Assembly (NCBI RefSeq): GCF_900258045.1
Contig: NZ_OGVD01000004.1
Span: 372,001-436,000, forward strand
Direction: 5' to 3'
Length of the DNA stretch: 64,000 bases
Source of the DNA: Sphingorhabdus sp. EL138
Lineage (GTDB): Bacteria; Pseudomonadota; Alphaproteobacteria; Sphingomonadales; Sphingomonadaceae
Within the stretch, counting starts at the first letter, position 1; every line of letters starts with the position of its first letter. A program made the translations under genes and the position numbers. Of this stretch, positions 1 through 64,000 are shown one piece after another. Under the pieces are notes generated by a model that was given only the letters and a program-made list of their open reading frames with translations, searched no databases and had not been told where the DNA came from.

Positions 1-438
1 CTTTCCACCCCTATGGTTGATGATCTGAGCTATGAGTTGAGCGATGGCGGTTTGTTGGTCACACCAGCAAACAAAACCACACGCGCACGCTCTTACTGGG
101 GCATGCAACGGACACTGGTTCAGAACCTTGTCGACGGTGTAACCGAAGGTTTTACCAAAGTTCTTGAAATCACGGGGGTTGGTTATCGTGCGGCAGTGAA
201 GGGTAAAATCCTTAACTTGCAGCTTGGTTTTAGCCACGATGTCGATTTCGACATTCCGGAAGGTATCACCATCAAGACGCCGGATCAGACCACGGTCGAA
301 ATTTCGGGTATTGATAAACAGCAGGTTGGTCAGGTTGCCGCAGAAATTCGGCGCTGGCGCAAACCGGAGCCTTATAAGGGCAAGGGCATTAAATATCGCG
401 GCGAATATGTTTTCCGCAAAGAAGGGAAGAAGAAATAA
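1..438 (+). CDS. rplF: 50S ribosomal protein L6, 5'-truncated by window edge
   Basis: This is the C-terminal part of ribosomal protein L6, which binds 23S rRNA near the GTPase centre of the large subunit. The reading frame is open to base 1, so the true start lies outside the window; about 145 of roughly 177 residues are present. The usual L6 features are visible: a [19 protein letters not shown] segment and the PEPYKGKGI(K)Y motif near the C-terminus, followed by a basic tail. It is followed after 3 bases by rplR, the normal spc-operon order. Confidence 0.95.
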
Positions 439-441
439 GCC

Positions 442-795
442 ATGGCTAATATTTCTCTATTCAAACGGCGTCAGCAACGCGTTCGCACCAAATTGCGGAA
501 GCGCGGGCTCACAAAACCTCGTTTGTCTGTGCACCGCACAGGTCGTCATATCTATGCGCAAGTCATTGATGATTCAGAGGGCAAGACTGTTGCCGCTGCT
601 TCAACAATCGACAAGGCGTCCAAGGTAAAAACGGGTGCCGATAGCGCCGCCGCAGCCGATGTTGGCAAGCGCGTTGCAGCAGCAGCGAAAAAAGCGGGCG
701 TAACCGAAGTAATTTTTGACCGTGGCGGTTTTCTGTATCACGGACGTGTGAAGGCCTTGGCCGACGCTGCACGTGAAGGCGGATTGGAGTTTTAA
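442..795 (+). CDS. rplR: 50S ribosomal protein L18
   Basis: L18 binds 5S rRNA and helps place it in the large subunit. The 117-residue length is normal for the family. The N-terminus is very basic ([12 protein letters not shown]), and the conserved [18 protein letters not shown] and C-terminal [24 protein letters not shown] segments are present in order. It starts with ATG three bases after rplF and is separated from rpsE by two bases, so the three genes are cotranscribed. Confidence 0.96.
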
Positions 796-797
796 GC

Positions 798-1526
798 ATG
801 GCTGAAGAAACAAAGAACGAAGGCTCAGAAGCGCCGGAATCAGCTGCACCAGCTGAGGCTGCTCCTGCCGAGCAAAAACAAGAGCGTCAAGGTCGCGGTG
901 GAAACCGTGGCGGACGTGACGGTGGACGCGGCGGCCGTGATGGCGGACGCGGTCGTGGCCGTGGTCGTGGTGGCCGGGATCAGGATCAGGGCGAAGAGTT
1001 GATCGAGAAACTGGTTCACATCAACCGTGTTTCCAAAACTGTTAAAGGCGGTAAGCGCTTTGGTTTTGCTGCCCTGGTTGTGGTTGGCGACGGCAAAGGC
1101 CGTGCCGGTTTTGGTAAAGGTAAAGCACGCGAAGTGCCTGAAGCGATTACCAAAGCAACAGCTGCTGCGAAAAAGAAAATGGTTCGCGTTCCATTGCGGG
1201 AAGGTCGTACGCTTCACCATGACGGCAAAGGCCAGTTTGGTGCAGGCAACGTGACCTTGCGTTCGGCGCCTCCAGGTACCGGTATCATTGCCGGTGGGCC
1301 TATGCGTGCGGTTTTCGAAAGTCTTGGTGTGGCCGACGTGGTGACCAAGTCTAACGGAACATCCAACCCTTATAACATGATCCGGGCAACCTTCGTGGCG
1401 CTTGGTGAACAGACCAGCCCCAAGGCTGTATCCCAGCGGCGCGGCAAGAAAGTTGCCGATCTGCTTGGCCGCGGCGGCGCTTCTGAAGCTGAGGCTGAGG
1501 CCGAAGCTGCAGCAGTTACGGAGTAA
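798..1526 (+). CDS. rpsE: 30S ribosomal protein S5 with RGG-rich N-terminal extension
   Basis: S5 is a small-subunit protein needed for decoding accuracy. The family core starts near residue 66 ([19 protein letters not shown]) and runs through the KVPLREGRT-like and [10 protein letters not shown] segments. The protein is 242 residues against about 167 in E. coli. The excess is an N-terminal stretch: an acidic Ala/Glu part (residues 1-32), then a Gly/Arg block of [10 protein letters not shown] and RGRGRG units (about 33-61). There is also an Ala/Glu-rich C-terminal tail. The ATG at 798, two bases after the rplR stop, fits tight operon spacing, and no alternative start lies just before the core. 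The extension is real coding sequence in frame; its role is unknown. Confidence 0.96.
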
Positions 1527-1532
1527 GGCATA

Positions 1533-1712
1533 ATGGCTAAAGTGAAAATCAAGCAGATTGGTTCGCCAATCCGTCGCCCGGAAGAACAGCGCAAGACGTT
1601 GATCGGCCTGGGCCTCAATAAAATGCACCGTGTTTCCGAATTGGAAGACACCCCGGAAGTGCGCGGCATGATCCGTAAGGTGCACCATCTTGTAGAGGTT
1701 GTTGAAGGGTAA
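1533..1712 (+). CDS. rpmD: 50S ribosomal protein L30
   Basis: This short gene encodes a 59-residue L30. The translation begins [19 protein letters not shown] and contains the family pattern [25 protein letters not shown] followed by a short C-terminal strand ([10 protein letters not shown]). L30 is a peripheral large-subunit protein. It sits six bases after rpsE and before rplO, the standard spc order, and the start codon is preceded by a GGAGTAAGG-like ribosome binding site that overlaps the end of rpsE. Confidence 0.95.
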
Positions 1713-1758
1713 AACCCGAGGACAACCGTGCGAATAAAAGCGAAAGCGAGTACACGAC

Positions 1759-2313
1759 ATGAAACTGAACGAAATTAAAGATAATGACGGCGCGCGCAAA
1801 TTGCGTACCCGTATTGGCCGCGGCATTGGTTCCGGCAAAGGCAAAACCGGCGGACGTGGTCAAAAGGGCCAGAAGTCTCGCTCCGGTGTTTCCATCAACG
1901 GCTTTGAAGGTGGTCAGATGCCACTTCACATGCGGCTTCCGAAGCGCGGTTTCAACAACCCGTTCGGCACCGACTATGCTGAAGTCAATTTGGGTATGAT
2001 CCAGAAGTTCATCGACGCCAAAAAGCTGGCCAACAAAGGTACGCTGGACCAGGCAGCTTTGAACGCAGCCGGTCTGACCCGTGGCGGCAAAGACGGTGTG
2101 CGTCTGCTGGCCAAAGGTGAAATCAAGGCGAAAATCACCATTGCTGTTGCTGGCGCTTCCAAAGCAGCCATCGAAGCGGTGGAAAAAGCGGGCGGCAAAG
2201 TCGAAATTCTTGCTGGTGCAGCGACCCACCGTCCAAAAGGCGAAAAGAAGGCAACACCTTCCAAGCCGGCTAAAGAGAAAAAGGCCGCCAACAGGGCCAA
2301 AAAGAAAGATTGA
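1759..2313 (+). CDS. rplO: 50S ribosomal protein L15 with Lys-rich C-terminal tail
   Basis: L15 is an early assembly protein of the large subunit. The N-terminus has the hallmark basic glycine-rich region ([20 protein letters not shown], about residues 16-35) and the following [20 protein letters not shown] motif. The protein is 184 residues against about 144 in E. coli; the extra part is a C-terminal tail of about 30 residues dominated by Lys, Ala and Pro ([16 protein letters not shown]). It precedes secY by about 180 bases, with a terminator-like hairpin in between. Confidence 0.95.
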
Positions 2314-2328
2314 TTTAGACCAATCAAC

Positions 2329-2370
2329 GGCCCCGCTAAGCTTCAGAGCATAGACGGGGCCTTTCTTTTT
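2329..2370 (+). terminator. Terminator-like hairpin between rplO and secY
   Basis: GGCCCCG at 2329-2335 pairs perfectly with CGGGGCC at 2355-2361, an added CTA/TAG pairing lies inside, and the right arm runs directly into TTTCTTTTT (2362-2370). This is the form of a Rho-independent terminator or attenuator on the plus strand. It would lower transcription into secY-adk unless secY has its own promoter in 2371-2495. Confidence 0.65.
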
Positions 2371-2495
2371 ATCCGTATCGGCTCAGCTTGATGCCCAAGA
2401 GCCTTGTTTTTCGGGCAGCAACATCCGATATGGGATCGATGCATTGATTTGAAGCAGGAATAGCTTCATGAACGGCGGGGCAAGGAACTACTAAA

Positions 2496-3869
2496 ATGGC
2501 ATCAAAAGCCGATCAGGTCGCAGCAAATTTGAGCCTGGCAAAATTCGGAGAAGCAACCGAACTCCGCAAACGTATCTGGTTTACGCTGGGTGCGTTGGTG
2601 GTTTTCCGGCTGCTCAGCTTCGTACCACTTCCTGGTGTGGATCCAGTCGTACTGGCGGATCTATATGACCAGACACGCGGTGGTGTTCTTGATATTTTCA
2701 ATACATTTTCCGGCGGTTCGCTTGAGCGGATGAGCCTGATTGCATTGGGTGTAATGCCCTATATTACCGCATCGATTGTCGTCCAGTTGGCCGCCGCTTT
2801 GTCACCGACATTGGCCGCGATCAAGAAAGACGGCGAAGCGGGCCGCAAAAAGCTCAATCAATATACCCGCTATGGTACGGTTGGTCTGACGGCGATCCAG
2901 GGCTATTTCATAGCCGTTGGGCTGGAGAGCTTTGCCTCTCAATCCGGTCTGCAAGCCGTAGTTAATCCCGGTATGGGCTTTCGTATTGGTGCGGTGATCA
3001 GTCTGGTCGGCGGTACATTATTCCTGATGTGGCTGGGTGAGCAGATTACCAGCCGCGGTATCGGTAACGGTATCTCGCTTATCATCATGGCCGGTATTGT
3101 CGCTCAGATGCCGACTTTCGTCAGCAATCTCATGGAAGGCAGCCGGACTGGTTCTGTTGGCGCTTTGACCATTGTTGGTTTGATCGCGATGGTCGTTGGT
3201 CTGGTGCTGTTCATCAGTTTCATGGAGCGTGCGCAAAGACGCGTGCTCATTCAATATCCCAAACGCGCCACGCAAAATGGCGTGATGCAGGCGGATCGCA
3301 GCCATTTACCGCTGAAGGTCAATACAGCCGGTGTTATCCCGCCGATCTTCGCTTCCTCGCTGTTGTTGATGCCACTGACGGTTAGCCAGTTTGCTGGAAA
3401 TACAGCTGCAGGAGAAAGCGCGAGTGGTGACTTCATTATCGCGTTGAACCAATATCTTGCTCATGGGCAACCGCTTTACATGGCGCTTTATGCAGCCGGT
3501 ATTATCTTCTTCTGTTTCTTCTACACGGCGGTTGTTTTTAACCCCGAAGAAACCGCCGATAATCTCAAGAAAAATGGTGGCTTTGTGCCTGGCATCCGGC
3601 CCGGTAAAAATACATCGGATTATCTTGATTATGTGTTGACCCGCATTACGGTTGTTGGCGCTGCGTACCTGGCTTTTGTCTGTGTTTTGCCGGAATATAT
3701 TATGGCGCAAACCAATTTGCCGCTCTTCTTCCTGGGCGGGACCAGTTTGCTGATTATCGTGAACGTGACCGTCGATACGGTTACCCAGATTCAGAGCCAC
3801 TTGCTGGCTCTGCAATATGGCGATCTGCTGAAAAAAGCGAAACTCAAAGGCGGTCGCCGCAAACGCTAA
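2496..3869 (+). CDS. secY: Preprotein translocase subunit SecY
   Basis: SecY forms the protein-conducting channel of the inner membrane with SecE and SecG. The 457-residue length is typical. Ten hydrophobic segments are visible, starting at about residue 29 (FTLGALVVFRLLSFVPLPGVD). Conserved elements include SGGSLERMSLIALGVMPYI, the GIGNGISLII motif, the cytoplasmic loop with QYPKRATQNG and HLPLKVNTAGVIPPIFASS, and the NLKKNGGFVPGIRPG segment. The C-terminus is strongly basic (KKAKLKGGRRKR). It lies between rplO and adk as in most bacteria. Confidence 0.96.
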   Translation: MASKADQVAANLSLAKFGEATELRKRIWFTLGALVVFRLLSFVPLPGVDPVVLADLYDQTRGGVLDIFNTFSGGSLERMSLIALGVMPYITASIVVQLAAALSPTLAAIKKDGEAGRKKLNQYTRYGTVGLTAIQGYFIAVGLESFASQSGLQAVVNPGMGFRIGAVISLVGGTLFLMWLGEQITSRGIGNGISLIIMAGIVAQMPTFVSNLMEGSRTGSVGALTIVGLIAMVVGLVLFISFMERAQRRVLIQYPKRATQNGVMQADRSHLPLKVNTAGVIPPIFASSLLLMPLTVSQFAGNTAAGESASGDFIIALNQYLAHGQPLYMALYAAGIIFFCFFYTAVVFNPEETADNLKKNGGFVPGIRPGKNTSDYLDYVLTRITVVGAAYLAFVCVLPEYIMAQTNLPLFFLGGTSLLIIVNVTVDTVTQIQSHLLALQYGDLLKKAKLKGGRRKR

Positions 3870-3913
3870 TAATTTTCCTCCGGGATTGGTAAGGTTATAG
3901 GGGACAGTAACTT

Positions 3914-4564
3914 ATGGACATCATCCTGTTGGGACCACCGGGTGCCGGAAAAGGTACGCAAGCCGGTCTTCTCGAAGACGAGCATGGCATGGTCCAACTG
4001 TCCACCGGCGATATGCTGCGCGCAGCGGTTAAGGCTGGCACAGAGGTTGGCTTGAAAGCCAAAGCATTGATGGACGCTGGCGAGTTGGTTCCCGATGAAG
4101 TCGTTTCCGGCATTATTGGCGATAGGCTTGACGAACTTGGTTCCGATCAAGGCGTTATTTTTGATGGCTATCCCCGTACCGAGGCGCAGGTCCATTCGCT
4201 TGATGAGATATTGACGGCTCGAAACCGCAAGCTCGATCATGTTATTGAACTGGGTGTGGACGTTGACGCACTGGTGGAACGCATTACCGGGCGGTTCACT
4301 TGCGGCAATTGCGGCGAAGGCTATCACGACAAATTCAAGCAACCTGCCAAGGCAGATGTTTGCGATGTCTGCGGTTCTAACGAATTTAAACGCCGCCCGG
4401 ACGATAATGAAGAAACCGTTCGCACCCGCATGGATGAGTATCGCGCCAAGACGGCGCCGATCCTGCCCATCTACGAGGAGCGCGGTATAGTCACCAAGGT
4501 CGACGGCATGGGCAGCATGGATGCTGTGAGCAGCGCCATTGAAGCAGTGCTTGCTCTGGACTGA
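3914..4564 (+). CDS. adk: Adenylate kinase with zinc-binding lid
   Basis: Adenylate kinase interconverts ATP + AMP and 2 ADP. The P-loop GPPGAGKGT is at residues 7-15, followed by the AMP-binding STGDMLR and the FDGYPRT motif near residue 83. The long-form lid contains Cys130, Cys133, Cys150 and Cys153, the four-cysteine zinc site seen in many Gram-positive and some alphaproteobacterial enzymes; the E. coli protein lacks it. The length (216) is normal. It closes the spc-type block; rpsM, usually next, is 4.4 kb downstream here. Confidence 0.96.
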   Translation: MDIILLGPPGAGKGTQAGLLEDEHGMVQLSTGDMLRAAVKAGTEVGLKAKALMDAGELVPDEVVSGIIGDRLDELGSDQGVIFDGYPRTEAQVHSLDEILTARNRKLDHVIELGVDVDALVERITGRFTCGNCGEGYHDKFKQPAKADVCDVCGSNEFKRRPDDNEETVRTRMDEYRAKTAPILPIYEERGIVTKVDGMGSMDAVSSAIEAVLALD

Positions 4565-4618
4565 TTTCGTTTGTCAGCTTTGGCTGATAGATATTGCCAG
4601 TGACAAGGACGCCGACTA

Positions 4619-4641
4619 GTCTCCCGCCTAACAGGGGAGAC
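4619..4641 (+). promoter_or_regulatory. Hairpin covering the ribosome binding site of the SRPBCC gene
   Basis: GTCTCCC (4619-4625) is perfectly complementary to GGGAGAC (4635-4641) with a 9-base loop. The right arm contains the purine-rich ribosome binding site (GGGGAGA, 4634-4640) of the TTG-started gene at 4647. Folding would hide that site, so translation may be conditional. There is no T-tract, so it is not a classic terminator. Confidence 0.45.
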
Positions 4642-4646
4642 ACAGA

Positions 4647-5246
4647 TTGTTCCGATTCATATTACCATTGGCAGCTGCTCTCAGCGCCACCGCCGTGCAG
4701 GCAGAAGTTACCAATACCGCGGATAACGGCTTTACTGTCAAACATTCAGCTCCGGTGAATGCGGCTCCCGAAGTCGTGTGGAAAACCATCATTGCACCGG
4801 CTCGTTGGTGGAATGGTGAGCATAGTTTTTCCGGCAATGCCGAAAATTTCTATCTGGTGCCGCAGGCCGGTGGCTGTTTTTGCGAGCTGCTGCGCACGGT
4901 AAGCGAAGACAATATCAAATCGGCCGAAGGCAGCGTGCAGCATATGCGTGTCCTGTTTGCGCAGAACAACAAAGCCTTGCGGATGTCCGGTGCGCTTGGC
5001 CCATTGCAAGGGGAGGCGGTGACAGGCACGCTTACTATCGGCCTGCGCCCTGATGGAGAAAATACTGCCGTATCCTTCGTCTACAAGGTCGGAGGATATA
5101 TGGAGTTTCCGGTCGATCAAATCGCGCCGGCGGTCGATGGCGTTATTGGCGAACAGCTAACCCGGCTTGCAGCGCTTTTTGCACCGGAAGAAGAAACGGA
5201 GGCGGAACCAGAGAGCGAACCCGAAGAAGCGGAGCAAGCCGAATAA
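4647..5246 (+). CDS. Exported SRPBCC (Bet v1/START-like) family protein
   Basis: The 199-residue protein starts at a TTG preceded by GGGGAGA. Residues 1-19 form a signal peptide (MFRFILPLAAALSATAVQA). The rest fits the SRPBCC fold, which binds hydrophobic ligands: an early strand with VKHSAPVNAAPEVVWKTII, then WWNGEHSFSGNAENFYLVPQAGGCFCE, and a C-terminal helix (QIAPAVDGVIGEQLTRLAALF). A very acidic tail of about 25 residues follows. A periplasmic location is likely. The ligand is unknown. It sits between adk and gdhA and is not a usual member of this operon. Confidence 0.75.
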   Translation: MFRFILPLAAALSATAVQAEVTNTADNGFTVKHSAPVNAAPEVVWKTIIAPARWWNGEHSFSGNAENFYLVPQAGGCFCELLRTVSEDNIKSAEGSVQHMRVLFAQNNKALRMSGALGPLQGEAVTGTLTIGLRPDGENTAVSFVYKVGGYMEFPVDQIAPAVDGVIGEQLTRLAALFAPEEETEAEPESEPEEAEQAE

Positions 5247-5376
5247 ATCGGGCCAAATATCAAAGCTTTACCAATCGAATAAATTGCCGTTAATATGATG
5301 CCCAAGTCAAATGCGACTCGAGGACATCGCAATTGATCGCGGGCGCGCAGATAATCACTCTAGGGGGAGTAAGGCG

Positions 5377-6732
5377 ATGGCCGTTTCAGATCATGTAGAT
5401 TTTCCAACATTCATGGAAGGCGTGAAAAAGCGCAATCCCGGACAAACCGAGTTTATTCAGGCGGTGCAGGAAGTCGCCCAGGATATTTACGGGTTTATCG
5501 AGGATAAGGAAGAATATCACGCGGCGCAGATATTGCGGCGCATGGCAGAGCCCGATCGCGTGGTTTCCTTCCGCGTTTGCTGGGAAGATGATAATCACAA
5601 TATCCGCGTGCAGCGCGGTTGGCGGGTCCAGAATAACAATGCCATCGGCCCTTATAAGGGCGGCATCCGTTTCCATCCCAGTGTGACTGAAAGCGTGCTG
5701 AAGTTTCTCGCCTTTGAACAGACGTTCAAAAATTCGCTGACCGGCCTGCCCATGGGTGGCGGTAAGGGCGGCGCCAATTTTAACCCCAAAGGCAAGTCAG
5801 ACGCCGAAGTGATGCGTTTTTGCCAAAGCTTCATGACCGAGCTTTATCGTCATATTGGCCCTGATACCGATGTGCCGGCGGGTGACATTGGCGTGGGCGG
5901 CCGTGAAATTGGCTATATGTTTGGCCAGTATAAACGGATCACCAATCGCTGGGAAGGCGTGCTGACCGGCAAAGGTCGTGAATATGGCGGCAGTGAAATG
6001 CGGCCTGAAGCCACCGGCTATGGCGCGGTTTATTTCATGCAAAATATGCTGGCGCACAAGAAAGACGTTATTGAAGGCAAGACAGCGGTCATTTCCGGGT
6101 CCGGCAACGTTGCGACCCATGCAGCTGAACAAATTACCAAACAGGGCGGCAAGGTTCTGACCCTGTCCGACAGTGGCGGTTTTGTGCACGATCCTGACGG
6201 TTTCACCCAAGAGAAAATCGACTGGGTCAAAGAGCATAAAACCCATCGCCGTGGACGCATGTCGGAATATGTCGATGAGTTTAAAGGCGCGACCTTCCAC
6301 GAAGGACAGCGTCCGTGGAGCGTGGCCTGCGATCTCGCCTTGCCTTGCGCTACACAAAATGAACTCAATGAAGACGAAGCGAAAATGCTGGTCTCAAACG
6401 GCGTGAAAGCCGTCTCGGAAGGCGCGAATATGCCTACCACGTTAGAAGGTGTTCATGTCTTCCACGATGCGAAGATCATGTATGGACCGGGCAAGGCGGC
6501 CAATGCTGGCGGCGTAGCAGTATCTGGCTTGGAAATGAGCCAGAACGCGGAGCGTATCAGCTGGAACCACGAGCGTCTGGGCACCATGCTGACCGAATTG
6601 ATGGAAGGCATCCACAGTCAGTGCGTCGAATATGGCGACCAGGGTGATGGCTATGTCGACTATGTGAAGGGCGCGAATATCGCGGGCTTCAAGAAAGTCG
6701 CCGACGCGATGCTGGCCTACGGGGTTGTCTAA
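5377..6732 (+). CDS. gdhA: NADP-type glutamate dehydrogenase
   Basis: Glu/Leu/Phe/Val dehydrogenase family enzyme that makes glutamate from 2-oxoglutarate and ammonium. The ATG at 5377 is chosen because AGGGGGA lies 8 bases before it and it gives 451 residues, close to the E. coli GdhA length (447); an in-frame ATG at 5311 has no comparable site. The catalytic lysine motif LPMGGGKGG, the PAGDIGVGGREIGYMFGQYKR segment, the nucleotide-binding SGSGNVATHAAE and the C-terminal NAGGVAVSGLEMSQN are all present. The gene ends just before a strong inverted-repeat terminator. Confidence 0.95.
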   Translation: MAVSDHVDFPTFMEGVKKRNPGQTEFIQAVQEVAQDIYGFIEDKEEYHAAQILRRMAEPDRVVSFRVCWEDDNHNIRVQRGWRVQNNNAIGPYKGGIRFHPSVTESVLKFLAFEQTFKNSLTGLPMGGGKGGANFNPKGKSDAEVMRFCQSFMTELYRHIGPDTDVPAGDIGVGGREIGYMFGQYKRITNRWEGVLTGKGREYGGSEMRPEATGYGAVYFMQNMLAHKKDVIEGKTAVISGSGNVATHAAEQITKQGGKVLTLSDSGGFVHDPDGFTQEKIDWVKEHKTHRRGRMSEYVDEFKGATFHEGQRPWSVACDLALPCATQNELNEDEAKMLVSNGVKAVSEGANMPTTLEGVHVFHDAKIMYGPGKAANAGGVAVSGLEMSQNAERISWNHERLGTMLTELMEGIHSQCVEYGDQGDGYVDYVKGANIAGFKKVADAMLAYGVV

Positions 6733-6740
6733 GGCTGAAG

Positions 6741-6783
6741 TGATAAAGCGGCTTGCTGGAGATACCGGGAAGCCGCTTTATCA
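6741..6783. terminator. Bidirectional terminator after gdhA
   Basis: A perfect 14-base inverted repeat (6741-6754 with 6770-6783; left arm TGATAAAGCGGCTT) lies between the end of gdhA and the end of the convergent small gene. The outer A/T pairs provide short T-runs in both directions. The placement between convergent genes supports use on both strands. Confidence 0.75.
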
Positions 6784-6975
6784 TCAATTGCCTTGAGCGC
6801 GGTCCATCAAATCCATAAAGTCGCGGGCGGAATTGCGGTCCGTCTCATCTTCGAAGGCGCTGTCCAGATCTGGCGCAGAGCCCAGCATATATAGCACGGC
6901 CCACAAGGCGAAGCGTCGTCCGCTGTCTGTTTCCAATCCTAAATCAACGCGCATCCGCTCGACGCCGGCCTTCAT
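6784..6975 (-). CDS. Small hypothetical protein, probably N-terminally truncated by an in-frame stop
   Basis: An open frame of 63 codons begins at the ATG ending at 6975. The product is acidic, helical and of unknown function (FALWAVLYMLGSAPDLD, then DRNSARDFMDLMDRA). Reading upstream in the same frame gives a plausible protein stretch (QRYFGTTDLSSAHPEA), then a TGA at 7024-7026, then MDFDDQ starting at an ATG at 7054. The ribosome binding site for the 6975 start is poor (GAGG only two bases away). A nonsense change in an ancestral gene of about 89 codons is therefore likely. It is convergent with gdhA. Confidence 0.5.
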   Translation of the reverse strand: MKAGVERMRVDLGLETDSGRRFALWAVLYMLGSAPDLDSAFEDETDRNSARDFMDLMDRAQGN

Positions 6976-7153
6976 TGCCTCTGGGTGGGCCGACGAAAGA
7001 TCGGTGGTGCCGAAATAGCGCTGTCATTGATCATCGAAATCCATTCGTGTTGATCTAAGCCATCGCTCATATATTCGCAACTCAGTCAAAAATACTCTGG
7101 TTTGGCTCGTTCCATCAGTTGCAACTTCACAGCCTTGTCGGTAGGGCCGCGAT

Positions 7154-8623
7154 GTGAATGTTGGTATGGAAATTGGGAATGATGACACGGGGCAAGCCGT
7201 GCATATCAATGTTGAAGAGCTGCTGGCTACGCGGCTATTGGTGCAGGGCAATTCGGGCTCGGGAAAATCGCATCTTCTGCGCCGTCTGCTTGAAGAGAGT
7301 GCACATCTCGTTCAGCAAGTGGTGATCGATCCCGAAGGTGATTTTGCCACATTGGCGGACGCCTATAATCACGTGGTGATCGACGCGGGCGACTATAATG
7401 AGCGGGAAATTGCCACTATGGGGACTCGCATAAGGGAGCATCGCGCTTCGATCATCCTGAATCTGGAGGCATTGGAACTCGAAGCGCAAATGACCTGCGC
7501 GGCGGCATTTCTCAATGCTATGTTCGATGCGCCGCGTGATCATTGGTATCCGGCTTTGGTGGTGGTGGACGAAGCGCAGATGTTCGCGCCTGCTGTAGCG
7601 GGAGATGTACCGGATGCTGTGCGCCGTGCCAGCCTTGGCGCCATGACCAATTTAATGTGCAGGGGGCGCAAGCGCGGCCTGGCTGGCGCGATCGCGACCC
7701 AAAGGCTTGCCAAACTGGCAAAAAATGTCGCGGCTGAGGCAAGCAATTTCCTGATGGGTCGCACGTTCCTTGATATCGACATGGCGCGCGCCGCTGATCT
7801 GCTGGGCATGGAACGCCGACAAGCCGAACGCATCAGGGATTTGGAGCGAGGATGTTTCCTGGGCCTTGGTCCGGCTATATCGCGCCGTCCGATATCCATG
7901 AAAATAGGGCCGACGCAAACCAGTACCCGTATGGGTACGCATAGCCTTTTGCCAATGCCTGAGGCTGAGCCAGAGAATTTGCGCTCCATGCTATTCGCCG
8001 AAATGGAAACGGATCCCATGCCGGTTCAGCATCAATCAGAGCCAGAGCCGATAGCCGCTGAGGAGTTAATTCGCCGTATCGCTGCGCCAGAGCCAGCACC
8101 CGAAACGCCATCTGCGCCCGATGATACGGATGATGGGGCAGGGGATGATATCGCTGATATTGAGGCGATCATTGTCAATGTATTGCAAGAAATGCTTGCC
8201 GATACCGATAGCGCTTATCAACCAGATGCATTGCTATATCAGGATTTTTCCGTCCGATGCCGGATGCAGCAACTTGCCAGTGCGCCTCTGGAGCTAGCCG
8301 ATTTTCGCCGCCGTTTTGCGTTGGCGAAAGGCGGGATACTTGACCCCAGTGAACCGCGTTGGAAAGATATCCTGAAAGTATCCACGCATTTGCCTGAAGA
8401 TATGGCAGCACCTTTTCTGCAAATCGCGCGAGCCGCGATGGAAGGCAGCCCATGTCCTGACGATGATGCGCTGGGCCGCGCTTATGGTACGAGGTCTCCC
8501 GGCCGTATCCGCAGGCTGGTTGAATATATGGAAAAGCAGGGTGCGATCGTCGTTCGCGCCGATTTCGGTGGAAAGCGTTCGATTGGCATTCCCCAATTGG
8601 GCTTCAGTACAGAAGCCCAATAA
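7154..8623 (+). CDS. HerA/DUF87-type P-loop ATPase
   Basis: The 489-residue protein has Walker A GNSGSGKS at residues 32-39, Walker B VVVDE at 136-140 and GRKRGLAGAIATQR at 171-184, the pattern of the HerA/FtsK-like DUF87 ATPases that move DNA. A low-complexity Pro/Glu/Asp linker follows (about 265-340). The C-terminal 130 residues look helical with a possible winged helix (GRIRRLVEYMEKQGAIVV). The start is a GTG at 7154 with TAGGG upstream; an ATG at 7166 is an alternative. No NurA nuclease or other partner is adjacent, and the gene sits just before the alpha ribosomal operon. The function is unproven; DNA processing is inferred from the family. Confidence 0.8.
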   Translation: MNVGMEIGNDDTGQAVHINVEELLATRLLVQGNSGSGKSHLLRRLLEESAHLVQQVVIDPEGDFATLADAYNHVVIDAGDYNEREIATMGTRIREHRASIILNLEALELEAQMTCAAAFLNAMFDAPRDHWYPALVVVDEAQMFAPAVAGDVPDAVRRASLGAMTNLMCRGRKRGLAGAIATQRLAKLAKNVAAEASNFLMGRTFLDIDMARAADLLGMERRQAERIRDLERGCFLGLGPAISRRPISMKIGPTQTSTRMGTHSLLPMPEAEPENLRSMLFAEMETDPMPVQHQSEPEPIAAEELIRRIAAPEPAPETPSAPDDTDDGAGDDIADIEAIIVNVLQEMLADTDSAYQPDALLYQDFSVRCRMQQLASAPLELADFRRRFALAKGGILDPSEPRWKDILKVSTHLPEDMAAPFLQIARAAMEGSPCPDDDALGRAYGTRSPGRIRRLVEYMEKQGAIVVRADFGGKRSIGIPQLGFSTEAQ

Positions 8624-8794
8624 GTTTGGCAGCAAATCCGTTTGAATTGACTAAAGCTTCTGTTTTGGGATCACTTGGCAGCTAATAACCACTTCTGCAC
8701 CCATAGCGGGCATGGCTTTGATATTGATCAGAAGCTATTGACGGACTAATTTAGATGCAATTCTGAATCTGCCGGTTCGCCGCTTAAACCGCTA

Positions 8795-8823
8795 TTGACA
8801 GCGCCAGCGACTCTCCCTATTTG
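8795..8823 (+). promoter_or_regulatory. Sigma-70-type promoter candidate for the alpha operon
   Basis: TTGACA at 8795-8800 is followed after exactly 17 bases by TATTTG at 8818-8823. Start of transcription would be near 8830, giving an rpsM leader of about 130 bases. The -35 is perfect and the -10 is imperfect. Its place in front of an isolated ribosomal operon supports it. Confidence 0.5.
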
Positions 8824-8919
8824 GAGCTTATTCGAAATCCAACACAACCGGCAACGCTTTCGTGGCGTCCGCTGGTTTTGTGCGTTTTGGATGTGTTTTT
8901 AACAGCTTAGCTATGAGAT

Positions 8920-8941
8920 AGAGACCGGCGAATCGGTCTCT
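8920..8941 (+). promoter_or_regulatory. Leader hairpin just before the rpsM ribosome binding site
   Basis: AGAGACCG (8920-8927) pairs perfectly with CGGTCTCT (8934-8941) around a 6-base loop. The hairpin ends eight bases before the AGGAG ribosome binding site (8949-8953) of rpsM, a position suited to autoregulation of a ribosomal operon. No T-tract follows, so it is not a terminator. Confidence 0.45.
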
Positions 8942-8960
8942 GTGGAGCAGGAGAAAAATA

Positions 8961-9329
8961 TTGGCACGTATTGCCGGGGTAAATATCCCAACAAACAAGC
9001 GCGTTATTATCGCGCTCACCTATATTCACGGTATCGGACGCACAAAAGCGGCTGAAATTGTCGAAAAACTGAAAATTGATCCAGCCCGCCGGGTTCAGGA
9101 CCTTACCGATCAGGAAGTTTTGCACATTCGCGAAACCATTGACGCAGACCATACGGTTGAAGGTGATTTGCGTCGTGAGAACGCAATGAACATCAAGCGC
9201 CTGATGGATCTGGCCTGCTATCGCGGTCTTCGTCACCGTAAAGGTCTGCCGGTTCGCGGACAGCGTACGCACACCAATGCGCGTACCCGCAAAGGCAAGC
9301 CCAAGGCTATTGCCGGTAAGAAAAAATAA
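8961..9329 (+). CDS. rpsM: 30S ribosomal protein S13
   Basis: S13 sits in the head of the small subunit and contacts tRNA and the large subunit. The 122-residue sequence opens with [25 protein letters not shown] and ends with the conserved [22 protein letters not shown] and a lysine-rich tail. The start codon is TTG, with AGGAG at 8949-8953 eight bases upstream; no ATG is possible without losing the conserved N-terminus. It leads the rpsM-rpsK-rpoA-rplQ operon. Confidence 0.96.
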
Positions 9330-9381
9330 GACAGTCTTTTTAAGACTTGTCTCTTCTGGATATTAGGTAGGAATTGATCAC

Positions 9382-9771
9382 ATGGCACGCGAACCTCAGC
9401 GCATTAAAAAGCGCGAGCGCAAAAATATTTCGGCAGGCGTAGCGCACGTCAACGCCACATTTAACAACACGATGGTCACCATCACCGATGCACAGGGCAA
9501 TGCGATAAGCTGGTCTTCTGCAGGCATGATGGGTTTTAAAGGCTCTCGTAAATCTACGCCGTACGCGGCGCAGGTTGCAGCGGAAGACGCTGGCAAAAAA
9601 GCAGCTGACCACGGTGTTCGCACCCTGGAAGTTGAAGTTAAAGGCCCCGGCTCTGGCCGTGAGTCTGCTCTTCGTGCGCTGCAGGCAGTCGGTTTCACCA
9701 TTACCTCGATCCGCGATGTTACGCCGATCCCGCACAATGGTGTCCGTCCGTCCAAGCGCCGCCGCGTCTAA
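9382..9771 (+). CDS. rpsK: 30S ribosomal protein S11
   Basis: S11 is a platform protein of the small subunit. The 129-residue length is normal. Recognisable segments are [41 protein letters not shown], the [13 protein letters not shown] loop and the C-terminal [18 protein letters not shown]. It lies between rpsM and rpoA as in most bacteria. Confidence 0.96.
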
Positions 9772-9874
9772 GCCGCGCAAGTTTACGGGAACTATCCGGC
9801 CGGTAGTTTCCAATTTTTGGTAATTCGGAGTGGTAACGGTCCAACCCACTCTTTGAACTCACTAGGGGAAGTCC

Positions 9875-10933
9875 ATGACTGTCAATATGAAGAACTGGCA
9901 AGAACTGAAGAAGCCCAATGTTCTCGATATAAAATCCGGTGGTGATCCCAAGCGTAAAGCTACTTTTGTAGCAGAACCTCTTGAGCGCGGCTTTGGCTTG
10001 ACCATTGGTAACGCCTTGCGCCGTGTTTTGCTGTCATCGTTGCAAGGTGCTGCGGTTACTTCGATCAAGATCGAAAATGCTCTGCATGAATTCTCGTCGC
10101 TCCCCGGCGTGCGTGAAGATGTCACTGACATTGTTTTGAACGTCAAACAGATCGCTCTGAAGATGGAAGGCGAAGATGCCAAGCGTCTGCAGCTTTCTGC
10201 AACCGGTCCTGCAGAAGTGACTGCAGGCGATATTGCGGTTTCCGGCGACATCGAAGTAATGAACCCTGACCTGGTTATCTGTCACCTTGATGAAGGCGCG
10301 TCCTTCAACATGGAACTGACCGTCAATGTCGGCAAAGGCTATGTTCCAGCGGTTGCTAATCGTCCGGCAGATGCACCCATCGGCCTGATCCCGGTTGACT
10401 CGCTCTACTCGCCAATCCGTCAGGTTTCTTATAAAGTCGATAATGCCCGTGTTGGTCAGGAGCTTGACTTTGACAAGCTGAACCTCACCATCGACACCGA
10501 CGGCACCGTGACCCCGGAAGATGCCATTGCTTATGCAGCGCGCATTCTTCAGGATCAGTTGCAGCTGTTCGTGCATTTCGAAGAAGCTTTGGAAAGCGTG
10601 TCGTCGCCCATCGGCATGGCCGCAGCACAGAGCCAGCAGGAAAGCGACGCCAACCAGCTCAACCGTTACCTTCTCAAGAAGGTCGACGAGCTGGAATTGT
10701 CCGTCCGTTCAGCAAACTGCCTCAAGAACGACAATATCATTTATATTGGCGATCTGGTGCAGAAGACCGAAGCCGAAATGCTGCGTACACCTAACTTTGG
10801 CCGTAAGTCCTTGAACGAAATCAAGGAAGTGCTGTCCAGCATGGGTCTGCGTCTGGGAATGGATATTCCTGGTTGGCCGCCTGAAAATATCGAGGAAATG
10901 GCCAAGAAGCTTGAGCAAGAGCTGCTGGGTTAA
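9875..10933 (+). CDS. rpoA: DNA-directed RNA polymerase alpha subunit
   Basis: The alpha subunit dimerises to start RNA polymerase assembly. The N-terminal domain (about 1-235) contains [24 protein letters not shown] and the DGTVTPEDA motif. A flexible linker follows, then the C-terminal domain (about 260-350) that contacts promoter UP elements and activators, with [16 protein letters not shown] and [14 protein letters not shown]. The length (352) is slightly above E. coli (329). An AGGGGA site precedes the ATG. Confidence 0.97.
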
Positions 10934-11069
10934 ACGGGAAACTGGCCGACCCGCAAATCGGCCTGCATCGGGGTACCTCATACGGCCCCAATACGAACGT
11001 CCGATCCCTTCAGGGAAAGTGGGAACCGGTTTCCCGCCCGGAAGAGTCGGCAAAAATGGAGTATAGAAT

Positions 11070-11492
11070 ATGCGTCATAGAATGAAGGGCCGCCGTATGC
11101 AGCGGACCGGTGCTCACCGTCAGGCTTTGCTGAAAAACCTGTCTGCGGCACTGATCAAGCATGAGCAGATCATGACAACCCTGCCTAAAGCCAAAGAAAT
11201 GCGGCCTTATGTAGAAAAGCTGATCACGTTGGCGAAAAAAGGTGGCTTGTCTAACCGTCGTCTTGCGCATGCGCGTTTGATGGACGAGACTCAGGAAAAG
11301 AAGCTTTTTGGCGAGTTGGCCGAGCGCTATAGCGACCGTAGCGGTGGTTATACCCGGATTATTAAAGCCGGTTTCCGCGATTCGGACGCCGCTGCCATGG
11401 CAGTGATCGAACTGGTGGATCGTAACGAAGAAGCAAAAGGTCAGGACAGTGGTCCGGATCAGAATGCTGAAGAAGATTTCGAAGAGGCATAA
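11070..11492 (+). CDS. rplQ: 50S ribosomal protein L17
   Basis: L17 sits near the peptide exit tunnel. The first 117 residues follow the family closely ([29 protein letters not shown], then [14 protein letters not shown] and [27 protein letters not shown]). A short acidic tail (about residues 125-140) follows the core. The 136-base gap after rpoA contains several GC-rich inverted repeats. A clear terminator ends the operon. Confidence 0.96.
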
Positions 11493-11527
11493 GCCGCTTC
11501 ATCTGAAAGGCAGTTTCAATTGATAAT

Positions 11528-11565
11528 AGAGGCCGTGGGCGATAAGCTCGCGGCCTCTTTTCTTT
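11528..11565 (+). terminator. Rho-independent terminator of the alpha operon
   Basis: AGAGGCCG (11528-11535) pairs perfectly with CGGCCTCT (11551-11558), and the right arm continues into a T-rich run (TTTTCTTT, to 11565). It lies 36 bases after the rplQ stop. Its presence rules out the upstream in-frame start (11520) for the next gene. Confidence 0.85.
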
Positions 11566-11591
11566 GTGTTTCACAGTTTTCGGGGAATTTT

Positions 11592-13748
11592 ATGCGTATC
11601 ACCGGTCTTCTTGTTCTGGCACTGGCCAGCAGTACGGCAATCACTTCCAATCCAGTTCTTGCCCAAACCGAAACAGAAGCGAAGGATGATGCTCTGACCT
11701 ACCCGAAAACCAAGACTGTCGATGTGATTGAAGAACAATTTGGCGAGTCCATTGCAGATCCTTATCGCTGGCTGGAAAACGATGTGCGGGAAGATGCCGA
11801 GGTCGCGGCTTGGGTGAAGGCGCAAAATGCGGTGACCGATGCATATCTGGTGACGCTGGAAGACCGTAAACCACTTGCAACATCAATGACTGCTCTTTTC
11901 GACTATGACGAGATTGAACCTCCTGTCGAGGCAGGTGGAAAATATTTCTTCGAGCGCAAAAGTGGCGGCCAGAATCAGGCCATACTTTACGTCCGGGATG
12001 GGAAAGATGGCGAAGAGCGCGTGCTGATCGACCCGGCGGATTGGTCGGACGATGGCGCAACAGCACTGGCGGAATGGAAGCCTTCGGAAGATGGCAGCTT
12101 GCTGGCTTATGCAGTTCAGGACGGCGGTTCCGACTGGCGCACCCTGAAGGTCATTAATGTCGCAACCGGTGAGATTATGAAGGACACAGTGGAGTGGGTT
12201 AAATTCAGCGATCTTGCATGGATGCCGGGCAATAGCGGTTTTCTCTATTCCCGCTTTCCCGAACCGGAAGAGGGTGAAGCGTTTCAGTCGCTGAACAAAA
12301 ATCACACCATCTATGTGCATGTTCTGGGGAGCGAGCAGAGCCGGGATATAAAGGTTTACGCTACCCCCGATCAACCGGAATTGAGCCACACCGCTACGGT
12401 CACTTCGGACAAGCAATGGGTGGTCATTACCTCCTCTTCGGGAACCGACGATCGCTATGAAATTACGTTGGTCAAGGTGGATGCCAATGAGATTGAGCCG
12501 CGCAAGTTGGTCACCGGATTTGACCATAATTGGTCACTGATTGATGGTGTTGGCGATACGCTCTATTTCATGACCAATATGGACGCGCCGCGCCTGCGGG
12601 TCATGAAAACGGATGTCAGTGCTGAAACCCCGGAATGGGTAGAGGTCGTCCCGGAGCATATGGCGACGATTGATGATGCGGTATTGGTCGGCGATACACT
12701 GGCAGTGGATTATATCGATGATGCCAAGAGCCGGCTCGAGCTGTTTGCGCTGGATGGTACGCCCAAGGGTGTGGTTGATTTACCCGGGCTGGGTCAGGTC
12801 AAGGGGTTGGACGGTTCGGCCAAGGCGGACGCAGGCTATTTCGCGTTTGAAAGCTTCAATCAGCCTGCGACTGTTTACAGCTTTGGTGATGCGGGGGTAC
12901 CCACTGTATGGGCTAAACCGGATATACCGTTTGATCCCGAAAGCATCACCGTGTCGCAGCGCTTCTATGAGAGCAAAGACGGCACGAAAATCCCGATGTT
13001 CCTGGTGCACAAGAAGGATCTCGACCTGAGCAAGGGCGTACCGACGCTGCTCTACGGCTATGGGGGATTCAATATCTCGGTTCTGCCCGGGTATAGCGCG
13101 CCCAAAATGGCCTGGATCGAAGCAGGCGGCGTCTATGCTTCGGCCAATCTGCGCGGCGGCGGCGAATATGGCAAGGAATGGCATGATGGCGGTCGTCTGC
13201 AGAACAAACAGAATGTGTTTGATGATTTTATCGCGGCGGGTGAATATCTGATCGCTGAGGGCATCACGCCCAAGGATGGTCTGGCGATTGAGGGACGCTC
13301 CAATGGCGGGCTTTTGGTGGGAGCGGTGATGAACCAGCGGCCGGACCTGTTTACTACGGGCCATGCGGCTGTGGGCGTGATGGACATGTTGCGCTTCGAC
13401 CGGTTTACCGCTGGTCGTTACTGGGTCGATGACTATGGCTATCCGAACAGGGAGGCAGATTTCCGGAAACTGCTGAGCTATTCGCCTTATCACAACATAA
13501 AGGATGGCACGGACTATCCGGCGCTAATTGTTTCAACCGCTGATACCGACGACCGCGTGGTGCCGGGGCACAGCTTCAAGTATACCGCGCGATTGCAGGC
13601 TTTGAATACCGGCGAGAAACCGCATCTGATCCGCATAGAAACGCGGGCAGGGCATGGTAGCGGCAAGCCGACCGATAAACTGATCGAGGAATATTCCGAT
13701 ATCTACGGCTTCATGGCCGATGCCGTCGGGTTGGAAATTACTGAATAG
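11592..13748 (+). CDS. Exported prolyl oligopeptidase (peptidase family S9A)
   Basis: Serine peptidase that cleaves short peptides after proline. The ATG at 11592 is chosen because GGGGA precedes it, it follows the terminator and it exposes a signal peptide (MRITGLLVLALASSTAITSNPVLA), pointing to the periplasm. The mature enzyme of about 690 residues has an N-terminal beta-propeller and a C-terminal alpha/beta-hydrolase domain. The catalytic triad is visible: Ser in GRSNGG (about 570), Asp in DTDDRVVPGHSF (about 653) and His in RAGHGSGK (about 687). The YGYGGFNIS and NLRGGGEYG motifs typical of S9A are also present. It stands alone. Confidence 0.92.
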   Translation: MRITGLLVLALASSTAITSNPVLAQTETEAKDDALTYPKTKTVDVIEEQFGESIADPYRWLENDVREDAEVAAWVKAQNAVTDAYLVTLEDRKPLATSMTALFDYDEIEPPVEAGGKYFFERKSGGQNQAILYVRDGKDGEERVLIDPADWSDDGATALAEWKPSEDGSLLAYAVQDGGSDWRTLKVINVATGEIMKDTVEWVKFSDLAWMPGNSGFLYSRFPEPEEGEAFQSLNKNHTIYVHVLGSEQSRDIKVYATPDQPELSHTATVTSDKQWVVITSSSGTDDRYEITLVKVDANEIEPRKLVTGFDHNWSLIDGVGDTLYFMTNMDAPRLRVMKTDVSAETPEWVEVVPEHMATIDDAVLVGDTLAVDYIDDAKSRLELFALDGTPKGVVDLPGLGQVKGLDGSAKADAGYFAFESFNQPATVYSFGDAGVPTVWAKPDIPFDPESITVSQRFYESKDGTKIPMFLVHKKDLDLSKGVPTLLYGYGGFNISVLPGYSAPKMAWIEAGGVYASANLRGGGEYGKEWHDGGRLQNKQNVFDDFIAAGEYLIAEGITPKDGLAIEGRSNGGLLVGAVMNQRPDLFTTGHAAVGVMDMLRFDRFTAGRYWVDDYGYPNREADFRKLLSYSPYHNIKDGTDYPALIVSTADTDDRVVPGHSFKYTARLQALNTGEKPHLIRIETRAGHGSGKPTDKLIEEYSDIYGFMADAVGLEITE

Positions 13749-13802
13749 GTTTTACTGAGATTTGCCCTTGTTGTGTGATTCGTCGACCAGTAGGGGATAT
13801 TT

Positions 13803-14888
13803 TCAAGAAGGGTTCGCTGCGGAAACATTCAGTTTCGTGAATCCGTCTTTGGTGTGAGCAAAAAATTCGCCATTTTCGATGCGCAAAAATGACGGCACAC
13901 CGCCGTAGTGGGCCGAAGCTCCGGTATCGATCTGGACTAGCCTGCCGTCGCGGCTGACCCGAATGCCCTTTTCATTGCGCGTGTGACCGATGATGATGTG
14001 GGCGGCGTTATAGGTTCGCAGCACCATATTGATTTCCCTATCCGCATCGAAACCCTTCTCGTCCTCGCGGCCGCGAACATTGCCGCGGTACCAGAGCGGC
14101 CCCAATCTGTGGCGCAGGATATTATCGCGTGATCGATCCTGTTTGCGAAGCGCTTTTTCAGCCGCGATGTTCATTTCATCAAGCGAAAAGCGGCTGAATT
14201 CCTGACTATATCCACCATGAGCGAATAAATAGCCTCGTACCTTTGTCACCACCTGATTACGCGCCACCCATTTGCCAATATAGCCGGTTGGGCTCCACGC
14301 GGCGCGGTGTTCCAACTTACCCAAAGGCGTATTTTTCTCCCATTCCGTCTTGATTTGATCAGCGGTCAGCTTTGGGGACTTTTTTCGATATCTGGCTTCG
14401 ATATCCGAGCGATGGGTAGCATAGTGATCGCGCCTGACCGCTTCGGAATTTTTATCTGCGAAAGCAGCATATTCACCCGGGTGGACATAACGCAGATCGC
14501 GGTACACATTCATGGCTTCATGATTGCCGACCATCGGAACGACCTTGCCGCCGGAAGAAGGCGCCTGCTGTTCGAGCAATTGCAGGCTTTCGATGATCTT
14601 GCGGGTGTCAGGACCACGATCCGGGATATCACCTGTTTGTACAAAGATGGTATCACTACCGATCCAGTTGCCTTGCTGGTCCATCAAACCAGCTTCAAGC
14701 ATCAGCGCTCGATAAGGGGCATAGTCTCCATGCATGTCACCGATCGCGATGATCTTGGGTATGGTATTATTCTGGCCAACCTCTAAGGGAGCATCTTGCA
14801 CCGAAGCGCAGGCAGTGAGTAGCGATAGTCCGGTGATCAACAAAAAATATGCGTATAGACGAGACGCAAATTTTCCTGCCCTTGGCAT
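13803..14888 (-). CDS. Shelph-type PPP-family metallophosphatase lipoprotein
   Basis: The 361-residue protein has a lipoprotein signal (LSLLTAC, Cys27) and a calcineurin-like phosphoesterase domain. Metal-binding motifs are in order: GDMHGD (50-55), GDIPDRG (86-92), GNHE (121-124), then FAHGGY and IIGHTR. The spacing and the GNHEAMNVYRDLRYV stretch resemble the Shewanella-like PPP phosphatases (Shelphs) rather than ApaH, which is an inference from motif memory. The ATG at 14888 has GGGAGG just before it; the GTG at 14900 does not. It would act in the envelope. It follows gyrB on the same strand with a 114-base gap. Confidence 0.8.
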   Translation of the reverse strand: MPRAGKFASRLYAYFLLITGLSLLTACASVQDAPLEVGQNNTIPKIIAIGDMHGDYAPYRALMLEAGLMDQQGNWIGSDTIFVQTGDIPDRGPDTRKIIESLQLLEQQAPSSGGKVVPMVGNHEAMNVYRDLRYVHPGEYAAFADKNSEAVRRDHYATHRSDIEARYRKKSPKLTADQIKTEWEKNTPLGKLEHRAAWSPTGYIGKWVARNQVVTKVRGYLFAHGGYSQEFSRFSLDEMNIAAEKALRKQDRSRDNILRHRLGPLWYRGNVRGREDEKGFDADREINMVLRTYNAAHIIIGHTRNEKGIRVSRDGRLVQIDTGASAHYGGVPSFLRIENGEFFAHTKDGFTKLNVSAANPS

Positions 14889-15002
14889 ACGACCTCCCAC
14901 AACTACAATTTCGATAATGGTTTTAACGCATTACGCACGTATGCGATATCAAACCATAATCAAAAAACGAAGCTATTGTGCCCAATGTGGCCGGAACTGT
15001 AC

Positions 15003-17564
<2,562 letters not shown>

Positions 17565-17795
17565 TCACTGATTTTTCAAATGCTTAACATATCCGGACAA
17601 TTGCCAGCTTTTTCTCGCGCGAAGGCGCGAAGAATGCGAAGAAATTCTGGTGAAATATTCGCTTTATGCACTTGCCACTTGGTCTTTTAAAGAACTTCGG
17701 TTCTCTAACCTTTAAAGAGGGTTGCAAGCCTATTGTGAACAACCATAAGAAGATAGTGTCTTCGCGTGAACCAAACTGATAAAGAGCGTAAAAAT

Positions 17796-18197
17796 ATGAG
17801 TAACCCCGCCGATATCGTCCCTTTCGCCAAAACCATGGGCATTAAAATCACCGAAATGACCAAGGAGAAAATCCGCGGCGAGATGCTGGTTCGGCCAGAT
17901 ATTTGTACCGCAGGCAATGGTCGCGGCACGCCGTCCATTCATGGTGGCGCAGTGATGACGTTCGCCGATGTTCTGGGCGCTTTTGGTGGTTTTGCCAATC
18001 TGCCCGAAGGATCGAGCGGCACCACTACCTCGGAAAGCAAGACAAATTTCCTCAATGCCGCGCCAGAGGGGCAGATTGTTTATGGCGAAGCTGTGCCGCT
18101 GAAAGTCGGCAAAAGGCAGTCTGTATGGCAATCGCGGTTATCGCTAGAGGACGGAACATTGGTTGCTGTCGTGACCCAGACGCAAATTGTGCTTTGA
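17796..18197 (+). CDS. PaaI-family hotdog-fold thioesterase
   Basis: The 133-residue protein has the hotdog thioesterase pattern of the PaaI/YdiI group, which hydrolyses acyl-CoA thioesters. Visible elements are PSIHGGAVMTFADVLGAFGG (the HGG motif starts the central helix), then TTTSESKTNFLNAAPEG and a final strand LVAVVTQTQIVL. The ATG at 17796 is used; a GTG at 17766 is in frame but lacks a ribosome binding site. The substrate cannot be told. It is divergent from gyrB. Confidence 0.82.
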   Translation: MSNPADIVPFAKTMGIKITEMTKEKIRGEMLVRPDICTAGNGRGTPSIHGGAVMTFADVLGAFGGFANLPEGSSGTTTSESKTNFLNAAPEGQIVYGEAVPLKVGKRQSVWQSRLSLEDGTLVAVVTQTQIVL

Positions 18198-18253
18198 GGT
18201 ATGCCCTCATTCGAATCTTTCCAAAAGCCGGTATTTTGGTCTAGACCGTAGAC

Positions 18254-18769
18254 ATGATGAGAAGCTTGATCCCCGCCGTGCTGATTTGTTTTGCCGCCAG
18301 CGCCTGTTCAGAGACAACCCAAGTCAGCGATGACCTGCAGGAAAGTCAGACCGATACCGCCAATCCCACAGGCCGGACGGAGCGGGTTGGTGCCAATCCC
18401 GGTGAACGTCCGGTACGTATTGGTGAAGGCGGACCTCGCTTTGATGCCTGTCAGGCGATGGGCCGTGTCACCGGCTTGCGGGAAGCTGAACTTGACGTCC
18501 TGATCGCGCCTTTTGATGCCGCAGAACGCAAGGACAGCCTGTCGGCGGGCCAGTTGGTCCACATCTGCACCCGCAGCCACGACCAGCAATGGCTGGGCAT
18601 TGTTTATGATGACACCGCGGCAGCAGCAGAACCAAACGCTGACGGTACCGCAACCGGCGGATCACAGGATTGCCGTGTGTCTTCGCCGGTGCGGTCCAAG
18701 CGCAACTATGACGGCCCCTGCAAAAGCGGCTGGGTCGAAAGCACGTTCGTCAGACTGGTCGCCGGTTAG
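18254..18769 (+). CDS. Small lipoprotein with SH3-like domain
   Basis: The 171-residue protein has a lipoprotein signal peptide (MMRSLIPAVLICFAASACS). After a Thr/Gln-rich linker, residues 58-171 look like an SH3-type beta domain: strands with AGQLVHICTRSHDQQWLGIVYDD, a variable Ala-rich loop, and a closing KSGWVESTFVRLVAG. Four cysteines in the mature domain could form disulfides. Bacterial SH3 domains often bind cell-wall peptides, but no ligand is indicated here. It follows the thioesterase gene on the same strand. Confidence 0.6.
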   Translation: MMRSLIPAVLICFAASACSETTQVSDDLQESQTDTANPTGRTERVGANPGERPVRIGEGGPRFDACQAMGRVTGLREAELDVLIAPFDAAERKDSLSAGQLVHICTRSHDQQWLGIVYDDTAAAAEPNADGTATGGSQDCRVSSPVRSKRNYDGPCKSGWVESTFVRLVAG

Positions 18770-18797
18770 TCGGGCCCCGTTCGCGGGATATCAGAAC

Positions 18798-19205
18798 CTA
18801 GTTATTCTGGATCGCTCGTTCGATATCCTTAATCGACGAGTTGGTCAGCGTCTTGCTCATTTCCAGAACGATCCTGTCGGTAACCTCCTTGTGCAACAGG
18901 GGACGCATTTCGCCCAGACTGTCCGGATCCGCGGCCAGTACCAGACTGTCAAAACCGCCGCTGCTCGCAAGGCTATAGAGATGATAGGCAAGCTGTTTTG
19001 AGAAAGTCGCTTCATCAGTTTCTCTGGCGGAGGAATCCGGCATGTAGGAGCCGGACGGCCCTTCCGAGCTTAGGTTCTTCGGACTGATCGTGCTCTCGGC
19101 TCGCAGCTTGATGCCATTACCGTCACCAATATTGCGATAGAGCTTGGCTTCGGCTCCCGTGGCAACAACGACGAGGCAGTTGGTTGGGATAGGGGAGTTT
19201 GTCAT
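18798..19205 (-). CDS. Host-attachment/baeRF-family protein
   Basis: The 135-residue protein resembles the Host_attach/bacterial eRF1-like (baeRF) families: an N-terminal strand (NCLVVVATGAEAKLYRNIG), a linker with conserved polar residues, a helix (ETDEATFSKQLAYHLYSLASSGGFDSLVLAADPDSLGEMRPLL) and a C-terminal helix (VTDRIVLEMSKTLTNSSIKDIERAI). Family members may act on stalled ribosomes or attach to hosts; neither is shown here. It follows the transporter gene at 19259 with a 53-base gap and a GGAC-type ribosome binding site, so the two are probably one operon. Confidence 0.65.
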   Translation of the reverse strand: MTNSPIPTNCLVVVATGAEAKLYRNIGDGNGIKLRAESTISPKNLSSEGPSGSYMPDSSARETDEATFSKQLAYHLYSLASSGGFDSLVLAADPDSLGEMRPLLHKEVTDRIVLEMSKTLTNSSIKDIERAIQNN

Positions 19206-19258
19206 TTCTTGTCCTTTGTTTGAGAGGGTGAACCTGTTTCGAAAATTGTGCCGCTGGG

Positions 19259-20602
19259 TTAAACGTTTTGCTCGGTTGGTCGTTCCACAACTGGAACGGC
19301 AGTTTTGCGCAACAGGGTGCTTGCGGTCAGGTCACCTGCGACATTTACGCTGGTGCGGCTCATATCCAGTATCCGGTCGACCCCCATCACGATGACCATG
19401 CCATCGGCCGGGATCCCAAATCCAGCGGCAACGCTGACCAAAATTGCGATGCTGACCCCCGGCGTTCCGGGAGCGCCGATAGAAGAGGCGACCAATGTTA
19501 CGGTCATCACCATGATCTGGCCTGCGCTAAGTTCAATGCCGGACATTTGCGCAAGAAACAGGATCGCGACGCTCTGGTACAAAGCCGTCCCGGCCATGTT
19601 CATGGTTGCCCCCAATGGCGCAACGAGGTTTGCGATGTCCCGTGGTACACCGAGCTTCTTCGCCGACTGGACGGTGCTGGGCATGACAGCTGCTGAACTG
19701 GATGTCGAGAAAGCGAGTAGCAAGGTTTCTCCCGCTTTCTTGAAAAACGTGATGGGCCCTATCCGGCAAAAAATGGCCAGGATGGAGAGGTACAGCAGGA
19801 AAAGCAGCAATAAACCGAGCAGGACGGTACCGACATAGGCGGATACAGCTAAGAGTGTATCGAGACCTATCTGCATGACCAGCTGCGCCATCATGCCGAA
19901 AACAGCCAAGGGTGCGAGGAACATCGCCCATTTGACGATGGTCATGCAGATGGACAATAGCGCGTCGAGTACAGACAGAAACGGCTCTATCCGGTCTCGC
20001 GTTACCTGTGTCGCGGCGATACCGACCAGCAGGGCGAGGACAACAACCGCCAGCAAATCGCCCTGCACGATAGACGCGGTGGGATTGTCGGGCAGGATCG
20101 CTGAAATCAATTCTGGCGCCTTGCCGAGATCAAATGTGGTCGCTTCGCCGTTCGGGACAGGTGTACCGGTTGAAACCCGGAATGAACCGGCTAGCCCTGC
20201 GCCAGGACGCAATATACCGGCAAGCGTGATACCGATGGCGGCAGCGGCGAAAGTGGTCGCGAGGACGAAACCGGCAAAGCGCAGCCCGATCCGTTGCAGC
20301 GCTTCACTTGACCCGCTGCCGGTCAGACCGCCAATGATCGAGGCAAATACCAGCGGGATCAAAACCATTGCGATAAGGCCCAGAAACAGTTGGCCGGGAA
20401 GTGCGAGCCAGGCGCCCAGCCAGCGCGCCGTTTCGGCTGAAATCAGGCCGCCTTCCGGGCCGAGCAGCAACCCGGCCGCAATGCCGAGCAATAATGCGAC
20501 CAAAACCTGCGCCCAAAGCCGGGTCTGTATCCAGCTATGCATTTTCGCTGATTGCTGGCCGAGGCGAATGGACGGCAGCTCGGGAAGGGGCGGTATCGGC
20601 AT
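19259..20602 (-). CDS. Dicarboxylate/amino acid:cation symporter (DAACS family)
   Basis: Inner-membrane symporter of the GltP/DctA family, about 447 residues from the ATG at 20602. That start leaves out an in-frame upstream extension that does not look like protein. Eight hydrophobic segments plus two re-entrant loops are expected. The serine-rich motif (STSSSAAVMPST) is present, and the transport helix has D413, R416, N420 and D424 at the spacing of the substrate site in GltPh, which suits an acidic substrate. The usual NMDGT motif reads NMAGT (Ala337), so one sodium-site aspartate is missing. It precedes the baeRF gene. Confidence 0.88.
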   Translation of the reverse strand: MPIPPLPELPSIRLGQQSAKMHSWIQTRLWAQVLVALLLGIAAGLLLGPEGGLISAETARWLGAWLALPGQLFLGLIAMVLIPLVFASIIGGLTGSGSSEALQRIGLRFAGFVLATTFAAAAIGITLAGILRPGAGLAGSFRVSTGTPVPNGEATTFDLGKAPELISAILPDNPTASIVQGDLLAVVVLALLVGIAATQVTRDRIEPFLSVLDALLSICMTIVKWAMFLAPLAVFGMMAQLVMQIGLDTLLAVSAYVGTVLLGLLLLFLLYLSILAIFCRIGPITFFKKAGETLLLAFSTSSSAAVMPSTVQSAKKLGVPRDIANLVAPLGATMNMAGTALYQSVAILFLAQMSGIELSAGQIMVMTVTLVASSIGAPGTPGVSIAILVSVAAGFGIPADGMVIVMGVDRILDMSRTSVNVAGDLTASTLLRKTAVPVVERPTEQNV

Positions 20603-20788
20603 GGGTCTGCTGTTTCCGTATCTTTGAGCCGTGGCGATATTGATGGTCCAGTCAGAAACGAGAACCGCTTTCGCGCCAAGTCGAGCGGGGTTTCCCGTTA
20701 TCCGCATCCCGAAACAATAGGTAATGTTCCGGATGGTTGGCGAAATGGCGGATTGCATTTTCGCGCGCGATGCAGGAAACATCGGATC

Positions 20789-22369
20789 ATGACAAAAATT
20801 GATCCTATCGCCTATCTCGACCAACCTTTTGGCCACTTATCCGATCTCATCCATGCCCATGCTGTAAACCAGCCGGGCCGTATCGCCCTAGACGATGGCG
20901 AGGAACGGTTGAACTGGCGGGAAACTGCGGCTTTGGTCAACAGGGCGGCGGCCCAGCTTCAGGCAGACGGGTTGGAAAAAGGGCAAGCGGTCTCGATTCT
21001 GGGCACGACAACCATCCGCTACGCCATCGCCTATCTTGGCGCCATTGTTGCTGGCGGTTGCGCGGCCCCTTTGACAACTTCCGCCACACCTAAGCAGCTC
21101 GCCAACATGATGGCAGACAGCGGCGCAATGCATTTATTTGTCGATAGCGCCAAACGCGCCGAGCTTTTCGAAAGCGGCATCGACTTGCCTCCGCTAAAGC
21201 ATATCATGATGGATGCCGCAGAAGAAGGCGCGCCATCGATGCACGACTGGATGGCGGCAGAAGGCACAAAGCCTACCGATCCGGGCGTTGGTCCCAAAGA
21301 CCCCTTCAACATCATCTATTCAAGCGGCACCACCGGCACACCCAAGGGCATTGTCCATAGTCGCCAGATGCGCTGGTATCAGATGGCGGTGGGTGAAAAC
21401 TCCGGCTACGGCCAACCCGGCCAGGTCTCGCTGTTCTCCACGCCACTCTATTCAAACACGACACTTGGTATTTTTGTCGCGACCGTTGCCTATGGCGGGA
21501 CATCGATTCTCATGCGCAAGTTTGACTGCCAGCGCTGGCTGGAGCTGGCGCAGGAAAACCGTGCGACCCATACCATGTTGGTCCCGGTGCAATATCAGCG
21601 GTTAATGGATTTTGATGATTTTGACGACTATGATCTTAGCCACTTCACTCATAAATATTGCACCAGTGCGCCCTTCTCGGCGGAACTGAAGGCCGAGGTC
21701 TTGGAGCGTATGCCCGGCGGTCTTATCGAGATTTATTCCATGACCGAGGGGGGTGTTGTCTGCATCCTGTTAGCGCATGCGCATCCTGACAAGCTGCACA
21801 CGGTCGGTATCGCCTGGGGCGGCAGCGAGGTGATTACGGTTGACGAAGACCTCAATCGCTTGCCTGCTGGCGAGATGGGCGAACTGGTTGGACGCTCGCA
21901 GACCATGATGAGCGGCTATCAGAACCAGCCGGAAAAAACCGAGGAGGCCAGCTGGTATGATGAAAATGGCGACCGCTGGCAGCGGATGGGCGATATCGGC
22001 AAAGTCGATGAGGACGGCTTCATCACGCTGATGGGCCGATCCAAGGACATGATTATATCAGGGGGCTTCAACATTTATCCCCGTGATCTGGAAGAAGCGT
22101 TGATGGCGCAACCGGATGTCGCTGATGCTGCCGTCGTTGGCGTTGCCTCCAGGCAATGGGGAGAAACACCGGTCGGATTCGTGGTGGGGGAACCCGGGGC
22201 ATCGCTGGATCTCGAAGCATTAAAGGCGGCAACCAATTCCGAACTTGGCAAGACCCAGCGCCTGTCGGAACTGCACCTGATTGAAGAGCTGCCGCGCAGC
22301 CATATTGGCAAGATTCTGAAAACGGAATTGCGGGATCGGGCCCAACAGGAACTTGCCGCGGCCGGTTAA
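20789..22369 (+). CDS. AMP-forming acyl-CoA synthetase/ligase
   Basis: Member of the ANL (adenylate-forming) superfamily, which activates a carboxylic acid with ATP and transfers it to CoA. From the ATG at 20789 the protein is 527 residues. Motifs in order: the phosphate loop YSSGTTGTPKG (about 183-193), YSMTEGG, the GDIGKVDEDGFITLMGRSKDMIISGGFNIYP hinge region, and a C-terminal lysine in HIGKILKTELRD. The acyl substrate (short, medium or aromatic) cannot be decided from sequence. An AGGAA lies upstream of the start. It is divergent from the transporter. Confidence 0.9.
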   Translation: MTKIDPIAYLDQPFGHLSDLIHAHAVNQPGRIALDDGEERLNWRETAALVNRAAAQLQADGLEKGQAVSILGTTTIRYAIAYLGAIVAGGCAAPLTTSATPKQLANMMADSGAMHLFVDSAKRAELFESGIDLPPLKHIMMDAAEEGAPSMHDWMAAEGTKPTDPGVGPKDPFNIIYSSGTTGTPKGIVHSRQMRWYQMAVGENSGYGQPGQVSLFSTPLYSNTTLGIFVATVAYGGTSILMRKFDCQRWLELAQENRATHTMLVPVQYQRLMDFDDFDDYDLSHFTHKYCTSAPFSAELKAEVLERMPGGLIEIYSMTEGGVVCILLAHAHPDKLHTVGIAWGGSEVITVDEDLNRLPAGEMGELVGRSQTMMSGYQNQPEKTEEASWYDENGDRWQRMGDIGKVDEDGFITLMGRSKDMIISGGFNIYPRDLEEALMAQPDVADAAVVGVASRQWGETPVGFVVGEPGASLDLEALKAATNSELGKTQRLSELHLIEELPRSHIGKILKTELRDRAQQELAAAG

Positions 22370-22419
22370 CCACATTTCTAAAGGCTTTATTGTCGATAAT
22401 GATTACATTTATGACATGG

Positions 22420-22434
22420 TTAACAAGAATTTAA
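22420..22434. promoter_or_regulatory. TTAA-N7-TTAA inverted repeat (CtrA-type or activator site)
   Basis: TTAA at 22420-22423 and TTAA at 22431-22434 are separated by exactly 7 bases, and the flanks extend it to GGTTAA-N7-TTAACC. TTAA-N7-TTAA is the full CtrA box of alphaproteobacteria. The symmetry, about 70 bases before the predicted start site of a sigma-54 promoter, also suits an enhancer-binding protein. Confidence 0.45.
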
Positions 22435-22471
22435 CCAACCAGCTATCTGTAATATAAGTCTTTTTCAAAAA

Positions 22472-22487
22472 TGGCATATGTTCTGCT
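22472..22487 (+). promoter_or_regulatory. Sigma-54 promoter candidate for the PEP-CTERM gene
   Basis: TGGCA begins at 22472 and TGCT ends at 22487; the invariant GG (22473-22474) and GC (22485-22486) have the 10-base separation required by sigma-54. Transcription would start near 22498, about 87 bases before the gene. Sigma-54 control of PEP-CTERM genes by the PrsK/PrsR system is known from other bacteria. Confidence 0.6.
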
Positions 22488-22584
22488 TATCTTTTCATCA
22501 TCCGGGTCCCAATCAGTTCAACGTTAACATTTGAACAGACGAGATCCGCTTAATGAAAAGATAGAAAACGGGGCAAACAACATC

Positions 22585-23271
22585 ATGCGCAAGATTTCCA
22601 TAGCAACACTGACCGCCATCGGTCTCGCAGCTGCTTACGCAACGCCGGCTTCGGCAGGGGTTATCGACTATGCAGCGACCAACTATACTGGCGGGTCCTG
22701 TAAGCATGGTCTTTACACCGGCAATACCGGCCGGGGCTGTAATCGTCGCTATTCTTTTCAGGATGGTACGACATTCAGCTATGATACCGATGCGCAGACG
22801 GCGACACTGACCGGTACAGCCATTAACGGTTCAGGGCAGGTCGCAACGCTGGACCTGAACTTTAGCAATTTCCTGGAAACCATCGACGGTACCAATTTCG
22901 ATTATAAGAATGGCGGCGGCAATTTTAATCCTGTCACCGATACGCCGGATATTGATTTCTTCACCAACGGTTCTGGTACGATCAGCATTGACGGTGCGGT
23001 TTATACCGTGAACCCGAACGATCCATTTGCCGGCAACACCACACTGCAATTTGGTCATGGTGCAAATGACAAGAACAAGAATTTTGGCGGTTCGGCCTGG
23101 CTGAATATCCTGAACCCGCACGGTCATGCCGTTCGGCACTGGGATATTAATTTCAACCTGGACAAGATTGCGTCGGAAGTACCCGAGCCGGGTGCTCTGG
23201 GCTTACTGGGCCTCGCCGTGGGCGGACTTTGGGCGGGCACACGCCGTCGCCGCAAAAAGCTTGCTGCATAA
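22585..23271 (+). CDS. PEP-CTERM sorting-domain protein
   Basis: The 228-residue exported protein has a signal peptide (MRKISIATLTAIGLAAAYATPASA) and ends with the tripartite PEP-CTERM sorting signal: VPEPGALG, a hydrophobic helix (LLGLAVGGLWAG) and an arginine cluster (TRRRRKKL). Exosortase (XrtA/EpsH) would cut at the signal during delivery of the protein to the surface, in step with exopolysaccharide export. The middle is rich in Gly, Asn, Asp and Thr and predicted beta. The ATG at 22585 has GGGG upstream. The next gene is a TPR lipoprotein known from such systems; no exosortase gene is in this window. Confidence 0.85.
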   Translation: MRKISIATLTAIGLAAAYATPASAGVIDYAATNYTGGSCKHGLYTGNTGRGCNRRYSFQDGTTFSYDTDAQTATLTGTAINGSGQVATLDLNFSNFLETIDGTNFDYKNGGGNFNPVTDTPDIDFFTNGSGTISIDGAVYTVNPNDPFAGNTTLQFGHGANDKNKNFGGSAWLNILNPHGHAVRHWDINFNLDKIASEVPEPGALGLLGLAVGGLWAGTRRRRKKLAA

Positions 23272-23296
23272 GCATTAAGTTCAATCAGAATACTGG

Positions 23297-23331
23297 AACC
23301 GGGCGAGCTCATTATCGGCTGGTTTCTTTTT
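23297..23331 (+). terminator. Terminator after the PEP-CTERM gene
   Basis: AACCGGGCG (23297-23305) pairs with CGGCTGGTT (23316-23324) with one wobble and one mismatch, followed by TTTCTTTT to 23331. It lies 26 bases after the stop codon and would separate this gene from the TPR lipoprotein gene. Confidence 0.5.
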
Positions 23332-23402
23332 GTCTGCAATTGGCCGCTATGGCATCATGCGGATTAGCCCTTTTTAAAGGCTTTTGGGGTTATTCAAAGG
23401 TC

Positions 23403-25049
23403 ATGAAACTTGCATCAAAATCCACCGTAACGACCTCTTTGCTGGCCCTTTCGCTGGTGCTTAGCGCCTGTTCGTCTGACGGCAATGATCCGATGGCAGA
23501 TGCAGAAGCGGCTTTTGCTGAAAATGACTTTCGCGAGGCTCGCATCTATCTGATGTCTGCGCTGAAGGACAATACCGTCAACCCGGCGGCCAACTTGCTC
23601 TACGGTAAAACACTGCTGCGCCTTGGCGATGGTGTTGGTGCGGAAGCGGCTTTGAAGAAGCTGGCTGGAAATGCGGAATATGACGCGGAAGTACAAAGCC
23701 TGATGGCTCATGCGCTGCTGCTGCGCAACATGCCGAAACGTGCTCTGGCTCTGACTGAGAACCCGGACCCTGAAAATGCCAACCTGGCTTATTGGGTGAA
23801 GGCACAGGCGCTGCTTGCGCTGGACCGAGAAGAGGAAGCTGTGGCCGCTTTGTCAGATGGCCTTGCCGCCGCGCCCAACGATCCCGGGCTTCTGGCGCTT
23901 CGCGGAAATTATGAAGTGGATAGACGCAATATTAGCGCAGCTCGCCGTACCGCTGCCCTTGCGCTCAAACATGATCCGGAAAACCTTGATGCCTTGTTGC
24001 TGTCCGGCCAACTGGCGCTGATGCGTCAGGATTTACCGGCCGCCAAGGACACTTTTGGCAAGGCGCTTGAACTCTATCCCGACAGCATAACGCCGCTTTT
24101 TTCGGTTGCTGCCGTCGACGCGGATTTGGGTAATGCAAAGGATGCGAAGGCAAATTTGAAACGCATTCTGGAGCTGGCCCCCGGCCATCCGATGGCGCTT
24201 TTCCTGATGGCCAGAATTGCCTTTAATGATGGCGATATCGACCGGGCTCATGATCTGGCTCAGGGTGCAGGTGAGGCGTTGGATGATGTACCCAGTGCTG
24301 CTCTGCTTCGCGGAGAAATCGCCTATTTGCAGGGCAATCATGAGCAGGCAATTGAGCGGTTGCGCAAATTCTTAGTCGACATGCCAGGCCATGTACAGGG
24401 CACCACGGTGCTGGGATCGGCGCTCGCAGCCGTGGGAAATGAAATCGAAGCCTATCAACTGGTAAAACCGGCAGCGCAGCGCGCCAACGCCACCCCGCAA
24501 TTGCTGGCTTTGGCGGCCAGACTTGGGAAACTGCAAAACGACCCGTTGGCCGCCGGTTTTGAAAGCCGGGCGCAAGTACCAGAGGGGCGCAATGATATCG
24601 CGCTGAAAATGACCGACGCGGGACAGGCCATAGCCAACAAGCAATGGAGCAAGGCCGAATCTATCTACGCCGATCTGCGGGCTTCCGGTCTCGACGGCAA
24701 TGCGATTGTCATGAACAACAGCGCGTTGGTGCAGTTAGAGTTGGGAAATGAGGCGGAGGCTGTGAGTTTTGCTCGCGCCGCTTTCGCGCTGACGCCTGAT
24801 GATCCCAATGTGCTCGACACGTTGGGCTGGACGCTATTGCAATCGGGTCAGGATAAGGCTGAAGCGTTGAAACTGCTGCGGCAGGCCTCTTCCCGTGCGC
24901 CGGGCAATCTGGAAATTCGCTGGCATCTGGCCAATGCGCTGGCTGCCAATGGACAGACGGCAGAAGCAAAGCGGGTGATAAAGAGTCTCAAGGCGTTCGC
25001 GAGTGCCGATCAGCAAGCACAGATCGATAAGCTGCTCGCGCGGCTTTGA
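23403..25049 (+). CDS. TPR-repeat lipoprotein, PrsT-like (PEP-CTERM/exopolysaccharide system)
   Basis: From the ATG at 23403 (AAAGG just upstream) the protein is 548 residues, with a lipobox (SLVLSAC) and then about a dozen tetratricopeptide repeats (for example NPAANLLYGKTLLRLGDGVGA, then NLAYWVKAQALLALDREEEA). The C-terminal repeat DPNVLDTLGWTLLQSGQDKAEALKLLRQA is typical of PrsT-type lipoproteins of the exosortase A system, which help surface polysaccharide and PEP-CTERM export. It is shorter than the roughly 900-residue PrsT of betaproteobacteria. The pairing with a PEP-CTERM gene supports the call; PrsT identity is inference. Confidence 0.7.
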   Translation: MKLASKSTVTTSLLALSLVLSACSSDGNDPMADAEAAFAENDFREARIYLMSALKDNTVNPAANLLYGKTLLRLGDGVGAEAALKKLAGNAEYDAEVQSLMAHALLLRNMPKRALALTENPDPENANLAYWVKAQALLALDREEEAVAALSDGLAAAPNDPGLLALRGNYEVDRRNISAARRTAALALKHDPENLDALLLSGQLALMRQDLPAAKDTFGKALELYPDSITPLFSVAAVDADLGNAKDAKANLKRILELAPGHPMALFLMARIAFNDGDIDRAHDLAQGAGEALDDVPSAALLRGEIAYLQGNHEQAIERLRKFLVDMPGHVQGTTVLGSALAAVGNEIEAYQLVKPAAQRANATPQLLALAARLGKLQNDPLAAGFESRAQVPEGRNDIALKMTDAGQAIANKQWSKAESIYADLRASGLDGNAIVMNNSALVQLELGNEAEAVSFARAAFALTPDDPNVLDTLGWTLLQSGQDKAEALKLLRQASSRAPGNLEIRWHLANALAANGQTAEAKRVIKSLKAFASADQQAQIDKLLARL

Positions 25050-25121
25050 ATTCGAGCACAAAGTTCATAATCCGCGCCACAATCTATAGACTCTTTCTCC
25101 GTGCCAGATTAAGCGCTCTTC

Positions 25122-26681
25122 ATGTCTATTGCCCATGAAGAAACCATCCTGATCGTCGATTTCGGCTCTCAGGTCACGCAGCTTATCGCACGCCGGGTCC
25201 GCGAGGCCGGAGTTTACTCGGAAATTGCTCCGTTTAACAGTGCCGAAGAAGCATTTGCGCGAATGAAGCCCAAGGGGATCATCCTTTCGGGCAGCCCGGC
25301 CAGTGTGACCGAAGAAGACAGTCCACGCATCCCGCAGGCTTTTCTGGAGGCCGGTATTCCGGTCCTCGGTATTTGCTATGGTCAGCAAGTGATGACGACG
25401 CAACTGGGCGGTCAGGTTGAAGGCGGGGAGAGCGGCGAATTCGGCCGTGCCTTTATCGAGATTTCAGAAAGCTGCGTTCTGTTTGACGGTCTCTGGAAGG
25501 TTGGCGAAAAACACCAGGTGTGGATGAGCCACGGCGACAAGGTCACCGAGTTTGCTCCCGGTTTCCGGATCGTCGCAACCACGGAAGGCGCGCCCTTTGC
25601 GATTATCGCGGATGATGAAAAGCGCTTTTATGGCATGCAGTTCCATCCGGAAGTCGTCCACACACCAGATGGCGGCAAGCTGATCGCCAATTTCGTCCGC
25701 CATGTCTGCGGCTGTGCCGGCGACTGGTCGATGGCGGAATTCAAGGCGGCCAAGATCAAGGAAATTCGTGAGCAAGTCGGCGATGGCAAGGTAATCTGCG
25801 GCCTGTCGGGCGGCGTTGACAGCGCGGTCGCGGCTGTGCTGATCCATGAGGCGATTGGCGAGCAGCTCACCTGTGTATTTGTCGATCACGGGTTGATGCG
25901 TCAGGGCGAGGCGGATCAGGTGGTGAGCCTGTTCAAGGGCCATTACAATATTCCGCTGGTGCATCTCGATGTCGAGACACTGTTCCTAAATGGCCTGAAA
26001 GGCGAAACCGATCCGGAAAAGAAGCGCAAGTTTATTGGCAAGACCTTTATCGATGTGTTTGAGATTGAGGCGAAAAAAGTCGGCGGTGCGGATTTCCTCG
26101 CCCAAGGGACGCTCTATCCCGATGTGATCGAGAGTGTCAGCTTTACTGGCGGGCCAAGCGTAACGATCAAGTCGCACCACAATGTTGGCGGGCTTCCCGA
26201 GCGTATGAACATGCAGCTCGTTGAACCCTTGCGCGAATTGTTCAAGGACGAAGTCCGAGCATTGGGCCGAGAGCTAGGTCTGCCCGAGATTTTCGTCGGT
26301 CGCCATCCGTTCCCGGGTCCCGGCCTTGCCATCCGCATTCCCGGCGAAGTGACCAAGGAACGTTGCGATATCTTGCGCAAAGCCGACGCTATCTATCTGG
26401 AAGAGATAAGAAATGCAGGACTATATGATGCGATCTGGCAGGCTTTCGTCGTGTTGCTCCCGGTCAAGACCGTCGGAGTAATGGGGGACGGCCGGACCTA
26501 TGATAATGTCTGCGGCTTGCGCGCTGTGACCAGCACCGATGGCATGACCGCCGATGTCTATCCCTTTGACGCCAGTTTCCTGACCCGTGTGGCGACGCGG
26601 ATTGTCAACGAGGTGAAGGGGATAAACCGGGTGGTTTATGATTATACCTCGAAACCGCCGGGGACGATTGAGTGGGAGTGA
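25122..26681 (+). CDS. guaA: GMP synthase (glutamine-hydrolysing)
   Basis: Converts XMP to GMP using ATP and glutamine. The class I amidotransferase domain has the catalytic Cys85 in GICYGQQ, with His and Glu in QFHPEVVHT. The ATP pyrophosphatase domain begins near residue 200 with the loop [10 protein letters not shown] (about 227-236), and the C-terminal dimerisation domain ends with the conserved KPPGTIEWE. The length (519) is normal. There is no guaB next to it. Confidence 0.97.
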
Positions 26682-26765
26682 TAGGGCGATTTAGTGAGCT
26701 GTGGTTCTTGAGGACCAAAAGGTTCAGGCTGACGAAGAACTAAACTAACGCAAGGAGAGAACCCC

Positions 26766-27773
26766 ATGAAAGCCATCCAACTCCAATCCCCAGCCTCGCT
26801 CGACAATCTCCAACTGGTTGATCTCCCCGACCCCGCTGCTCCCGGTCCGGGTGAAATTGCGGTTCGGTTGCGCGCATCATCGCTGAACTATCATGATTAT
26901 GCGGTGGTCAAGGGCATGCTCCCGACAGCAGATAAGCGCATACCCATGTCGGACGGTGCGGGCGAAGTGACGGCAGTGGGTGAGGGCGTTACCGAGTTTA
27001 AGGTCGGCGATGCAGTGGTTTCCACCTTCTTCCCCGACTGGATTGATGGCCCGCCACCGGAAGGCGGGTTTCAGCGTGTGCCCGGCGACGGGATTGACGG
27101 CTATGCGGTGGAGCAGGCGGTTGGTGCAGCGACATCATGGACCCACGCGCCCAAGGGCTATAGCGCAGCCGAAGCGGCAACGCTGACCTGTGCGGGCCTG
27201 ACCGCCTGGCGCGCGTTATTCGTCGATGGTTGTGTGAAGCCCGGCGACACAGTGCTTGTGCAGGGCACGGGCGGCGTGTCCATCTTTGCACTGCAATTTG
27301 CCAAGGCAGCGGGCGCGACGGTGATCGCGACTTCTTCATCCAACGAAAAACTGGCGCGGCTCAAAGACTTGGGAGCGGATCATCTGATCAATTACAAGCA
27401 AATCGAAGCCTGGGGACCGAAAGTCCTTGAACTCACCGGCGGTGCAGGTGTGGATTGCGTGGTCGAAATTGGCGGACCGGGGACGCTCGACCAGTCGATG
27501 ATGGCGACCCGTATTGGCGGGCATATCGCGCTGATCGGTGTGCTGACCGGTTTTGCGGGACCGGTTCAGACCGGCTTGCTCATGGCCAAAAACCTTCGCG
27601 TGCAGGGCCTGACGGTCGGCAGCCGCGCGCAGCAGATCGATATGATTGCCGCGATTGAGGCCAATGGAATCAAGCCAGTGCTCGACAAGCATTTTCCACT
27701 GGCGGACCTGGCCGATGCGTTCCGCCACCAGGAATCGGGCGCACATTTCGGCAAGATCGTCGTCGAAATTTGA
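26766..27773 (+). CDS. Zinc-independent MDR-family NAD(P)-dependent oxidoreductase
   Basis: Medium-chain dehydrogenase/reductase of 335 residues. The N-terminal GroES-like domain (ASSLNYHDYAVVKGMLP, then PMSDGAGEVTAVGEGV) lacks the zinc-binding cysteines. The Rossmann domain begins with TVLVQGTGGVSIFALQFAKAAGATVIATSSS, followed by LGADHLINYK. The enzyme resembles quinone oxidoreductase and zinc-free alcohol dehydrogenase-like proteins that reduce alkenals or quinones; the substrate is unknown. AAGGAGAG precedes the ATG. Confidence 0.88.
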   Translation: MKAIQLQSPASLDNLQLVDLPDPAAPGPGEIAVRLRASSLNYHDYAVVKGMLPTADKRIPMSDGAGEVTAVGEGVTEFKVGDAVVSTFFPDWIDGPPPEGGFQRVPGDGIDGYAVEQAVGAATSWTHAPKGYSAAEAATLTCAGLTAWRALFVDGCVKPGDTVLVQGTGGVSIFALQFAKAAGATVIATSSSNEKLARLKDLGADHLINYKQIEAWGPKVLELTGGAGVDCVVEIGGPGTLDQSMMATRIGGHIALIGVLTGFAGPVQTGLLMAKNLRVQGLTVGSRAQQIDMIAAIEANGIKPVLDKHFPLADLADAFRHQESGAHFGKIVVEI

Positions 27774-27850
27774 TCTGTGGAAGCTCCGGATCAGTATGAT
27801 ATAGCAAAGCCGTCACATACAACTTTTTTGTGGCGGAGGAGGATGATCGG

Positions 27851-28246
27851 ATGACCAATGAATATATAACGCTGGGCAGCAGCGATCTTGAACGATCGCA
27901 TGCATATTATGATGCCGTGATGCCGGTTCTTGGTGCAACTCTGGAAGCGGATTATCCTGGCATGACATTTTGTTATAAAATGCCCAGCGGTTTCCGAATC
28001 TGGGTTTCGAAACCCCAAAATGGGGAGCCACCCGCTTGCGGCAATGGCCATACGGCGGGTCTCTATGCTGATAGCGCTGACACAGTGGACAGGGCGCATA
28101 GGGCGGCGCTCGCATATGGCGGCAGTGATGAAGGTGCGCCGGGCCCGCGTCCCATCTATGGTCCAGAATTTTACGGGGGCTATGCGCGTGATCCTGATGG
28201 GAATAAAATGAGTTTCGTAACCTATGTGGACACAGCCTCAGCTTAG
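27851..28246 (+). CDS. VOC-family (glyoxalase/bleomycin-resistance fold) protein
   Basis: The 131-residue protein has a single VOC module: YITLGSSDLERSHAYYDAVMPVLGA at the start, GHTAGLYADSADTVDRAHRAAL in the middle and GPEFYGGYARDPDGNKMSFVTY at the end. The typical metal ligand positions (an early residue in the first strand and Asp/Glu near the end) are only partly met, so catalysis is uncertain. The ATG at 27851 has GGAGGA upstream. It ends 12 bases before the endonuclease III-like gene. Confidence 0.78.
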   Translation: MTNEYITLGSSDLERSHAYYDAVMPVLGATLEADYPGMTFCYKMPSGFRIWVSKPQNGEPPACGNGHTAGLYADSADTVDRAHRAALAYGGSDEGAPGPRPIYGPEFYGGYARDPDGNKMSFVTYVDTASA

Positions 28247-28258
28247 ACGGCCGGGAGA

Positions 28259-29017
28259 ATGAACCTTGCCTCTCACAAACTGGCAACGCATGTTCCGGTG
28301 ATGCAACTGTCTCTTGGAACCGACACCCGAACCGACACGTTACGCTGTGTTCAGCGGCGACTCATTGCCCAGTTCGGACGAATTGTGAGACCGGCGGACA
28401 AACGCCGCGATCCGGTTTGGACGCTGGTGCAGGGCGTGATCGGCGCGCGATCGAAAACCGCAATATCCAACGCCTCGACCGATCGTTTATTGGCTGATTT
28501 CGGCAGTTGGGAGGCGGTTGCGGGGCTACCGCTGGAAACGCTGAAGGACTATCTCGCAAATCAGACTTTTCCTGACCTTTCGGCAAGTCGGCTAAAGGAT
28601 TGCCTGTGGGAAATCATTAACCGATGCGGGGCCGCCAATCTGTCTCATCTGACGGATATGACAACCGCAGAAGCCATGATATGGCTGGAATCCTTACCCG
28701 GCGTTGCGCGCAAGATCAGTGCGGGTGTGATGAGCAACAGCACGCTGAAGCGCAAAGCGCTGGTCATAGACACACACCACCGCCGAGTGGTCCAGCGCAT
28801 CGGGCTGGTGCCGCCCAAAGCTGACACGACGCGCAGCTATGATATCCTGATGCCGGTTCTTCCGCCTGACTGGTCGGCGGCGGATATTGACGAGCATCAT
28901 CTGTTGGTCAAAAAGCTGGGCCAGACGTATTGTCGACCTTCCAGTCCCGATTGTGCGAGCTGTCCAGCGCGCGGCGATTGCCAGACAGGACAGGCTTCCG
29001 GAAAGCAGGCATCTTGA
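28259..29017 (+). CDS. Endonuclease III-like HhH-GPD DNA glycosylase
   Basis: The 252-residue protein has the helix-hairpin-helix with catalytic lysine (LPGVARKIS), the catalytic aspartate in VIDTHHRRV, and the iron-sulfur loop with Cys225, Cys232, Cys235 and Cys241 (C-x6-C-x2-C-x5-C). These residues fit removal of oxidised pyrimidines with AP-lyase action. The sequence is more divergent than housekeeping Nth and carries about 35 extra residues at the N-terminus. GGGAG lies before the ATG. It overlaps the next gene by four bases (TTGA). Confidence 0.85.
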   Translation: MNLASHKLATHVPVMQLSLGTDTRTDTLRCVQRRLIAQFGRIVRPADKRRDPVWTLVQGVIGARSKTAISNASTDRLLADFGSWEAVAGLPLETLKDYLANQTFPDLSASRLKDCLWEIINRCGAANLSHLTDMTTAEAMIWLESLPGVARKISAGVMSNSTLKRKALVIDTHHRRVVQRIGLVPPKADTTRSYDILMPVLPPDWSAADIDEHHLLVKKLGQTYCRPSSPDCASCPARGDCQTGQASGKQAS

Positions 29018-29436
29018 ATACTTATCCTCCAACACGCCGGGCCGGGGCGGATGATCGTGACGCGGTGCTATCGCTTTGGGAGGCCTGCGGCCTGACCCGC
29101 CCATGGAATGATGCTGATGCCGATTTCAAACGCGCCATCGATGGCGCAACATCTGATATCCTGTGCCTCGAAGAGGACGGAAAACTGGTGGCGACAGTCA
29201 TGGTCGGTGACGATGGCCATCGCGGCTGGGTTTATTATCTCGGTGTTTTGCCGGATGGAAGACGGAAGGGACTTGGACGAACAATTATGACCGCCGCCGA
29301 GCAGTGGTTACACCAACGTGATGCACCAAAAATCCAGTTGATGGTGCGGGATGACAATGAACAGGCTATCGGGTTTTACAAAGCGCTGGGATATGAGGTG
29401 CAGCCGGTTGTCACGATCGGACGGAGGCTTGATTGA
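29014..29436 (+). CDS. GNAT acetyltransferase, YpeA-like
   Basis: A 140-residue GNAT protein whose TTG start overlaps the stop of the glycosylase gene. An in-frame upstream start (28930) lies inside that gene and is not used. The fold elements are clear: RRAGADDRDAVLSLWEACGLTRPWND (typical of the YpeA group), then VYYLGVLPDGRRKGLGRTIM carrying the acetyl-CoA motif RRKGLG, and DNEQAIGFYKALGYE. The acceptor is unknown. It overlaps the downstream AAC-like gene (TGATG), so the three genes form a tight operon. Confidence 0.82.
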   Translation: MNTYPPTRRAGADDRDAVLSLWEACGLTRPWNDADADFKRAIDGATSDILCLEEDGKLVATVMVGDDGHRGWVYYLGVLPDGRRKGLGRTIMTAAEQWLHQRDAPKIQLMVRDDNEQAIGFYKALGYEVQPVVTIGRRLD

Positions 29437-29903
29437 TGGATAACCCGTCCCCCGCCATCATCCAGCAATTGTCTCCCGCAGATACAGAGCTTGCGCGTGA
29501 ACTACTTTACGTTTTTGGTCAGGCGTTCGAAGATGAAGCAACATATGATTCCAAGGCTTCCAGCAAGGATTATCTGGAAAAGCTGCTGGCCCGTGATCAT
29601 TTTATCGCCTTGGTCGCGCTGGTTGAAGGCGAGGTGGTAGGCGGGATTGCCGCCTATGAAATGGAAAAGCTAGAGCTGGAACGGTCCGAAATCTATCTCT
29701 ATGATCTGGCGGTGCTTGAAAGTCATCGCCGGCGGCATATCGCAACACATTTGGTTGATGCATTACGTGAAATTGCGGTCGAACGCGGCGCATGGGTTGT
29801 ATTTGTCCAGGCAGATCACGGCGATGATCCCGCCATTACCCTTTATACGGGTCTTGGAACCCGGGAAGACGTGCTGCATTTCGATATAAAGCCGGAGAAA
29901 TAA
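29436..29903 (+). CDS. AAC(3)-I-like aminoglycoside N-acetyltransferase homologue
   Basis: The 155-residue protein matches the AAC(3)-I family by eye along its length: FGQAFEDEATY, the IALVALVEGEVVGGIAAYEM strand pair, RSEIYLYDLAV, VFVQADHGDDPAITLYTGLG and REDVLHFDI all have near-identical counterparts in AAC(3)-Ia. The acetyl-CoA motif reads HRRRHIA instead of HRRQGIA, so a normally small glycine is His101. A ribosome binding site (GGAGG) precedes the ATG at 29436. Whether it modifies drugs is not known; the gene sits in an ordinary chromosomal operon with no sign of an integron. Confidence 0.75.
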   Translation: MDNPSPAIIQQLSPADTELARELLYVFGQAFEDEATYDSKASSKDYLEKLLARDHFIALVALVEGEVVGGIAAYEMEKLELERSEIYLYDLAVLESHRRRHIATHLVDALREIAVERGAWVVFVQADHGDDPAITLYTGLGTREDVLHFDIKPEK

Positions 29904-29974
29904 TCTTCGGGAAAATGGTCCTAAACAGTTAGAAAGCGCCAGGTGAACATTCTGGTCTTTCTCTACTTTCCAAC

Positions 29975-30184
29975 CACGTTTGCAATCGCATCGGATTGAC
30001 CGACGCAAAGGTGGCGGACGAGACGGCACAACAATTAGAAGAGCGCACTCCCGATTGGGCTTTGCAAGATAGGCATTTCTGGCTTATTCAGTTTGGCAAG
30101 AAAATCTGCACATCCCGGAGTCCGAAATGCGACCGGTGTCCCGTGAGCGACATTTGTCTCTGGTTTGCTGCGCAGACAAAATAG
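29975..30184 (+). pseudogene. C-terminal remnant of an endonuclease III/MutY-type glycosylase
   Basis: The reading frame gives HVCNRIGLTDAKVADE and ends with an iron-sulfur loop of the C-x6-C-x2-C-x5-C type (CTSRSPKCDRCPVSDIC). Only about 70 residues are left; the catalytic helix-hairpin-helix and aspartate are absent, and the 70 bases upstream do not continue the frame as homologous protein. It is not a copy of the intact glycosylase at 28259. The longest open frame starts with a TTG at 29996 without a good ribosome binding site. A decaying gene is the best reading. Confidence 0.65.
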
Positions 30185-30194
30185 GGTGATGATT

Positions 30195-30563
30195 ATGAGT
30201 AACGAGACAAAAATGTACGGGATTTCCAATTGCGATACGATCAAAAAGGCACGCAACTGGATGGAGAAAAACGGTATCAACTACGTTTTTCATGATTACA
30301 AGAAATCTGGTATTACCAAGGATATGCTGGAACTGTGGGTGATGCAGGTGGGGTGGGAGCCGCTGCTCAACAAGCGTGGTACCACCTTCAAGAAGCTTCC
30401 TGACATGATGAAGGAAAATATCGACGAGAACAGCGCGATAATGCTGATGGCGGAAAACCCCAGCATGATTAAACGCCCGGTTCTGGAGCATGGTGACGAA
30501 CTAGTTGTCGGTTTTAAAGCCGCAGATTACGAGGCAGCAGGGCTGACAGCGCGTAACAGCTAG
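30195..30563 (+). CDS. ArsC/Spx-family protein (YffB-like)
   Basis: The 122-residue protein has the thioredoxin-like ArsC family layout: MYGISNCDTIKKARNWM with a single N-terminal cysteine (the partner in the CxxC of Spx is Thr), YVFHDYKKSGIT, WEPLLNKRGTTFKKL and the MIKRPVLEHGDELVVGFK segment. This matches the YffB-type subgroup, whose role is poorly known (proposed glutathione-dependent reductase). AGGGTGA precedes the ATG at 30195. Confidence 0.82.
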   Translation: MSNETKMYGISNCDTIKKARNWMEKNGINYVFHDYKKSGITKDMLELWVMQVGWEPLLNKRGTTFKKLPDMMKENIDENSAIMLMAENPSMIKRPVLEHGDELVVGFKAADYEAAGLTARNS

Positions 30564-30573
30564 AGCATATTCG

Positions 30574-31125
30574 ATGCCAACCATAATGACCCATGCGGCC
30601 GTTCCGATTGCCGGGGCGTTGTTGCTGGGTCGCAGTCGCCTATCAGCTCCGGTAATCGCAACGGGCATCGTTTTTGCGATGCTGCCCGATGCGGATGTCA
30701 TAGGCTTTGGTTTCGGGATCGATTATGCCGATAACTGGGGGCATCGGGGAGCAACCCATTCGCTGGCTTTCGCCGCCGCTTTGGCCCTATTGGCGGTCGT
30801 GCTAATCCGCCCACAGCGCTATTTTCTGGCAGGTTTTTTCCTGTTTATCGCGATGGCGTCACACGGGTTGTTAGATACCCTGACAAATGGAGGATTGGGT
30901 GCGGCTTTGTTCTGGCCGTGGGATGAAACCCGTCATTTTGCGCCTATGACGCCCATCGCAGTGTCACCCATCGGCATATCGGATTTTATCTCCACACGTG
31001 GCATGAAAGTGTTACAATCGGAAGCTATATGGATATGGATGCCGCTGGTTATTCTGGTGACTATAGTCCTGGGTTTGAAGCAATGGAGAGCAAGATGGTT
31101 ACGGCAAAATGGAACGGAGCAGTAA
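30574..31125 (+). CDS. Membrane-bound YdjM/DUF457-type metal-dependent hydrolase
   Basis: The 183-residue integral membrane protein has about five hydrophobic segments. Conserved polar residues in or near them are THAAVP, LPDADVIGF, HRGATHSLAF, ASHGLLDTLTNGG and FWPWDETRHF, the pattern of the LexA-regulated YdjM family (DUF457). The true activity is unknown; the hydrolase name rests on the conserved His/Asp residues. It overlaps the DUF427 gene downstream. Confidence 0.75.
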   Translation: MPTIMTHAAVPIAGALLLGRSRLSAPVIATGIVFAMLPDADVIGFGFGIDYADNWGHRGATHSLAFAAALALLAVVLIRPQRYFLAGFFLFIAMASHGLLDTLTNGGLGAALFWPWDETRHFAPMTPIAVSPIGISDFISTRGMKVLQSEAIWIWMPLVILVTIVLGLKQWRARWLRQNGTEQ

Positions 31126-31379
31126 TCGCGGAAAGCGATGATACCGTGGTGGTTGAAGGTAACCATTATTTTCCGCGGGACGCTGTAAAGGCGGATATGC
31201 TGACAGACAGCGACACGACCAGTTTTTGTCCTTGGAAAGGCACAGCTTCTTACCATTCTTTGGTGGTCGATGCTGAAACGAATCCCGACGCTGCCTGGTA
31301 TTACCCGGAACCAAAAGAGGCCGCGAACGAGATCAAGGACCGAATTGCTTTCTGGAAGGGCGTGGAAGTATCCCTTTGA
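31095..31379 (+). CDS. DUF427-domain protein
   Basis: The 94-residue protein consists of one DUF427 domain: MVTAKWNGAVIAESDDTVVVEGNHYFPRDAV, then CPWKGTASYHSLVVD and AAWYYPEPKEAANEIKDRIAFWKGVEV. The cysteine and tryptophan of the CPWKG motif are present. The function of this fold is unknown. The ATG at 31095 lies inside the end of the upstream gene and has GGAGAG before it. Its stop overlaps the next start (TGATG), implying coupled translation. Confidence 0.8.
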   Translation: MVTAKWNGAVIAESDDTVVVEGNHYFPRDAVKADMLTDSDTTSFCPWKGTASYHSLVVDAETNPDAAWYYPEPKEAANEIKDRIAFWKGVEVSL

Positions 31380-32482
31380 TGTTTGGACGTATCTTTTTAC
31401 CGCTTTTGCTGTTGGTCAACGTGAGTGCATGCAGTCCGCAATCGGAGAATAGTGACATGTCAGTCAAACCTGCACCGACATTATCCGGTCAGCCAGCCAT
31501 TGTGATCGCGCATCGCGGCGCTAGCGGTAACGTAGTGGAACATACGTTGGAGGCCTATCAACGCGGGATTGATTACGGCGCTGATTTTATCGAACCCGAT
31601 TTGGTTCTGACAAAAGATGGTGTGCTGGTTGCCAGGCATGAGAATGAAATAAGCGGAACGACAAACGTGGCTGACAAGCCAGAATTTGCTGACCGTAAAA
31701 CTACGAAGTCCATTGATGGACGGGACTATACTGGCTGGTTCACAGAGGATTTTACGTTCGCAGAACTGAAGACCTTGCGCGCCAAAGAGCGGTTGCCGGA
31801 CGTGCGGCCTGAAAACATGAAATATGATGGTCAGTTTGAAATTCCGACTTTTGAAGAAGTGCTAAAGCTGCTCAAAGCGCATGAGGCGAAAACAGGCGAG
31901 CGGATTGGCGTTTATCCTGAAACCAAACATCCATCATATTTCAGTTCTATTGGATTGGCGCATGAGGAACCGATGCTAGCATTGCTCAAGCAATATGGTT
32001 TTACCGATGCTGATGATCCCGTATTCATTCAGTCTTTCGAAGTTGGCAACTTGCGGGCGCTCAACGCAAAGACCAAGATTCGTCTGGTTCAGTTGGTCGC
32101 CGATCAGGGCGGCCCTTTTGATCTACCGGGTATTCGTTACACAGACATGGTCACGAGCAATGGTCTGGCGGAAATAGCCGAATATGCCGATGGAATTGGG
32201 CCATCCAAAAACCTCGTGATTCCGCGCCACATGTCAGGGCGTCTTGAAAATCCGACGAGCCTTGTTTCCGACGCTCACAAAGCAGGGCTTGTGGTGCATC
32301 CGTGGACGTTCCGCCTCGAAAATATATTTCTGCCCACCGAGCTTCAAGGTGGCGATACAGCATCCGCCAACGGCGATATCAAGGCGGAAATAAATACCTT
32401 TCTTGCGACGGGCATTGATGGATTGTTCAGTGATAATCCGAGAGAGGCATCTCAGGCCGCCGATCAGCTGCTTGCGGAATAA
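31379..32482 (+). CDS. glpQ: Periplasmic glycerophosphodiester phosphodiesterase lipoprotein
   Basis: The enzyme hydrolyses glycerophosphodiesters to glycerol 3-phosphate and an alcohol. It is 367 residues with a lipobox ending at Cys18 (LVNVSAC). The catalytic domain starts with AHRGASGNVVEHTLEAYQRGIDYGADFIEPDLVLTKDGVLVARHEN, giving the His-Arg and Glu-Asp pairs and the second His of the GDPD site, and contains GVYPETKHP. Length and insertions match GlpQ rather than UgpQ. It starts on the stop of the DUF427 gene and its 3' end overlaps the convergent exporter gene by 19 bases. Confidence 0.87.
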   Translation: MFGRIFLPLLLLVNVSACSPQSENSDMSVKPAPTLSGQPAIVIAHRGASGNVVEHTLEAYQRGIDYGADFIEPDLVLTKDGVLVARHENEISGTTNVADKPEFADRKTTKSIDGRDYTGWFTEDFTFAELKTLRAKERLPDVRPENMKYDGQFEIPTFEEVLKLLKAHEAKTGERIGVYPETKHPSYFSSIGLAHEEPMLALLKQYGFTDADDPVFIQSFEVGNLRALNAKTKIRLVQLVADQGGPFDLPGIRYTDMVTSNGLAEIAEYADGIGPSKNLVIPRHMSGRLENPTSLVSDAHKAGLVVHPWTFRLENIFLPTELQGGDTASANGDIKAEINTFLATGIDGLFSDNPREASQAADQLLAE

Positions 32483-33690
32483 TGACGCCGAACAGTGACC
32501 GCATAGATGATTACCGACACCGCCATTAAAACGGTCCCAACGATGAAGGGAGCGCCAGGAAAGTAATATCCCTGTTTGTCTGCATAAGCGCCAAATATGC
32601 CAGTCATCATTACTGGGCCGAAAATTGACGTCAGGCTGATCATGCTTGCTATCGCACCCTGTAATTCGCCCTGTGCATCCTCCTCTATACGCGTGCTCAT
32701 CATCTGTTGCATGGCCGGAAAGGCGAAGCCGCTAGCGGCGCCAATAACGATACCAAGATAGACGAACCCGCTGGACGGGGCGAAGGCGAAGCAGAGATAG
32801 GCGGGCATTCCGAACATCAGGCTGATCAAGGCCGTCCGTCTCTCGCCGAAGCGCAATATCACGGGACCGGTTAAAACACCTTGGACAAGGGCCAACAATA
32901 TTCCGAACAGCGCTACGCTGAACCCAATTTCCAATTTGCTCCAGTCGAATCGTTCGATCAGCCAGTAAGCCCATACGGCAATCTGGGCCTGGGCAGCCAG
33001 TTGGAGTACGAATATCGTGGATAAAAAACCGATTACCAACGGCGTTTTGGACATTTGCATGACGCTACCCAACGGATTGGCGCGCGTAATAGAGAAGCTT
33101 CTGCGCTTTTCCGGAGGCAGCGTTTCTTTGAGAATCATGATGCCAACGGCCGTGCCAACAAGCGCTAATATCGACGCAGCAATAAACGGCAGGCGATCTC
33201 CATATTCACCCAATATTCCGCCAAGCCCCGGCCCGATGACAAAGCCAAAAGCGCCTGCGCCGCCCAATATTCCGAAAAATTTTCCGCGTTCTGTCGGCTT
33301 TGCAACATCCGCCACACAGCTGTTCGCTGCCGCCCAGCTCGCACCCATGATACCGGAAATGATCCGGCCGATGAATAGCCAGACCAGATCAGGGGCCCAG
33401 GCCATGATCGCATAGTCGAGTCCCAGCAGGAATAATGTTGTCAGCAATACAGGTCGCCGGCCGAAACGGTCGCTCAAACCGCCGATCACTGGAGCAAACA
33501 GGAATTGCATCATTGCGTAAGCAAAGAGCAACCAACCGCCAATTTCTGCAGCACGGTCAATGGAGGCGCCGGTCAGATCGGTGATCAGCGAAGGCATGAC
33601 CGGAAGTATCAAGCCGATTCCCATCATGTCGATAAACACAATGAACGCGACGAACAGCAATATGGACTGCGGCTTTCGGGCCGATGTCAT
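32464..33690 (-). CDS. TetA-type MFS drug efflux transporter
   Basis: A 12-helix major facilitator of about 408 residues. Features of the DHA1 TetA(A-C) group are visible: FIDMMGIGLILPVMP in helix 1, motif A as GGLSDRFGRRPVLL (about 74-87), FIGRIISGIMGASWAAANSCVADV in helix 4, and GFVIGPGLGGILGEYG, the motif C of antiporters. The protein resembles proton-coupled tetracycline exporters; substrates are not proven. The ATG at 33690 follows GGAATTCCCT, with a TTG at 33702 as an alternative. No TetR repressor is adjacent. Confidence 0.84.
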   Translation of the reverse strand: MTSARKPQSILLFVAFIVFIDMMGIGLILPVMPSLITDLTGASIDRAAEIGGWLLFAYAMMQFLFAPVIGGLSDRFGRRPVLLTTLFLLGLDYAIMAWAPDLVWLFIGRIISGIMGASWAAANSCVADVAKPTERGKFFGILGGAGAFGFVIGPGLGGILGEYGDRLPFIAASILALVGTAVGIMILKETLPPEKRRSFSITRANPLGSVMQMSKTPLVIGFLSTIFVLQLAAQAQIAVWAYWLIERFDWSKLEIGFSVALFGILLALVQGVLTGPVILRFGERRTALISLMFGMPAYLCFAFAPSSGFVYLGIVIGAASGFAFPAMQQMMSTRIEEDAQGELQGAIASMISLTSIFGPVMMTGIFGAYADKQGYYFPGAPFIVGTVLMAVSVIIYAVTVRRHYSASS

Positions 33691-33813
33691 AGGGAATTCC
33701 AATAGTTTGGAGGTGGAATGTGAAGGTGAGTCGCGAGAGACCTATTTGATGCCGCATTTTCCGAATAAACGCAACGCTGGCCTTATTGCATTGTGGGAGT
33801 TATGTATTCTGTC

Positions 33814-34686
33814 ATGTCTACAACATTCACACTCGACACTTCGACCAGCCGTGCCAATCCGACTCCTAAACCGTTGAAACGGTTGACGGTTCCGGCCGTT
33901 CAACGCCGAAAGTTTGAGGGCAAAACGGAAGAGCCTTTGGTCATGTTGACCGCCTATACCGCCCGTACAGCCCAATTGCTCGATGCGCACTGCGACATGC
34001 TTCTTGTGGGAGATTCGCTCGGCCAGGTGATTTACGGTTTGCCGTCCACTTTACCGGTTACCCTTGATATGATGTGTAATCATGGCGCTGCAGTTGTGCG
34101 AGGGAGCTATCACAGTCTCGTTGTCGTCGATATGCCGTTCGGTTCTTATGAAAAATCACCGGAACAGGCGTTTGAATCAGCTAGCAGGATCATGGCGGAA
34201 ACCGGATGCGCAGCGGTGAAGCTGGAGGGCGGCCAATCGATGGCTTCCACTATTTCTTTCCTGTCGCAGCGCGGCATTCCAGTTATGGCGCATATTGGTC
34301 TGACACCACAGGCCGTAAACGCACTAGGGGGTTATGCTGCAAGAGGCCGCACTCAGGAAGAGCATGAAAAGATCCTCGCAGATGCCACCGCGGTGGCCGA
34401 TGCCGGTGCCTTTGCGATGGTTGCTGAAGGCGTGCTGGAGCCGATTGCCATTTCCGTGACCAAAAGCGTTGATGTACCGGTGATCGGCATAGGGGCTTCT
34501 GCCCAATGTGATGGTCAGGTGCTGGTGACAGAAGACATGTTGGGGATGTTCGAACGCACCGCGCGTTTTGTGAAACGCTACCACAATATTTCGGAAAATA
34601 TCGAACGGGCTGCAGAAAGCTATGCAGAGGAAGTTCGAAACCGCAGTTTTCCAGGCCCTGATCAACTTTATCAACCGAAAAAATAG
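33814..34686 (+). CDS. panB: 3-methyl-2-oxobutanoate hydroxymethyltransferase
   Basis: PanB makes ketopantoate, the first committed step of pantothenate synthesis. The 290-residue protein shows [14 protein letters not shown], the metal-binding [38 protein letters not shown] and [16 protein letters not shown] motifs. The ATG at 33814 is preferred on family N-termini; GTG 33793 and ATG 33802 are in frame, and a GGGAG at 33795 fits none of them perfectly. It is divergent from the exporter. No panC or panD is in the window. Confidence 0.94.
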
Positions 34687-34759
34687 TATGAAACCCGTGT
34701 TTTAACAACCAATTGTTCAGCATTCGAAAATGGACGATATATTTGGACTTTTCATGAGC

Positions 34760-34788
34760 CATCGCTAAAGGACTAGCGATGAATTTTT
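34760..34788 (+). terminator. Terminator-like hairpin after panB
   Basis: CATCGCTA (34760-34767) pairs perfectly with TAGCGATG (34774-34781), followed by AATTTTT to 34788. It lies 74 bases after the panB stop and before the next operon. Confidence 0.5.
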
Positions 34789-34840
34789 GGGAGGTACATA
34801 GATGCTTCCTGCTGAAGAATAGAGATTGAAGGAGGCCAGG

Positions 34841-35617
34841 TTGGCCAAAGACGACAAAGATACCCCGGAAGAACAATCAGACCGTCAGGAACAGGTGTTC
34901 ATGCGTGAGGTGGATGATGCTGTTCGAGAGGACGATCTGAAAAATTTCGGGCGCCGTTATGGCATCGGAATTGGTGTGGCTGTCGTCGTTGGGCTGGCAT
35001 CGCTTGCCGGATGGATATTCTATAACAACAGTCTGGAAGAGGAATCCGGGCTTCGCAGTGAGGAATATGTTGCCGCTATCGATAGCGTGAAGCGTAATAA
35101 CCTAGATGGTGCGGCAACGGCGTTAGAATCGCTGGAAGAAGCGAATCAGGAAGGATATAAAGCTGCGGCGAAATTGATGCAGGCGAATATTGCGCTGGAG
35201 AAACAGGACGCGAAAGCTGCCATTGCCGGGTATCAGGCGATTGTAGCTGATTCAGAGCTACCACAACCATTTCGTGATCTTGCGCTCATCCGTCAGACGA
35301 CAGCTGAATTTGACACGCTGGAACCGCAGGCAGTGATCGACCGGCTGAAACCGCTCGCGGTGCCAGGCAATCCATGGTTTGGCAGTGCCGGTGAAATGGT
35401 TGCGTTGTCCTATTTGAATTTGGAAAAAACAGATCTGGCGGGACCGCTATTTGCGCAACTTGCGAAGGATGACAATGTGCCACCAACGATCCGGTCACGT
35501 GCTTTGCAGATGGCTGGAGTACAAGGGATAGATGCGGTTGAACTGGATACCGATGGTGAAATTAATCCCGCCGCCGAAATAGCAGATTCGGCAGCGAGTG
35601 AGGGAGAGACAGAGTAA
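34841..35617 (+). CDS. YfgM-like membrane-anchored TPR protein
   Basis: The 258-residue protein starts at a TTG with AAGGAGG five bases before it. A cytoplasmic stretch (1-38) precedes one transmembrane helix (about 39-60, GIGIGVAVVVGLASLAGWIFY), and a periplasmic region of TPR-like helices follows (TAGATALESLEEA-type repeats). This is the topology of YfgM/DUF2133 (TPR_21), which associates with the Sec translocon and periplasmic chaperones. It directly precedes bamB (the stop TAA overlaps the ATG), the conserved alphaproteobacterial order TPR-bamB-der. Confidence 0.78.
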   Translation: MAKDDKDTPEEQSDRQEQVFMREVDDAVREDDLKNFGRRYGIGIGVAVVVGLASLAGWIFYNNSLEEESGLRSEEYVAAIDSVKRNNLDGAATALESLEEANQEGYKAAAKLMQANIALEKQDAKAAIAGYQAIVADSELPQPFRDLALIRQTTAEFDTLEPQAVIDRLKPLAVPGNPWFGSAGEMVALSYLNLEKTDLAGPLFAQLAKDDNVPPTIRSRALQMAGVQGIDAVELDTDGEINPAAEIADSAASEGETE

Positions 35618-36963
35618 TGATTTCGGTTAAGAACAAGCATATTTCGAAGTTTTGTGCTGGACTGTTAGCTGTTTCCTTATTGTCCGGTTGCGCCGTTTTG
35701 GGTGGTGGAGACGACAAGAAAAAAGACACGCCGACTTTGGGCAAACGGACTAATATCCTGACCGGCGAAAGTGGAGCGGAAGTAGATCCAGCCTTGGCCG
35801 GTATCTCTGTTATCGTGCCGGCACCTCGCGCAAATACTGACTGGGCTCAATCCGGCGGAAATGCTGGAAAGTCGGTGGGACATATAGCGTTGGGTTCTGC
35901 CTCAACGCGTGTTTGGACCGCTGATGTGAGCGGAACCAACAAGCGGGAGCGTCTGGCTGCTGCCCCGGTGGTGTCGGGTGGGCGTCTTTTCGTTGTTGAT
36001 ACCCAGGCTATGGTGCATGCATTTGATGCCAAAACCGGTGCAAAAGTCTGGTCGACGCAGATCGAAGTACAAAGCGATGGCAAACCCTCTCGCTTTGGTG
36101 GCGGCGCTAGCGCCGCAGGTACGATGGTCTATGCCACCAATGGCGTTGGTGATGTCGTTGCATTGAATGCAGCAGATGGAAGTCAGGTCTGGAAAGTCCG
36201 GCCAGCGGGTCCGTTGCGCGGAGCACCGACGATCTCCAATGGTAATGTCTATGTCATGACTCAAGATAACCAGATTTATGCACTGAGTCAGGCTGATGGT
36301 GCGGTGCAATGGAATGAGGCTGGGACTGTTGGTCTGGCCGGTATCTTTGGTGTTGCTGCACCCGCAGCGGCGCAGGGCACGGTCATTGCCGGCTATTCAT
36401 CCGGTGAGTTAACGGCCTATCGCTATGAAAATGGACGTAATCTGTGGAATGATGCGTTGGCGCGGACCAGCATTTCAACATCTGTTGCTACCCTGTCGGA
36501 CATTGATGCTGATCCCGTCATTGATCGCGGACGTGTTTTCGCATTGGGGCAGGGCGGCCGGATGGCGGCTTACGAACTGGTCACGGGACAGCGTATCTGG
36601 GAGCTGAACATCGCTGGCATCGCAACTCCTGTGGTTTCCGGAGAATGGGTATTTGTGCTGACCGATGATGCGAAGCTTTTGTGCATCGCCCGACCGACCG
36701 GAAAAGTGCGGTGGATCAGTCAATTGGCGGCCTACCGCAACGAAGAAAAGAAGAAAAATCCGATCAACTGGACCGGCCCGGTATTGGCTGGCAATCGCCT
36801 GATTGTCGCAAGCACCGAAGGCGATCTGGTTTCTGTCTCATTGGAAGAAGGCAGCAGCACGACCTTGTTTGATCTGAAGCAAGGCGTATCCCTGCCTCCA
36901 ATCGTAGCGGACGGAATGCTCTACATATTAGACAATAGCGGCCGCATTTCGGCGTTTCGCTAA
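35617..36963 (+). CDS. bamB: Outer membrane protein assembly lipoprotein BamB
   Basis: BamB is the beta-propeller scaffold of the BAM complex that inserts beta-barrel proteins. The 448-residue protein has a lipobox (VSLLSGC, Cys25) and repeated propeller blades with the PQQ-like signature (AFDAKTGAKVWST, ALNAADGSQVWKV, YALSQADGAVQWNEA, AYELVTGQRIWELN). The start overlaps the stop of the YfgM-like gene, and der follows 30 bases downstream. Confidence 0.9.
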   Translation: MISVKNKHISKFCAGLLAVSLLSGCAVLGGGDDKKKDTPTLGKRTNILTGESGAEVDPALAGISVIVPAPRANTDWAQSGGNAGKSVGHIALGSASTRVWTADVSGTNKRERLAAAPVVSGGRLFVVDTQAMVHAFDAKTGAKVWSTQIEVQSDGKPSRFGGGASAAGTMVYATNGVGDVVALNAADGSQVWKVRPAGPLRGAPTISNGNVYVMTQDNQIYALSQADGAVQWNEAGTVGLAGIFGVAAPAAAQGTVIAGYSSGELTAYRYENGRNLWNDALARTSISTSVATLSDIDADPVIDRGRVFALGQGGRMAAYELVTGQRIWELNIAGIATPVVSGEWVFVLTDDAKLLCIARPTGKVRWISQLAAYRNEEKKKNPINWTGPVLAGNRLIVASTEGDLVSVSLEEGSSTTLFDLKQGVSLPPIVADGMLYILDNSGRISAFR

Positions 36964-36993
36964 GGATATCAGATAAGGAACGGGAACGGCTCC

Positions 36994-38385
36994 ATGCTGC
37001 CCAATATTGCAATTATCGGGCGGCCCAATGTTGGCAAGTCTACGCTTTTCAACAGGCTCGTTGGCAAGAAGCTGGCGCTTGTCGATGATCGCCCTGGCGT
37101 GACACGTGACCGACGTGAGGGCGTAGCCAATCTGCTGGGGCTAGAGTTCAACATTATCGACACTGCCGGTTATGAAGATGAAGATGCAAAGAGCCTTCCC
37201 GGACGGATGCGACATCAGACGGAAATGGCGGTTTCCGGGGCGGAACTGGCCTTGTTCGTTATCGATGGTCGAGCGGGTCTGACACCGCTTGACGAAGAAA
37301 TTGCCCGCTGGTTGCGGGGTTCCAAAACGCCAGTCGTATTGTTGGTCAACAAAGCCGAAGGCAAGGCTGCAGAATCGGGAATTTTGGAAAGTTATTCTCT
37401 GGGCTTTGGCGATCCGATTGCGCTGAGCGCAGAACATGGTGACGGCATTGCTGATCTGTTTCAGGCAGTGCGTCCTTATGTTGAGGCCTTTGAGGCCGCA
37501 GCACAGGACGAACCGGTTGATGAAGCGGCTCCCCTTAAATTGGCCATCGTGGGGCGACCCAATGCGGGTAAATCGACATTGATCAACAAGATGCTCGACG
37601 AGGACCGGTTGATTACTGGCCCTGAAGCGGGGATAACCCGTGATAGTATCGCTGTCGAATGGGTCTGGCATGATGATGCGCTGACCGAGGATGAAAAGCT
37701 TGATGGCATTGAACCGGATCGGCGGGTCCGGTTGATTGACACGGCTGGCATGCGCAAGCGTGCCAAGGTCAATGACAAGCTGGAAAAACTGTCGGTCGCC
37801 GATGCCAAGCGGGCGATAGATTTCGCTGAAGTCGTCGTGCTTCTGCTTGATGCCACAAAAGGACTTGAGGCGCAGGATTTGCGTATTGCTGACCAGGCTA
37901 TTCAAGAAGGACGCTGTCTGGTCATTGCGATCAACAAATGGGATGTCGCGGAGGGGCCGAGCAAGCTCTTCAACGGCATTCGTGCGGCTCTCGATGATGG
38001 TCTGGCACAGGTACGAGACGTGCCGCTCATTGCTGTTTCTGCTTTTACCGGCAAAGGAATCGACCAGCTGATGAAAGCGGCATTCAATATCCGGCGGATT
38101 TGGTCGCAGCGGGTTGCGACGGGAAAACTCAACCGCTGGTTTGAAGATGCGATAGAGGATAATCCGCCACCGGCACCGGGTGGAAAGCGGATCAAGCTAC
38201 GTTACATTACGCAGGCCAAGACAAGACCACCTTCATTTGTGATTTTCGGAACGCGTGTGGATGACTTGCCAGAAAGCTATCGCAGATATCTCATCAACGG
38301 TATCCGCCGCGAGCTGGGTTTTGGCGGTGTGCCGGTGCGGCTGATCATAAGATCTCCCAAAAACCCATATCATGATAAAGATTGA
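36994..38385 (+). CDS. der: Ribosome biogenesis GTPase Der
   Basis: Der (EngA) has two GTPase domains and acts in assembly of the 50S subunit. G1 motifs GRPNVGKS (9-16) and GRPNAGKS (about 187-194), DTAG motifs in each domain, and NKAEG and NKWDV specificity motifs are present. The C-terminal KH-like domain contains KLRYITQAKTRPPSFVIFGTRVDDLPESYRRYLINGIRRELGF. The length (463) is normal. It ends the YfgM-bamB-der operon. Confidence 0.96.
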   Translation: MLPNIAIIGRPNVGKSTLFNRLVGKKLALVDDRPGVTRDRREGVANLLGLEFNIIDTAGYEDEDAKSLPGRMRHQTEMAVSGAELALFVIDGRAGLTPLDEEIARWLRGSKTPVVLLVNKAEGKAAESGILESYSLGFGDPIALSAEHGDGIADLFQAVRPYVEAFEAAAQDEPVDEAAPLKLAIVGRPNAGKSTLINKMLDEDRLITGPEAGITRDSIAVEWVWHDDALTEDEKLDGIEPDRRVRLIDTAGMRKRAKVNDKLEKLSVADAKRAIDFAEVVVLLLDATKGLEAQDLRIADQAIQEGRCLVIAINKWDVAEGPSKLFNGIRAALDDGLAQVRDVPLIAVSAFTGKGIDQLMKAAFNIRRIWSQRVATGKLNRWFEDAIEDNPPPAPGGKRIKLRYITQAKTRPPSFVIFGTRVDDLPESYRRYLINGIRRELGFGGVPVRLIIRSPKNPYHDKD

Positions 38386-38518
38386 TAGCTTGGTTCATTC
38401 TATCAATTCCGCGCTATGGTTAATTTTTTTTCCATGCTGATAACCAAGTCTTTACAGTTTGGGTTCTAAACTATCCCCTAGAAATATGTTTCTATTGTTT
38501 CTCTTAGGGATATGATCT

Positions 38519-38950
38519 TTGACGCAGCTTGATAGCGAACTGATTGACTGGGCGGTCTATAGCGAAACGCGATCTTCGCTTGGGCCTGATTTTGTACGCA
38601 TATTAGGCTATTTCCGCGAAGATGGAGCGCAATCGATCGTCAAGATCGAAGCTGCTCTACGTGCCAAGGACGCAGCCCAGGTCGTCATGCCGGCGCACAA
38701 GCTAAAAGGAGAGTCGCTGCAATTTGGCGCGATCCGGTTGGCCGCTTTAGCCGAACTCATCGAAATGACCGCGCGGAAATGTGTTGAGCATCAACAGACA
38801 CCGGACGAAATAATAGAGCAGGTTGTTGGCTTGCGCCCCCTGTTTGAGGAAACAATGCCAATATTGGAGCATGAAACGAGTCCGGTAGTACAGCGCCAGC
38901 CTGCGGAGGCTGGACGCCGTTCAACCGGTCTTACCAACCATCTCGGCTAG
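38519..38950 (+). CDS. Orphan histidine phosphotransfer (Hpt) protein
   Basis: The 143-residue protein contains one Hpt domain, which passes phosphoryl groups between response regulators. The phospho-accepting His60 sits in the AHKLKGES motif, with the helix FVRILGYFREDGAQSIVKIEAALRAKDA before it and RLAALAELIEMTAR after it. The start is a TTG; no in-frame ATG leaves the domain intact. There is no kinase or receiver gene nearby, so its partners lie elsewhere. Confidence 0.8.
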   Translation: MTQLDSELIDWAVYSETRSSLGPDFVRILGYFREDGAQSIVKIEAALRAKDAAQVVMPAHKLKGESLQFGAIRLAALAELIEMTARKCVEHQQTPDEIIEQVVGLRPLFEETMPILEHETSPVVQRQPAEAGRRSTGLTNHLG

Positions 38951-38961
38951 GGCTGAATGAT

Positions 38962-39438
38962 TTACTCCGCCGGTTCTGACTGCAACTGGACATAGTTTTC
39001 GATGCCCATGCGCTCGATCATGTCAAACTGCTTCTCCAGCGTGTCGACATGCTCTTCCTCGCTCTCAAGAATTTCAGCAAACAAATCGCGCGTCACATAG
39101 TCGCGCACTTTTTCGCAATATTCTATGCCATCTTTTAGAGGTGGCAGTGCTTCGTGCTCCAGCGCCAAATCGGCTTTCAGGATTTCTTCCACAGATTCGC
39201 CGATTTTCAATCGACCCAGTAGCTGGAAGTTGGGCAGGCCATCGAGGAACAAGATCCGTTCAGCCAGCTTGTCGGCATGTTTCATCTCGTCGATGGATTC
39301 TTCATATTCAAACTTGGCCAATTTACTGACGCCCCAATTGTCGAGCATCTTGCTATGTAAGAAATATTGGTTGATCGCCGTCAGTTCGTTTTTCAGCGCT
39401 TCATTCAAATAATCAATGACCTTTGCGTCACCCTTCAT
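38962..39438 (-). CDS. bfr: Bacterioferritin
   Basis: Bacterioferritin stores iron in a haem-bearing 24-mer. The 158-residue protein begins with MKGDAKVIDYLNEALKNELTAINQYFLHSKM and keeps the ferroxidase residues (Glu18 in NELTAINQYF, Glu51 and His54 in IDEMKHADKLAERILFLDGLPN, Glu127 and His130 in ESEEEHVDTLEKQ); Met52, in the same IDEMKH segment, is the expected haem ligand. The gene follows bfd on the same strand with a 119-base gap. Confidence 0.95.
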   Translation of the reverse strand: MKGDAKVIDYLNEALKNELTAINQYFLHSKMLDNWGVSKLAKFEYEESIDEMKHADKLAERILFLDGLPNFQLLGRLKIGESVEEILKADLALEHEALPPLKDGIEYCEKVRDYVTRDLFAEILESEEEHVDTLEKQFDMIERMGIENYVQLQSEPAE

Positions 39439-39557
39439 GGCGTATTCCTTTTCGGTGGGTAAATCTGTTAGTTAGCGCTATACACGAGCGCAGCCCTGTA
39501 GGGAAGGGCTTGTTCCCAAGAAAAGCCAATTATTTCAATGATTTGATAAAGAGAATG

Positions 39558-39728
39558 CTAAGCGGTCGCAACTTCGTTTTCGATAATGGTTCGCGCAAAC
39601 GACAGGCATTGGCCGCATTTTGGTTTCCGTCCGAGTTCGGCATAGACTTCGCTCGGCTTCTCAGACCCGTTGCGCACCGCAGCTCGCAGGTCTTTTTCCT
39701 TTATCGCATTGCAGACACAAACAACCAT
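39558..39728 (-). CDS. bfd: Bacterioferritin-associated ferredoxin
   Basis: This 56-codon gene is below common length cut-offs. The product begins MVVCVCNAIKEKDLRAAV and continues to KPKCGQCLSFARTII, giving Cys4, Cys6, Cys38 and Cys41, the four ligands of the [2Fe-2S] BFD fold. Bfd reduces bacterioferritin to release stored iron. AAGGAG lies six bases before the ATG. It is upstream of bfr on the same strand, a common arrangement. Confidence 0.9.
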   Translation of the reverse strand: MVVCVCNAIKEKDLRAAVRNGSEKPSEVYAELGRKPKCGQCLSFARTIIENEVATA

Positions 39729-39755
39729 ATGGGCTCCTTACACGACTCGTATAAG

Positions 39756-39774
39756 GCTAATGAGAATAGATCGC
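39756..39774. promoter_or_regulatory. Fur-box-like sequence upstream of bfd
   Basis: The 19 bases at 39756-39774 include TAATGAGAAT and agree with the Fur consensus in the left half only. They lie 28-46 bases before the bfd start, where an iron-responsive site is expected. The match is weak. Confidence 0.25.
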
Positions 39775-39794
39775 AATAGCAAAAACGCACTTGT

Positions 39795-41042
39795 TTAAGA
39801 TCTGTTGATTTTCAATGGTTGAGTCTCCAACCGTGACAGCGATCTCCATAGCCATTCCAATGGACCATAGCGAAAGCGCATCAGCCATGGTTTGGACCAG
39901 AGCAGCATGATAATCCACGCGCTGGGCACGAACAGGTAGAGTTCGGCACGATCTATCTGACCATAAAGACCCAGGCCCCAGCCGTAAAAGATAAAGGTCA
40001 TCAATATACTGGTGCCGATATAGTTGGAAAAAGCCATGCGTCCGGCGGCTGCGATCCGGTGCAGCAAGGGACTGTTGGAGAGTGCCTTGATCAGCAAAAT
40101 GAATAAGGCCGCATAACCAATTGTCATCATCAGGCGCGATGGCATCGACCAGGCCATACTGCTGTTAAAGTCGATCAGCGGATCGAATTGATTTAATATC
40201 ATCAAGGCCGCCAATGGAACCAGCAGCAAGAGGCCCATGAACGTGAAACCGATGCCGAATTTCTTATAGCGCGCTGTTTCCCATTCACCGGTCATGAAGC
40301 GTTTTTTGTAAAGCGCCATGCCGATCATCATGAACGGCAGAGTTTCTGGAAAACTCATCAACACCATACCGATTGGACCCCACCAGTGTTCGGCGAGTTT
40401 GTCCGCAAATATAGTTGTGTAACTACCCTGATGAATGGCGATATCTTTGGTCAGTGCAGATGCGCTGGTCGCGATGTCTTTCATTGCCTCCTGATATTCC
40501 ATGTCCATGGCGGAACCGGGCCCAGCCTCTATTGCAAGAGCTTGGAGGTAGATCAGGCTGCCCGTGAACAGCAGAAAGACTACAAACCCTACGCAATAGA
40601 TGAGCAATCCAATACGGATGAGCCGTTTGCTGTCCCAATGAGCCATCAGGAATGCGACGCAACCGATTATGGCATAGAGAAACAGGATATCGCCCCACCA
40701 GATCAGAAAATAATGCGCTAAGCCAAATAATGCCAACCAGAGCATGCGCGAATAGTGGACCTTCGCCGGATTTTCTCCTTTGGCTTGAGCGCGCTCGATG
40801 ACCAGCATCATGCTCGCACCAAACAGAATGGTGAACAGCCCCCGCATCTTACCATCGATGAAGAGGAAAGACAGCAACCAGGCGATGACATCTGGTGTGT
40901 CCGTACCACCGTAAACGGAGGGGCTCATATAAGCCATTTCCGGCATGGAAAAGGCGATAATGTTCATCAGCAATATACCCATGACAGCAAAGCCGCGCAA
41001 AGCGTCCAGGGTTAAATAGCGTGTGGTTTCCGGGGCGTTCAT
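39795..41042 (-). CDS. DUF418 integral membrane protein (YeiB-like)
   Basis: The 415-residue protein has about ten hydrophobic helices. It begins with RYLTLDALRGFAVMGILLMNIIAFSMP, the typical start of DUF418/YeiB proteins, and the C-terminal DUF418 region has ILLIKALSNSPLLHRIAAAGRMAFSNYIGTSILMTFIFYGWGLGLYGQ and a final GPLEWLWRSLSR. Family proteins may act in transport of small molecules; the substrate is unknown. It is 42 bases downstream of the nitroreductase-like gene on the same strand, probably one operon. Confidence 0.82.
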   Translation of the reverse strand: MNAPETTRYLTLDALRGFAVMGILLMNIIAFSMPEMAYMSPSVYGGTDTPDVIAWLLSFLFIDGKMRGLFTILFGASMMLVIERAQAKGENPAKVHYSRMLWLALFGLAHYFLIWWGDILFLYAIIGCVAFLMAHWDSKRLIRIGLLIYCVGFVVFLLFTGSLIYLQALAIEAGPGSAMDMEYQEAMKDIATSASALTKDIAIHQGSYTTIFADKLAEHWWGPIGMVLMSFPETLPFMMIGMALYKKRFMTGEWETARYKKFGIGFTFMGLLLLVPLAALMILNQFDPLIDFNSSMAWSMPSRLMMTIGYAALFILLIKALSNSPLLHRIAAAGRMAFSNYIGTSILMTFIFYGWGLGLYGQIDRAELYLFVPSAWIIMLLWSKPWLMRFRYGPLEWLWRSLSRLETQPLKINRS

Positions 41043-41084
41043 TTTATCTCTTTCGCTGGATCAACCAGAATGGAATAGATATTT

Positions 41085-41759
41085 TCAAAGCCAGCTGGCA
41101 ATTTGATCCAGCGGTTTTTTATATGTCGCATGAACGGGGATAGTGGCATCTGAGGCAGGCTTGCCGACCACCAGTACCATCATTGGTTTCTCATTGGCAG
41201 GCCGCTCGCAAAGCTCGTTTAGAAACTTCATTGGATTGGGCGTGTGGGTGAGGGTAGCGAGACCAGCATCATGTAGCGCGGTGATCAGCATGCCGGCGGC
41301 AATACCGACGCTTTCGTTGACATAGTAGTTTTGCTTCATCTCGCCGGGCATCATGCCGCCCTTACGCTGACCGAATATGACAATAAGATAGGGCGCTATC
41401 TCGAGAAACGGTTTGTCCGCATCGGTGCCGAGCGGTCCAAGTGCTTCCAGCCACTCGTCGCTGGCTTTGTTTTCGTAAAATTCTCGCTCTTCCTGTTCGG
41501 CGGCTTCGCGCAGCGCCTTTTTCTTGGCCGCAGACTCTATGACAGCAAAATGCCATGGCTGATGATTGGCGCCATTTGGCGCAGTGCCAGCAGCCAGTAA
41601 TGCATTCTCGATCACAGCACGCGGAATGGCTTCATCACTGAAATAGCGGCAAGTGCGCCGCAATTTCAGGCTGTCATAAAAAGCTCTGGATCGTGTGACG
41701 CGTTCCTCGTCGGAATAGTCCGGTAGCTCGGTATAGGGCAGGGTATCATGGGGTTTCAT
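41085..41759 (-). CDS. Nitroreductase-fold flavoprotein with iodotyrosine-deiodinase signature
   Basis: An FMN-dependent nitroreductase-family protein, 224 residues from the ATG at 41759 (AAGGAA seven bases upstream); a TTG at 41783 is in frame. The FMN-binding [21 protein letters not shown] and [14 protein letters not shown] segments are present. Glu91, Tyr95 and Lys116 sit at the spacing (4 and 21) of the substrate-binding triad of iodotyrosine deiodinase (mouse E153, Y157, K178). Reductive dehalogenation of halotyrosines or a related phenol is therefore possible. It is divergent from COQ4 and upstream of the DUF418 gene. Confidence 0.82.
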
Positions 41760-41891
41760 CGCTGATTCCTTGGCGAATGTCAAATTTCAAAGTTCACACA
41801 AATCACACTCGATTTTGCCGGGCAAGCGCGAGCCGGATTGGTCTGCGCTGTCATAGCCATCAGCTGCATGGTAGGAAAGAAAATATCATTA

Positions 41892-41920
41892 TTGACATTA
41901 ATGTCAGTAGTCGTTATCAA
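41892..41920 (+). promoter_or_regulatory. Promoter candidate for the COQ4 gene
   Basis: TTGACA (41892-41897) and TATCAA (41915-41920) are separated by 17 bases, a sigma-70-type arrangement 35 bases before the COQ4 start. The -35 overlaps the palindrome at 41893-41906, so a bound regulator would block or control it. Confidence 0.5.
41893..41906. promoter_or_regulatory. Perfect 14-bp palindrome, candidate operator
   Basis: TGACATTAATGTCA is its own reverse complement. It lies between the divergent deiodinase-like and COQ4 genes and overlaps a promoter -35. Dyads of this kind are common TetR, MarR or GntR sites. No regulator gene is adjacent, so the protein that binds it is unknown. Confidence 0.55.
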
Positions 41921-41954
41921 GCTTATAACAATAGACAATAAAGCGATTCTTTTT

Positions 41955-42758
41955 ATGACGACTTCTTCCCAAGCCATCTCTCCAGCGGATATGCCTCTTC
42001 TCAATCTTGAGCATTCCACGCCGGGCATCCGTCCGGTCAAGGCGTTTCGTCATTTCCGTAACCTGATTGCGGACAAGGAAGATACGGCGGAAGTATTCCA
42101 CATTATTGAAGCGCTGGCGGGCAAAGCCTTTGTTCGTAATGCCAAGCGCTTTTTGAAAAGTCCGCATGCGCAGGAATTGATGGAGCGCAATGTCGATTTG
42201 CCAACCATGCTAGATAACCATGACAAGCTGCGGGAGCTTCCTGCCGACAGTCTGGGGCAGGCCTATGTTCGTTTTATGGAAAAAGAAGGCCTGACCGCTG
42301 CCGGACTGGTGGCTGAGTTTGACCGCTACGGCGCGAACTATGAAAAGCGCAACGATGTTACCGAATGGTTTGGCGACCGGATGCGCGATACGCATGATTT
42401 GCTGCATGTCCTGACCGGCTATGGCCGCGATGCTTTGGGCGAACAATGCGTGCTGGCCTTCACATATGGTCAGAATCCCAATCTTGGAATTCTATTCATT
42501 GCTTATGCCGGTGCACTGGAAATGAAGAAGCAGGCACCGTCCGATGCTCCCGTCCTGAAAGCCGTTCGCGAGGGGCAAAAACTTGGTAAGGCGGCCAAGA
42601 GGCTGGCTTATTATGATATTGAAAAGATACTGGCCATGCCGCTCGACGAAGCACGGGCCTTTTTGAATATCAGTGAACCGGTCTATTACAAGCAAGCCCA
42701 TGCCGCTTATGAAGCGCAGGGAATTGATCCCTATAACTTGTTGGGTCAGCCTGCATAG
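41955..42758 (+). CDS. COQ4-family ubiquinone biosynthesis protein
   Basis: The 267-residue protein belongs to the COQ4 family. The zinc-type motif HDxxH-x11-E is exact: His147, Asp148, His151, Glu163 in THDLLHVLTGYGRDALGE. COQ4 acts at the C1 hydroxylation and decarboxylation stage of ubiquinone synthesis; this was shown for eukaryotic COQ4 and is inferred for bacterial homologues. The ATG at 41955 is chosen because the upstream in-frame stretch covers the promoter and palindrome; its ribosome binding site is weak. It stands alone on the plus strand. Confidence 0.85.
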   Translation: MTTSSQAISPADMPLLNLEHSTPGIRPVKAFRHFRNLIADKEDTAEVFHIIEALAGKAFVRNAKRFLKSPHAQELMERNVDLPTMLDNHDKLRELPADSLGQAYVRFMEKEGLTAAGLVAEFDRYGANYEKRNDVTEWFGDRMRDTHDLLHVLTGYGRDALGEQCVLAFTYGQNPNLGILFIAYAGALEMKKQAPSDAPVLKAVREGQKLGKAAKRLAYYDIEKILAMPLDEARAFLNISEPVYYKQAHAAYEAQGIDPYNLLGQPA

Positions 42759-42772
42759 GATTGAAAGGGCCA

Positions 42773-43195
42773 CTATTGTGCGGCTTCAATTTTTTTGACC
42801 AATATGTCGTAGCCTTTGACGGAGCTTCCTATCTCCATCTCCGCTTTGTTCAGTCTTTCTGATGACTGCATGACTTTTTCTTCCAGCTGATTGGCGCGTG
42901 ACCTGATTTGCGGATTGGTTCGGGACCATGTTCTCAGATCAGAAAGCGTCTGGTCGATCGCCTCTTGTGCGGCGGCAACTTCTGTTTTGGCGGCCTCGGC
43001 CTGATCGCGAACCTCTTTGGCTTGTAATTCAACCTCAATCCCGAATGCGCTAAAGCGGCCAATATTTGTCTTTCCCAATTGTTCTCCAAATTCGATTGGG
43101 AAGAACAGGAAAAAAACCAATATTCCCAAAACACACAAGTCGCGAATCAGCGTCAGTGCATTCTTGCCGATCTCTGTCCAGTGTAGCTCAGTCAT
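42773..43195 (-). CDS. Hypothetical membrane-anchored coiled-coil protein
   Basis: I do not recognise the family. The 140-residue protein has one or two adjacent hydrophobic segments near the N-terminus (LIRDLCVLGILVFFLFFPIEF, about 17-37) and then a long heptad-rich helix (about 55-135) with many Ala, Glu and Lys residues, a likely coiled coil. No catalytic residues are apparent. It is convergent with COQ4 (14-base gap) and divergent from the Bor-like lipoprotein gene. Confidence 0.65.
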   Translation of the reverse strand: MTELHWTEIGKNALTLIRDLCVLGILVFFLFFPIEFGEQLGKTNIGRFSAFGIEVELQAKEVRDQAEAAKTEVAAAQEAIDQTLSDLRTWSRTNPQIRSRANQLEEKVMQSSERLNKAEMEIGSSVKGYDILVKKIEAAQ

Positions 43196-43409
43196 ATCAC
43201 TGTCCTGTTGTTGATGTGATTACCCACATTGCTCTTAGGTGCTCTTTTGCTCTGGCATATTGCGAATTATCAGTTTTTGCCGCCGATCAGATGTTATAAA
43301 TCCCCCATTGTGATCGGGCGGTGTTTAAGCGATAAACAATCCGGGTCGTCCGATTTTTCAAACCTTTGCGTTCAACGACGGGCCGCCGGTTGTGAGAGGG
43401 GACAAGATC

Positions 43410-43721
43410 ATGGAGATACGGTTTTTATCCATTTTGATCGGCGCTGTGCTGCTGTCGAGTTGCGCCGAACACCGGCTCGTTGTGCAGCGCCCGAACCCTG
43501 ACGGTGAACATGCGATAGTGAACAGCAAGGCCTATCTGCTTCCCCGGGGCCAGCCACGCAACGTTGCCGATTGTCAGACCAACCTGATCGATGAGGTGCG
43601 GGTAAAGACAAACTTCGGGCAATCGTTGATCACGGTGCTGACTTTGGGTTTCTATCAACCCGCTACCATCGAATATTACTGTGCCAAAGTGCCTTCAGAT
43701 GAAGGTAGTACCGACGAATAG
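43410..43721 (+). CDS. Bor/Iss-like small lipoprotein
   Basis: From the ATG at 43410 (GAGGGGA upstream) the protein is 103 residues with a lipobox (IGAVLLSSC). The C-terminal half resembles the phage lambda Bor/Iss serum-resistance lipoproteins: a cysteine in ADCQTNLIDEVRV, then FGQSLITVLTLGFYQPATIEYYCAK with the second conserved cysteine. This family is better known from phages and enterobacteria. It ends 29 bases before the FAD oxidoreductase gene, perhaps in one operon. The role is unknown. Confidence 0.65.
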   Translation: MEIRFLSILIGAVLLSSCAEHRLVVQRPNPDGEHAIVNSKAYLLPRGQPRNVADCQTNLIDEVRVKTNFGQSLITVLTLGFYQPATIEYYCAKVPSDEGSTDE

Positions 43722-43750
43722 TCCGCGACATTCAGCCGGACGGGAGAAAC

Positions 43751-45280
43751 ATGATGTCCCCCAATCAAATCCAGGTGAACAATAATATTGAATGGGTGAA
43801 CCATCACTTCAATATCAAGGTACCGATTGCCAAGCGGTTGAGAGTGCATAATGAAAACCCAACCCGTGCCTCCATGTCGGGAATGCGGGCAACGGCAGCG
43901 CGGTTGCAGGGGATTATCGCTGACGCCTTGCAGGCTGGAGTGCAAATACGAGCTTGCGGATCCCGCTGGTCCTTCTCTGATATACCGGCCGTCAAGGACG
44001 GTTGGGTAGTGGAAACTGCCAATCTCGACTGGACATTCAAGGTTGGATCGAATGATGTCGATGTGAACAGCGCCACGTCGGTCGATGACCTGTACCTGGT
44101 GCAGTGCGGGACCAATATTTCCAAGATTAACGAGCGGCTAGAAACCAAAACGCGTCGTCGTGCGCTGCGGACATCGGGGGCGAGCAACGGTCAGACCATT
44201 GCCGGTGCGATCGGAACTGGCGTCCATGGTTCGGCGATTGACGTGGGCGCGATGGAGAGCGAGGTTGCTGGTATCCAGATTTTGACGGCCAACCAGAATC
44301 TTTGGATCGAACCGGCCAGAGCACCCGTGATGACGGCAAACTTCGCGGGCAAGCTTGGCGCTACACTGGTCCGGGATGATGCCAAATTTGATGCTGCGAT
44401 TGTCAGCCTCGGTGCTCTTGGTATTGTCCATAGCGTGATGCTGCGTTCTACAGGACGCTATCTGCTCAACTCGTCGCTGCTCCATATTCCCTATGGCCAA
44501 CTGCAAGGCGCGCTGAACATGCTGGATTTCAGGGGGTCAGGTTTGCCGGACCAGACCCGTAGGCCTTATTTTTTCCAGGTAATCCTTGATCCCAACAAAA
44601 TGGACATTGGGTATACGACGGTGCGCTACAAAGAATTGTGTCCGCCGGGATACCGACCGGATTATAACCTGAAATCCGAAGCAGAACCGGGAACCGATCT
44701 ACCGCGCCTGATTGCATCGGCGATCAAGATGTTCCCGGACCTGCGCAATACGGCCACGAGCTTGCTGATCCAGGCAGAGTTGAAGGTGCGTTCCGACCGG
44801 CCGCATGAATGGCGACTGCCCGGCGAAACCTATAGTTTCACCAGTGCGCGAGAGGGGATTGCGAGTTCCGGTTTTGCTGTGCCGATTGCGCAGGTAACAA
44901 CCGCGCTTGAAATTATGCGTCAGGCGTTTCTGGTCCACAAAAGCGCGCCTGTAGTGTTCACATGTCGCTATGCGCAAAAGTCGCCCGGTATGATGGCATT
45001 CACGCGCTATGATCCATGCTGCGTAATTGATATTGACGGCATCGACACGCCTGCGACGCGCAAGCTGATTACGCTGGCCGGTCAGCGGCTGGAGGCGGCA
45101 GGGATGCCGTTCACCCAGCATTGGGGGAAGATGCACGACCTTACCAAGGCGCGCGTGCGGCGCGGCTATGGCGGCAGCGTGGATCGCTGGAATCAGGTGC
45201 GCAATTTGCTGTTGCCCGACGCGGCAGAGCGCGATGCGTTTTCGTCGCCATTTCTGGATAGCGTCGGCTTGAATGCTTGA
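43751..45280 (+). CDS. FAD-binding oxidoreductase of the aldonolactone oxidase type
   Basis: The 509-residue protein has a PCMH/VAO-type FAD domain: RACGSRWSFSDIP (about residue 73), the DDLYLVQCGTNISKINERLE strand, and GASNGQTIAGAIGTGVHGSAIDVGAMESEVAGIQIL, where the family usually binds the FAD phosphate. The C-terminal domain ends with FTQHWGKMHDLTKARVRRGYGG, similar to the HWGK motif of aldonolactone oxidases. No signal peptide is apparent. The substrate is uncertain. It is convergent with purL, with four bases between the stops. Confidence 0.8.
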   Translation: MMSPNQIQVNNNIEWVNHHFNIKVPIAKRLRVHNENPTRASMSGMRATAARLQGIIADALQAGVQIRACGSRWSFSDIPAVKDGWVVETANLDWTFKVGSNDVDVNSATSVDDLYLVQCGTNISKINERLETKTRRRALRTSGASNGQTIAGAIGTGVHGSAIDVGAMESEVAGIQILTANQNLWIEPARAPVMTANFAGKLGATLVRDDAKFDAAIVSLGALGIVHSVMLRSTGRYLLNSSLLHIPYGQLQGALNMLDFRGSGLPDQTRRPYFFQVILDPNKMDIGYTTVRYKELCPPGYRPDYNLKSEAEPGTDLPRLIASAIKMFPDLRNTATSLLIQAELKVRSDRPHEWRLPGETYSFTSAREGIASSGFAVPIAQVTTALEIMRQAFLVHKSAPVVFTCRYAQKSPGMMAFTRYDPCCVIDIDGIDTPATRKLITLAGQRLEAAGMPFTQHWGKMHDLTKARVRRGYGGSVDRWNQVRNLLLPDAAERDAFSSPFLDSVGLNA

Positions 45281-45284
45281 GCGG

Positions 45285-47492
45285 CTAGTCTTTCATCCAG
45301 TCGCGGAAGAAACTGTCGCTGGCTTCGCGGAGGTTGGCGACAGGAACAGCCTGTCCGTTCAAGACAAGCGCATCGCCTTTCACCCTACCGATTTTGGTGA
45401 ATGGCACTTTTTCTGGATCTAGATCATCCTCGTTGCGATAGGTCACAATGTAGCGGCCTTGCGCCTCACTAAAGGCAAAAGCGCTGGTCATATCTTGGAC
45501 TTCCGCACCCAAATTGCCTGCTAGCGCCATCTCGGCTAGCGCGACGGCAAGTCCACCGTCGCTGACATCATGAACAGCCGTCACTTTACCATCCTTGATC
45601 AACTGCCTGACCGTACGGCCCGTCAGGCTTTCATCTTTCAAATCGACCGTTGGCGGAGCTCCGTCTTCGCTACCATGAATTTCTCGCATCCAGAGCGATT
45701 GGCCCAGCTCCTCATAGTGGAAACCAATTGTAGCGATGTAATCGCCATCATTCTTAAACCCAATAGTCATCATTGTATCGAGATCATCAATCAACCCCAC
45801 CGCGCCAATAGCAGGCGTCGGCAAAATCGCATGGCTCACACCATCGGCACCGGTGGTCTCGTTATACAGACTCACATTGCCGGACACGATTGGCATATCC
45901 AACGCTTCGCAGGCTTCGGCCATGCCTTCGATACAGCCGACAAATTGCGCCATGATATGCGGCTTTTCAGGGTTGCCGAAATTCATGCAATCGGTGGTCG
46001 CGAGCGGTTTGGCTCCGACAGCGGTCAGGTTGCGATAGGCTTCGGCGATGGCTTGTTTGCCGCCTTCGACGGGATCGGCCTTGCAATAGCGCGGCGTGCA
46101 GTCGGTGGTGATGGCGAGGCCCTTGTTGGTGCCATGCACACGGACGACAGCGGCATCGCCGCCCGAACGCTGTGCGGTGTCAGCGCCAACCTGACTGTCA
46201 TATTGCTCCCAGATCCAGCGGCGCGAGGCGAGGGCGGGGCTTGCCATCATCTTGAGCAGGTCCGCACCAATATCGGTGCTTTCAGGAATATCACCCAGCG
46301 GTTTGGTGGCGACATGTGCCTTATATTCTTCCTGGGTCAGATGCGGCCGGTCATAAAGCGGAGCATCATCGGCGAGCGGGCCAAGCGGAATATCGCACAC
46401 GGTTTCGCCTTTGTGGGTCAACACCATGCGGCGGGTGTCGGTCACTTCGCCAATCACGGCAAAGTCCAGTTCCCATTTGGTAAAGATCGCCTCGGCCATT
46501 TCCTCACGGCCGGGTTTCAGGACCATCAGCATGCGTTCCTGGCTTTCGGACAGCATCATTTCGTAAGCGGTCATCTCTGTCTCGCGGCACGGCACCTTGT
46601 CCATGTCGAGAATGATGCCGACCTCGCCATTGGTCGCCATTTCTACGCTCGAGCTAGTGAGACCAGCTGCGCCCATATCCTGAATCGCGACAATTGCATC
46701 GCTTGCCATCAATTCAAGACAGGCCTCGATCAGCAGCTTCTCCGTAAATGGATCGCCGACCTGAACGGTAGGGCGCTTCTCATCGCTATCGTCGTCAAAT
46801 TCGGCACTGGCCATGGTCGCACCATGAATACCGTCGCGGCCGGTTTTCGATCCGACATAAACAATCGGGTTGCCAACACCGCTAGCGGCTGAATAGAAAA
46901 TCTTGTCCGCATCAGCCACACCGACGGTCATCGCATTGACAATGATATTGCCGTCATAGGCTTCGTGGAAATTGGTTTCACCACCGACGGTTGGGACACC
47001 AACACAATTGCCATAACCGCCAATACCAGCAACCACGCCTTTGACGAGATGCTTCATCTTCGGATGTTCTGGCCGTCCGAATCGTAACGCGTTCAAATTG
47101 GCCACAGGACGCGCGCCCATGGTGAAGACGTCGCGCAAGATTCCGCCTACGCCAGTTGCCGCACCTTGATAGGGCTCAATGTAGGACGGGTGGTTATGGC
47201 TCTCCATTTTAAAGATCGCGGCCTGGCCGTCGCCAATGTCGATTACGCCCGCATTTTCACCCGGACCGCAAATCACCTGAGGGCCTGTCGTGGGCAGTTT
47301 CTTCAAATGCAGGCGCGAGCTTTTGTAGGAACAATGCTCGGACCACATGACCGAGAATATTCCAAGCTCGGTGATATTCGGCTCGCGGCCAAGCGCGTTT
47401 AATATGCGCTGATATTCCTCCTCATTGAGGCCATGTTCAGCGACAATTTCTGGTGTAATTTTTTCAGCGGTGCGCGAGGATGTCTGTGTCAT
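45285..47492 (-). CDS. purL: Phosphoribosylformylglycinamidine synthase II
   Basis: PurL converts FGAR to FGAM in purine synthesis. The 735-residue length is that of the small PurL that works with PurQ and PurS. The motifs include [92 protein letters not shown] and a C-terminal [21 protein letters not shown] precedes the ATG at 47492. A long open frame on the opposite strand is a shadow. Confidence 0.96.
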
Positions 47493-47577
47493 GAAAACCC
47501 TTTAACGAGCCGTCCCGATTCCGCCTAGTGCGAATTATCAGTTTTGCAGAACCCATTGCATTTAATGCGTGAACATG

Positions 47578-47592
47578 GTTTCATAATGAAAC
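47578..47592. promoter_or_regulatory. 15-bp inverted repeat before the SDR gene
   Basis: GTTTCAT-A-ATGAAAC is a perfect inverted repeat around one central base. It lies 28 bases before the SDR start in the divergent purL/SDR gap. It may be an operator for either gene or part of a leader structure. Confidence 0.4.
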
Positions 47593-47620
47593 TGAAATAG
47601 GTCGATGGCTGGAGCAAGTT

Positions 47621-48343
47621 ATGGGAAAAGTGGTTTTGGTTATCGGTGCTGGTGATGCCATTGGTAGCGCGATCATGCGCGCTTTCGCCGACAAGGATTA
47701 TACCGTTTGCGGCGCACGGCGCGGTGGCGAGAAGCTTGATCCGCTTGTCGAGGAACTCCGCAGCGCCGGTAAGCAGGCTCATGGTTTTTCCTGTGATGCT
47801 CGCAAGGAAGATCAGGTGGAGGCCTTGTTCGCCGATATCGAAGCCAATATCGGCCCGCTGGATTGCGTGGTGTTTAACGTCGGCGCCAATGTGCCGATGA
47901 CAATCCTCGACACCAGCGCGCAGAAGTTTCTGAAAATCTGGGAAATGGCAACCTTTGCCAGTTTCCTTTCAGGACGTGAAGCAGCGCGCGTCATGACCAA
48001 ACGTGGCCATGGTTCGATCATCTTTACCGGCGCAACCGCCAGTATGCGCGGGGCGGCGGGATTTGGCGCCTTTGCCAGCGCGAAGGGTGCGCTCCGCAAT
48101 ATGGTGCAAAGCCTTGCCCGCGAAATGGGCCCGCAAAATATTCATGTCGCCCATGTCGTGATTGACGCGGCCGTGGACACCGATTGGATCAAGGGCATGC
48201 TGCCGGATTATGAGGAGCGCAAAGCCAATGACGGCGTCGTCAATCCGGATGATCTGGCACAGAATTATGTGATGTTGCACGAGCAACCACGCAGCGCCTG
48301 GACTTTTGAAATGGACGTTCGGCCGTGGGCTGAAAAATGGTGA
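47621..48343 (+). CDS. SDR-family protein lacking the catalytic tyrosine
   Basis: The 240-residue protein has a Rossmann fold with the nucleotide-binding VLVIGAGDAIGSAI near the N-terminus and the NVGAN strand end at 87-91. The catalytic region reads GATASMRGAAGFGAFASAKGAL: Lys155 is kept, but the position of the catalytic tyrosine of the YxxxK motif is Phe151. This makes normal dehydrogenase chemistry doubtful. The C-terminal half (MGPQNIHVAHVVIDAAVDTDWIKGM) is normal for the family. It lies 43 bases before an isomerase-like gene, probably one operon. Confidence 0.85.
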   Translation: MGKVVLVIGAGDAIGSAIMRAFADKDYTVCGARRGGEKLDPLVEELRSAGKQAHGFSCDARKEDQVEALFADIEANIGPLDCVVFNVGANVPMTILDTSAQKFLKIWEMATFASFLSGREAARVMTKRGHGSIIFTGATASMRGAAGFGAFASAKGALRNMVQSLAREMGPQNIHVAHVVIDAAVDTDWIKGMLPDYEERKANDGVVNPDDLAQNYVMLHEQPRSAWTFEMDVRPWAEKW

Positions 48344-48386
48344 TGACGCCGTTCTCGCGCACAGGCACAATGATAAGGAAACCCAG

Positions 48387-48986
48387 ATGACCAAGACGAT
48401 TGAACTTGTTTTCGATTTTGTAAGCCCCAATGCCTATCTGATCTGGCACCCGCTAAAGGCATTGGCCGAGAAACATGGTGCAAAAATTGAGGTGCTGCCG
48501 GCATTTCTCGGTGGAATGCACAAGCTAACCGGCAATGCGCCACCTTTTATCCGTGACGCGGAAGTAAAGGGCAAGAACGCCTACGCGATGCTGGAAATGA
48601 ACCGCTTCATCGCCAAACATGGCATGACCAAATTTCAGATGAACTCGCATTTCCCATTCAACACCATAAGTTTGCAGAGGATGCTTGTCGCGCTGGAACC
48701 AGAGAAGCGCGCAACCTTTATCGAAACATTGCTGCCTGCAATTTGGGAAGAGCAGTTGGATGTTACGGATACAGAAGTGCTTGGTAAAATCCTTGCAGAA
48801 GGCGGTTTTGATGCGGAGGCGCTTTTCGCAAAGACACAGGATCCGGCAGTCAAACAGGAATTGATGGACAATGTCGAAAATGTTGTCGGGCGAGGTGCAT
48901 TCGGCATTCCGACCATGTACATTGATGGTGAGATGTATTTTGGTAAAGAGCGTTTGATGCAAATTGATGAGCAGTTGGCAACGTGA
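48387..48986 (+). CDS. 2-hydroxychromene-2-carboxylate isomerase-like (DsbA/kappa-GST family)
   Basis: The 199-residue protein has the thioredoxin-like fold with helical insert of the HCCA isomerase/kappa GST family. It begins TIELVFDFVSPNAYLIWHPLKALAEKHG, with a Ser-Pro at the expected active-site position, and ends with VGRGAFGIPTMYIDGEMYFGKERLMQIDEQL, where the cis-proline region GIPT binds glutathione. The enzyme acts in naphthalene-type degradation in some sphingomonads, but no ring-cleavage genes are nearby, so a general glutathione role is as likely. AAGGAAA lies before the ATG. Confidence 0.82.
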   Translation: MTKTIELVFDFVSPNAYLIWHPLKALAEKHGAKIEVLPAFLGGMHKLTGNAPPFIRDAEVKGKNAYAMLEMNRFIAKHGMTKFQMNSHFPFNTISLQRMLVALEPEKRATFIETLLPAIWEEQLDVTDTEVLGKILAEGGFDAEALFAKTQDPAVKQELMDNVENVVGRGAFGIPTMYIDGEMYFGKERLMQIDEQLAT

Positions 48987-49024
48987 TCTTGACGCCGAGT
49001 CGAGGTTTTTAGGGGAAAACCAGC

Positions 49025-49240
49025 TTGTCAGAGCGACGCGAACATGCTGAAGAATCCCGCATGGAATCCCCTTGCAAAAAAATCTGCGCGATAGATGCGC
49101 CGAGCGGCCTTTGCGTGGGTTGCGGCCGCACCTTGTCAGAAATCGGGGAATGGGCATCCGCCACCGCAGACCGTCAGCAGGAAATATTATCGCTGCTTCC
49201 CGCCAGGATGCAGGATATTGGTAAAACTACCGACCAGTGA
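49025..49240 (+). CDS. DUF1289 small cysteine-rich protein
   Basis: The 71-residue protein contains one DUF1289 domain: [30 protein letters not shown], with cysteines spaced C-x3-C-x8-C-x2-C, a probable metal or cluster site, followed by a helix ([15 protein letters not shown]). The TTG at 49025 has AGGGGA upstream; an ATG at 49061 is an alternative. The function is unknown. It ends just before the convergent LysR gene. Confidence 0.82.
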
Positions 49241-49246
49241 TAGCCA

Positions 49247-50149
49247 CTATGGGGCCATCAAATTCCTATTGATATACTGATGCAAGGCATCAACAAAGAC
49301 ACGGGTCTTAAAGGGAAGGTGTTGCCGGTTTGGGTAAACGGCATAAATCGCCCGATCTTCGTTTTTCGTCCTGTCTGTAAGAATGGGTTGCAGCTTTCCC
49401 GTCGCTATTTCGGAGTAAACCAGAAAGTGCGCCAGGCGAGCGATCCCCATACTTTGTAATGCAGCGGCTTTTACTGTGAGGCCAATGCCGGAAAAAATGC
49501 TGTTGACGCGGACAGTTTGTGCTTCATCGCCACCATCAAACGTCCATTGATCGTTTGTTTGACCTTTGGCGTGGATTGTCAGGCATCGGTGGTCGAGAAG
49601 GTCAAGCGGTGTGACTGGAGTTTCGTACTGTTCAAGATACTCCGGTGAAGCACAAACTACCCAAGGATCATCAATCAGTTTGCGTGCGATGAACGAGGTT
49701 TCCACAGGGCGTTCAAATAGCAACGCAACATCAACTCTTTCGTTCAACAGATTAATCCCGCCATCGCCTTGTAGCAGCATAACCGAAACTTCCGGATAAT
49801 CCCGCGAGAATGTCTTGAGAAATGGCACCAGGACTTGCAACGAAAGCGCATCGGAGGCAGCGACGCGCAATACACCTTTTGGCACCGTGCTCATATTCCG
49901 TGCCGTGTCTTCGGCATCTTCGATGGCAGTCAGAATATTCTCGCATCGCTCAAACAAGGCGTTTCCAGCTTCGGTGAGTGATAAGGTACGTGTTGTCCGG
50001 TTAAACAGCCGGACGCCGAGCCGGTCCTCAAACCGGCTTATTTTTTTACTGACGCCGGATGAAGTCAGTCCAAGTCTGCGGCCCGCTTCAATGAAGCTGC
50101 CTGACTGCACGACTTCGGTAAAAACTGACATTTCGTTTATCGGGTACAT
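49247..50149 (-). CDS. LysR-family transcriptional regulator
   Basis: The 300-residue protein has the LysR winged helix-turn-helix at residues 1-62 (FTEVVQSGSFIEAGRRLGLTSSGVSKKISRFEDRLGVRLFNRTTRTLSLTEAG) and a periplasmic-binding-like effector domain from about residue 90 (GVLRVAASDALSLQVLVPFLKTF). The effector is unknown. Its upstream region faces the DUF983 gene across 275 bases that contain a long hairpin. Regulators of this type often control the divergent gene or their own promoter. Confidence 0.9.
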   Translation of the reverse strand: MYPINEMSVFTEVVQSGSFIEAGRRLGLTSSGVSKKISRFEDRLGVRLFNRTTRTLSLTEAGNALFERCENILTAIEDAEDTARNMSTVPKGVLRVAASDALSLQVLVPFLKTFSRDYPEVSVMLLQGDGGINLLNERVDVALLFERPVETSFIARKLIDDPWVVCASPEYLEQYETPVTPLDLLDHRCLTIHAKGQTNDQWTFDGGDEAQTVRVNSIFSGIGLTVKAAALQSMGIARLAHFLVYSEIATGKLQPILTDRTKNEDRAIYAVYPNRQHLPFKTRVFVDALHQYINRNLMAP

Positions 50150-50307
50150 GGTTGACAGCTGTCGCCATTAATGAATTATTGTCAACAATAATATTCCATA
50201 AAGTCCATTTATTCCGTGTAAGAAAAGCCCTATCTGACGGGCGATGAAGTGATCTGACCATAATGCAGCAAATGATTGTCATGATCTTCGCAGTAACCTT
50301 CCGGGTT

Positions 50308-50358
50308 GCAGTGAACGGCTCGGCCTTCCGCCCCCTACCGGCCGAGCCAATTCACTGC
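50308..50358 (+). promoter_or_regulatory. Long GC-rich hairpin in the LysR/DUF983 intergenic region
   Basis: GCAGTGAA (50308-50315) pairs with TTCACTGC (50351-50358) and GGCTCGGCC (50317-50325) with GGCCGAGCC (50340-50348), so 17 base pairs with a one/two-base internal asymmetry surround a 14-base C-rich loop. It ends 66 bases before DUF983. It could be a structured leader, an attenuator or part of a small RNA; A-rich rather than T-rich sequence follows on the plus strand. Confidence 0.5.
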
Positions 50359-50424
50359 TGAAAAATTGATCAAAGAGATGGTGATCAGACCGGCTGACCG
50401 CGAACAGATGGGTAGGAACAGAGC

Positions 50425-50796
50425 ATGGAAGACGAAGTGATTGCCTTGATAAAATCAGGTATGAAGCTGAAATGCGGGCATTGCGGACAGGGAAAGCTTT
50501 TCAGAGGCTATCTGAAATTTCATGACAATTGCCCAAACTGCCGCCAGGATTTAACTGTAGCCGATACGGCTGATGGCCCCGCCTTCTTCGTAGGTTTTTT
50601 CACGATGATTGTTTTTGCACCGATAATTTTGGTGATGGTTCAGTCGGCCGATACCATATTTGCGAAGATATTGGCTTTCATCATAGGCATCGTGCTGTGT
50701 TCGCTCGTTTGTCTGATCCTGTTGCCACCAGTCAAAGCGATATTGCTAAATTTGCAGATCAACTACGATTCTGGTGAGGGAAGCACTGATAAATAG
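50425..50796 (+). CDS. DUF983 membrane protein with zinc-ribbon
   Basis: The 123-residue protein has an N-terminal zinc ribbon (CGHCGQGKLF then NCPNCRQDL), followed by two transmembrane helices (about 51-71 and 80-105, including FFVGFFTMIVFAPIILVMV) and a short cytoplasmic tail. This is the DUF983 layout. The function is unknown; in some bacteria such genes lie near cytochrome oxidase genes, but none are here. AGGAA lies before the ATG at 50425. Confidence 0.85.
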   Translation: MEDEVIALIKSGMKLKCGHCGQGKLFRGYLKFHDNCPNCRQDLTVADTADGPAFFVGFFTMIVFAPIILVMVQSADTIFAKILAFIIGIVLCSLVCLILLPPVKAILLNLQINYDSGEGSTDK

Positions 50797-50837
50797 CTAG
50801 TTTCTGGACGCCAGCATATTGGGGACAACATCCGGCC

Positions 50838-51245
50838 TTAGGCTTTCACGAACCTTATCACCAGATAAGCGGTTAGCGCAGCTGTCACACCTGTCGCGAA
50901 CGTGCCCCATGCGATGTCATAGAGGGTGATTTTGGTCGACCACACCTTAAGCACTGCCTGACTGGTCAAATCATAAGTCGCATAGGCAATGCCACCGAAT
51001 AGGGCGCCGTTAAGCAATGCAGTAGTCCATTGGCCATTTGCAAGTGCGGGTTTGACGCCAAACCATATGATCCCGAACAGATAGATCAGATAGAAGGCTA
51101 GTGCTGGCGCTTTGCGAAACTCGTCTGCCATGATTTCGCCGATCACTGGGCGATACAGACTATTCGCCATATTGCTGAGCCACAGGAAATCGAGGATGCC
51201 GAAAATGACGGCTGCGATAATATAGGCGATGACAAATTGGGTCAT
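50838..51245 (-). CDS. DUF2177 integral membrane protein
   Basis: The 135-residue protein has four transmembrane helices. The signature FGILDFLWLSNMANSLYRPVIGEIM near the N-terminus and FGGIAYATYDLTSQAVLKVWS in the third helix are those of DUF2177. The function is unknown. It is 28 bases downstream of another membrane-protein gene on the same strand and is convergent with DUF983. Confidence 0.85.
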   Translation of the reverse strand: MTQFVIAYIIAAVIFGILDFLWLSNMANSLYRPVIGEIMADEFRKAPALAFYLIYLFGIIWFGVKPALANGQWTTALLNGALFGGIAYATYDLTSQAVLKVWSTKITLYDIAWGTFATGVTAALTAYLVIRFVKA

Positions 51246-51273
51246 AGTGCTTCCTGTTTGTGGACTTTAATTC

Positions 51274-51933
51274 CTAGGCGTGTTTCAGTGTCCGTGTCCT
51301 GCTTACAAATGCCGCGGCAACCGATGCGACGGCGAAAGCGATCAATGCGGTTATCATCATTGTTTGGTCAGCGGCTTCCGGTTCGGGAGCAAACCAGTTA
51401 AATAACTGAAAAGCGAGCAGCAATATGGCCAGAAGTACTAAGGCCAGTTTAGACAGTGGAGCAGTTGATCGTGTTCGAAATACATAAAATGCAAGAGCAC
51501 CAAAGGCGAGTATTAGCTCAAGCGGCATGGCGATGGCCGGATAGTTCCAAAGTCCGAAACCCAGATTGGGCGGTGATCCTGCCAATGTGAGATCCGGCGC
51601 ATGTACCAGTAGATCGAGCAGCCAGTGGGACAAGACCACAAGGCCGCCGATGATGGCTCCGGTTTTGTTGCGGGTGATCAGCCAGATGAATAATGCAAAG
51701 CCCAAAGCCCAAACACCGCTGCCAATCAAGCTGTGTGTATAGGGCATATCGTATAGATCCAACGGGTTCATAACCGTCATCCCAGGCGTGATCCGGAAGT
51801 TTTCGATGCCGAAAATCGCTAGTCCGAAAAAGCCGAAATCGACAAGTTGCCCCGCAACAAACAATGTACCGAGGCCTGGTGCCTTTGGATGGGTTGCGGC
51901 GATCATTGCCGGTGCGTAGTGCCCGATAAACAT
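51274..51933 (-). CDS. Polytopic membrane protein of the DUF457-like type
   Basis: The 219-residue protein has about six hydrophobic helices. Conserved polar residues include GHYAPAMIAATHPKAPG at the start, PYTHSLIGS and LSHWLLDLLVHAPDL, resembling the YdjM/DUF457 layout also seen in the gene at 30574. GGGGAGA precedes the ATG at 51933. It is likely cotranscribed with the DUF2177 gene. The function is unknown. Confidence 0.72.
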   Translation of the reverse strand: MFIGHYAPAMIAATHPKAPGLGTLFVAGQLVDFGFFGLAIFGIENFRITPGMTVMNPLDLYDMPYTHSLIGSGVWALGFALFIWLITRNKTGAIIGGLVVLSHWLLDLLVHAPDLTLAGSPPNLGFGLWNYPAIAMPLELILAFGALAFYVFRTRSTAPLSKLALVLLAILLLAFQLFNWFAPEPEAADQTMMITALIAFAVASVAAAFVSRTRTLKHA

Positions 51934-52089
51934 AATGTTCTCCCCTGTTTTAGGAGACCGTAAACTTCATGCTGAAAAATAGCCAGATTGGGATCAGAAT
52001 ATCGAAACTGACGAATTTGAGCTTTCGAGGCCTTGACCGAAACCCAAAGCACCGTCATTGGAATGGCCATGAATGAAAGTGCCCAAAAC

Positions 52090-52329
52090 ATGTCGGACGA
52101 CACAGCAGATTTGAATTTTGAAGATGCACTCAGGCGTCTGGAAGATATTGTCAGAAAACTGGAGAGCGGCGATGTACCGCTGGATCAGTCTATCGCACTT
52201 TATGAACAGGGCGAAAAGCTTCGCACACTTTGCCAGAAACGTTTGGAAGACGCCCAAGCAAAAATCGAGAAAATCACCCTCGACCGTGATGGCAAGGTTA
52301 AAGGCGTCACTGCCTTTGACGAAGACTGA
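52090..52329 (+). CDS. xseB: Exodeoxyribonuclease VII small subunit
   Basis: XseB associates with XseA to degrade single-stranded DNA. From the ATG at 52090 the protein is 79 residues, the usual length, with the family helix pattern LNFEDALRRLEDIVRKLESGDVPLDQSIALYEQGEKLRTLCQKRLEDAQAKIEKI. Starts at 52063 and 52069 would add 7-9 residues. It lies two bases before the ispA start, a common pairing. Confidence 0.92.
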   Translation: MSDDTADLNFEDALRRLEDIVRKLESGDVPLDQSIALYEQGEKLRTLCQKRLEDAQAKIEKITLDRDGKVKGVTAFDED

Positions 52330-52331
52330 AG

Positions 52332-53234
52332 GTGCCTGCCAATAACAATCTGGACCTGCAGCAGGAAATGAACCGTGTAGCAGCAGCGGTCGATAAACAG
52401 TTTGATCTGCTGCTGATGGTGCCGGATGATGCGCGCGCACAGCTTTTTGAAACAATGCGCCATGCTGCGATAGGCGGCGGTAAAAGACTGCGGCCGTTAT
52501 TGGTTGTGGCAACATCGCGCCTGTTCAATGTCGATGAAACTTGCGCCTTGCGGGCTGCGACAGCATTGGAAGCATTACATGTCTATTCGCTGATACATGA
52601 TGACTTGCCCTGCATGGACGATGACGATTTGCGGCGCGGGAAGCCGACTGCGCACAAGGCGTTTGGCGAAGCGCAGGCTGTTCTGGCAGGGGACGCGCTT
52701 CATGCGCTGGCATTTGAATTGCTGGCGGATGACGCTACCCATAGCGATCCGTTTGTTCGGGCCGAGATGGTAGCTTGTCTGGCCAAAGCGGCCGGACCAT
52801 CAGGCATGGCGGGAGGACAGATGATGGATCTTGTCGCTGAAACCACGACATTTGATTTGCCGACTGTCACGCGATTGCAGCAGTTGAAAACAGGTGCACT
52901 TATAAGTGCCTGTGTCGAGATTGGTGCCATATTGGGCCGCGTCCCGGTTGAAGGGCGGACGGGATTGCGAGGCTATGCTCATGATCTTGGTCTCGCTTTC
53001 CAGATTGCCGATGACATTCTGGATGTTGAGGGTGACGAAGCGGTTGCTGGAAAAGCGCTGCATAAAGACGAAAAAGCTGGCAAACAGACTTTTTTGAGTC
53101 TGATGGGACTGGATCGTGCAAGGGACCAGGCGCAAATGCTGGTCAATCAAGCCAAGTCGCATTTAAACGGCCATGGTGAGGAAGCCAATTTGCTTCGTGC
53201 CATCGCAGAATTTACGGTGCAGCGGGACCGCTAG
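52332..53234 (+). CDS. ispA: Farnesyl diphosphate synthase (polyprenyl synthetase)
   Basis: The enzyme condenses IPP with allylic diphosphates to give farnesyl diphosphate. The 300-residue protein has the first Asp-rich motif in LIHDDLPCMDDDDLRRGKPT (about residues 88-107) and the second in FQIADDILD (about 220). The chain-length region before the first motif (ALEALHVYSLIHDD) suits short chains. The start is GTG, two bases after xseB, implying translational coupling. dxs, often next, is not here; coaD follows. Confidence 0.93.
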   Translation: MPANNNLDLQQEMNRVAAAVDKQFDLLLMVPDDARAQLFETMRHAAIGGGKRLRPLLVVATSRLFNVDETCALRAATALEALHVYSLIHDDLPCMDDDDLRRGKPTAHKAFGEAQAVLAGDALHALAFELLADDATHSDPFVRAEMVACLAKAAGPSGMAGGQMMDLVAETTTFDLPTVTRLQQLKTGALISACVEIGAILGRVPVEGRTGLRGYAHDLGLAFQIADDILDVEGDEAVAGKALHKDEKAGKQTFLSLMGLDRARDQAQMLVNQAKSHLNGHGEEANLLRAIAEFTVQRDR

Positions 53235-53267
53235 TCGCGGTACCAGTGAACCAAGGGGGAAGGTAAT

Positions 53268-53771
53268 ATGAGAGTTGGTGTTTATCCTGGGACTTTTGAC
53301 CCGGTCACACTTGGGCACATGGATATCATTCAGCGCGGGACGCGACTGGTAGACAAATTGGTAATTGGTGTGACAACCAATCCTTCTAAATCCCCCATGT
53401 TTTCGCTCGAAGAACGGCTGGAAATGGTTCGCCGCGAAACAGCTGACTTGGGTGATGCGGTGGAGGTGGTCGCGTTTAATGCATTGCTGATGAAGTTTGC
53501 CCAAAAGCAGGGTGCCAGCGTGATCGTACGCGGGTTGCGGGCCGTTGCCGACTTTGAATATGAATATCAAATGGCCGGCATGAACCAGCAACTGAATGAT
53601 CAGATTGAAACGGTATTTCTGATGGCCGATGTCTCCTTGCAGCCAATTGCATCTCGTCTGGTGAAGGAAATCGCTGTTTATGGCGGCGAAATTCATAAAT
53701 TTGTATCGCCCAAAGTCTGTGAAGAAGTAGTCGCCCGAGTGGCAGAAACTGGCTTGAAGGGCGAACAATAA
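53268..53771 (+). CDS. coaD: Phosphopantetheine adenylyltransferase
   Basis: CoaD catalyses the fourth step of CoA synthesis, making dephospho-CoA from ATP and phosphopantetheine. The 167-residue protein opens with RVGVYPGTFDPVTLGHMD, with the nucleotidyltransferase motif T14-L-G-H17. RGLRAVADFEYEYQMAGMN and SRLVKEIAVYGGEI are also present. The GGGGGAAGG before the ATG is strong. It lies 33 bases after ispA. Confidence 0.95.
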   Translation: MRVGVYPGTFDPVTLGHMDIIQRGTRLVDKLVIGVTTNPSKSPMFSLEERLEMVRRETADLGDAVEVVAFNALLMKFAQKQGASVIVRGLRAVADFEYEYQMAGMNQQLNDQIETVFLMADVSLQPIASRLVKEIAVYGGEIHKFVSPKVCEEVVARVAETGLKGEQ

Positions 53772-53915
53772 GCGGGCAATGGAAAGATGAAAATCGGATT
53801 TTGACAAGCAGTTCATTGCGGCGAAAGCATATCTCGTCCAATAGGCAGCAATATTATGATTGGGCGGGCAGATAAGCACCGCCGAAATGACCAAAGAATA
53901 GGTGAGTAGTTTAAT

Positions 53916-54569
53916 ATGCTAAGCAAATATATTGTTTCCCTTTTTGCTGCCGCCATGATCAGTACTGGCGCAGCGGCACAGGAACAAGCGGTGCCCGCTG
54001 AACCGGCTCCGGCGTCTGTGCCGGCAGAGGAAAATATCCTACATTTGGACTTGTCCACCGGCGGACGGGTCACAATACAGCTATATCCAGCCATGGCCCC
54101 CAACCATGTAGAACGGATCAAGACGCTCACGCGGCAGGGTTTTTATGATGGGATTATTTTCCACAGAGTCATTGAAGGCTTCATGGCTCAAACCGGAGAC
54201 CCTACCGGTACCGGTACAGGGGGGTCAGAGCTGCCTGACCTAGAAGCTGAATTCCACGCATTTCCCCATTTGAGAGGCGTAGTATCCATGGCTCGGGCCG
54301 AGAGTGAAGACAGTGCGAATAGCCAATTTTTCATTGTATTTTATCCGCGATTTGCTTTGGACAAAAAATACACGGTTTTCGGCCGGGTCTCTGCCGGCAT
54401 GCAATATGTCGATGCGATCAATCGCGGCGAGCCACCAGCGAGCCCGAGCAGGATTTTGCAGGCTTCAATTGCGGCTGACGGCAAAGCACCGCCAGCGCCT
54501 AGGTCTTTTGCGCCAATAGCTGAAAAAGAGATCACGATCGACGACCTGAACGCGCCGATTAACCCCTAG
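53916..54569 (+). CDS. Exported cyclophilin-type peptidyl-prolyl isomerase
   Basis: Catalyses cis-trans isomerisation of proline bonds. The 217-residue protein has a signal peptide (MLSKYIVSLFAAAMISTGAAA), so it acts in the periplasm. The cyclophilin core has FYDGIIFHRVIEGFMAQTGDPTGTGTGGSELPDLEAEF, GVVSMARAESEDSANSQFFI and KYTVFGRV, which keep the active-site Arg, Phe, Met and Gln residues. It lies nine bases before queA. Confidence 0.9.
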   Translation: MLSKYIVSLFAAAMISTGAAAQEQAVPAEPAPASVPAEENILHLDLSTGGRVTIQLYPAMAPNHVERIKTLTRQGFYDGIIFHRVIEGFMAQTGDPTGTGTGGSELPDLEAEFHAFPHLRGVVSMARAESEDSANSQFFIVFYPRFALDKKYTVFGRVSAGMQYVDAINRGEPPASPSRILQASIAADGKAPPAPRSFAPIAEKEITIDDLNAPINP

Positions 54570-54578
54570 GCTTTCTCT

Positions 54579-55616
54579 ATGCGCGTTGATCTTTTTGATT
54601 TTGCGCTTCCGCAGGAAAATATCGCGTTAAGACCCGCCGTGCCAAGAGACAGCGCTCGTCTGTTGCGCGCTTGCGGGCCAGAGCAATTGTCCGATCATCT
54701 CGTCTCCGAACTACCAAATCTGCTGTCAAAAAACGACATATTGGTTTTCAACGATACCAAAGTAATCCCGGCTCAGCTGGAGGGGCGTCGCGGCGAGGCG
54801 AAGATAGGTGCGACATTGCATAAGCGCGTCGACCTGAGGCGTTGGCAGGCTTTTATTCGTAACGCCAAAAGACTGAAGATTGATGATGTCATAGACTTTG
54901 GCCAGAACGTTCTGGCGCGGGCCGAAGAAAAATATGACGACGGGAGTTTCCTGCTCCACTTTCTTGGTGACGAACCTGTCGAGCTTCTGCTGGGAAGAGC
55001 AGGGAGCATGCCGCTGCCGCCTTATATTGCGAGTAAACGTGACATCGATGAACGCGATGCGGAAGATTATCAGACAATGTTTGCCCGTGAAAAAGGAGCC
55101 GTCGCGGCACCAACGGCTGCGCTGCACTTTACCGACGGTTTGATGAAAGCCTTGAGCGAGGTTGGTGTGGGTCAAGAAACACTTACTTTACATGTTGGCG
55201 CAGGAACGTTTCTTCCGGTGAAAGTGGACGAAACTGATGATCATCGGATGCACAGTGAATGGGGTCGGATCGATTCTGACGTGGCCGATCGTCTCAATCA
55301 GGCGCGGCAGAATGGTGGCCGCGTAATTGCCGTCGGAACGACCAGCTTGCGCTTGTTGGAGAGCGCGACCGGAGAGGATGGCATCATTCAGCCTTTTGCC
55401 GGGGACACCGACATTTTTATCACGCCCGGCTATAAGTTTCGCGCCATTGATGGCCTGATGACCAATTTCCATTTGCCAAAATCAACTCTGTTCATGCTGG
55501 TCAGTGCGCTGATGGGGCTTGAGACTATGCAAGCGGCTTATGCCCACGCGATTGCGCAAGGGTACCGATTTTATAGTTACGGGGACTCAAGCCTGCTGCT
55601 GCCAGATAAGAGTTAG
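54579..55616 (+). CDS. queA: tRNA preQ1(34) S-adenosylmethionine ribosyltransferase-isomerase
   Basis: QueA makes epoxyqueuosine in tRNA. The 345-residue protein has the family start MRVDLFDFALPQENIALRPAVPRDSARLL, LVFNDTKVIPAQLEGRR, FAREKGAVAAPTAALHF, LHVGAGTFLPVKV and the C-terminal TNFHLPKSTLFMLVSALMG. With tgt 1.35 kb further on, this is the usual queA-tgt pairing, here interrupted by two genes on the other strand. Confidence 0.96.
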   Translation: MRVDLFDFALPQENIALRPAVPRDSARLLRACGPEQLSDHLVSELPNLLSKNDILVFNDTKVIPAQLEGRRGEAKIGATLHKRVDLRRWQAFIRNAKRLKIDDVIDFGQNVLARAEEKYDDGSFLLHFLGDEPVELLLGRAGSMPLPPYIASKRDIDERDAEDYQTMFAREKGAVAAPTAALHFTDGLMKALSEVGVGQETLTLHVGAGTFLPVKVDETDDHRMHSEWGRIDSDVADRLNQARQNGGRVIAVGTTSLRLLESATGEDGIIQPFAGDTDIFITPGYKFRAIDGLMTNFHLPKSTLFMLVSALMGLETMQAAYAHAIAQGYRFYSYGDSSLLLPDKS

Positions 55617-56354
55617 TTACCTACTCGCCTCGGCTTTCCTGTCCAGCAGCCGTGTTCGTTCTCTTTTCAGTGCTTCTAGGTTTGCAAAATCTGGTTCAGT
55701 AATCTTGGTCGTCTCAAATAGCATGATCGAACTGTCAACACTGGCGAGCGCGGTGTCATAATCATCCCGCTTTTTGGCGATAGACGACTGGATCAGATTG
55801 GCAAGAAACAGGAGCATGTCCTGCATTGGATATTCCCTTTTTCCAGCAAGCGCTTCTATCTTTTTCGCAGATTGTATTGCGTCATCATATTCCGCTTCCA
55901 GACTAGCCTGATATTCCTTGGAGCCGCGATATTCTGGTTTCTCCCGCATCAAAGCGCGTCGAGATCGTCGGTGATCACGGGCAATTTCCTTCGCTTCTCT
56001 ATAGGTCTGAAAACCTTCAAGTAACGGCCAGCAATTATAGAGCGCAATCATCATCGCTTCACCTTCGGTCGCCTCGCAGCTTCGCAGGTCATCCCGATGC
56101 TTTGCTTCTATGACTATGGTTTTGGGGTCCGTGCTCATAATGCGCCTCAGAACACTGACATCTCGTTTCTCTGGTGCGGTTACTTGCTCAGTTTGATCTG
56201 TTTCCGAGCCAGATACTTGTGAAGGGAGTTGAGAAGATGGCGGCATATTAGGAAAAGAGGAAGTCTCCGGTTCGGCCTCCCGTGCGGACACTTGGGCAGG
56301 AAGAATGGAGGCAGCAAATAGTGCCCAGGTAAGGCGGATTGAGATTTTTTTCAT
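55617..56354 (-). CDS. Hypothetical exported protein
   Basis: I do not recognise the family. From the ATG at 56354 (GAGGG upstream) the protein is 245 residues with a signal peptide (MKKISIRLTWALFAASILPAQVSA). A Ser/Pro/Gln-rich segment follows, then a helical, charged domain (about 80-245) with a cysteine pair (LRSCEATEGEAMMIALYNCWPLLEG). Many Arg/Lys and Asp/Glu residues suggest coiled-coil helices. Its stop abuts the queA stop. Confidence 0.6.
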   Translation of the reverse strand: MKKISIRLTWALFAASILPAQVSAREAEPETSSFPNMPPSSQLPSQVSGSETDQTEQVTAPEKRDVSVLRRIMSTDPKTIVIEAKHRDDLRSCEATEGEAMMIALYNCWPLLEGFQTYREAKEIARDHRRSRRALMREKPEYRGSKEYQASLEAEYDDAIQSAKKIEALAGKREYPMQDMLLFLANLIQSSIAKKRDDYDTALASVDSSIMLFETTKITEPDFANLEALKRERTRLLDRKAEASR

Positions 56355-56407
56355 GAAGCCGACCCTCAGTGTCTGCTTCATTATAGTCAAGCGCGAATAG
56401 CGGTGCT

Positions 56408-56443
56408 GAAAGAAAAAGGGCGGCCCCAAAGGAACCGCCCTTT
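56408..56443 (-). terminator. Rho-independent terminator of the DUF2282 gene
   Basis: Two 9-base arms (56415-56423 AAAGGGCGG and 56435-56443 CCGCCCTTT) are perfectly complementary, and on the minus strand the stem is followed by TTCTTTC. It lies 22 bases after the end of the DUF2282-like gene. Confidence 0.75.
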
Positions 56444-56465
56444 CAAAATCTGATATGCTAAAAGC

Positions 56466-56813
56466 TTAACCCTCAGCAGCTACCGGCACTGGCGGATCAT
56501 TGTCGGCCACTTCGGTCAGCGAACCGCCTTGGGGCTCACATTCGCCTGCTTCTGTATATTTCCAGGCATTGCCCTGATAATCAACAACCGATGTACCGGC
56601 ACAGCTTGTACCTTCGCCAGCGGCACAATCATTTTCGCCGGCTTTGGCGATACCGAAACATTTTTCTTTTTCAGCGGCCGCAACTTCGGTGACTTCTTCA
56701 CCTGCTGCTTCGGCGCCTTCTGTTGCTTCGCCGGCACCGCCGGAACAGGCGGAAAGAGCTGCAGCTGCGATCAGCGCAGTTGCCGCTGAACCTAATTTCT
56801 TTGTCTTCGTCAT
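56466..56813 (-). CDS. DUF2282-like (BufA1/bufferin-precursor-type) lipoprotein
   Basis: The 115-residue protein has a lipobox (AAALSAC, Cys23), an acidic Ala/Glu linker (25-50) and then a cysteine-bearing domain: [25 protein letters not shown] followed by [19 protein letters not shown], with Cys52, Cys63, Cys71 and Cys92. This matches DUF2282, the precursor family of bufferins, copper-binding peptides modified by BufB/BufC enzymes. Unlike usual precursors it has a lipobox, and no DUF692 or DUF2063 gene is adjacent. GGGAG precedes the ATG. It is divergent from tgt and followed by a terminator, so it is a single-gene unit. Confidence 0.72.
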
Positions 56814-56967
56814 AAAATACTCCCGATTTTGGTCTTTGAAAAACTGCTACCATCCTGCACAGTTATTGAGGGATTCGTACAGAACGGCCCTTTGGTTACA
56901 CCATAAGGCAAAAAACGCAAAATTCTTTGTTTTTTCGAACCTTAGTTCGCTGATTAGGATGATTTTA

Positions 56968-58095
56968 ATGGCCGACCGTTTTTCTTTTTCGATCGACGCC
57001 ACGGATGGAAAGGCGCGTACCGGAAAAATTACGATGCAACGCGGAGATATCCGCACACCGGCGTTTATGCCGGTCGGTACGGCGGCCACGGTCAAGGCTA
57101 TGAAACCCGATACGGTTCGTGCCACCGGCGCGGATATCATCTTGGGAAACACCTATCATCTGATGTTGCGACCGGGTGCAGAGAGAGTGGCAAAGCTCGG
57201 TGGTCTGCATAAATTTATGAATTGGGAACGGCCCATTCTGACCGACAGTGGCGGCTATCAGGTGATGAGTCTCTCTGATCTTACGAAGATGAGCGAAGAT
57301 GGCGTGGAGTTCCAGAGTCATCTGGATGGATCCCGCCATATGCTTACACCGGAGCGGTCGATGGAGATTCAGCGGCTGCTTGGCAGCGACATCGTCATGG
57401 CGTTTGACGAATGCACCAAAAATGGCGCGACCCGAGAGGAAGCCATGTTGTCTATGGAGCGTTCCATGCGCTGGGCCAAACGATCCCGCAATGGCTTTGA
57501 CAGCGGCCAGGATCATGCAGCAAAGGCAGCGCTTTTCGGAATCCAGCAAGGATCTCTCGACAAGGATATCCGTGCGGCTTCAGCCCAGGCCCTCATCGAG
57601 ATCGGCTTCGATGGCTATGCCATTGGCGGACTGGCCGTAGGAGAGGGGCAGGAGGCGATGTTCGATGTTCTCGATTACGCGCCGGGCCAACTACCCGAAG
57701 ATAAACCGCGCTACCTTATGGGTGTCGGCAAACCGGATGATCTCGTCGGCGCAGTGGAGCGCGGAGTGGATATGTTCGATTGTGTGCTGCCCAGCCGGTC
57801 TGGCCGCAACGGGCAGGCGTTCACGGCCAGCGGGCCGATCAATATTCGCAACGCAAAATTTGCCGAGGATCTGAAACCATTGGATACAGACTGCACCTGC
57901 TCGGTTTGCCAGACTTACAGCCGCGCCTATCTACATCACTTGATCCGGTCCAAGGAGATATTGGGCGCCATGCTGATGACCGAGCATAATATTGCTTTTT
58001 ACCAGTCGCTTATGGCCGGAATGCGAGAGGCTATTGCAGGTGGCGCTTTTGCGGCCTTTGCCAGCAACTTCCGGGGGAAATATCTTCGGCAATGA
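56968..58095 (+). CDS. tgt: Queuine tRNA-ribosyltransferase
   Basis: Tgt exchanges guanine 34 for preQ1 in tRNA. The ATG at 56968 (AGGA eight bases upstream) gives 375 residues, the normal length; the open frame extends much further upstream through non-homologous sequence. The motifs include [51 protein letters not shown] (catalytic Asp), [30 protein letters not shown] (second Asp) and the zinc site [17 protein letters not shown]. Its stop overlaps the glnE start (ATGA). Confidence 0.96.
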
Positions 58096-60818
58096 TCAAA
58101 GGCCTGCCTGAACCCACCAGCCTGAAAGAAGCCATGAAGCGTGCGCAGGACCATGCGCCCTATCTGTGCATGGCTATGGAGGTTCAACCCGAACTTACGG
58201 CATTGCTGGATGGAGAGGATTTGAATGCCGCCTTTGCATTTGTAAAGGAGGCGGGCACCGGTGCTGAAAATGTTCGCCAGAAGCTAAGGCGGGAGAAGCG
58301 GGCGCTGGCACTGACCTTGGCAATTGGTGATTTGGCGGGACAGTTAAGTTTGACGGATGTGGTCACGCAACTTTCGGATTTTGCTGACCGATCACTGGAT
58401 GAGGCGTTAGCGGATATCTATGCTACTCGCTATCCGGATGCCGACGCCGCTGGTTTTGCTGTCATTGGTCTGGGAAAGCATGGCAGCCGGGAACTGAACT
58501 ATTCATCCGATATCGATCCGATTTTTATCTACGATCCGGAAAAAATCCCCACGCGTGGCCGCGAAGAACCAAGTGATGCCGCGCGCCGGATTGGTCAGCA
58601 ATTGGTCGATGCGCTGAATACCCGGGATGCCGATGGCTATGTTTTCCGCGTCGACATGCGGTTGCGCCCATCGCCGGAAGTCAGTCCAGTCGCATTGCCC
58701 GTTGAAGCCGCGATCAGCTACTATGAGTCCAGCGCGCTTGCTTGGGAGCAGGCGGCGTTTATTCGCTCGCGATTTGCGGCCGGTGACGCGGACTTGGGTC
58801 GTTATTTTCTGGAGACAATCAACCCGTTTATTTGGCGGCGTTCGCTGGACTATGGTGCTATTCGGAATATTGGCGCGGTTTCGGTGCAAATTCGCGACCA
58901 TTATGCAGCTGGTCAAAAATTCGGGCTCGGCTATGATCTGAAGCGCGGGCGCGGTGGTATCCGGGAAGCCGAGTTTTACGCGCAAATGCACCAACTTATT
59001 TTTGGCGGACGCGAACCGGAACTGCGGGTGCCAGCAACGCGAGAGGCGTTAAGCGCATTGGCGGATGCTGGAAGGATCAAAGCAGACAAGGGCTCGACAT
59101 TGTCTGAATCCTACGAACTGTATCGCGTCATCGAACATCGCCTGCAGATGGTCAATGACCAGCAAACCCATAGCCTACCTGATGATGAGGCTGGGATGGA
59201 CCGAGTGGCGAAGCTTCATGGATTGGATCAGGGCATTGATCTGTTGGCACTGCTGGAACCATCTGTCGAGGCGGTTGGCGCGATTTATGATGAATTGATC
59301 GATTCCGACGACAGCGATGTGTTGCCGCAAGCCGATCAGGCTTTGGTGGCGGCGCTGGAAAAAAGAGGTGTCGCACAAACCGGTATTTTCGCCGATAAAA
59401 TCAAGCGGTGGCGCAGTGGCAAAGTCACGGCGCTGAGAAGCCCCGCGGCTGTGGAGTCTTTCGAAGCCGTATTGCCGGATATGATTGAGGTTATTGCCGG
59501 ATCGCCGGACCCGCAGCAGGCTCTCATTCGACTGGACAGCCTGATTGACAAATTGCCGACCGCAATCAACTTCTTTCGTATGCTGGAGGCCCGCCCGGGG
59601 CTTCGGGAAATGCTCAGCCGTATTTTGAGTCATGCGCCGGTTCTGGCTGACGAATTGTCCCGCAGAACCGAATTGTTTGAAGGATTGATCGATACAACCG
59701 CCTTAGATCTGCCGCCGTCTGTTGATGAGCTGGCAGAGCAATTTGCCCGTCGCGAAGACGGTGATGACTATCAGATGCTGCTCGACAGGGTGCGGGCGCG
59801 GGTGGGGGAGAAGCGCTTTGCTCTGGGTACCCAGCTTATCGAATCCCGTCACGATCCGCTGGCGATTGCTGCTGGCTATGCCCGTGTTGCAGAAGCCGCG
59901 ATCCGGGTGCTGACCGACGCTACCATATCGGAATTTGAAGAAGCTCATGGCAAGATTGAAGGCAGCGAAATACTGATACTTGCGCTTGGTCGGTTGGGTG
60001 GGGAAGCATTGACTCATGCCTCCGACCTGGACCTGATTTTCCTGTTTACGGGAGACCACAGCGCAGAGTCCGGCGGTCGGCGGCCCCTGGGTGGCACGCA
60101 ATATTTCAACCGGCTCGCGCAGCGTATCGTCGCGGCGCTATCCGTGCCCACAGCAGCGGGACCGCTTTATGAAGTGGACACACGCCTAAGGCCCTCCGGA
60201 ACGCAAGGCCCAATGGCTGTGACAGTCGAAAGTTTCTATAAATATCAGCAGGAAAGCGCCTGGACTTGGGAGCATATGGCGCTAACAAGAGCGCGCCCTG
60301 TCTATGGTAGCGCAGCGGCCTGCGATCAGTTGCAGGACCAGATCGAAACCATTTTACAGAAAGAGCGAGAGCCGGAAACGCTGCGCAAGGCGGTGCGAAA
60401 AATGCGACTGGACATTGTCGAACATAAACCGCCGAAAGGGCCGCTGGATACCAAGCTGATGGAGGGTGGTCTGGTGGACTGGGAATTTATCATTCACTTC
60501 CTTCAGCTCAAAACCGGAGAGGCCCTGCATCCGCAATTGGGATTGGCCGCTCGCGGGTTGGTCGTTGGCGGACATTTGAACGAAAACATGGTTGCCGCTC
60601 ATGAGCTGATGACGCGGTTGCTGGTGGCTTTGCGATTAATGTCACCGACCTGCGACTATCCGCCGGAGACAAGCCGAGAACTGATCGCCAAAGCGGCGGG
60701 CCAGGAAAACTGGGATGCCCTTTTGAACGGGTATGATGCGGCCCGGCAATGCGTTATTGAAGAATGGAATCGGCACTTGCGGCCGGACCCTCATGAAATA
60801 TTAGGAGACATAATATGA
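58092..60818 (+). CDS. glnE: Bifunctional glutamine synthetase adenylyltransferase/deadenylylase
   Basis: GlnE attaches AMP to glutamine synthetase or removes it in response to nitrogen status. The 908-residue protein has two nucleotidyltransferase domains, each with the Asp pair: [18 protein letters not shown] (about 137-154) and [17 protein letters not shown] (about 637-653), plus the RLRPS motifs [11 protein letters not shown] and [11 protein letters not shown]. Family regions such as [15 protein letters not shown] and [13 protein letters not shown] are present. It overlaps tgt by four bases and bcp by four bases, an operon unusual for nitrogen control. Confidence 0.95.
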
Positions 60819-61276
60819 TAGAAGCTGGTGAACAGATGCCCGATATGGACCTGACTGCGCCTGATGGCAGCACGGTGAAACTGTCCGATTATCACGGCAA
60901 GAAGCTGGTGCTGTTTTTCTATCCAAAGGCCAGCACACCGGGATGCACCACGGAGTCCAAAGACTTCTCGGCTTTGTTGCCAGAATTCGAAAAAGCAGGC
61001 GCCGCAGTGCTGGGTATGTCCGCAGACAGTCCGAAGCGTCAGCAGAATTTCATCAATAAGCAGGAACTGACTGTTGATATCGCGTCTGACGAAAGCACCG
61101 GGTTTCTTGAGAAAATAGGCGTCTGGGCGGAAAAGAAAATGTATGGCAAAACTTATATGGGCATTATTCGCTCGACCTTTCTAATCGGGCCAGATGGCAA
61201 AGTTTTGCAATCCTGGCCGAAAGTGAAGGTCAAAGGGCATGCCGAAGAAGTGCTCGCGGCGGTGCAGGCCGTTTAG
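60815..61276 (+). CDS. bcp: Peroxiredoxin of the Bcp/PrxQ type (1-Cys form)
   Basis: Thiol peroxidase that reduces hydroperoxides. The 153-residue protein has the PrxQ core with the peroxidatic Cys44 in STPGCTTESKDF, followed by GMSADSPKRQQNFI and the arginine of IIRSTFLIGPDG. The usual resolving cysteine five residues after Cys44 is Lys49, so this is a 1-Cys member that needs an external thiol. It overlaps the end of glnE by four bases. Confidence 0.92.
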   Translation: MIEAGEQMPDMDLTAPDGSTVKLSDYHGKKLVLFFYPKASTPGCTTESKDFSALLPEFEKAGAAVLGMSADSPKRQQNFINKQELTVDIASDESTGFLEKIGVWAEKKMYGKTYMGIIRSTFLIGPDGKVLQSWPKVKVKGHAEEVLAAVQAV

Positions 61277-61287
61277 GGATCTCGAGT

Positions 61288-62097
61288 TTGAACATCGCAA
61301 CAGCCATAGAGTCATCGGCGGGCGAAGCTGTGCGGCACGTGCTTATGACGGCGGACCCAGCCGCAAAGGTCATGGCCGCTCGCCATGCCACCAGAGAATG
61401 GCGGCAGGGCAGGTTGGAACCGGTTTTTGAGGTACCAATGCCCGAAGTCCCAAACCGGCCCGATCGGCCTGAACTGCTTCGGCCAGGCCAGATGCCGCGA
61501 CGCGGGAAGGGAACGTCGGTAACCAAGCGCATCGCGCTGATCCACGCGTTGGCCCATATCGAATTTGTCGCGATTGATCTGGCCTTTGACATGATCGGGC
61601 GATTTGGAGCCGAATTTCCGGATGAATTTGCTGACGACTGGTTTCGTGTCGGCGCTGAAGAAGCGATGCATTTTGTACTTTTGGACCGGCGATTGCGTGA
61701 AATGGGCAGCTTTTATGGTGATCTGCCGGCTCATGACGGCCTTTGGGATACTGCAAAAGAGACAGCCTATGATGCTTCCGCAAGGCTTGCGATCGTCCCG
61801 ATGGTTCTGGAAGCGCGTGGTTTGGATATCACGTTAGACACGGTCGAACGCTTCAAGACACAGGGTGATCCGCTGACCGCGAAAGTATTAAATCGAATTT
61901 ATCACGACGAGATAAATCACGTCTTTTTTGGAACAAAATGGTTTGAATATTGCTGTGAACGGCAAAAAACCGACCCTCATCGCCACTGGAAAAATCTTGT
62001 AAAAACGCACTTTAGAGGCGGCTTGAAGCCTCCATTCAACGACTCGGCGCGCCTTGCAGCCGGTTTAACCCAAGAATATTATCTTGGTATTGAATAA
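61288..62097 (+). CDS. DUF455 ferritin-like protein
   Basis: The 269-residue protein has the DUF455 ferritin-like diiron layout, with IALIHALAHIEFVAIDLAFDM, DDWFRVGAEEAMHFVLLDRRL and NRIYHDEINHVFFGTKWFEY supplying Glu and His residues of a four-helix bundle metal site. Substrate and partner are unknown. The start is TTG, 12 bases after bcp, so it may be cotranscribed. Confidence 0.85.
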   Translation: MNIATAIESSAGEAVRHVLMTADPAAKVMAARHATREWRQGRLEPVFEVPMPEVPNRPDRPELLRPGQMPRRGKGTSVTKRIALIHALAHIEFVAIDLAFDMIGRFGAEFPDEFADDWFRVGAEEAMHFVLLDRRLREMGSFYGDLPAHDGLWDTAKETAYDASARLAIVPMVLEARGLDITLDTVERFKTQGDPLTAKVLNRIYHDEINHVFFGTKWFEYCCERQKTDPHRHWKNLVKTHFRGGLKPPFNDSARLAAGLTQEYYLGIE

Positions 62098-62205
62098 TTA
62101 ACCAAAATAAACCTACTTCTGTGCTCACAGGAACGGGGCAGACTTTCTGTCAAAATTTAGAGCCGGGATGTTTTTTGGTTCGTAGTAGCAGGATTCGATC
62201 AGTTT

Positions 62206-62913
62206 ATGACCGATAGTGTAGTAGGTTTGTATCAAGGGGTTGTGAAAAAAGTCACAGCAGTTGCGATTTTAGGATCGGCAATAACTTTTTCTTCCACAGC
62301 AATGGCAGCCGAGGCAGCGGATGCGGACTCAAGTCTTCCGCTTGATGTCCTCAAAGGCAAAACGGATAGCTCCGACAATGTTCTGGGTGAAGCAGATCCG
62401 GCCTTTCGGCTCCTTTTTAACAAATGGTCTGGTCAAGGCAAAAAGCAACCCGTCAAACTGACCATTCCTTCCCGCAAACCCGTTGAAAATTATAGACTAA
62501 CCAGTTCTTTTGGTTTCCGGTCTGATCCCTTCAAAGGTCGCCGCGCCCGTCATAAGGGCATTGATATGGCTGGACCAGTGGGTACGCCAATCTATGCGAC
62601 AGCCGATGGCATTGTTGGCCGCTCCCAATGGGTTCGCGGTTATGGCAACTATATTGAAATCAATCACGGCAATGAAATTCAAACACGCTATGGTCACATG
62701 TCGCGACTGAATGTCAAAGCCAATGCCCGCGTAAAGAGCGGCGATCTTATCGGCTTTATGGGCTCTACCGGCCGTTCAACCGGTAGCCATCTGCACTATG
62801 AAGTGCGTATCGCGGGCGAAGCGGTTAACCCGGTTCCGTTCATGCAATCAAATGATTTCCTGCTGGCAGAAAAGGCGACGCCGGGCGTTGCACTTGGTGG
62901 TCCGGCCGAGTAA
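62206..62913 (+). CDS. Exported M23-family metallopeptidase
   Basis: LytM-type peptidase likely to act on peptidoglycan. The 235-residue protein has a cleavable signal sequence (about 1-34, ending STAMAA) and an M23 domain (about 100-220) with the zinc ligands His and Asp in RHKGIDMAGPVGTPIYA, and HxH in STGSHLHYEVRIAGEAVNP. The ligand set is complete, so it may be an active enzyme rather than an EnvC-like activator. No coiled coil is present. A terminator follows. Confidence 0.88.
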   Translation: MTDSVVGLYQGVVKKVTAVAILGSAITFSSTAMAAEAADADSSLPLDVLKGKTDSSDNVLGEADPAFRLLFNKWSGQGKKQPVKLTIPSRKPVENYRLTSSFGFRSDPFKGRRARHKGIDMAGPVGTPIYATADGIVGRSQWVRGYGNYIEINHGNEIQTRYGHMSRLNVKANARVKSGDLIGFMGSTGRSTGSHLHYEVRIAGEAVNPVPFMQSNDFLLAEKATPGVALGGPAE

Positions 62914-62950
62914 TTTCATTCCGATACACCTTTGGGAGAGGGTGCCTAAG

Positions 62951-62987
62951 AGGGCTGGTGACGCTGAAACGCTTGCCGGCCCTTTTT
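62951..62987 (+). terminator. Rho-independent terminator after the M23 gene
   Basis: AGGGCTGG (62951-62958) pairs with CCGGCCCT (62976-62983) with one G-T wobble, an inner stem lies in the loop, and TTTTT (62983-62987) follows. It is 38 bases after the stop codon. Confidence 0.75.
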
Positions 62988-63037
62988 AATTCCCAGCTTC
63001 TTTTGACAGGGGGCTATGCAATCCCTATCTTAAGCTT

Positions 63038-63391
63038 ATGACCCAAACAGCAGAACAAACCCCTTCCCAGGACATCATCCTGACCCCCAACGCGGCCAAG
63101 CGTGTGGCTGCTATTGCCGATAAGCAAGAGAAACCGGCGATATTGCGTCTGGCGGTGGAAGGTGGCGGTTGTTCGGGCTTTCAATATCGTTTTGGCTTGG
63201 CTGAAGAAGTAGAGTCTGATGATGTTGCCGTTCAGGAATCCGGTGTGACGCTGGTCGTCGATGAAATCAGTCTTGATCTCGTTCGCGGAAGTGCAGTGGA
63301 CTTTGTTGAATCCCTGGGTGGTAGTGCGTTTCAGGTGACAAACCCCAACGCGGCCTCTGGTTGTGGTTGCGGCTCCAGCTTTTCTATCTGA
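63038..63391 (+). CDS. erpA: Iron-sulfur cluster insertion protein
   Basis: A-type carrier that delivers Fe-S clusters to target proteins. The 117-residue protein has the three conserved cysteines: Cys45 in GGGCSGFQY, and Cys109 and Cys111 in GCGCGSSFSI at the C-terminus. The sequence context DFVESLGGSAFQVTNPNAASGCGCG is that of ErpA/IscA. It is 12 bases before xth. Confidence 0.94.
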   Translation: MTQTAEQTPSQDIILTPNAAKRVAAIADKQEKPAILRLAVEGGGCSGFQYRFGLAEEVESDDVAVQESGVTLVVDEISLDLVRGSAVDFVESLGGSAFQVTNPNAASGCGCGSSFSI

Positions 63392-63402
63392 TTGTTGCAT
63401 CG

Positions 63403-64000
63403 GTGAGAATAGCGAGTTTTAACATTAACGGCATAAAAGCGCGCCTGCCGCGCTTGCTCGAATGGCTCGAAGAGACCAAGCCGGATGTCGCCTGTTTGCA
63501 GGAAATTAAAACGCAGGATGAGGGCTTTCCAGCTACGGAATTTGAGAAAATTGGTTATGGTGCCATCTGGCATGGCCAAAAGAGTTTTAACGGTGTGGCT
63601 ATATTGACCCGGGATCAGCAACCCGACGAGACCAAACGCGGCCTTGATGGCGAACCGGAAGACGAACATAGCCGTTACCTTGAAGCCAATGTGAAAGGTA
63701 GCAATGGCCAGACGGTGCGAGTGGCGAGTATTTATCTCCCCAATGGCAATCCGCAGCCGGGTCCCAAATTCGATTTCAAACTCCGCTGGATGAAGCGCTT
63801 GCGCAATCGTGCGACTGAAATCTGGCAGGAGGAAATTCCTGCGGTCTTGGCAGGTGATTACAATGTCATCCCGCGCGATAATGACGTGTTTTTGGTTAAG
63901 GCGATGGAAAATGATGCCTTGATGCAGCCGGAAAGTCGGCAGGCCTATCAGCGGATCGTTAATGACGGCTGGACGGACGCGCTGGGTGTTACTTATCCTG
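63403..64000 (+). CDS. xth: Exodeoxyribonuclease III, 3'-truncated by window edge
   Basis: AP endonuclease and 3'-5' exonuclease in base-excision repair. The GTG at 63403 starts VRIASFNINGIKARLPRLLEWLEETKPDVACLQEIKTQDE, which has the metal-binding Asn and the catalytic Glu in LQEIK. The motifs YLPNGNPQPGPKFDFKLRW and VLAGDYNVIPRDNDV, holding the catalytic Asp and Asn, are also visible. The gene runs off the end of the window, so about 199 of roughly 260 residues are present. Confidence 0.94.
   Translation, partial: MRIASFNINGIKARLPRLLEWLEETKPDVACLQEIKTQDEGFPATEFEKIGYGAIWHGQKSFNGVAILTRDQQPDETKRGLDGEPEDEHSRYLEANVKGSNGQTVRVASIYLPNGNPQPGPKFDFKLRWMKRLRNRATEIWQEEIPAVLAGDYNVIPRDNDVFLVKAMENDALMQPESRQAYQRIVNDGWTDALGVTYP

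Follow-up and report, generated by a model that had tools for sequence, protein, structure and literature searches.

The window analysed here, a stretch of 64,000 nucleotides from Sphingorhabdus sp. EL138, carries a small stand-alone gene for a predicted lipoprotein of the bufferin type. The features of the locus, with the basis on which each was assigned, are as follows (positions are those of the window):

56414 to 56444, minus strand: intrinsic terminator hairpin (RNA folding)
56466 to 56813, minus strand: gene for a predicted lipoprotein Buf1 (DUF2282) precursor, 115 aa, stop codon included in the coordinates (open reading frame, PF10048, genus orthologues)
56520 to 56669, minus strand: DUF2282 (Buf1 bufferin) domain, residues 49-98, Cys 52/63/71/92 (Pfam, alignment, pN/pS)
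56661 to 56744, minus strand: acidic (Glu/Asp-rich) linker, residues 24-51 (sequence)
56745 to 56813, minus strand: lipoprotein signal peptide with lipobox LSA/C, residues 1-23 (pattern read by eye, genus-wide)
56820 to 56843, minus strand: conserved leader, likely ribosome binding site, TTTTCAAAGACC..AAATCGGGAG (genus alignment)
56850 to 56862, minus strand: conserved 5'-UTR block, CTGTGCAGGATGG (genus alignment)
56874 to 56899, minus strand: sigma-F (ECF) promoter match GTAACC-N16-CGAA, exact, 60 bp before the ATG
56968 to 58095, plus strand: divergent neighbour, putatively tgt, a synteny anchor outside the system (tblastn in genus and family loci)

It is certain that the open reading frame, which starts with ATG, encodes a member of DUF2282 that has four cysteines and the pattern of a lipobox. 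The preliminary description had called it a DUF2282/bufferin-like precursor, and the Pfam profile search places it inside DUF2282 (PF10048, residues 49-98) with 74 bits against a cut-off of 22.4 (E 9.4e-21). On inspection, the N-terminus reads as an export signal, with charged residues, a hydrophobic stretch and then the lipobox L20-S21-A22-C23, in which C23 is the putative lipidation site and Ser occupies position +2; both the lipobox and the acidic linker are present in the sequence as had been described. By pattern, the lipobox (LSAC at 20-23) is kept in the 30 copies of the genus, and a lipobox in an MNIO-type precursor is one of the traits of DAG-RiPPs. C52, C63, C71 and C92 are invariant across an alignment of 56 sequences, the window protein among them, as are the residues flanking the central cysteines in both lipoprotein and operon forms. 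Within the genus, pN/pS of the DUF2282 domain is 0.14 against 0.17 for the operon bufA (22 of 30 lipoprotein genes and 20 of 27 operon genes, each from a separate genome). Membership of BufA2 was rejected, as the NCBIfam BufA2 equivalog NF050166 gives 19.5 bits where 60 are required; the host's own operon BufA, at 28.7 bits, is also under this cut-off. No relative of known structure was found by sequence at E up to 1, and an AlphaFold2 model of the protein was too poor for use (mean pLDDT 59, pTM 0.41). Downstream lies a gene for a secreted-looking hypothetical protein (55617-56354, minus strand) that matches neither a Pfam family above its cut-off nor an NCBIfam family and that was not found in 12 tgt loci of 11 other genomes, the closest relatives lying outside those 11.

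The gene ends, as had been proposed, in a terminator of its own, the hairpin reaching -26 kcal/mol in a 66-nt piece (z -3.62, 0 of 200 shuffles as good). The span originally assigned, 56408-56813, holds for the gene plus this terminator and leaves out the promoter at 56874-56899. Each column of the block CTGTGCAGGATGG is kept in 29 or 30 of the 30 genus genomes, and its only exact copy in the host genome is the one in this 5'-UTR. A structured RNA leader was considered and rejected, since the five Rfam matches were each below gathering score and each overlapped the terminator. The consensus fold of 25 distinct 5'-UTR sequences (-1.4 against a column-shuffle mean of -0.9, sd 1.1) gave nothing beyond shuffles, and the frame of an upstream ATG in the 5'-UTR is not kept among the genus sequences.

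The promoter match would connect the gene to a known stress response. The Caulobacter buf operon has a GTAACC-N16-CGAA promoter that is used by sigma-F, which responds to chromium and cadmium (PMC3511200). Copper induces this regulon, and loss of function in sigF makes the cells sensitive to the metal (PMC8224329). In the host genome, which was searched as a whole (3.66 Mb in 4 contigs, listed as 100% complete, the window gene being on contig C1), exact GTAACC-N16-CGAA sites number 20 on both strands, of which one belongs to the window gene and two to the buf operon, one ahead of bufA and the other at the end of bufC ahead of doxX-sigF-nrsF. The latter site (L017, C3:27458-27483, minus strand) is a possible internal promoter of doxX-sigF-nrsF. 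A spacing of 16 is in excess, because spacers of 14, 15, 17 and 18 give just 4, 8, 8 and 4 exact sites. A reversed control pattern outnumbers the true one (415 vs 183 with one mismatch, 102 vs 44 in the spacing run); its base order differs, and the spacing control was therefore relied on instead. Taken from this exact match, control of the lipoprotein gene by sigma-F is very likely.

Other exact sites have downstream genes for two AhpC/TSA proteins, two pyridine-nucleotide disulphide oxidoreductases (one fused to a VTT domain), MsrB (SelR), DUF1223, cytochrome b561, a methyltransferase, DUF2147, a PNPOx protein and a type II secretion F-domain protein, and for two proteins with no Pfam family, in a Pfam search that covered the genes after all exact sites except L019. 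Twelve of these sites (L005, L009-L013, L015, L016, L020-L022, L024) precede genes that would make the predicted regulon wider than the one reported in Caulobacter. The site L006 sits within a long ORF, no ORF of at least 70 aa begins within 200 nt of L014 or L023, and with the choice of a start codon further upstream, a same-strand ORF would also cover L007, L011, L013, L017, L019 and L021.

A search of the genome for BufB and BufC, which had been put forward as a check, found one pair, in a C3 operon with the order bufA, bufB, bufC (DUF2063), doxX, sigF (ECF sigma factor) and nrsF. The BufB (C3:28137-28937), the one MNIO found in the genome, scores 345.6 bits against the 310 cut-off of the NCBIfam bufferin-maturase model; NrsF is recognized by Pfam (147 bits, cut-off 26.8) and does not reach the NCBIfam NrsF equivalog (79.4 of 300). 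The profile search of the host contigs found no BufB or BufC gene beside the lipoprotein gene, which agrees with the earlier statement that no modifying enzymes are nearby. Its description as an orphan thus holds locally and fails genome-wide, strict orphan status being ruled out by the MNIO and DUF2063 genes on C3. Although the window gene is not encoded beside an MNIO and a DUF2063 gene, many precursor genes are reported without a nearby MNIO (PMC12452194), and absent local enzymes therefore do not exclude family membership. DUF2282 genes in the host number three: that of the buf operon, the lipoprotein gene and a third on C4 (C4:22077-22364, in locus L003 at 1405-1692, plus strand), which encodes a Sec-type precursor with a plain signal peptide. 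The 3.1-kb locus of the C4 gene holds no MNIO, and no sigma-F motif with up to 2 mismatches lies within 160 bp of it; it is another precursor without local enzymes.

Several features of this gene have counterparts in characterized systems. Buf1 carries its modification on the central cysteines, and its outer pair is joined in a disulphide; for sizeable proportions of the precursor genes no MNIO is encoded close by, and predicted lipoproteins make up about 16% of Buf2 (PMC12452194). With the Buf1 bufferins (DUF2282, PF10048; Caulobacter CC3254) the window protein shares the domain, the four cysteines, the type of sigma-F promoter and an exported precursor, but a lipobox and an acidic tether take the place of the plain Sec peptide, its core is acidic and no enzyme genes adjoin it. 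It resembles the lipidated Buf2 bufferins in being a predicted lipoprotein of an MNIO-substrate family, whereas Buf2 has 6 or 12 cysteines and the window protein belongs to the four-cysteine Buf1 family and has a stand-alone gene. The DAG-RiPPs DybA and NedA share with it a lipoprotein signal on an MNIO-type substrate, and NedA was both modified and triacylated in E. coli (PMC12636315). That study mined MNIO neighbourhoods and names a bufferin subset bearing lipoprotein signals; a stand-alone gene would therefore be outside the search as it is described there. In related EGKCG-repeat thiooxazole peptides, each modified cysteine shows a 4-Da loss (PMC12668002). The Caulobacter sigma-F regulon (PMC3511200, PMC8224329) has in common with the host the GTAACC-N16-CGAA promoter, the buf operon and sigma-F with NrsF; compared with its published account, the predicted host regulon would also include a lipoprotein bufferin encoded on its own and a larger group of redox genes. 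Lipidated bufferins as such have already been predicted in print (PMC12452194, PMC12636315). A search of the literature listings turned up no account of a Buf1 lipoprotein gene that stands alone and is controlled by sigma-F, and what is new here is the exact predicted sigma-F promoter upstream of such a gene.

Within the genus, 31 of 32 genomes have DUF2282, 28 of 32 have MNIO and 30 of 32 have an open lipoprotein copy beside tgt; among named organisms, Parasphingorhabdus flavimaris carries a close relative of the gene (L042, 88% identity), which makes Parasphingorhabdus the probable genus. Of the 30 lipoprotein genes, 22 are preceded by an exact motif, two (G020, G024) by a motif that departs at a single base and two (G010, G021) by one with two mismatches, while four (G005, G017, G018, G029) lack it; of the operon bufA genes, from 27 genomes, 24 have an exact motif and the other 3 a single mismatch. 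In the upstream alignment of the 30 genomes (the G026 row being trimmed 3 bp short of the start codon), identity to the window gene is 93.9% in the -35 element and 97.5% in the -10 element, against 72.5% in the spacer, 65.5% in the 40 bp upstream and 85% in the leader to the ATG. All 28 MNIO-positive genomes have an open lipoprotein gene (the copies of G010 and G021 being cut by contig ends). In five of them the promoter is missing (G005, G018, G029) or has two mismatches (G010, G021), which counts against the main reading given below. In L196 (G010) and L205 (G017) the linker is longer and altered, and the promoter motif degenerate or missing.

The four genus genomes without a detected MNIO fall into two pairs. 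In G013 (82% complete), a bufA remnant leads straight into broken pieces of nrsF, the fetched pieces hold no match to bufB, doxX or a sigma factor, and the tgt-linked lipoprotein gene is broken, with a stop within the cysteine domain and no match for the first 37 residues. In G014 (97% complete), there is no match for DUF2282, MNIO or NrsF, and the queA-tgt gap is about 40 bp with the lipoprotein gene absent, which would represent loss and not original absence because the gene is present in other genera. The gene is open in G017 (87% complete), where the motif is not recognisable and NrsF gave no match, and in G020 (89% complete), where an nrsF piece stops at a contig end, so that the operon may sit in an assembly gap. 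Co-loss of the lipoprotein gene with the MNIO is suggestive, with two cases for it and two unclear, and incomplete assemblies weaken the absences.

The family was surveyed in 298 evenly drawn Sphingomonadaceae genomes, with 128 loci outside the genus read among the matches listed (135 rows, of which 16 were loci without an ORF by the cysteine pattern). DUF2282 is present in 104 of 298 genomes and MNIO in 113. The two occur together in 102 of those 104; G082 and G158, where they do not, gave weak matches and belong to a single genus. Among the matches listed, the pattern marks 28 of the 119 DUF2282 ORFs outside the genus as lipoproteins, of which 8 lie at bufB and 20, from 19 genomes, stand alone; the flanks read were 1.5 kb for 30 loci (L146-L175) and about 3 kb for the others unless the contig ended, and the absence of a nearby bufB therefore holds within that reach. 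All 28 keep the four cysteines, and the cysteine-to-cysteine distance spanning the linker ranges from 18 to 49 in these relatives. Each of the 19 genomes whose lipoprotein gene stands alone encodes an MNIO elsewhere (Fisher p 1.7e-9 relative to the sample, a value that ignores kinship). In 14 of the 19, spanning four further genera, the stand-alone gene is beside tgt, which brings this linkage to five genera in all. None of these 14 genomes has an exact sigma-F motif at the tgt-linked copy, a result that counts against the main reading and for which the motif was rejected as a general marker of such copies. The five genomes with stand-alone copies away from tgt (G068, G072, G150, G151, G209) each have the exact motif. 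Three loci (L254, L301 and L288, from G099, G118 and G231) show signs of a tandem pair of lipoprotein DUF2282 copies beside tgt.

Sec and lipoprotein precursors stand together at one bufB in six genomes (G053, G108, G144, G162, G217, G251), the order in G144 being promoter motif, Sec bufA, lipoprotein bufA and bufB. Among the matches listed, G264 has a single one to DUF2282, a lipoprotein whose stop is 6 bp from the start of bufB. In 80 loci of named organisms retained from the genome collection, a similar pattern marks 25 as lipoproteins, 7 of them with bufB in reach, one being that of Sphingobium cyanobacteriorum.

The descent of the mature domain was followed in a tree from which signal and linker were excluded (119 distinct cores out of 127, including eight chosen by hand from the genus). 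On one side of the main split, 28 of 29 rows are lipoproteins, the 29th being G318, a Sec form by pattern with an atypical lipobox-like TAGC; on the other, 88 of 90 rows are Sec forms. Support for the split is moderate (82/95), with few columns (68) and a midpoint root. Two lipoprotein rows are found among Sec forms, G251 and G053 (which also represents the core of G144), so that lipidation either evolved repeatedly or moved. Support of 99/87 unites the window gene with lipoproteins of G113, G162 and G217 that are linked to bufB. Mean core charge is -4.9 in the lipoproteins (28 ORFs) against +5.9 in the others (91 ORFs).

The reading that we favour, and hold to be somewhat probable, is that the window gene encodes a lipid-anchored Buf1 bufferin, a satellite of the sigma-F copper/thiol-stress regulon that sigma-F would induce together with the buf operon and that BufBC would mature in trans. 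The domain, the lipobox pattern, the cysteines, the promoter match, the operon on C3, the conservation and the absence or breakage of the gene in two genomes without a detected MNIO are read from sequence; control by sigma-F, anchoring by a lipid, maturation in trans, binding of copper and location at a membrane are inferred. Copper or a related stress would cause NrsF to release the ECF sigma-F, which would then transcribe bufA-B-C-doxX-sigF-nrsF on C3 together with the stand-alone lipoprotein gene on C1. As the lipoprotein gene shares its stress promoter with the single bufferin operon, the enzymes of that operon probably finish its peptide: the one cytosolic BufB-BufC pair would convert C63 and C71 to thiooxazoles, C52 and C92 would form a disulphide after export, and C23 would be processed by Lgt, LspA and then Lnt. 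Ser at position +2 of a lipoprotein generally directs it to the outer membrane, and by this rule the mature domain, on its 28-residue acidic tether, would probably sit there as a membrane-fixed copper buffer alongside the soluble Sec-exported BufA. Trans maturation by BufBC and a membrane-anchored copper-buffering role are likely.

Of the two fates originally suggested for the peptide, maturation by enzymes encoded elsewhere and persistence as an unmodified metal-binding lipoprotein, the former is favoured, since a BufB/BufC pair exists, both loci have an exact sigma-F site, the near relatives are precursors of bufABC loci, and the gene is broken or absent in two genus genomes without a detected MNIO (two others of this kind retain an intact gene). 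The latter, in which the DUF2282 domain leaves the cytosol before BufBC acts, its four thiols either binding copper or pairing up as two disulphides, and in which sigma-F control is genuine, is the main rival and seems rather unlikely. Both signal peptide and linker speak for it, the one unlike that of the cognate operon BufA and the other additional, so that recognition in trans is not assured, the signal peptide being, on preliminary evidence, part of BufBC recognition (PMC12452194); the same source allows that unassociated precursors stay unmodified, and G017 and G020 keep the gene open with no MNIO detected. It fits less well with the absence or breakage of the gene in G014 and G013, in neither of which an MNIO was detected, with near relatives encoded together with bufB, or with the invariant surroundings of the central cysteines in lipoprotein and operon forms alike.

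Were the protein a lipid-anchored bufferin for another metal or oxidant (gold, silver, hypochlorite), or a sensor rather than a buffer, the several predicted sigma-F sites ahead of thiol and peroxide genes and the chromium and cadmium response of sigma-F (PMC3511200) would be readily accommodated; we nevertheless regard this as improbable, given that the Caulobacter regulon is copper-induced and its sigF mutant copper sensitive (PMC8224329). A leftover precursor of a former buf operon, drifting without function, would explain a stand-alone gene with degenerate promoters in some genus members, but the domain is under constraint as strong as that of the operon bufA by pN/pS (22 and 20 genomes), the promoter leaves a footprint in the genus alignment and the tgt linkage extends over five genera, which makes a relic highly improbable.

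PMC12452194 leaves open whether one MNIO-partner pair serves several precursors, or whether the unassociated ones are unmodified with another purpose. With one BufB, three DUF2282 precursors and a lipoprotein promoter like that of the operon, Sphingorhabdus sp. EL138 is a clean test of this question. In a wider view, which we consider evenly balanced, one BufBC pair would serve two compartments, with a soluble periplasmic and a lipid-anchored bufferin, the anchored form being an old, separately evolving Sphingomonadaceae Buf1 lineage that is linked to tgt in five genera, lies in bufABC loci elsewhere and may be lost with the maturation enzymes. Such a membrane-fixed copper buffer would be invisible to neighbourhood-based RiPP mining, and stand-alone lipoprotein precursors are thus a suggested blind spot of MNIO-centred genome mining.
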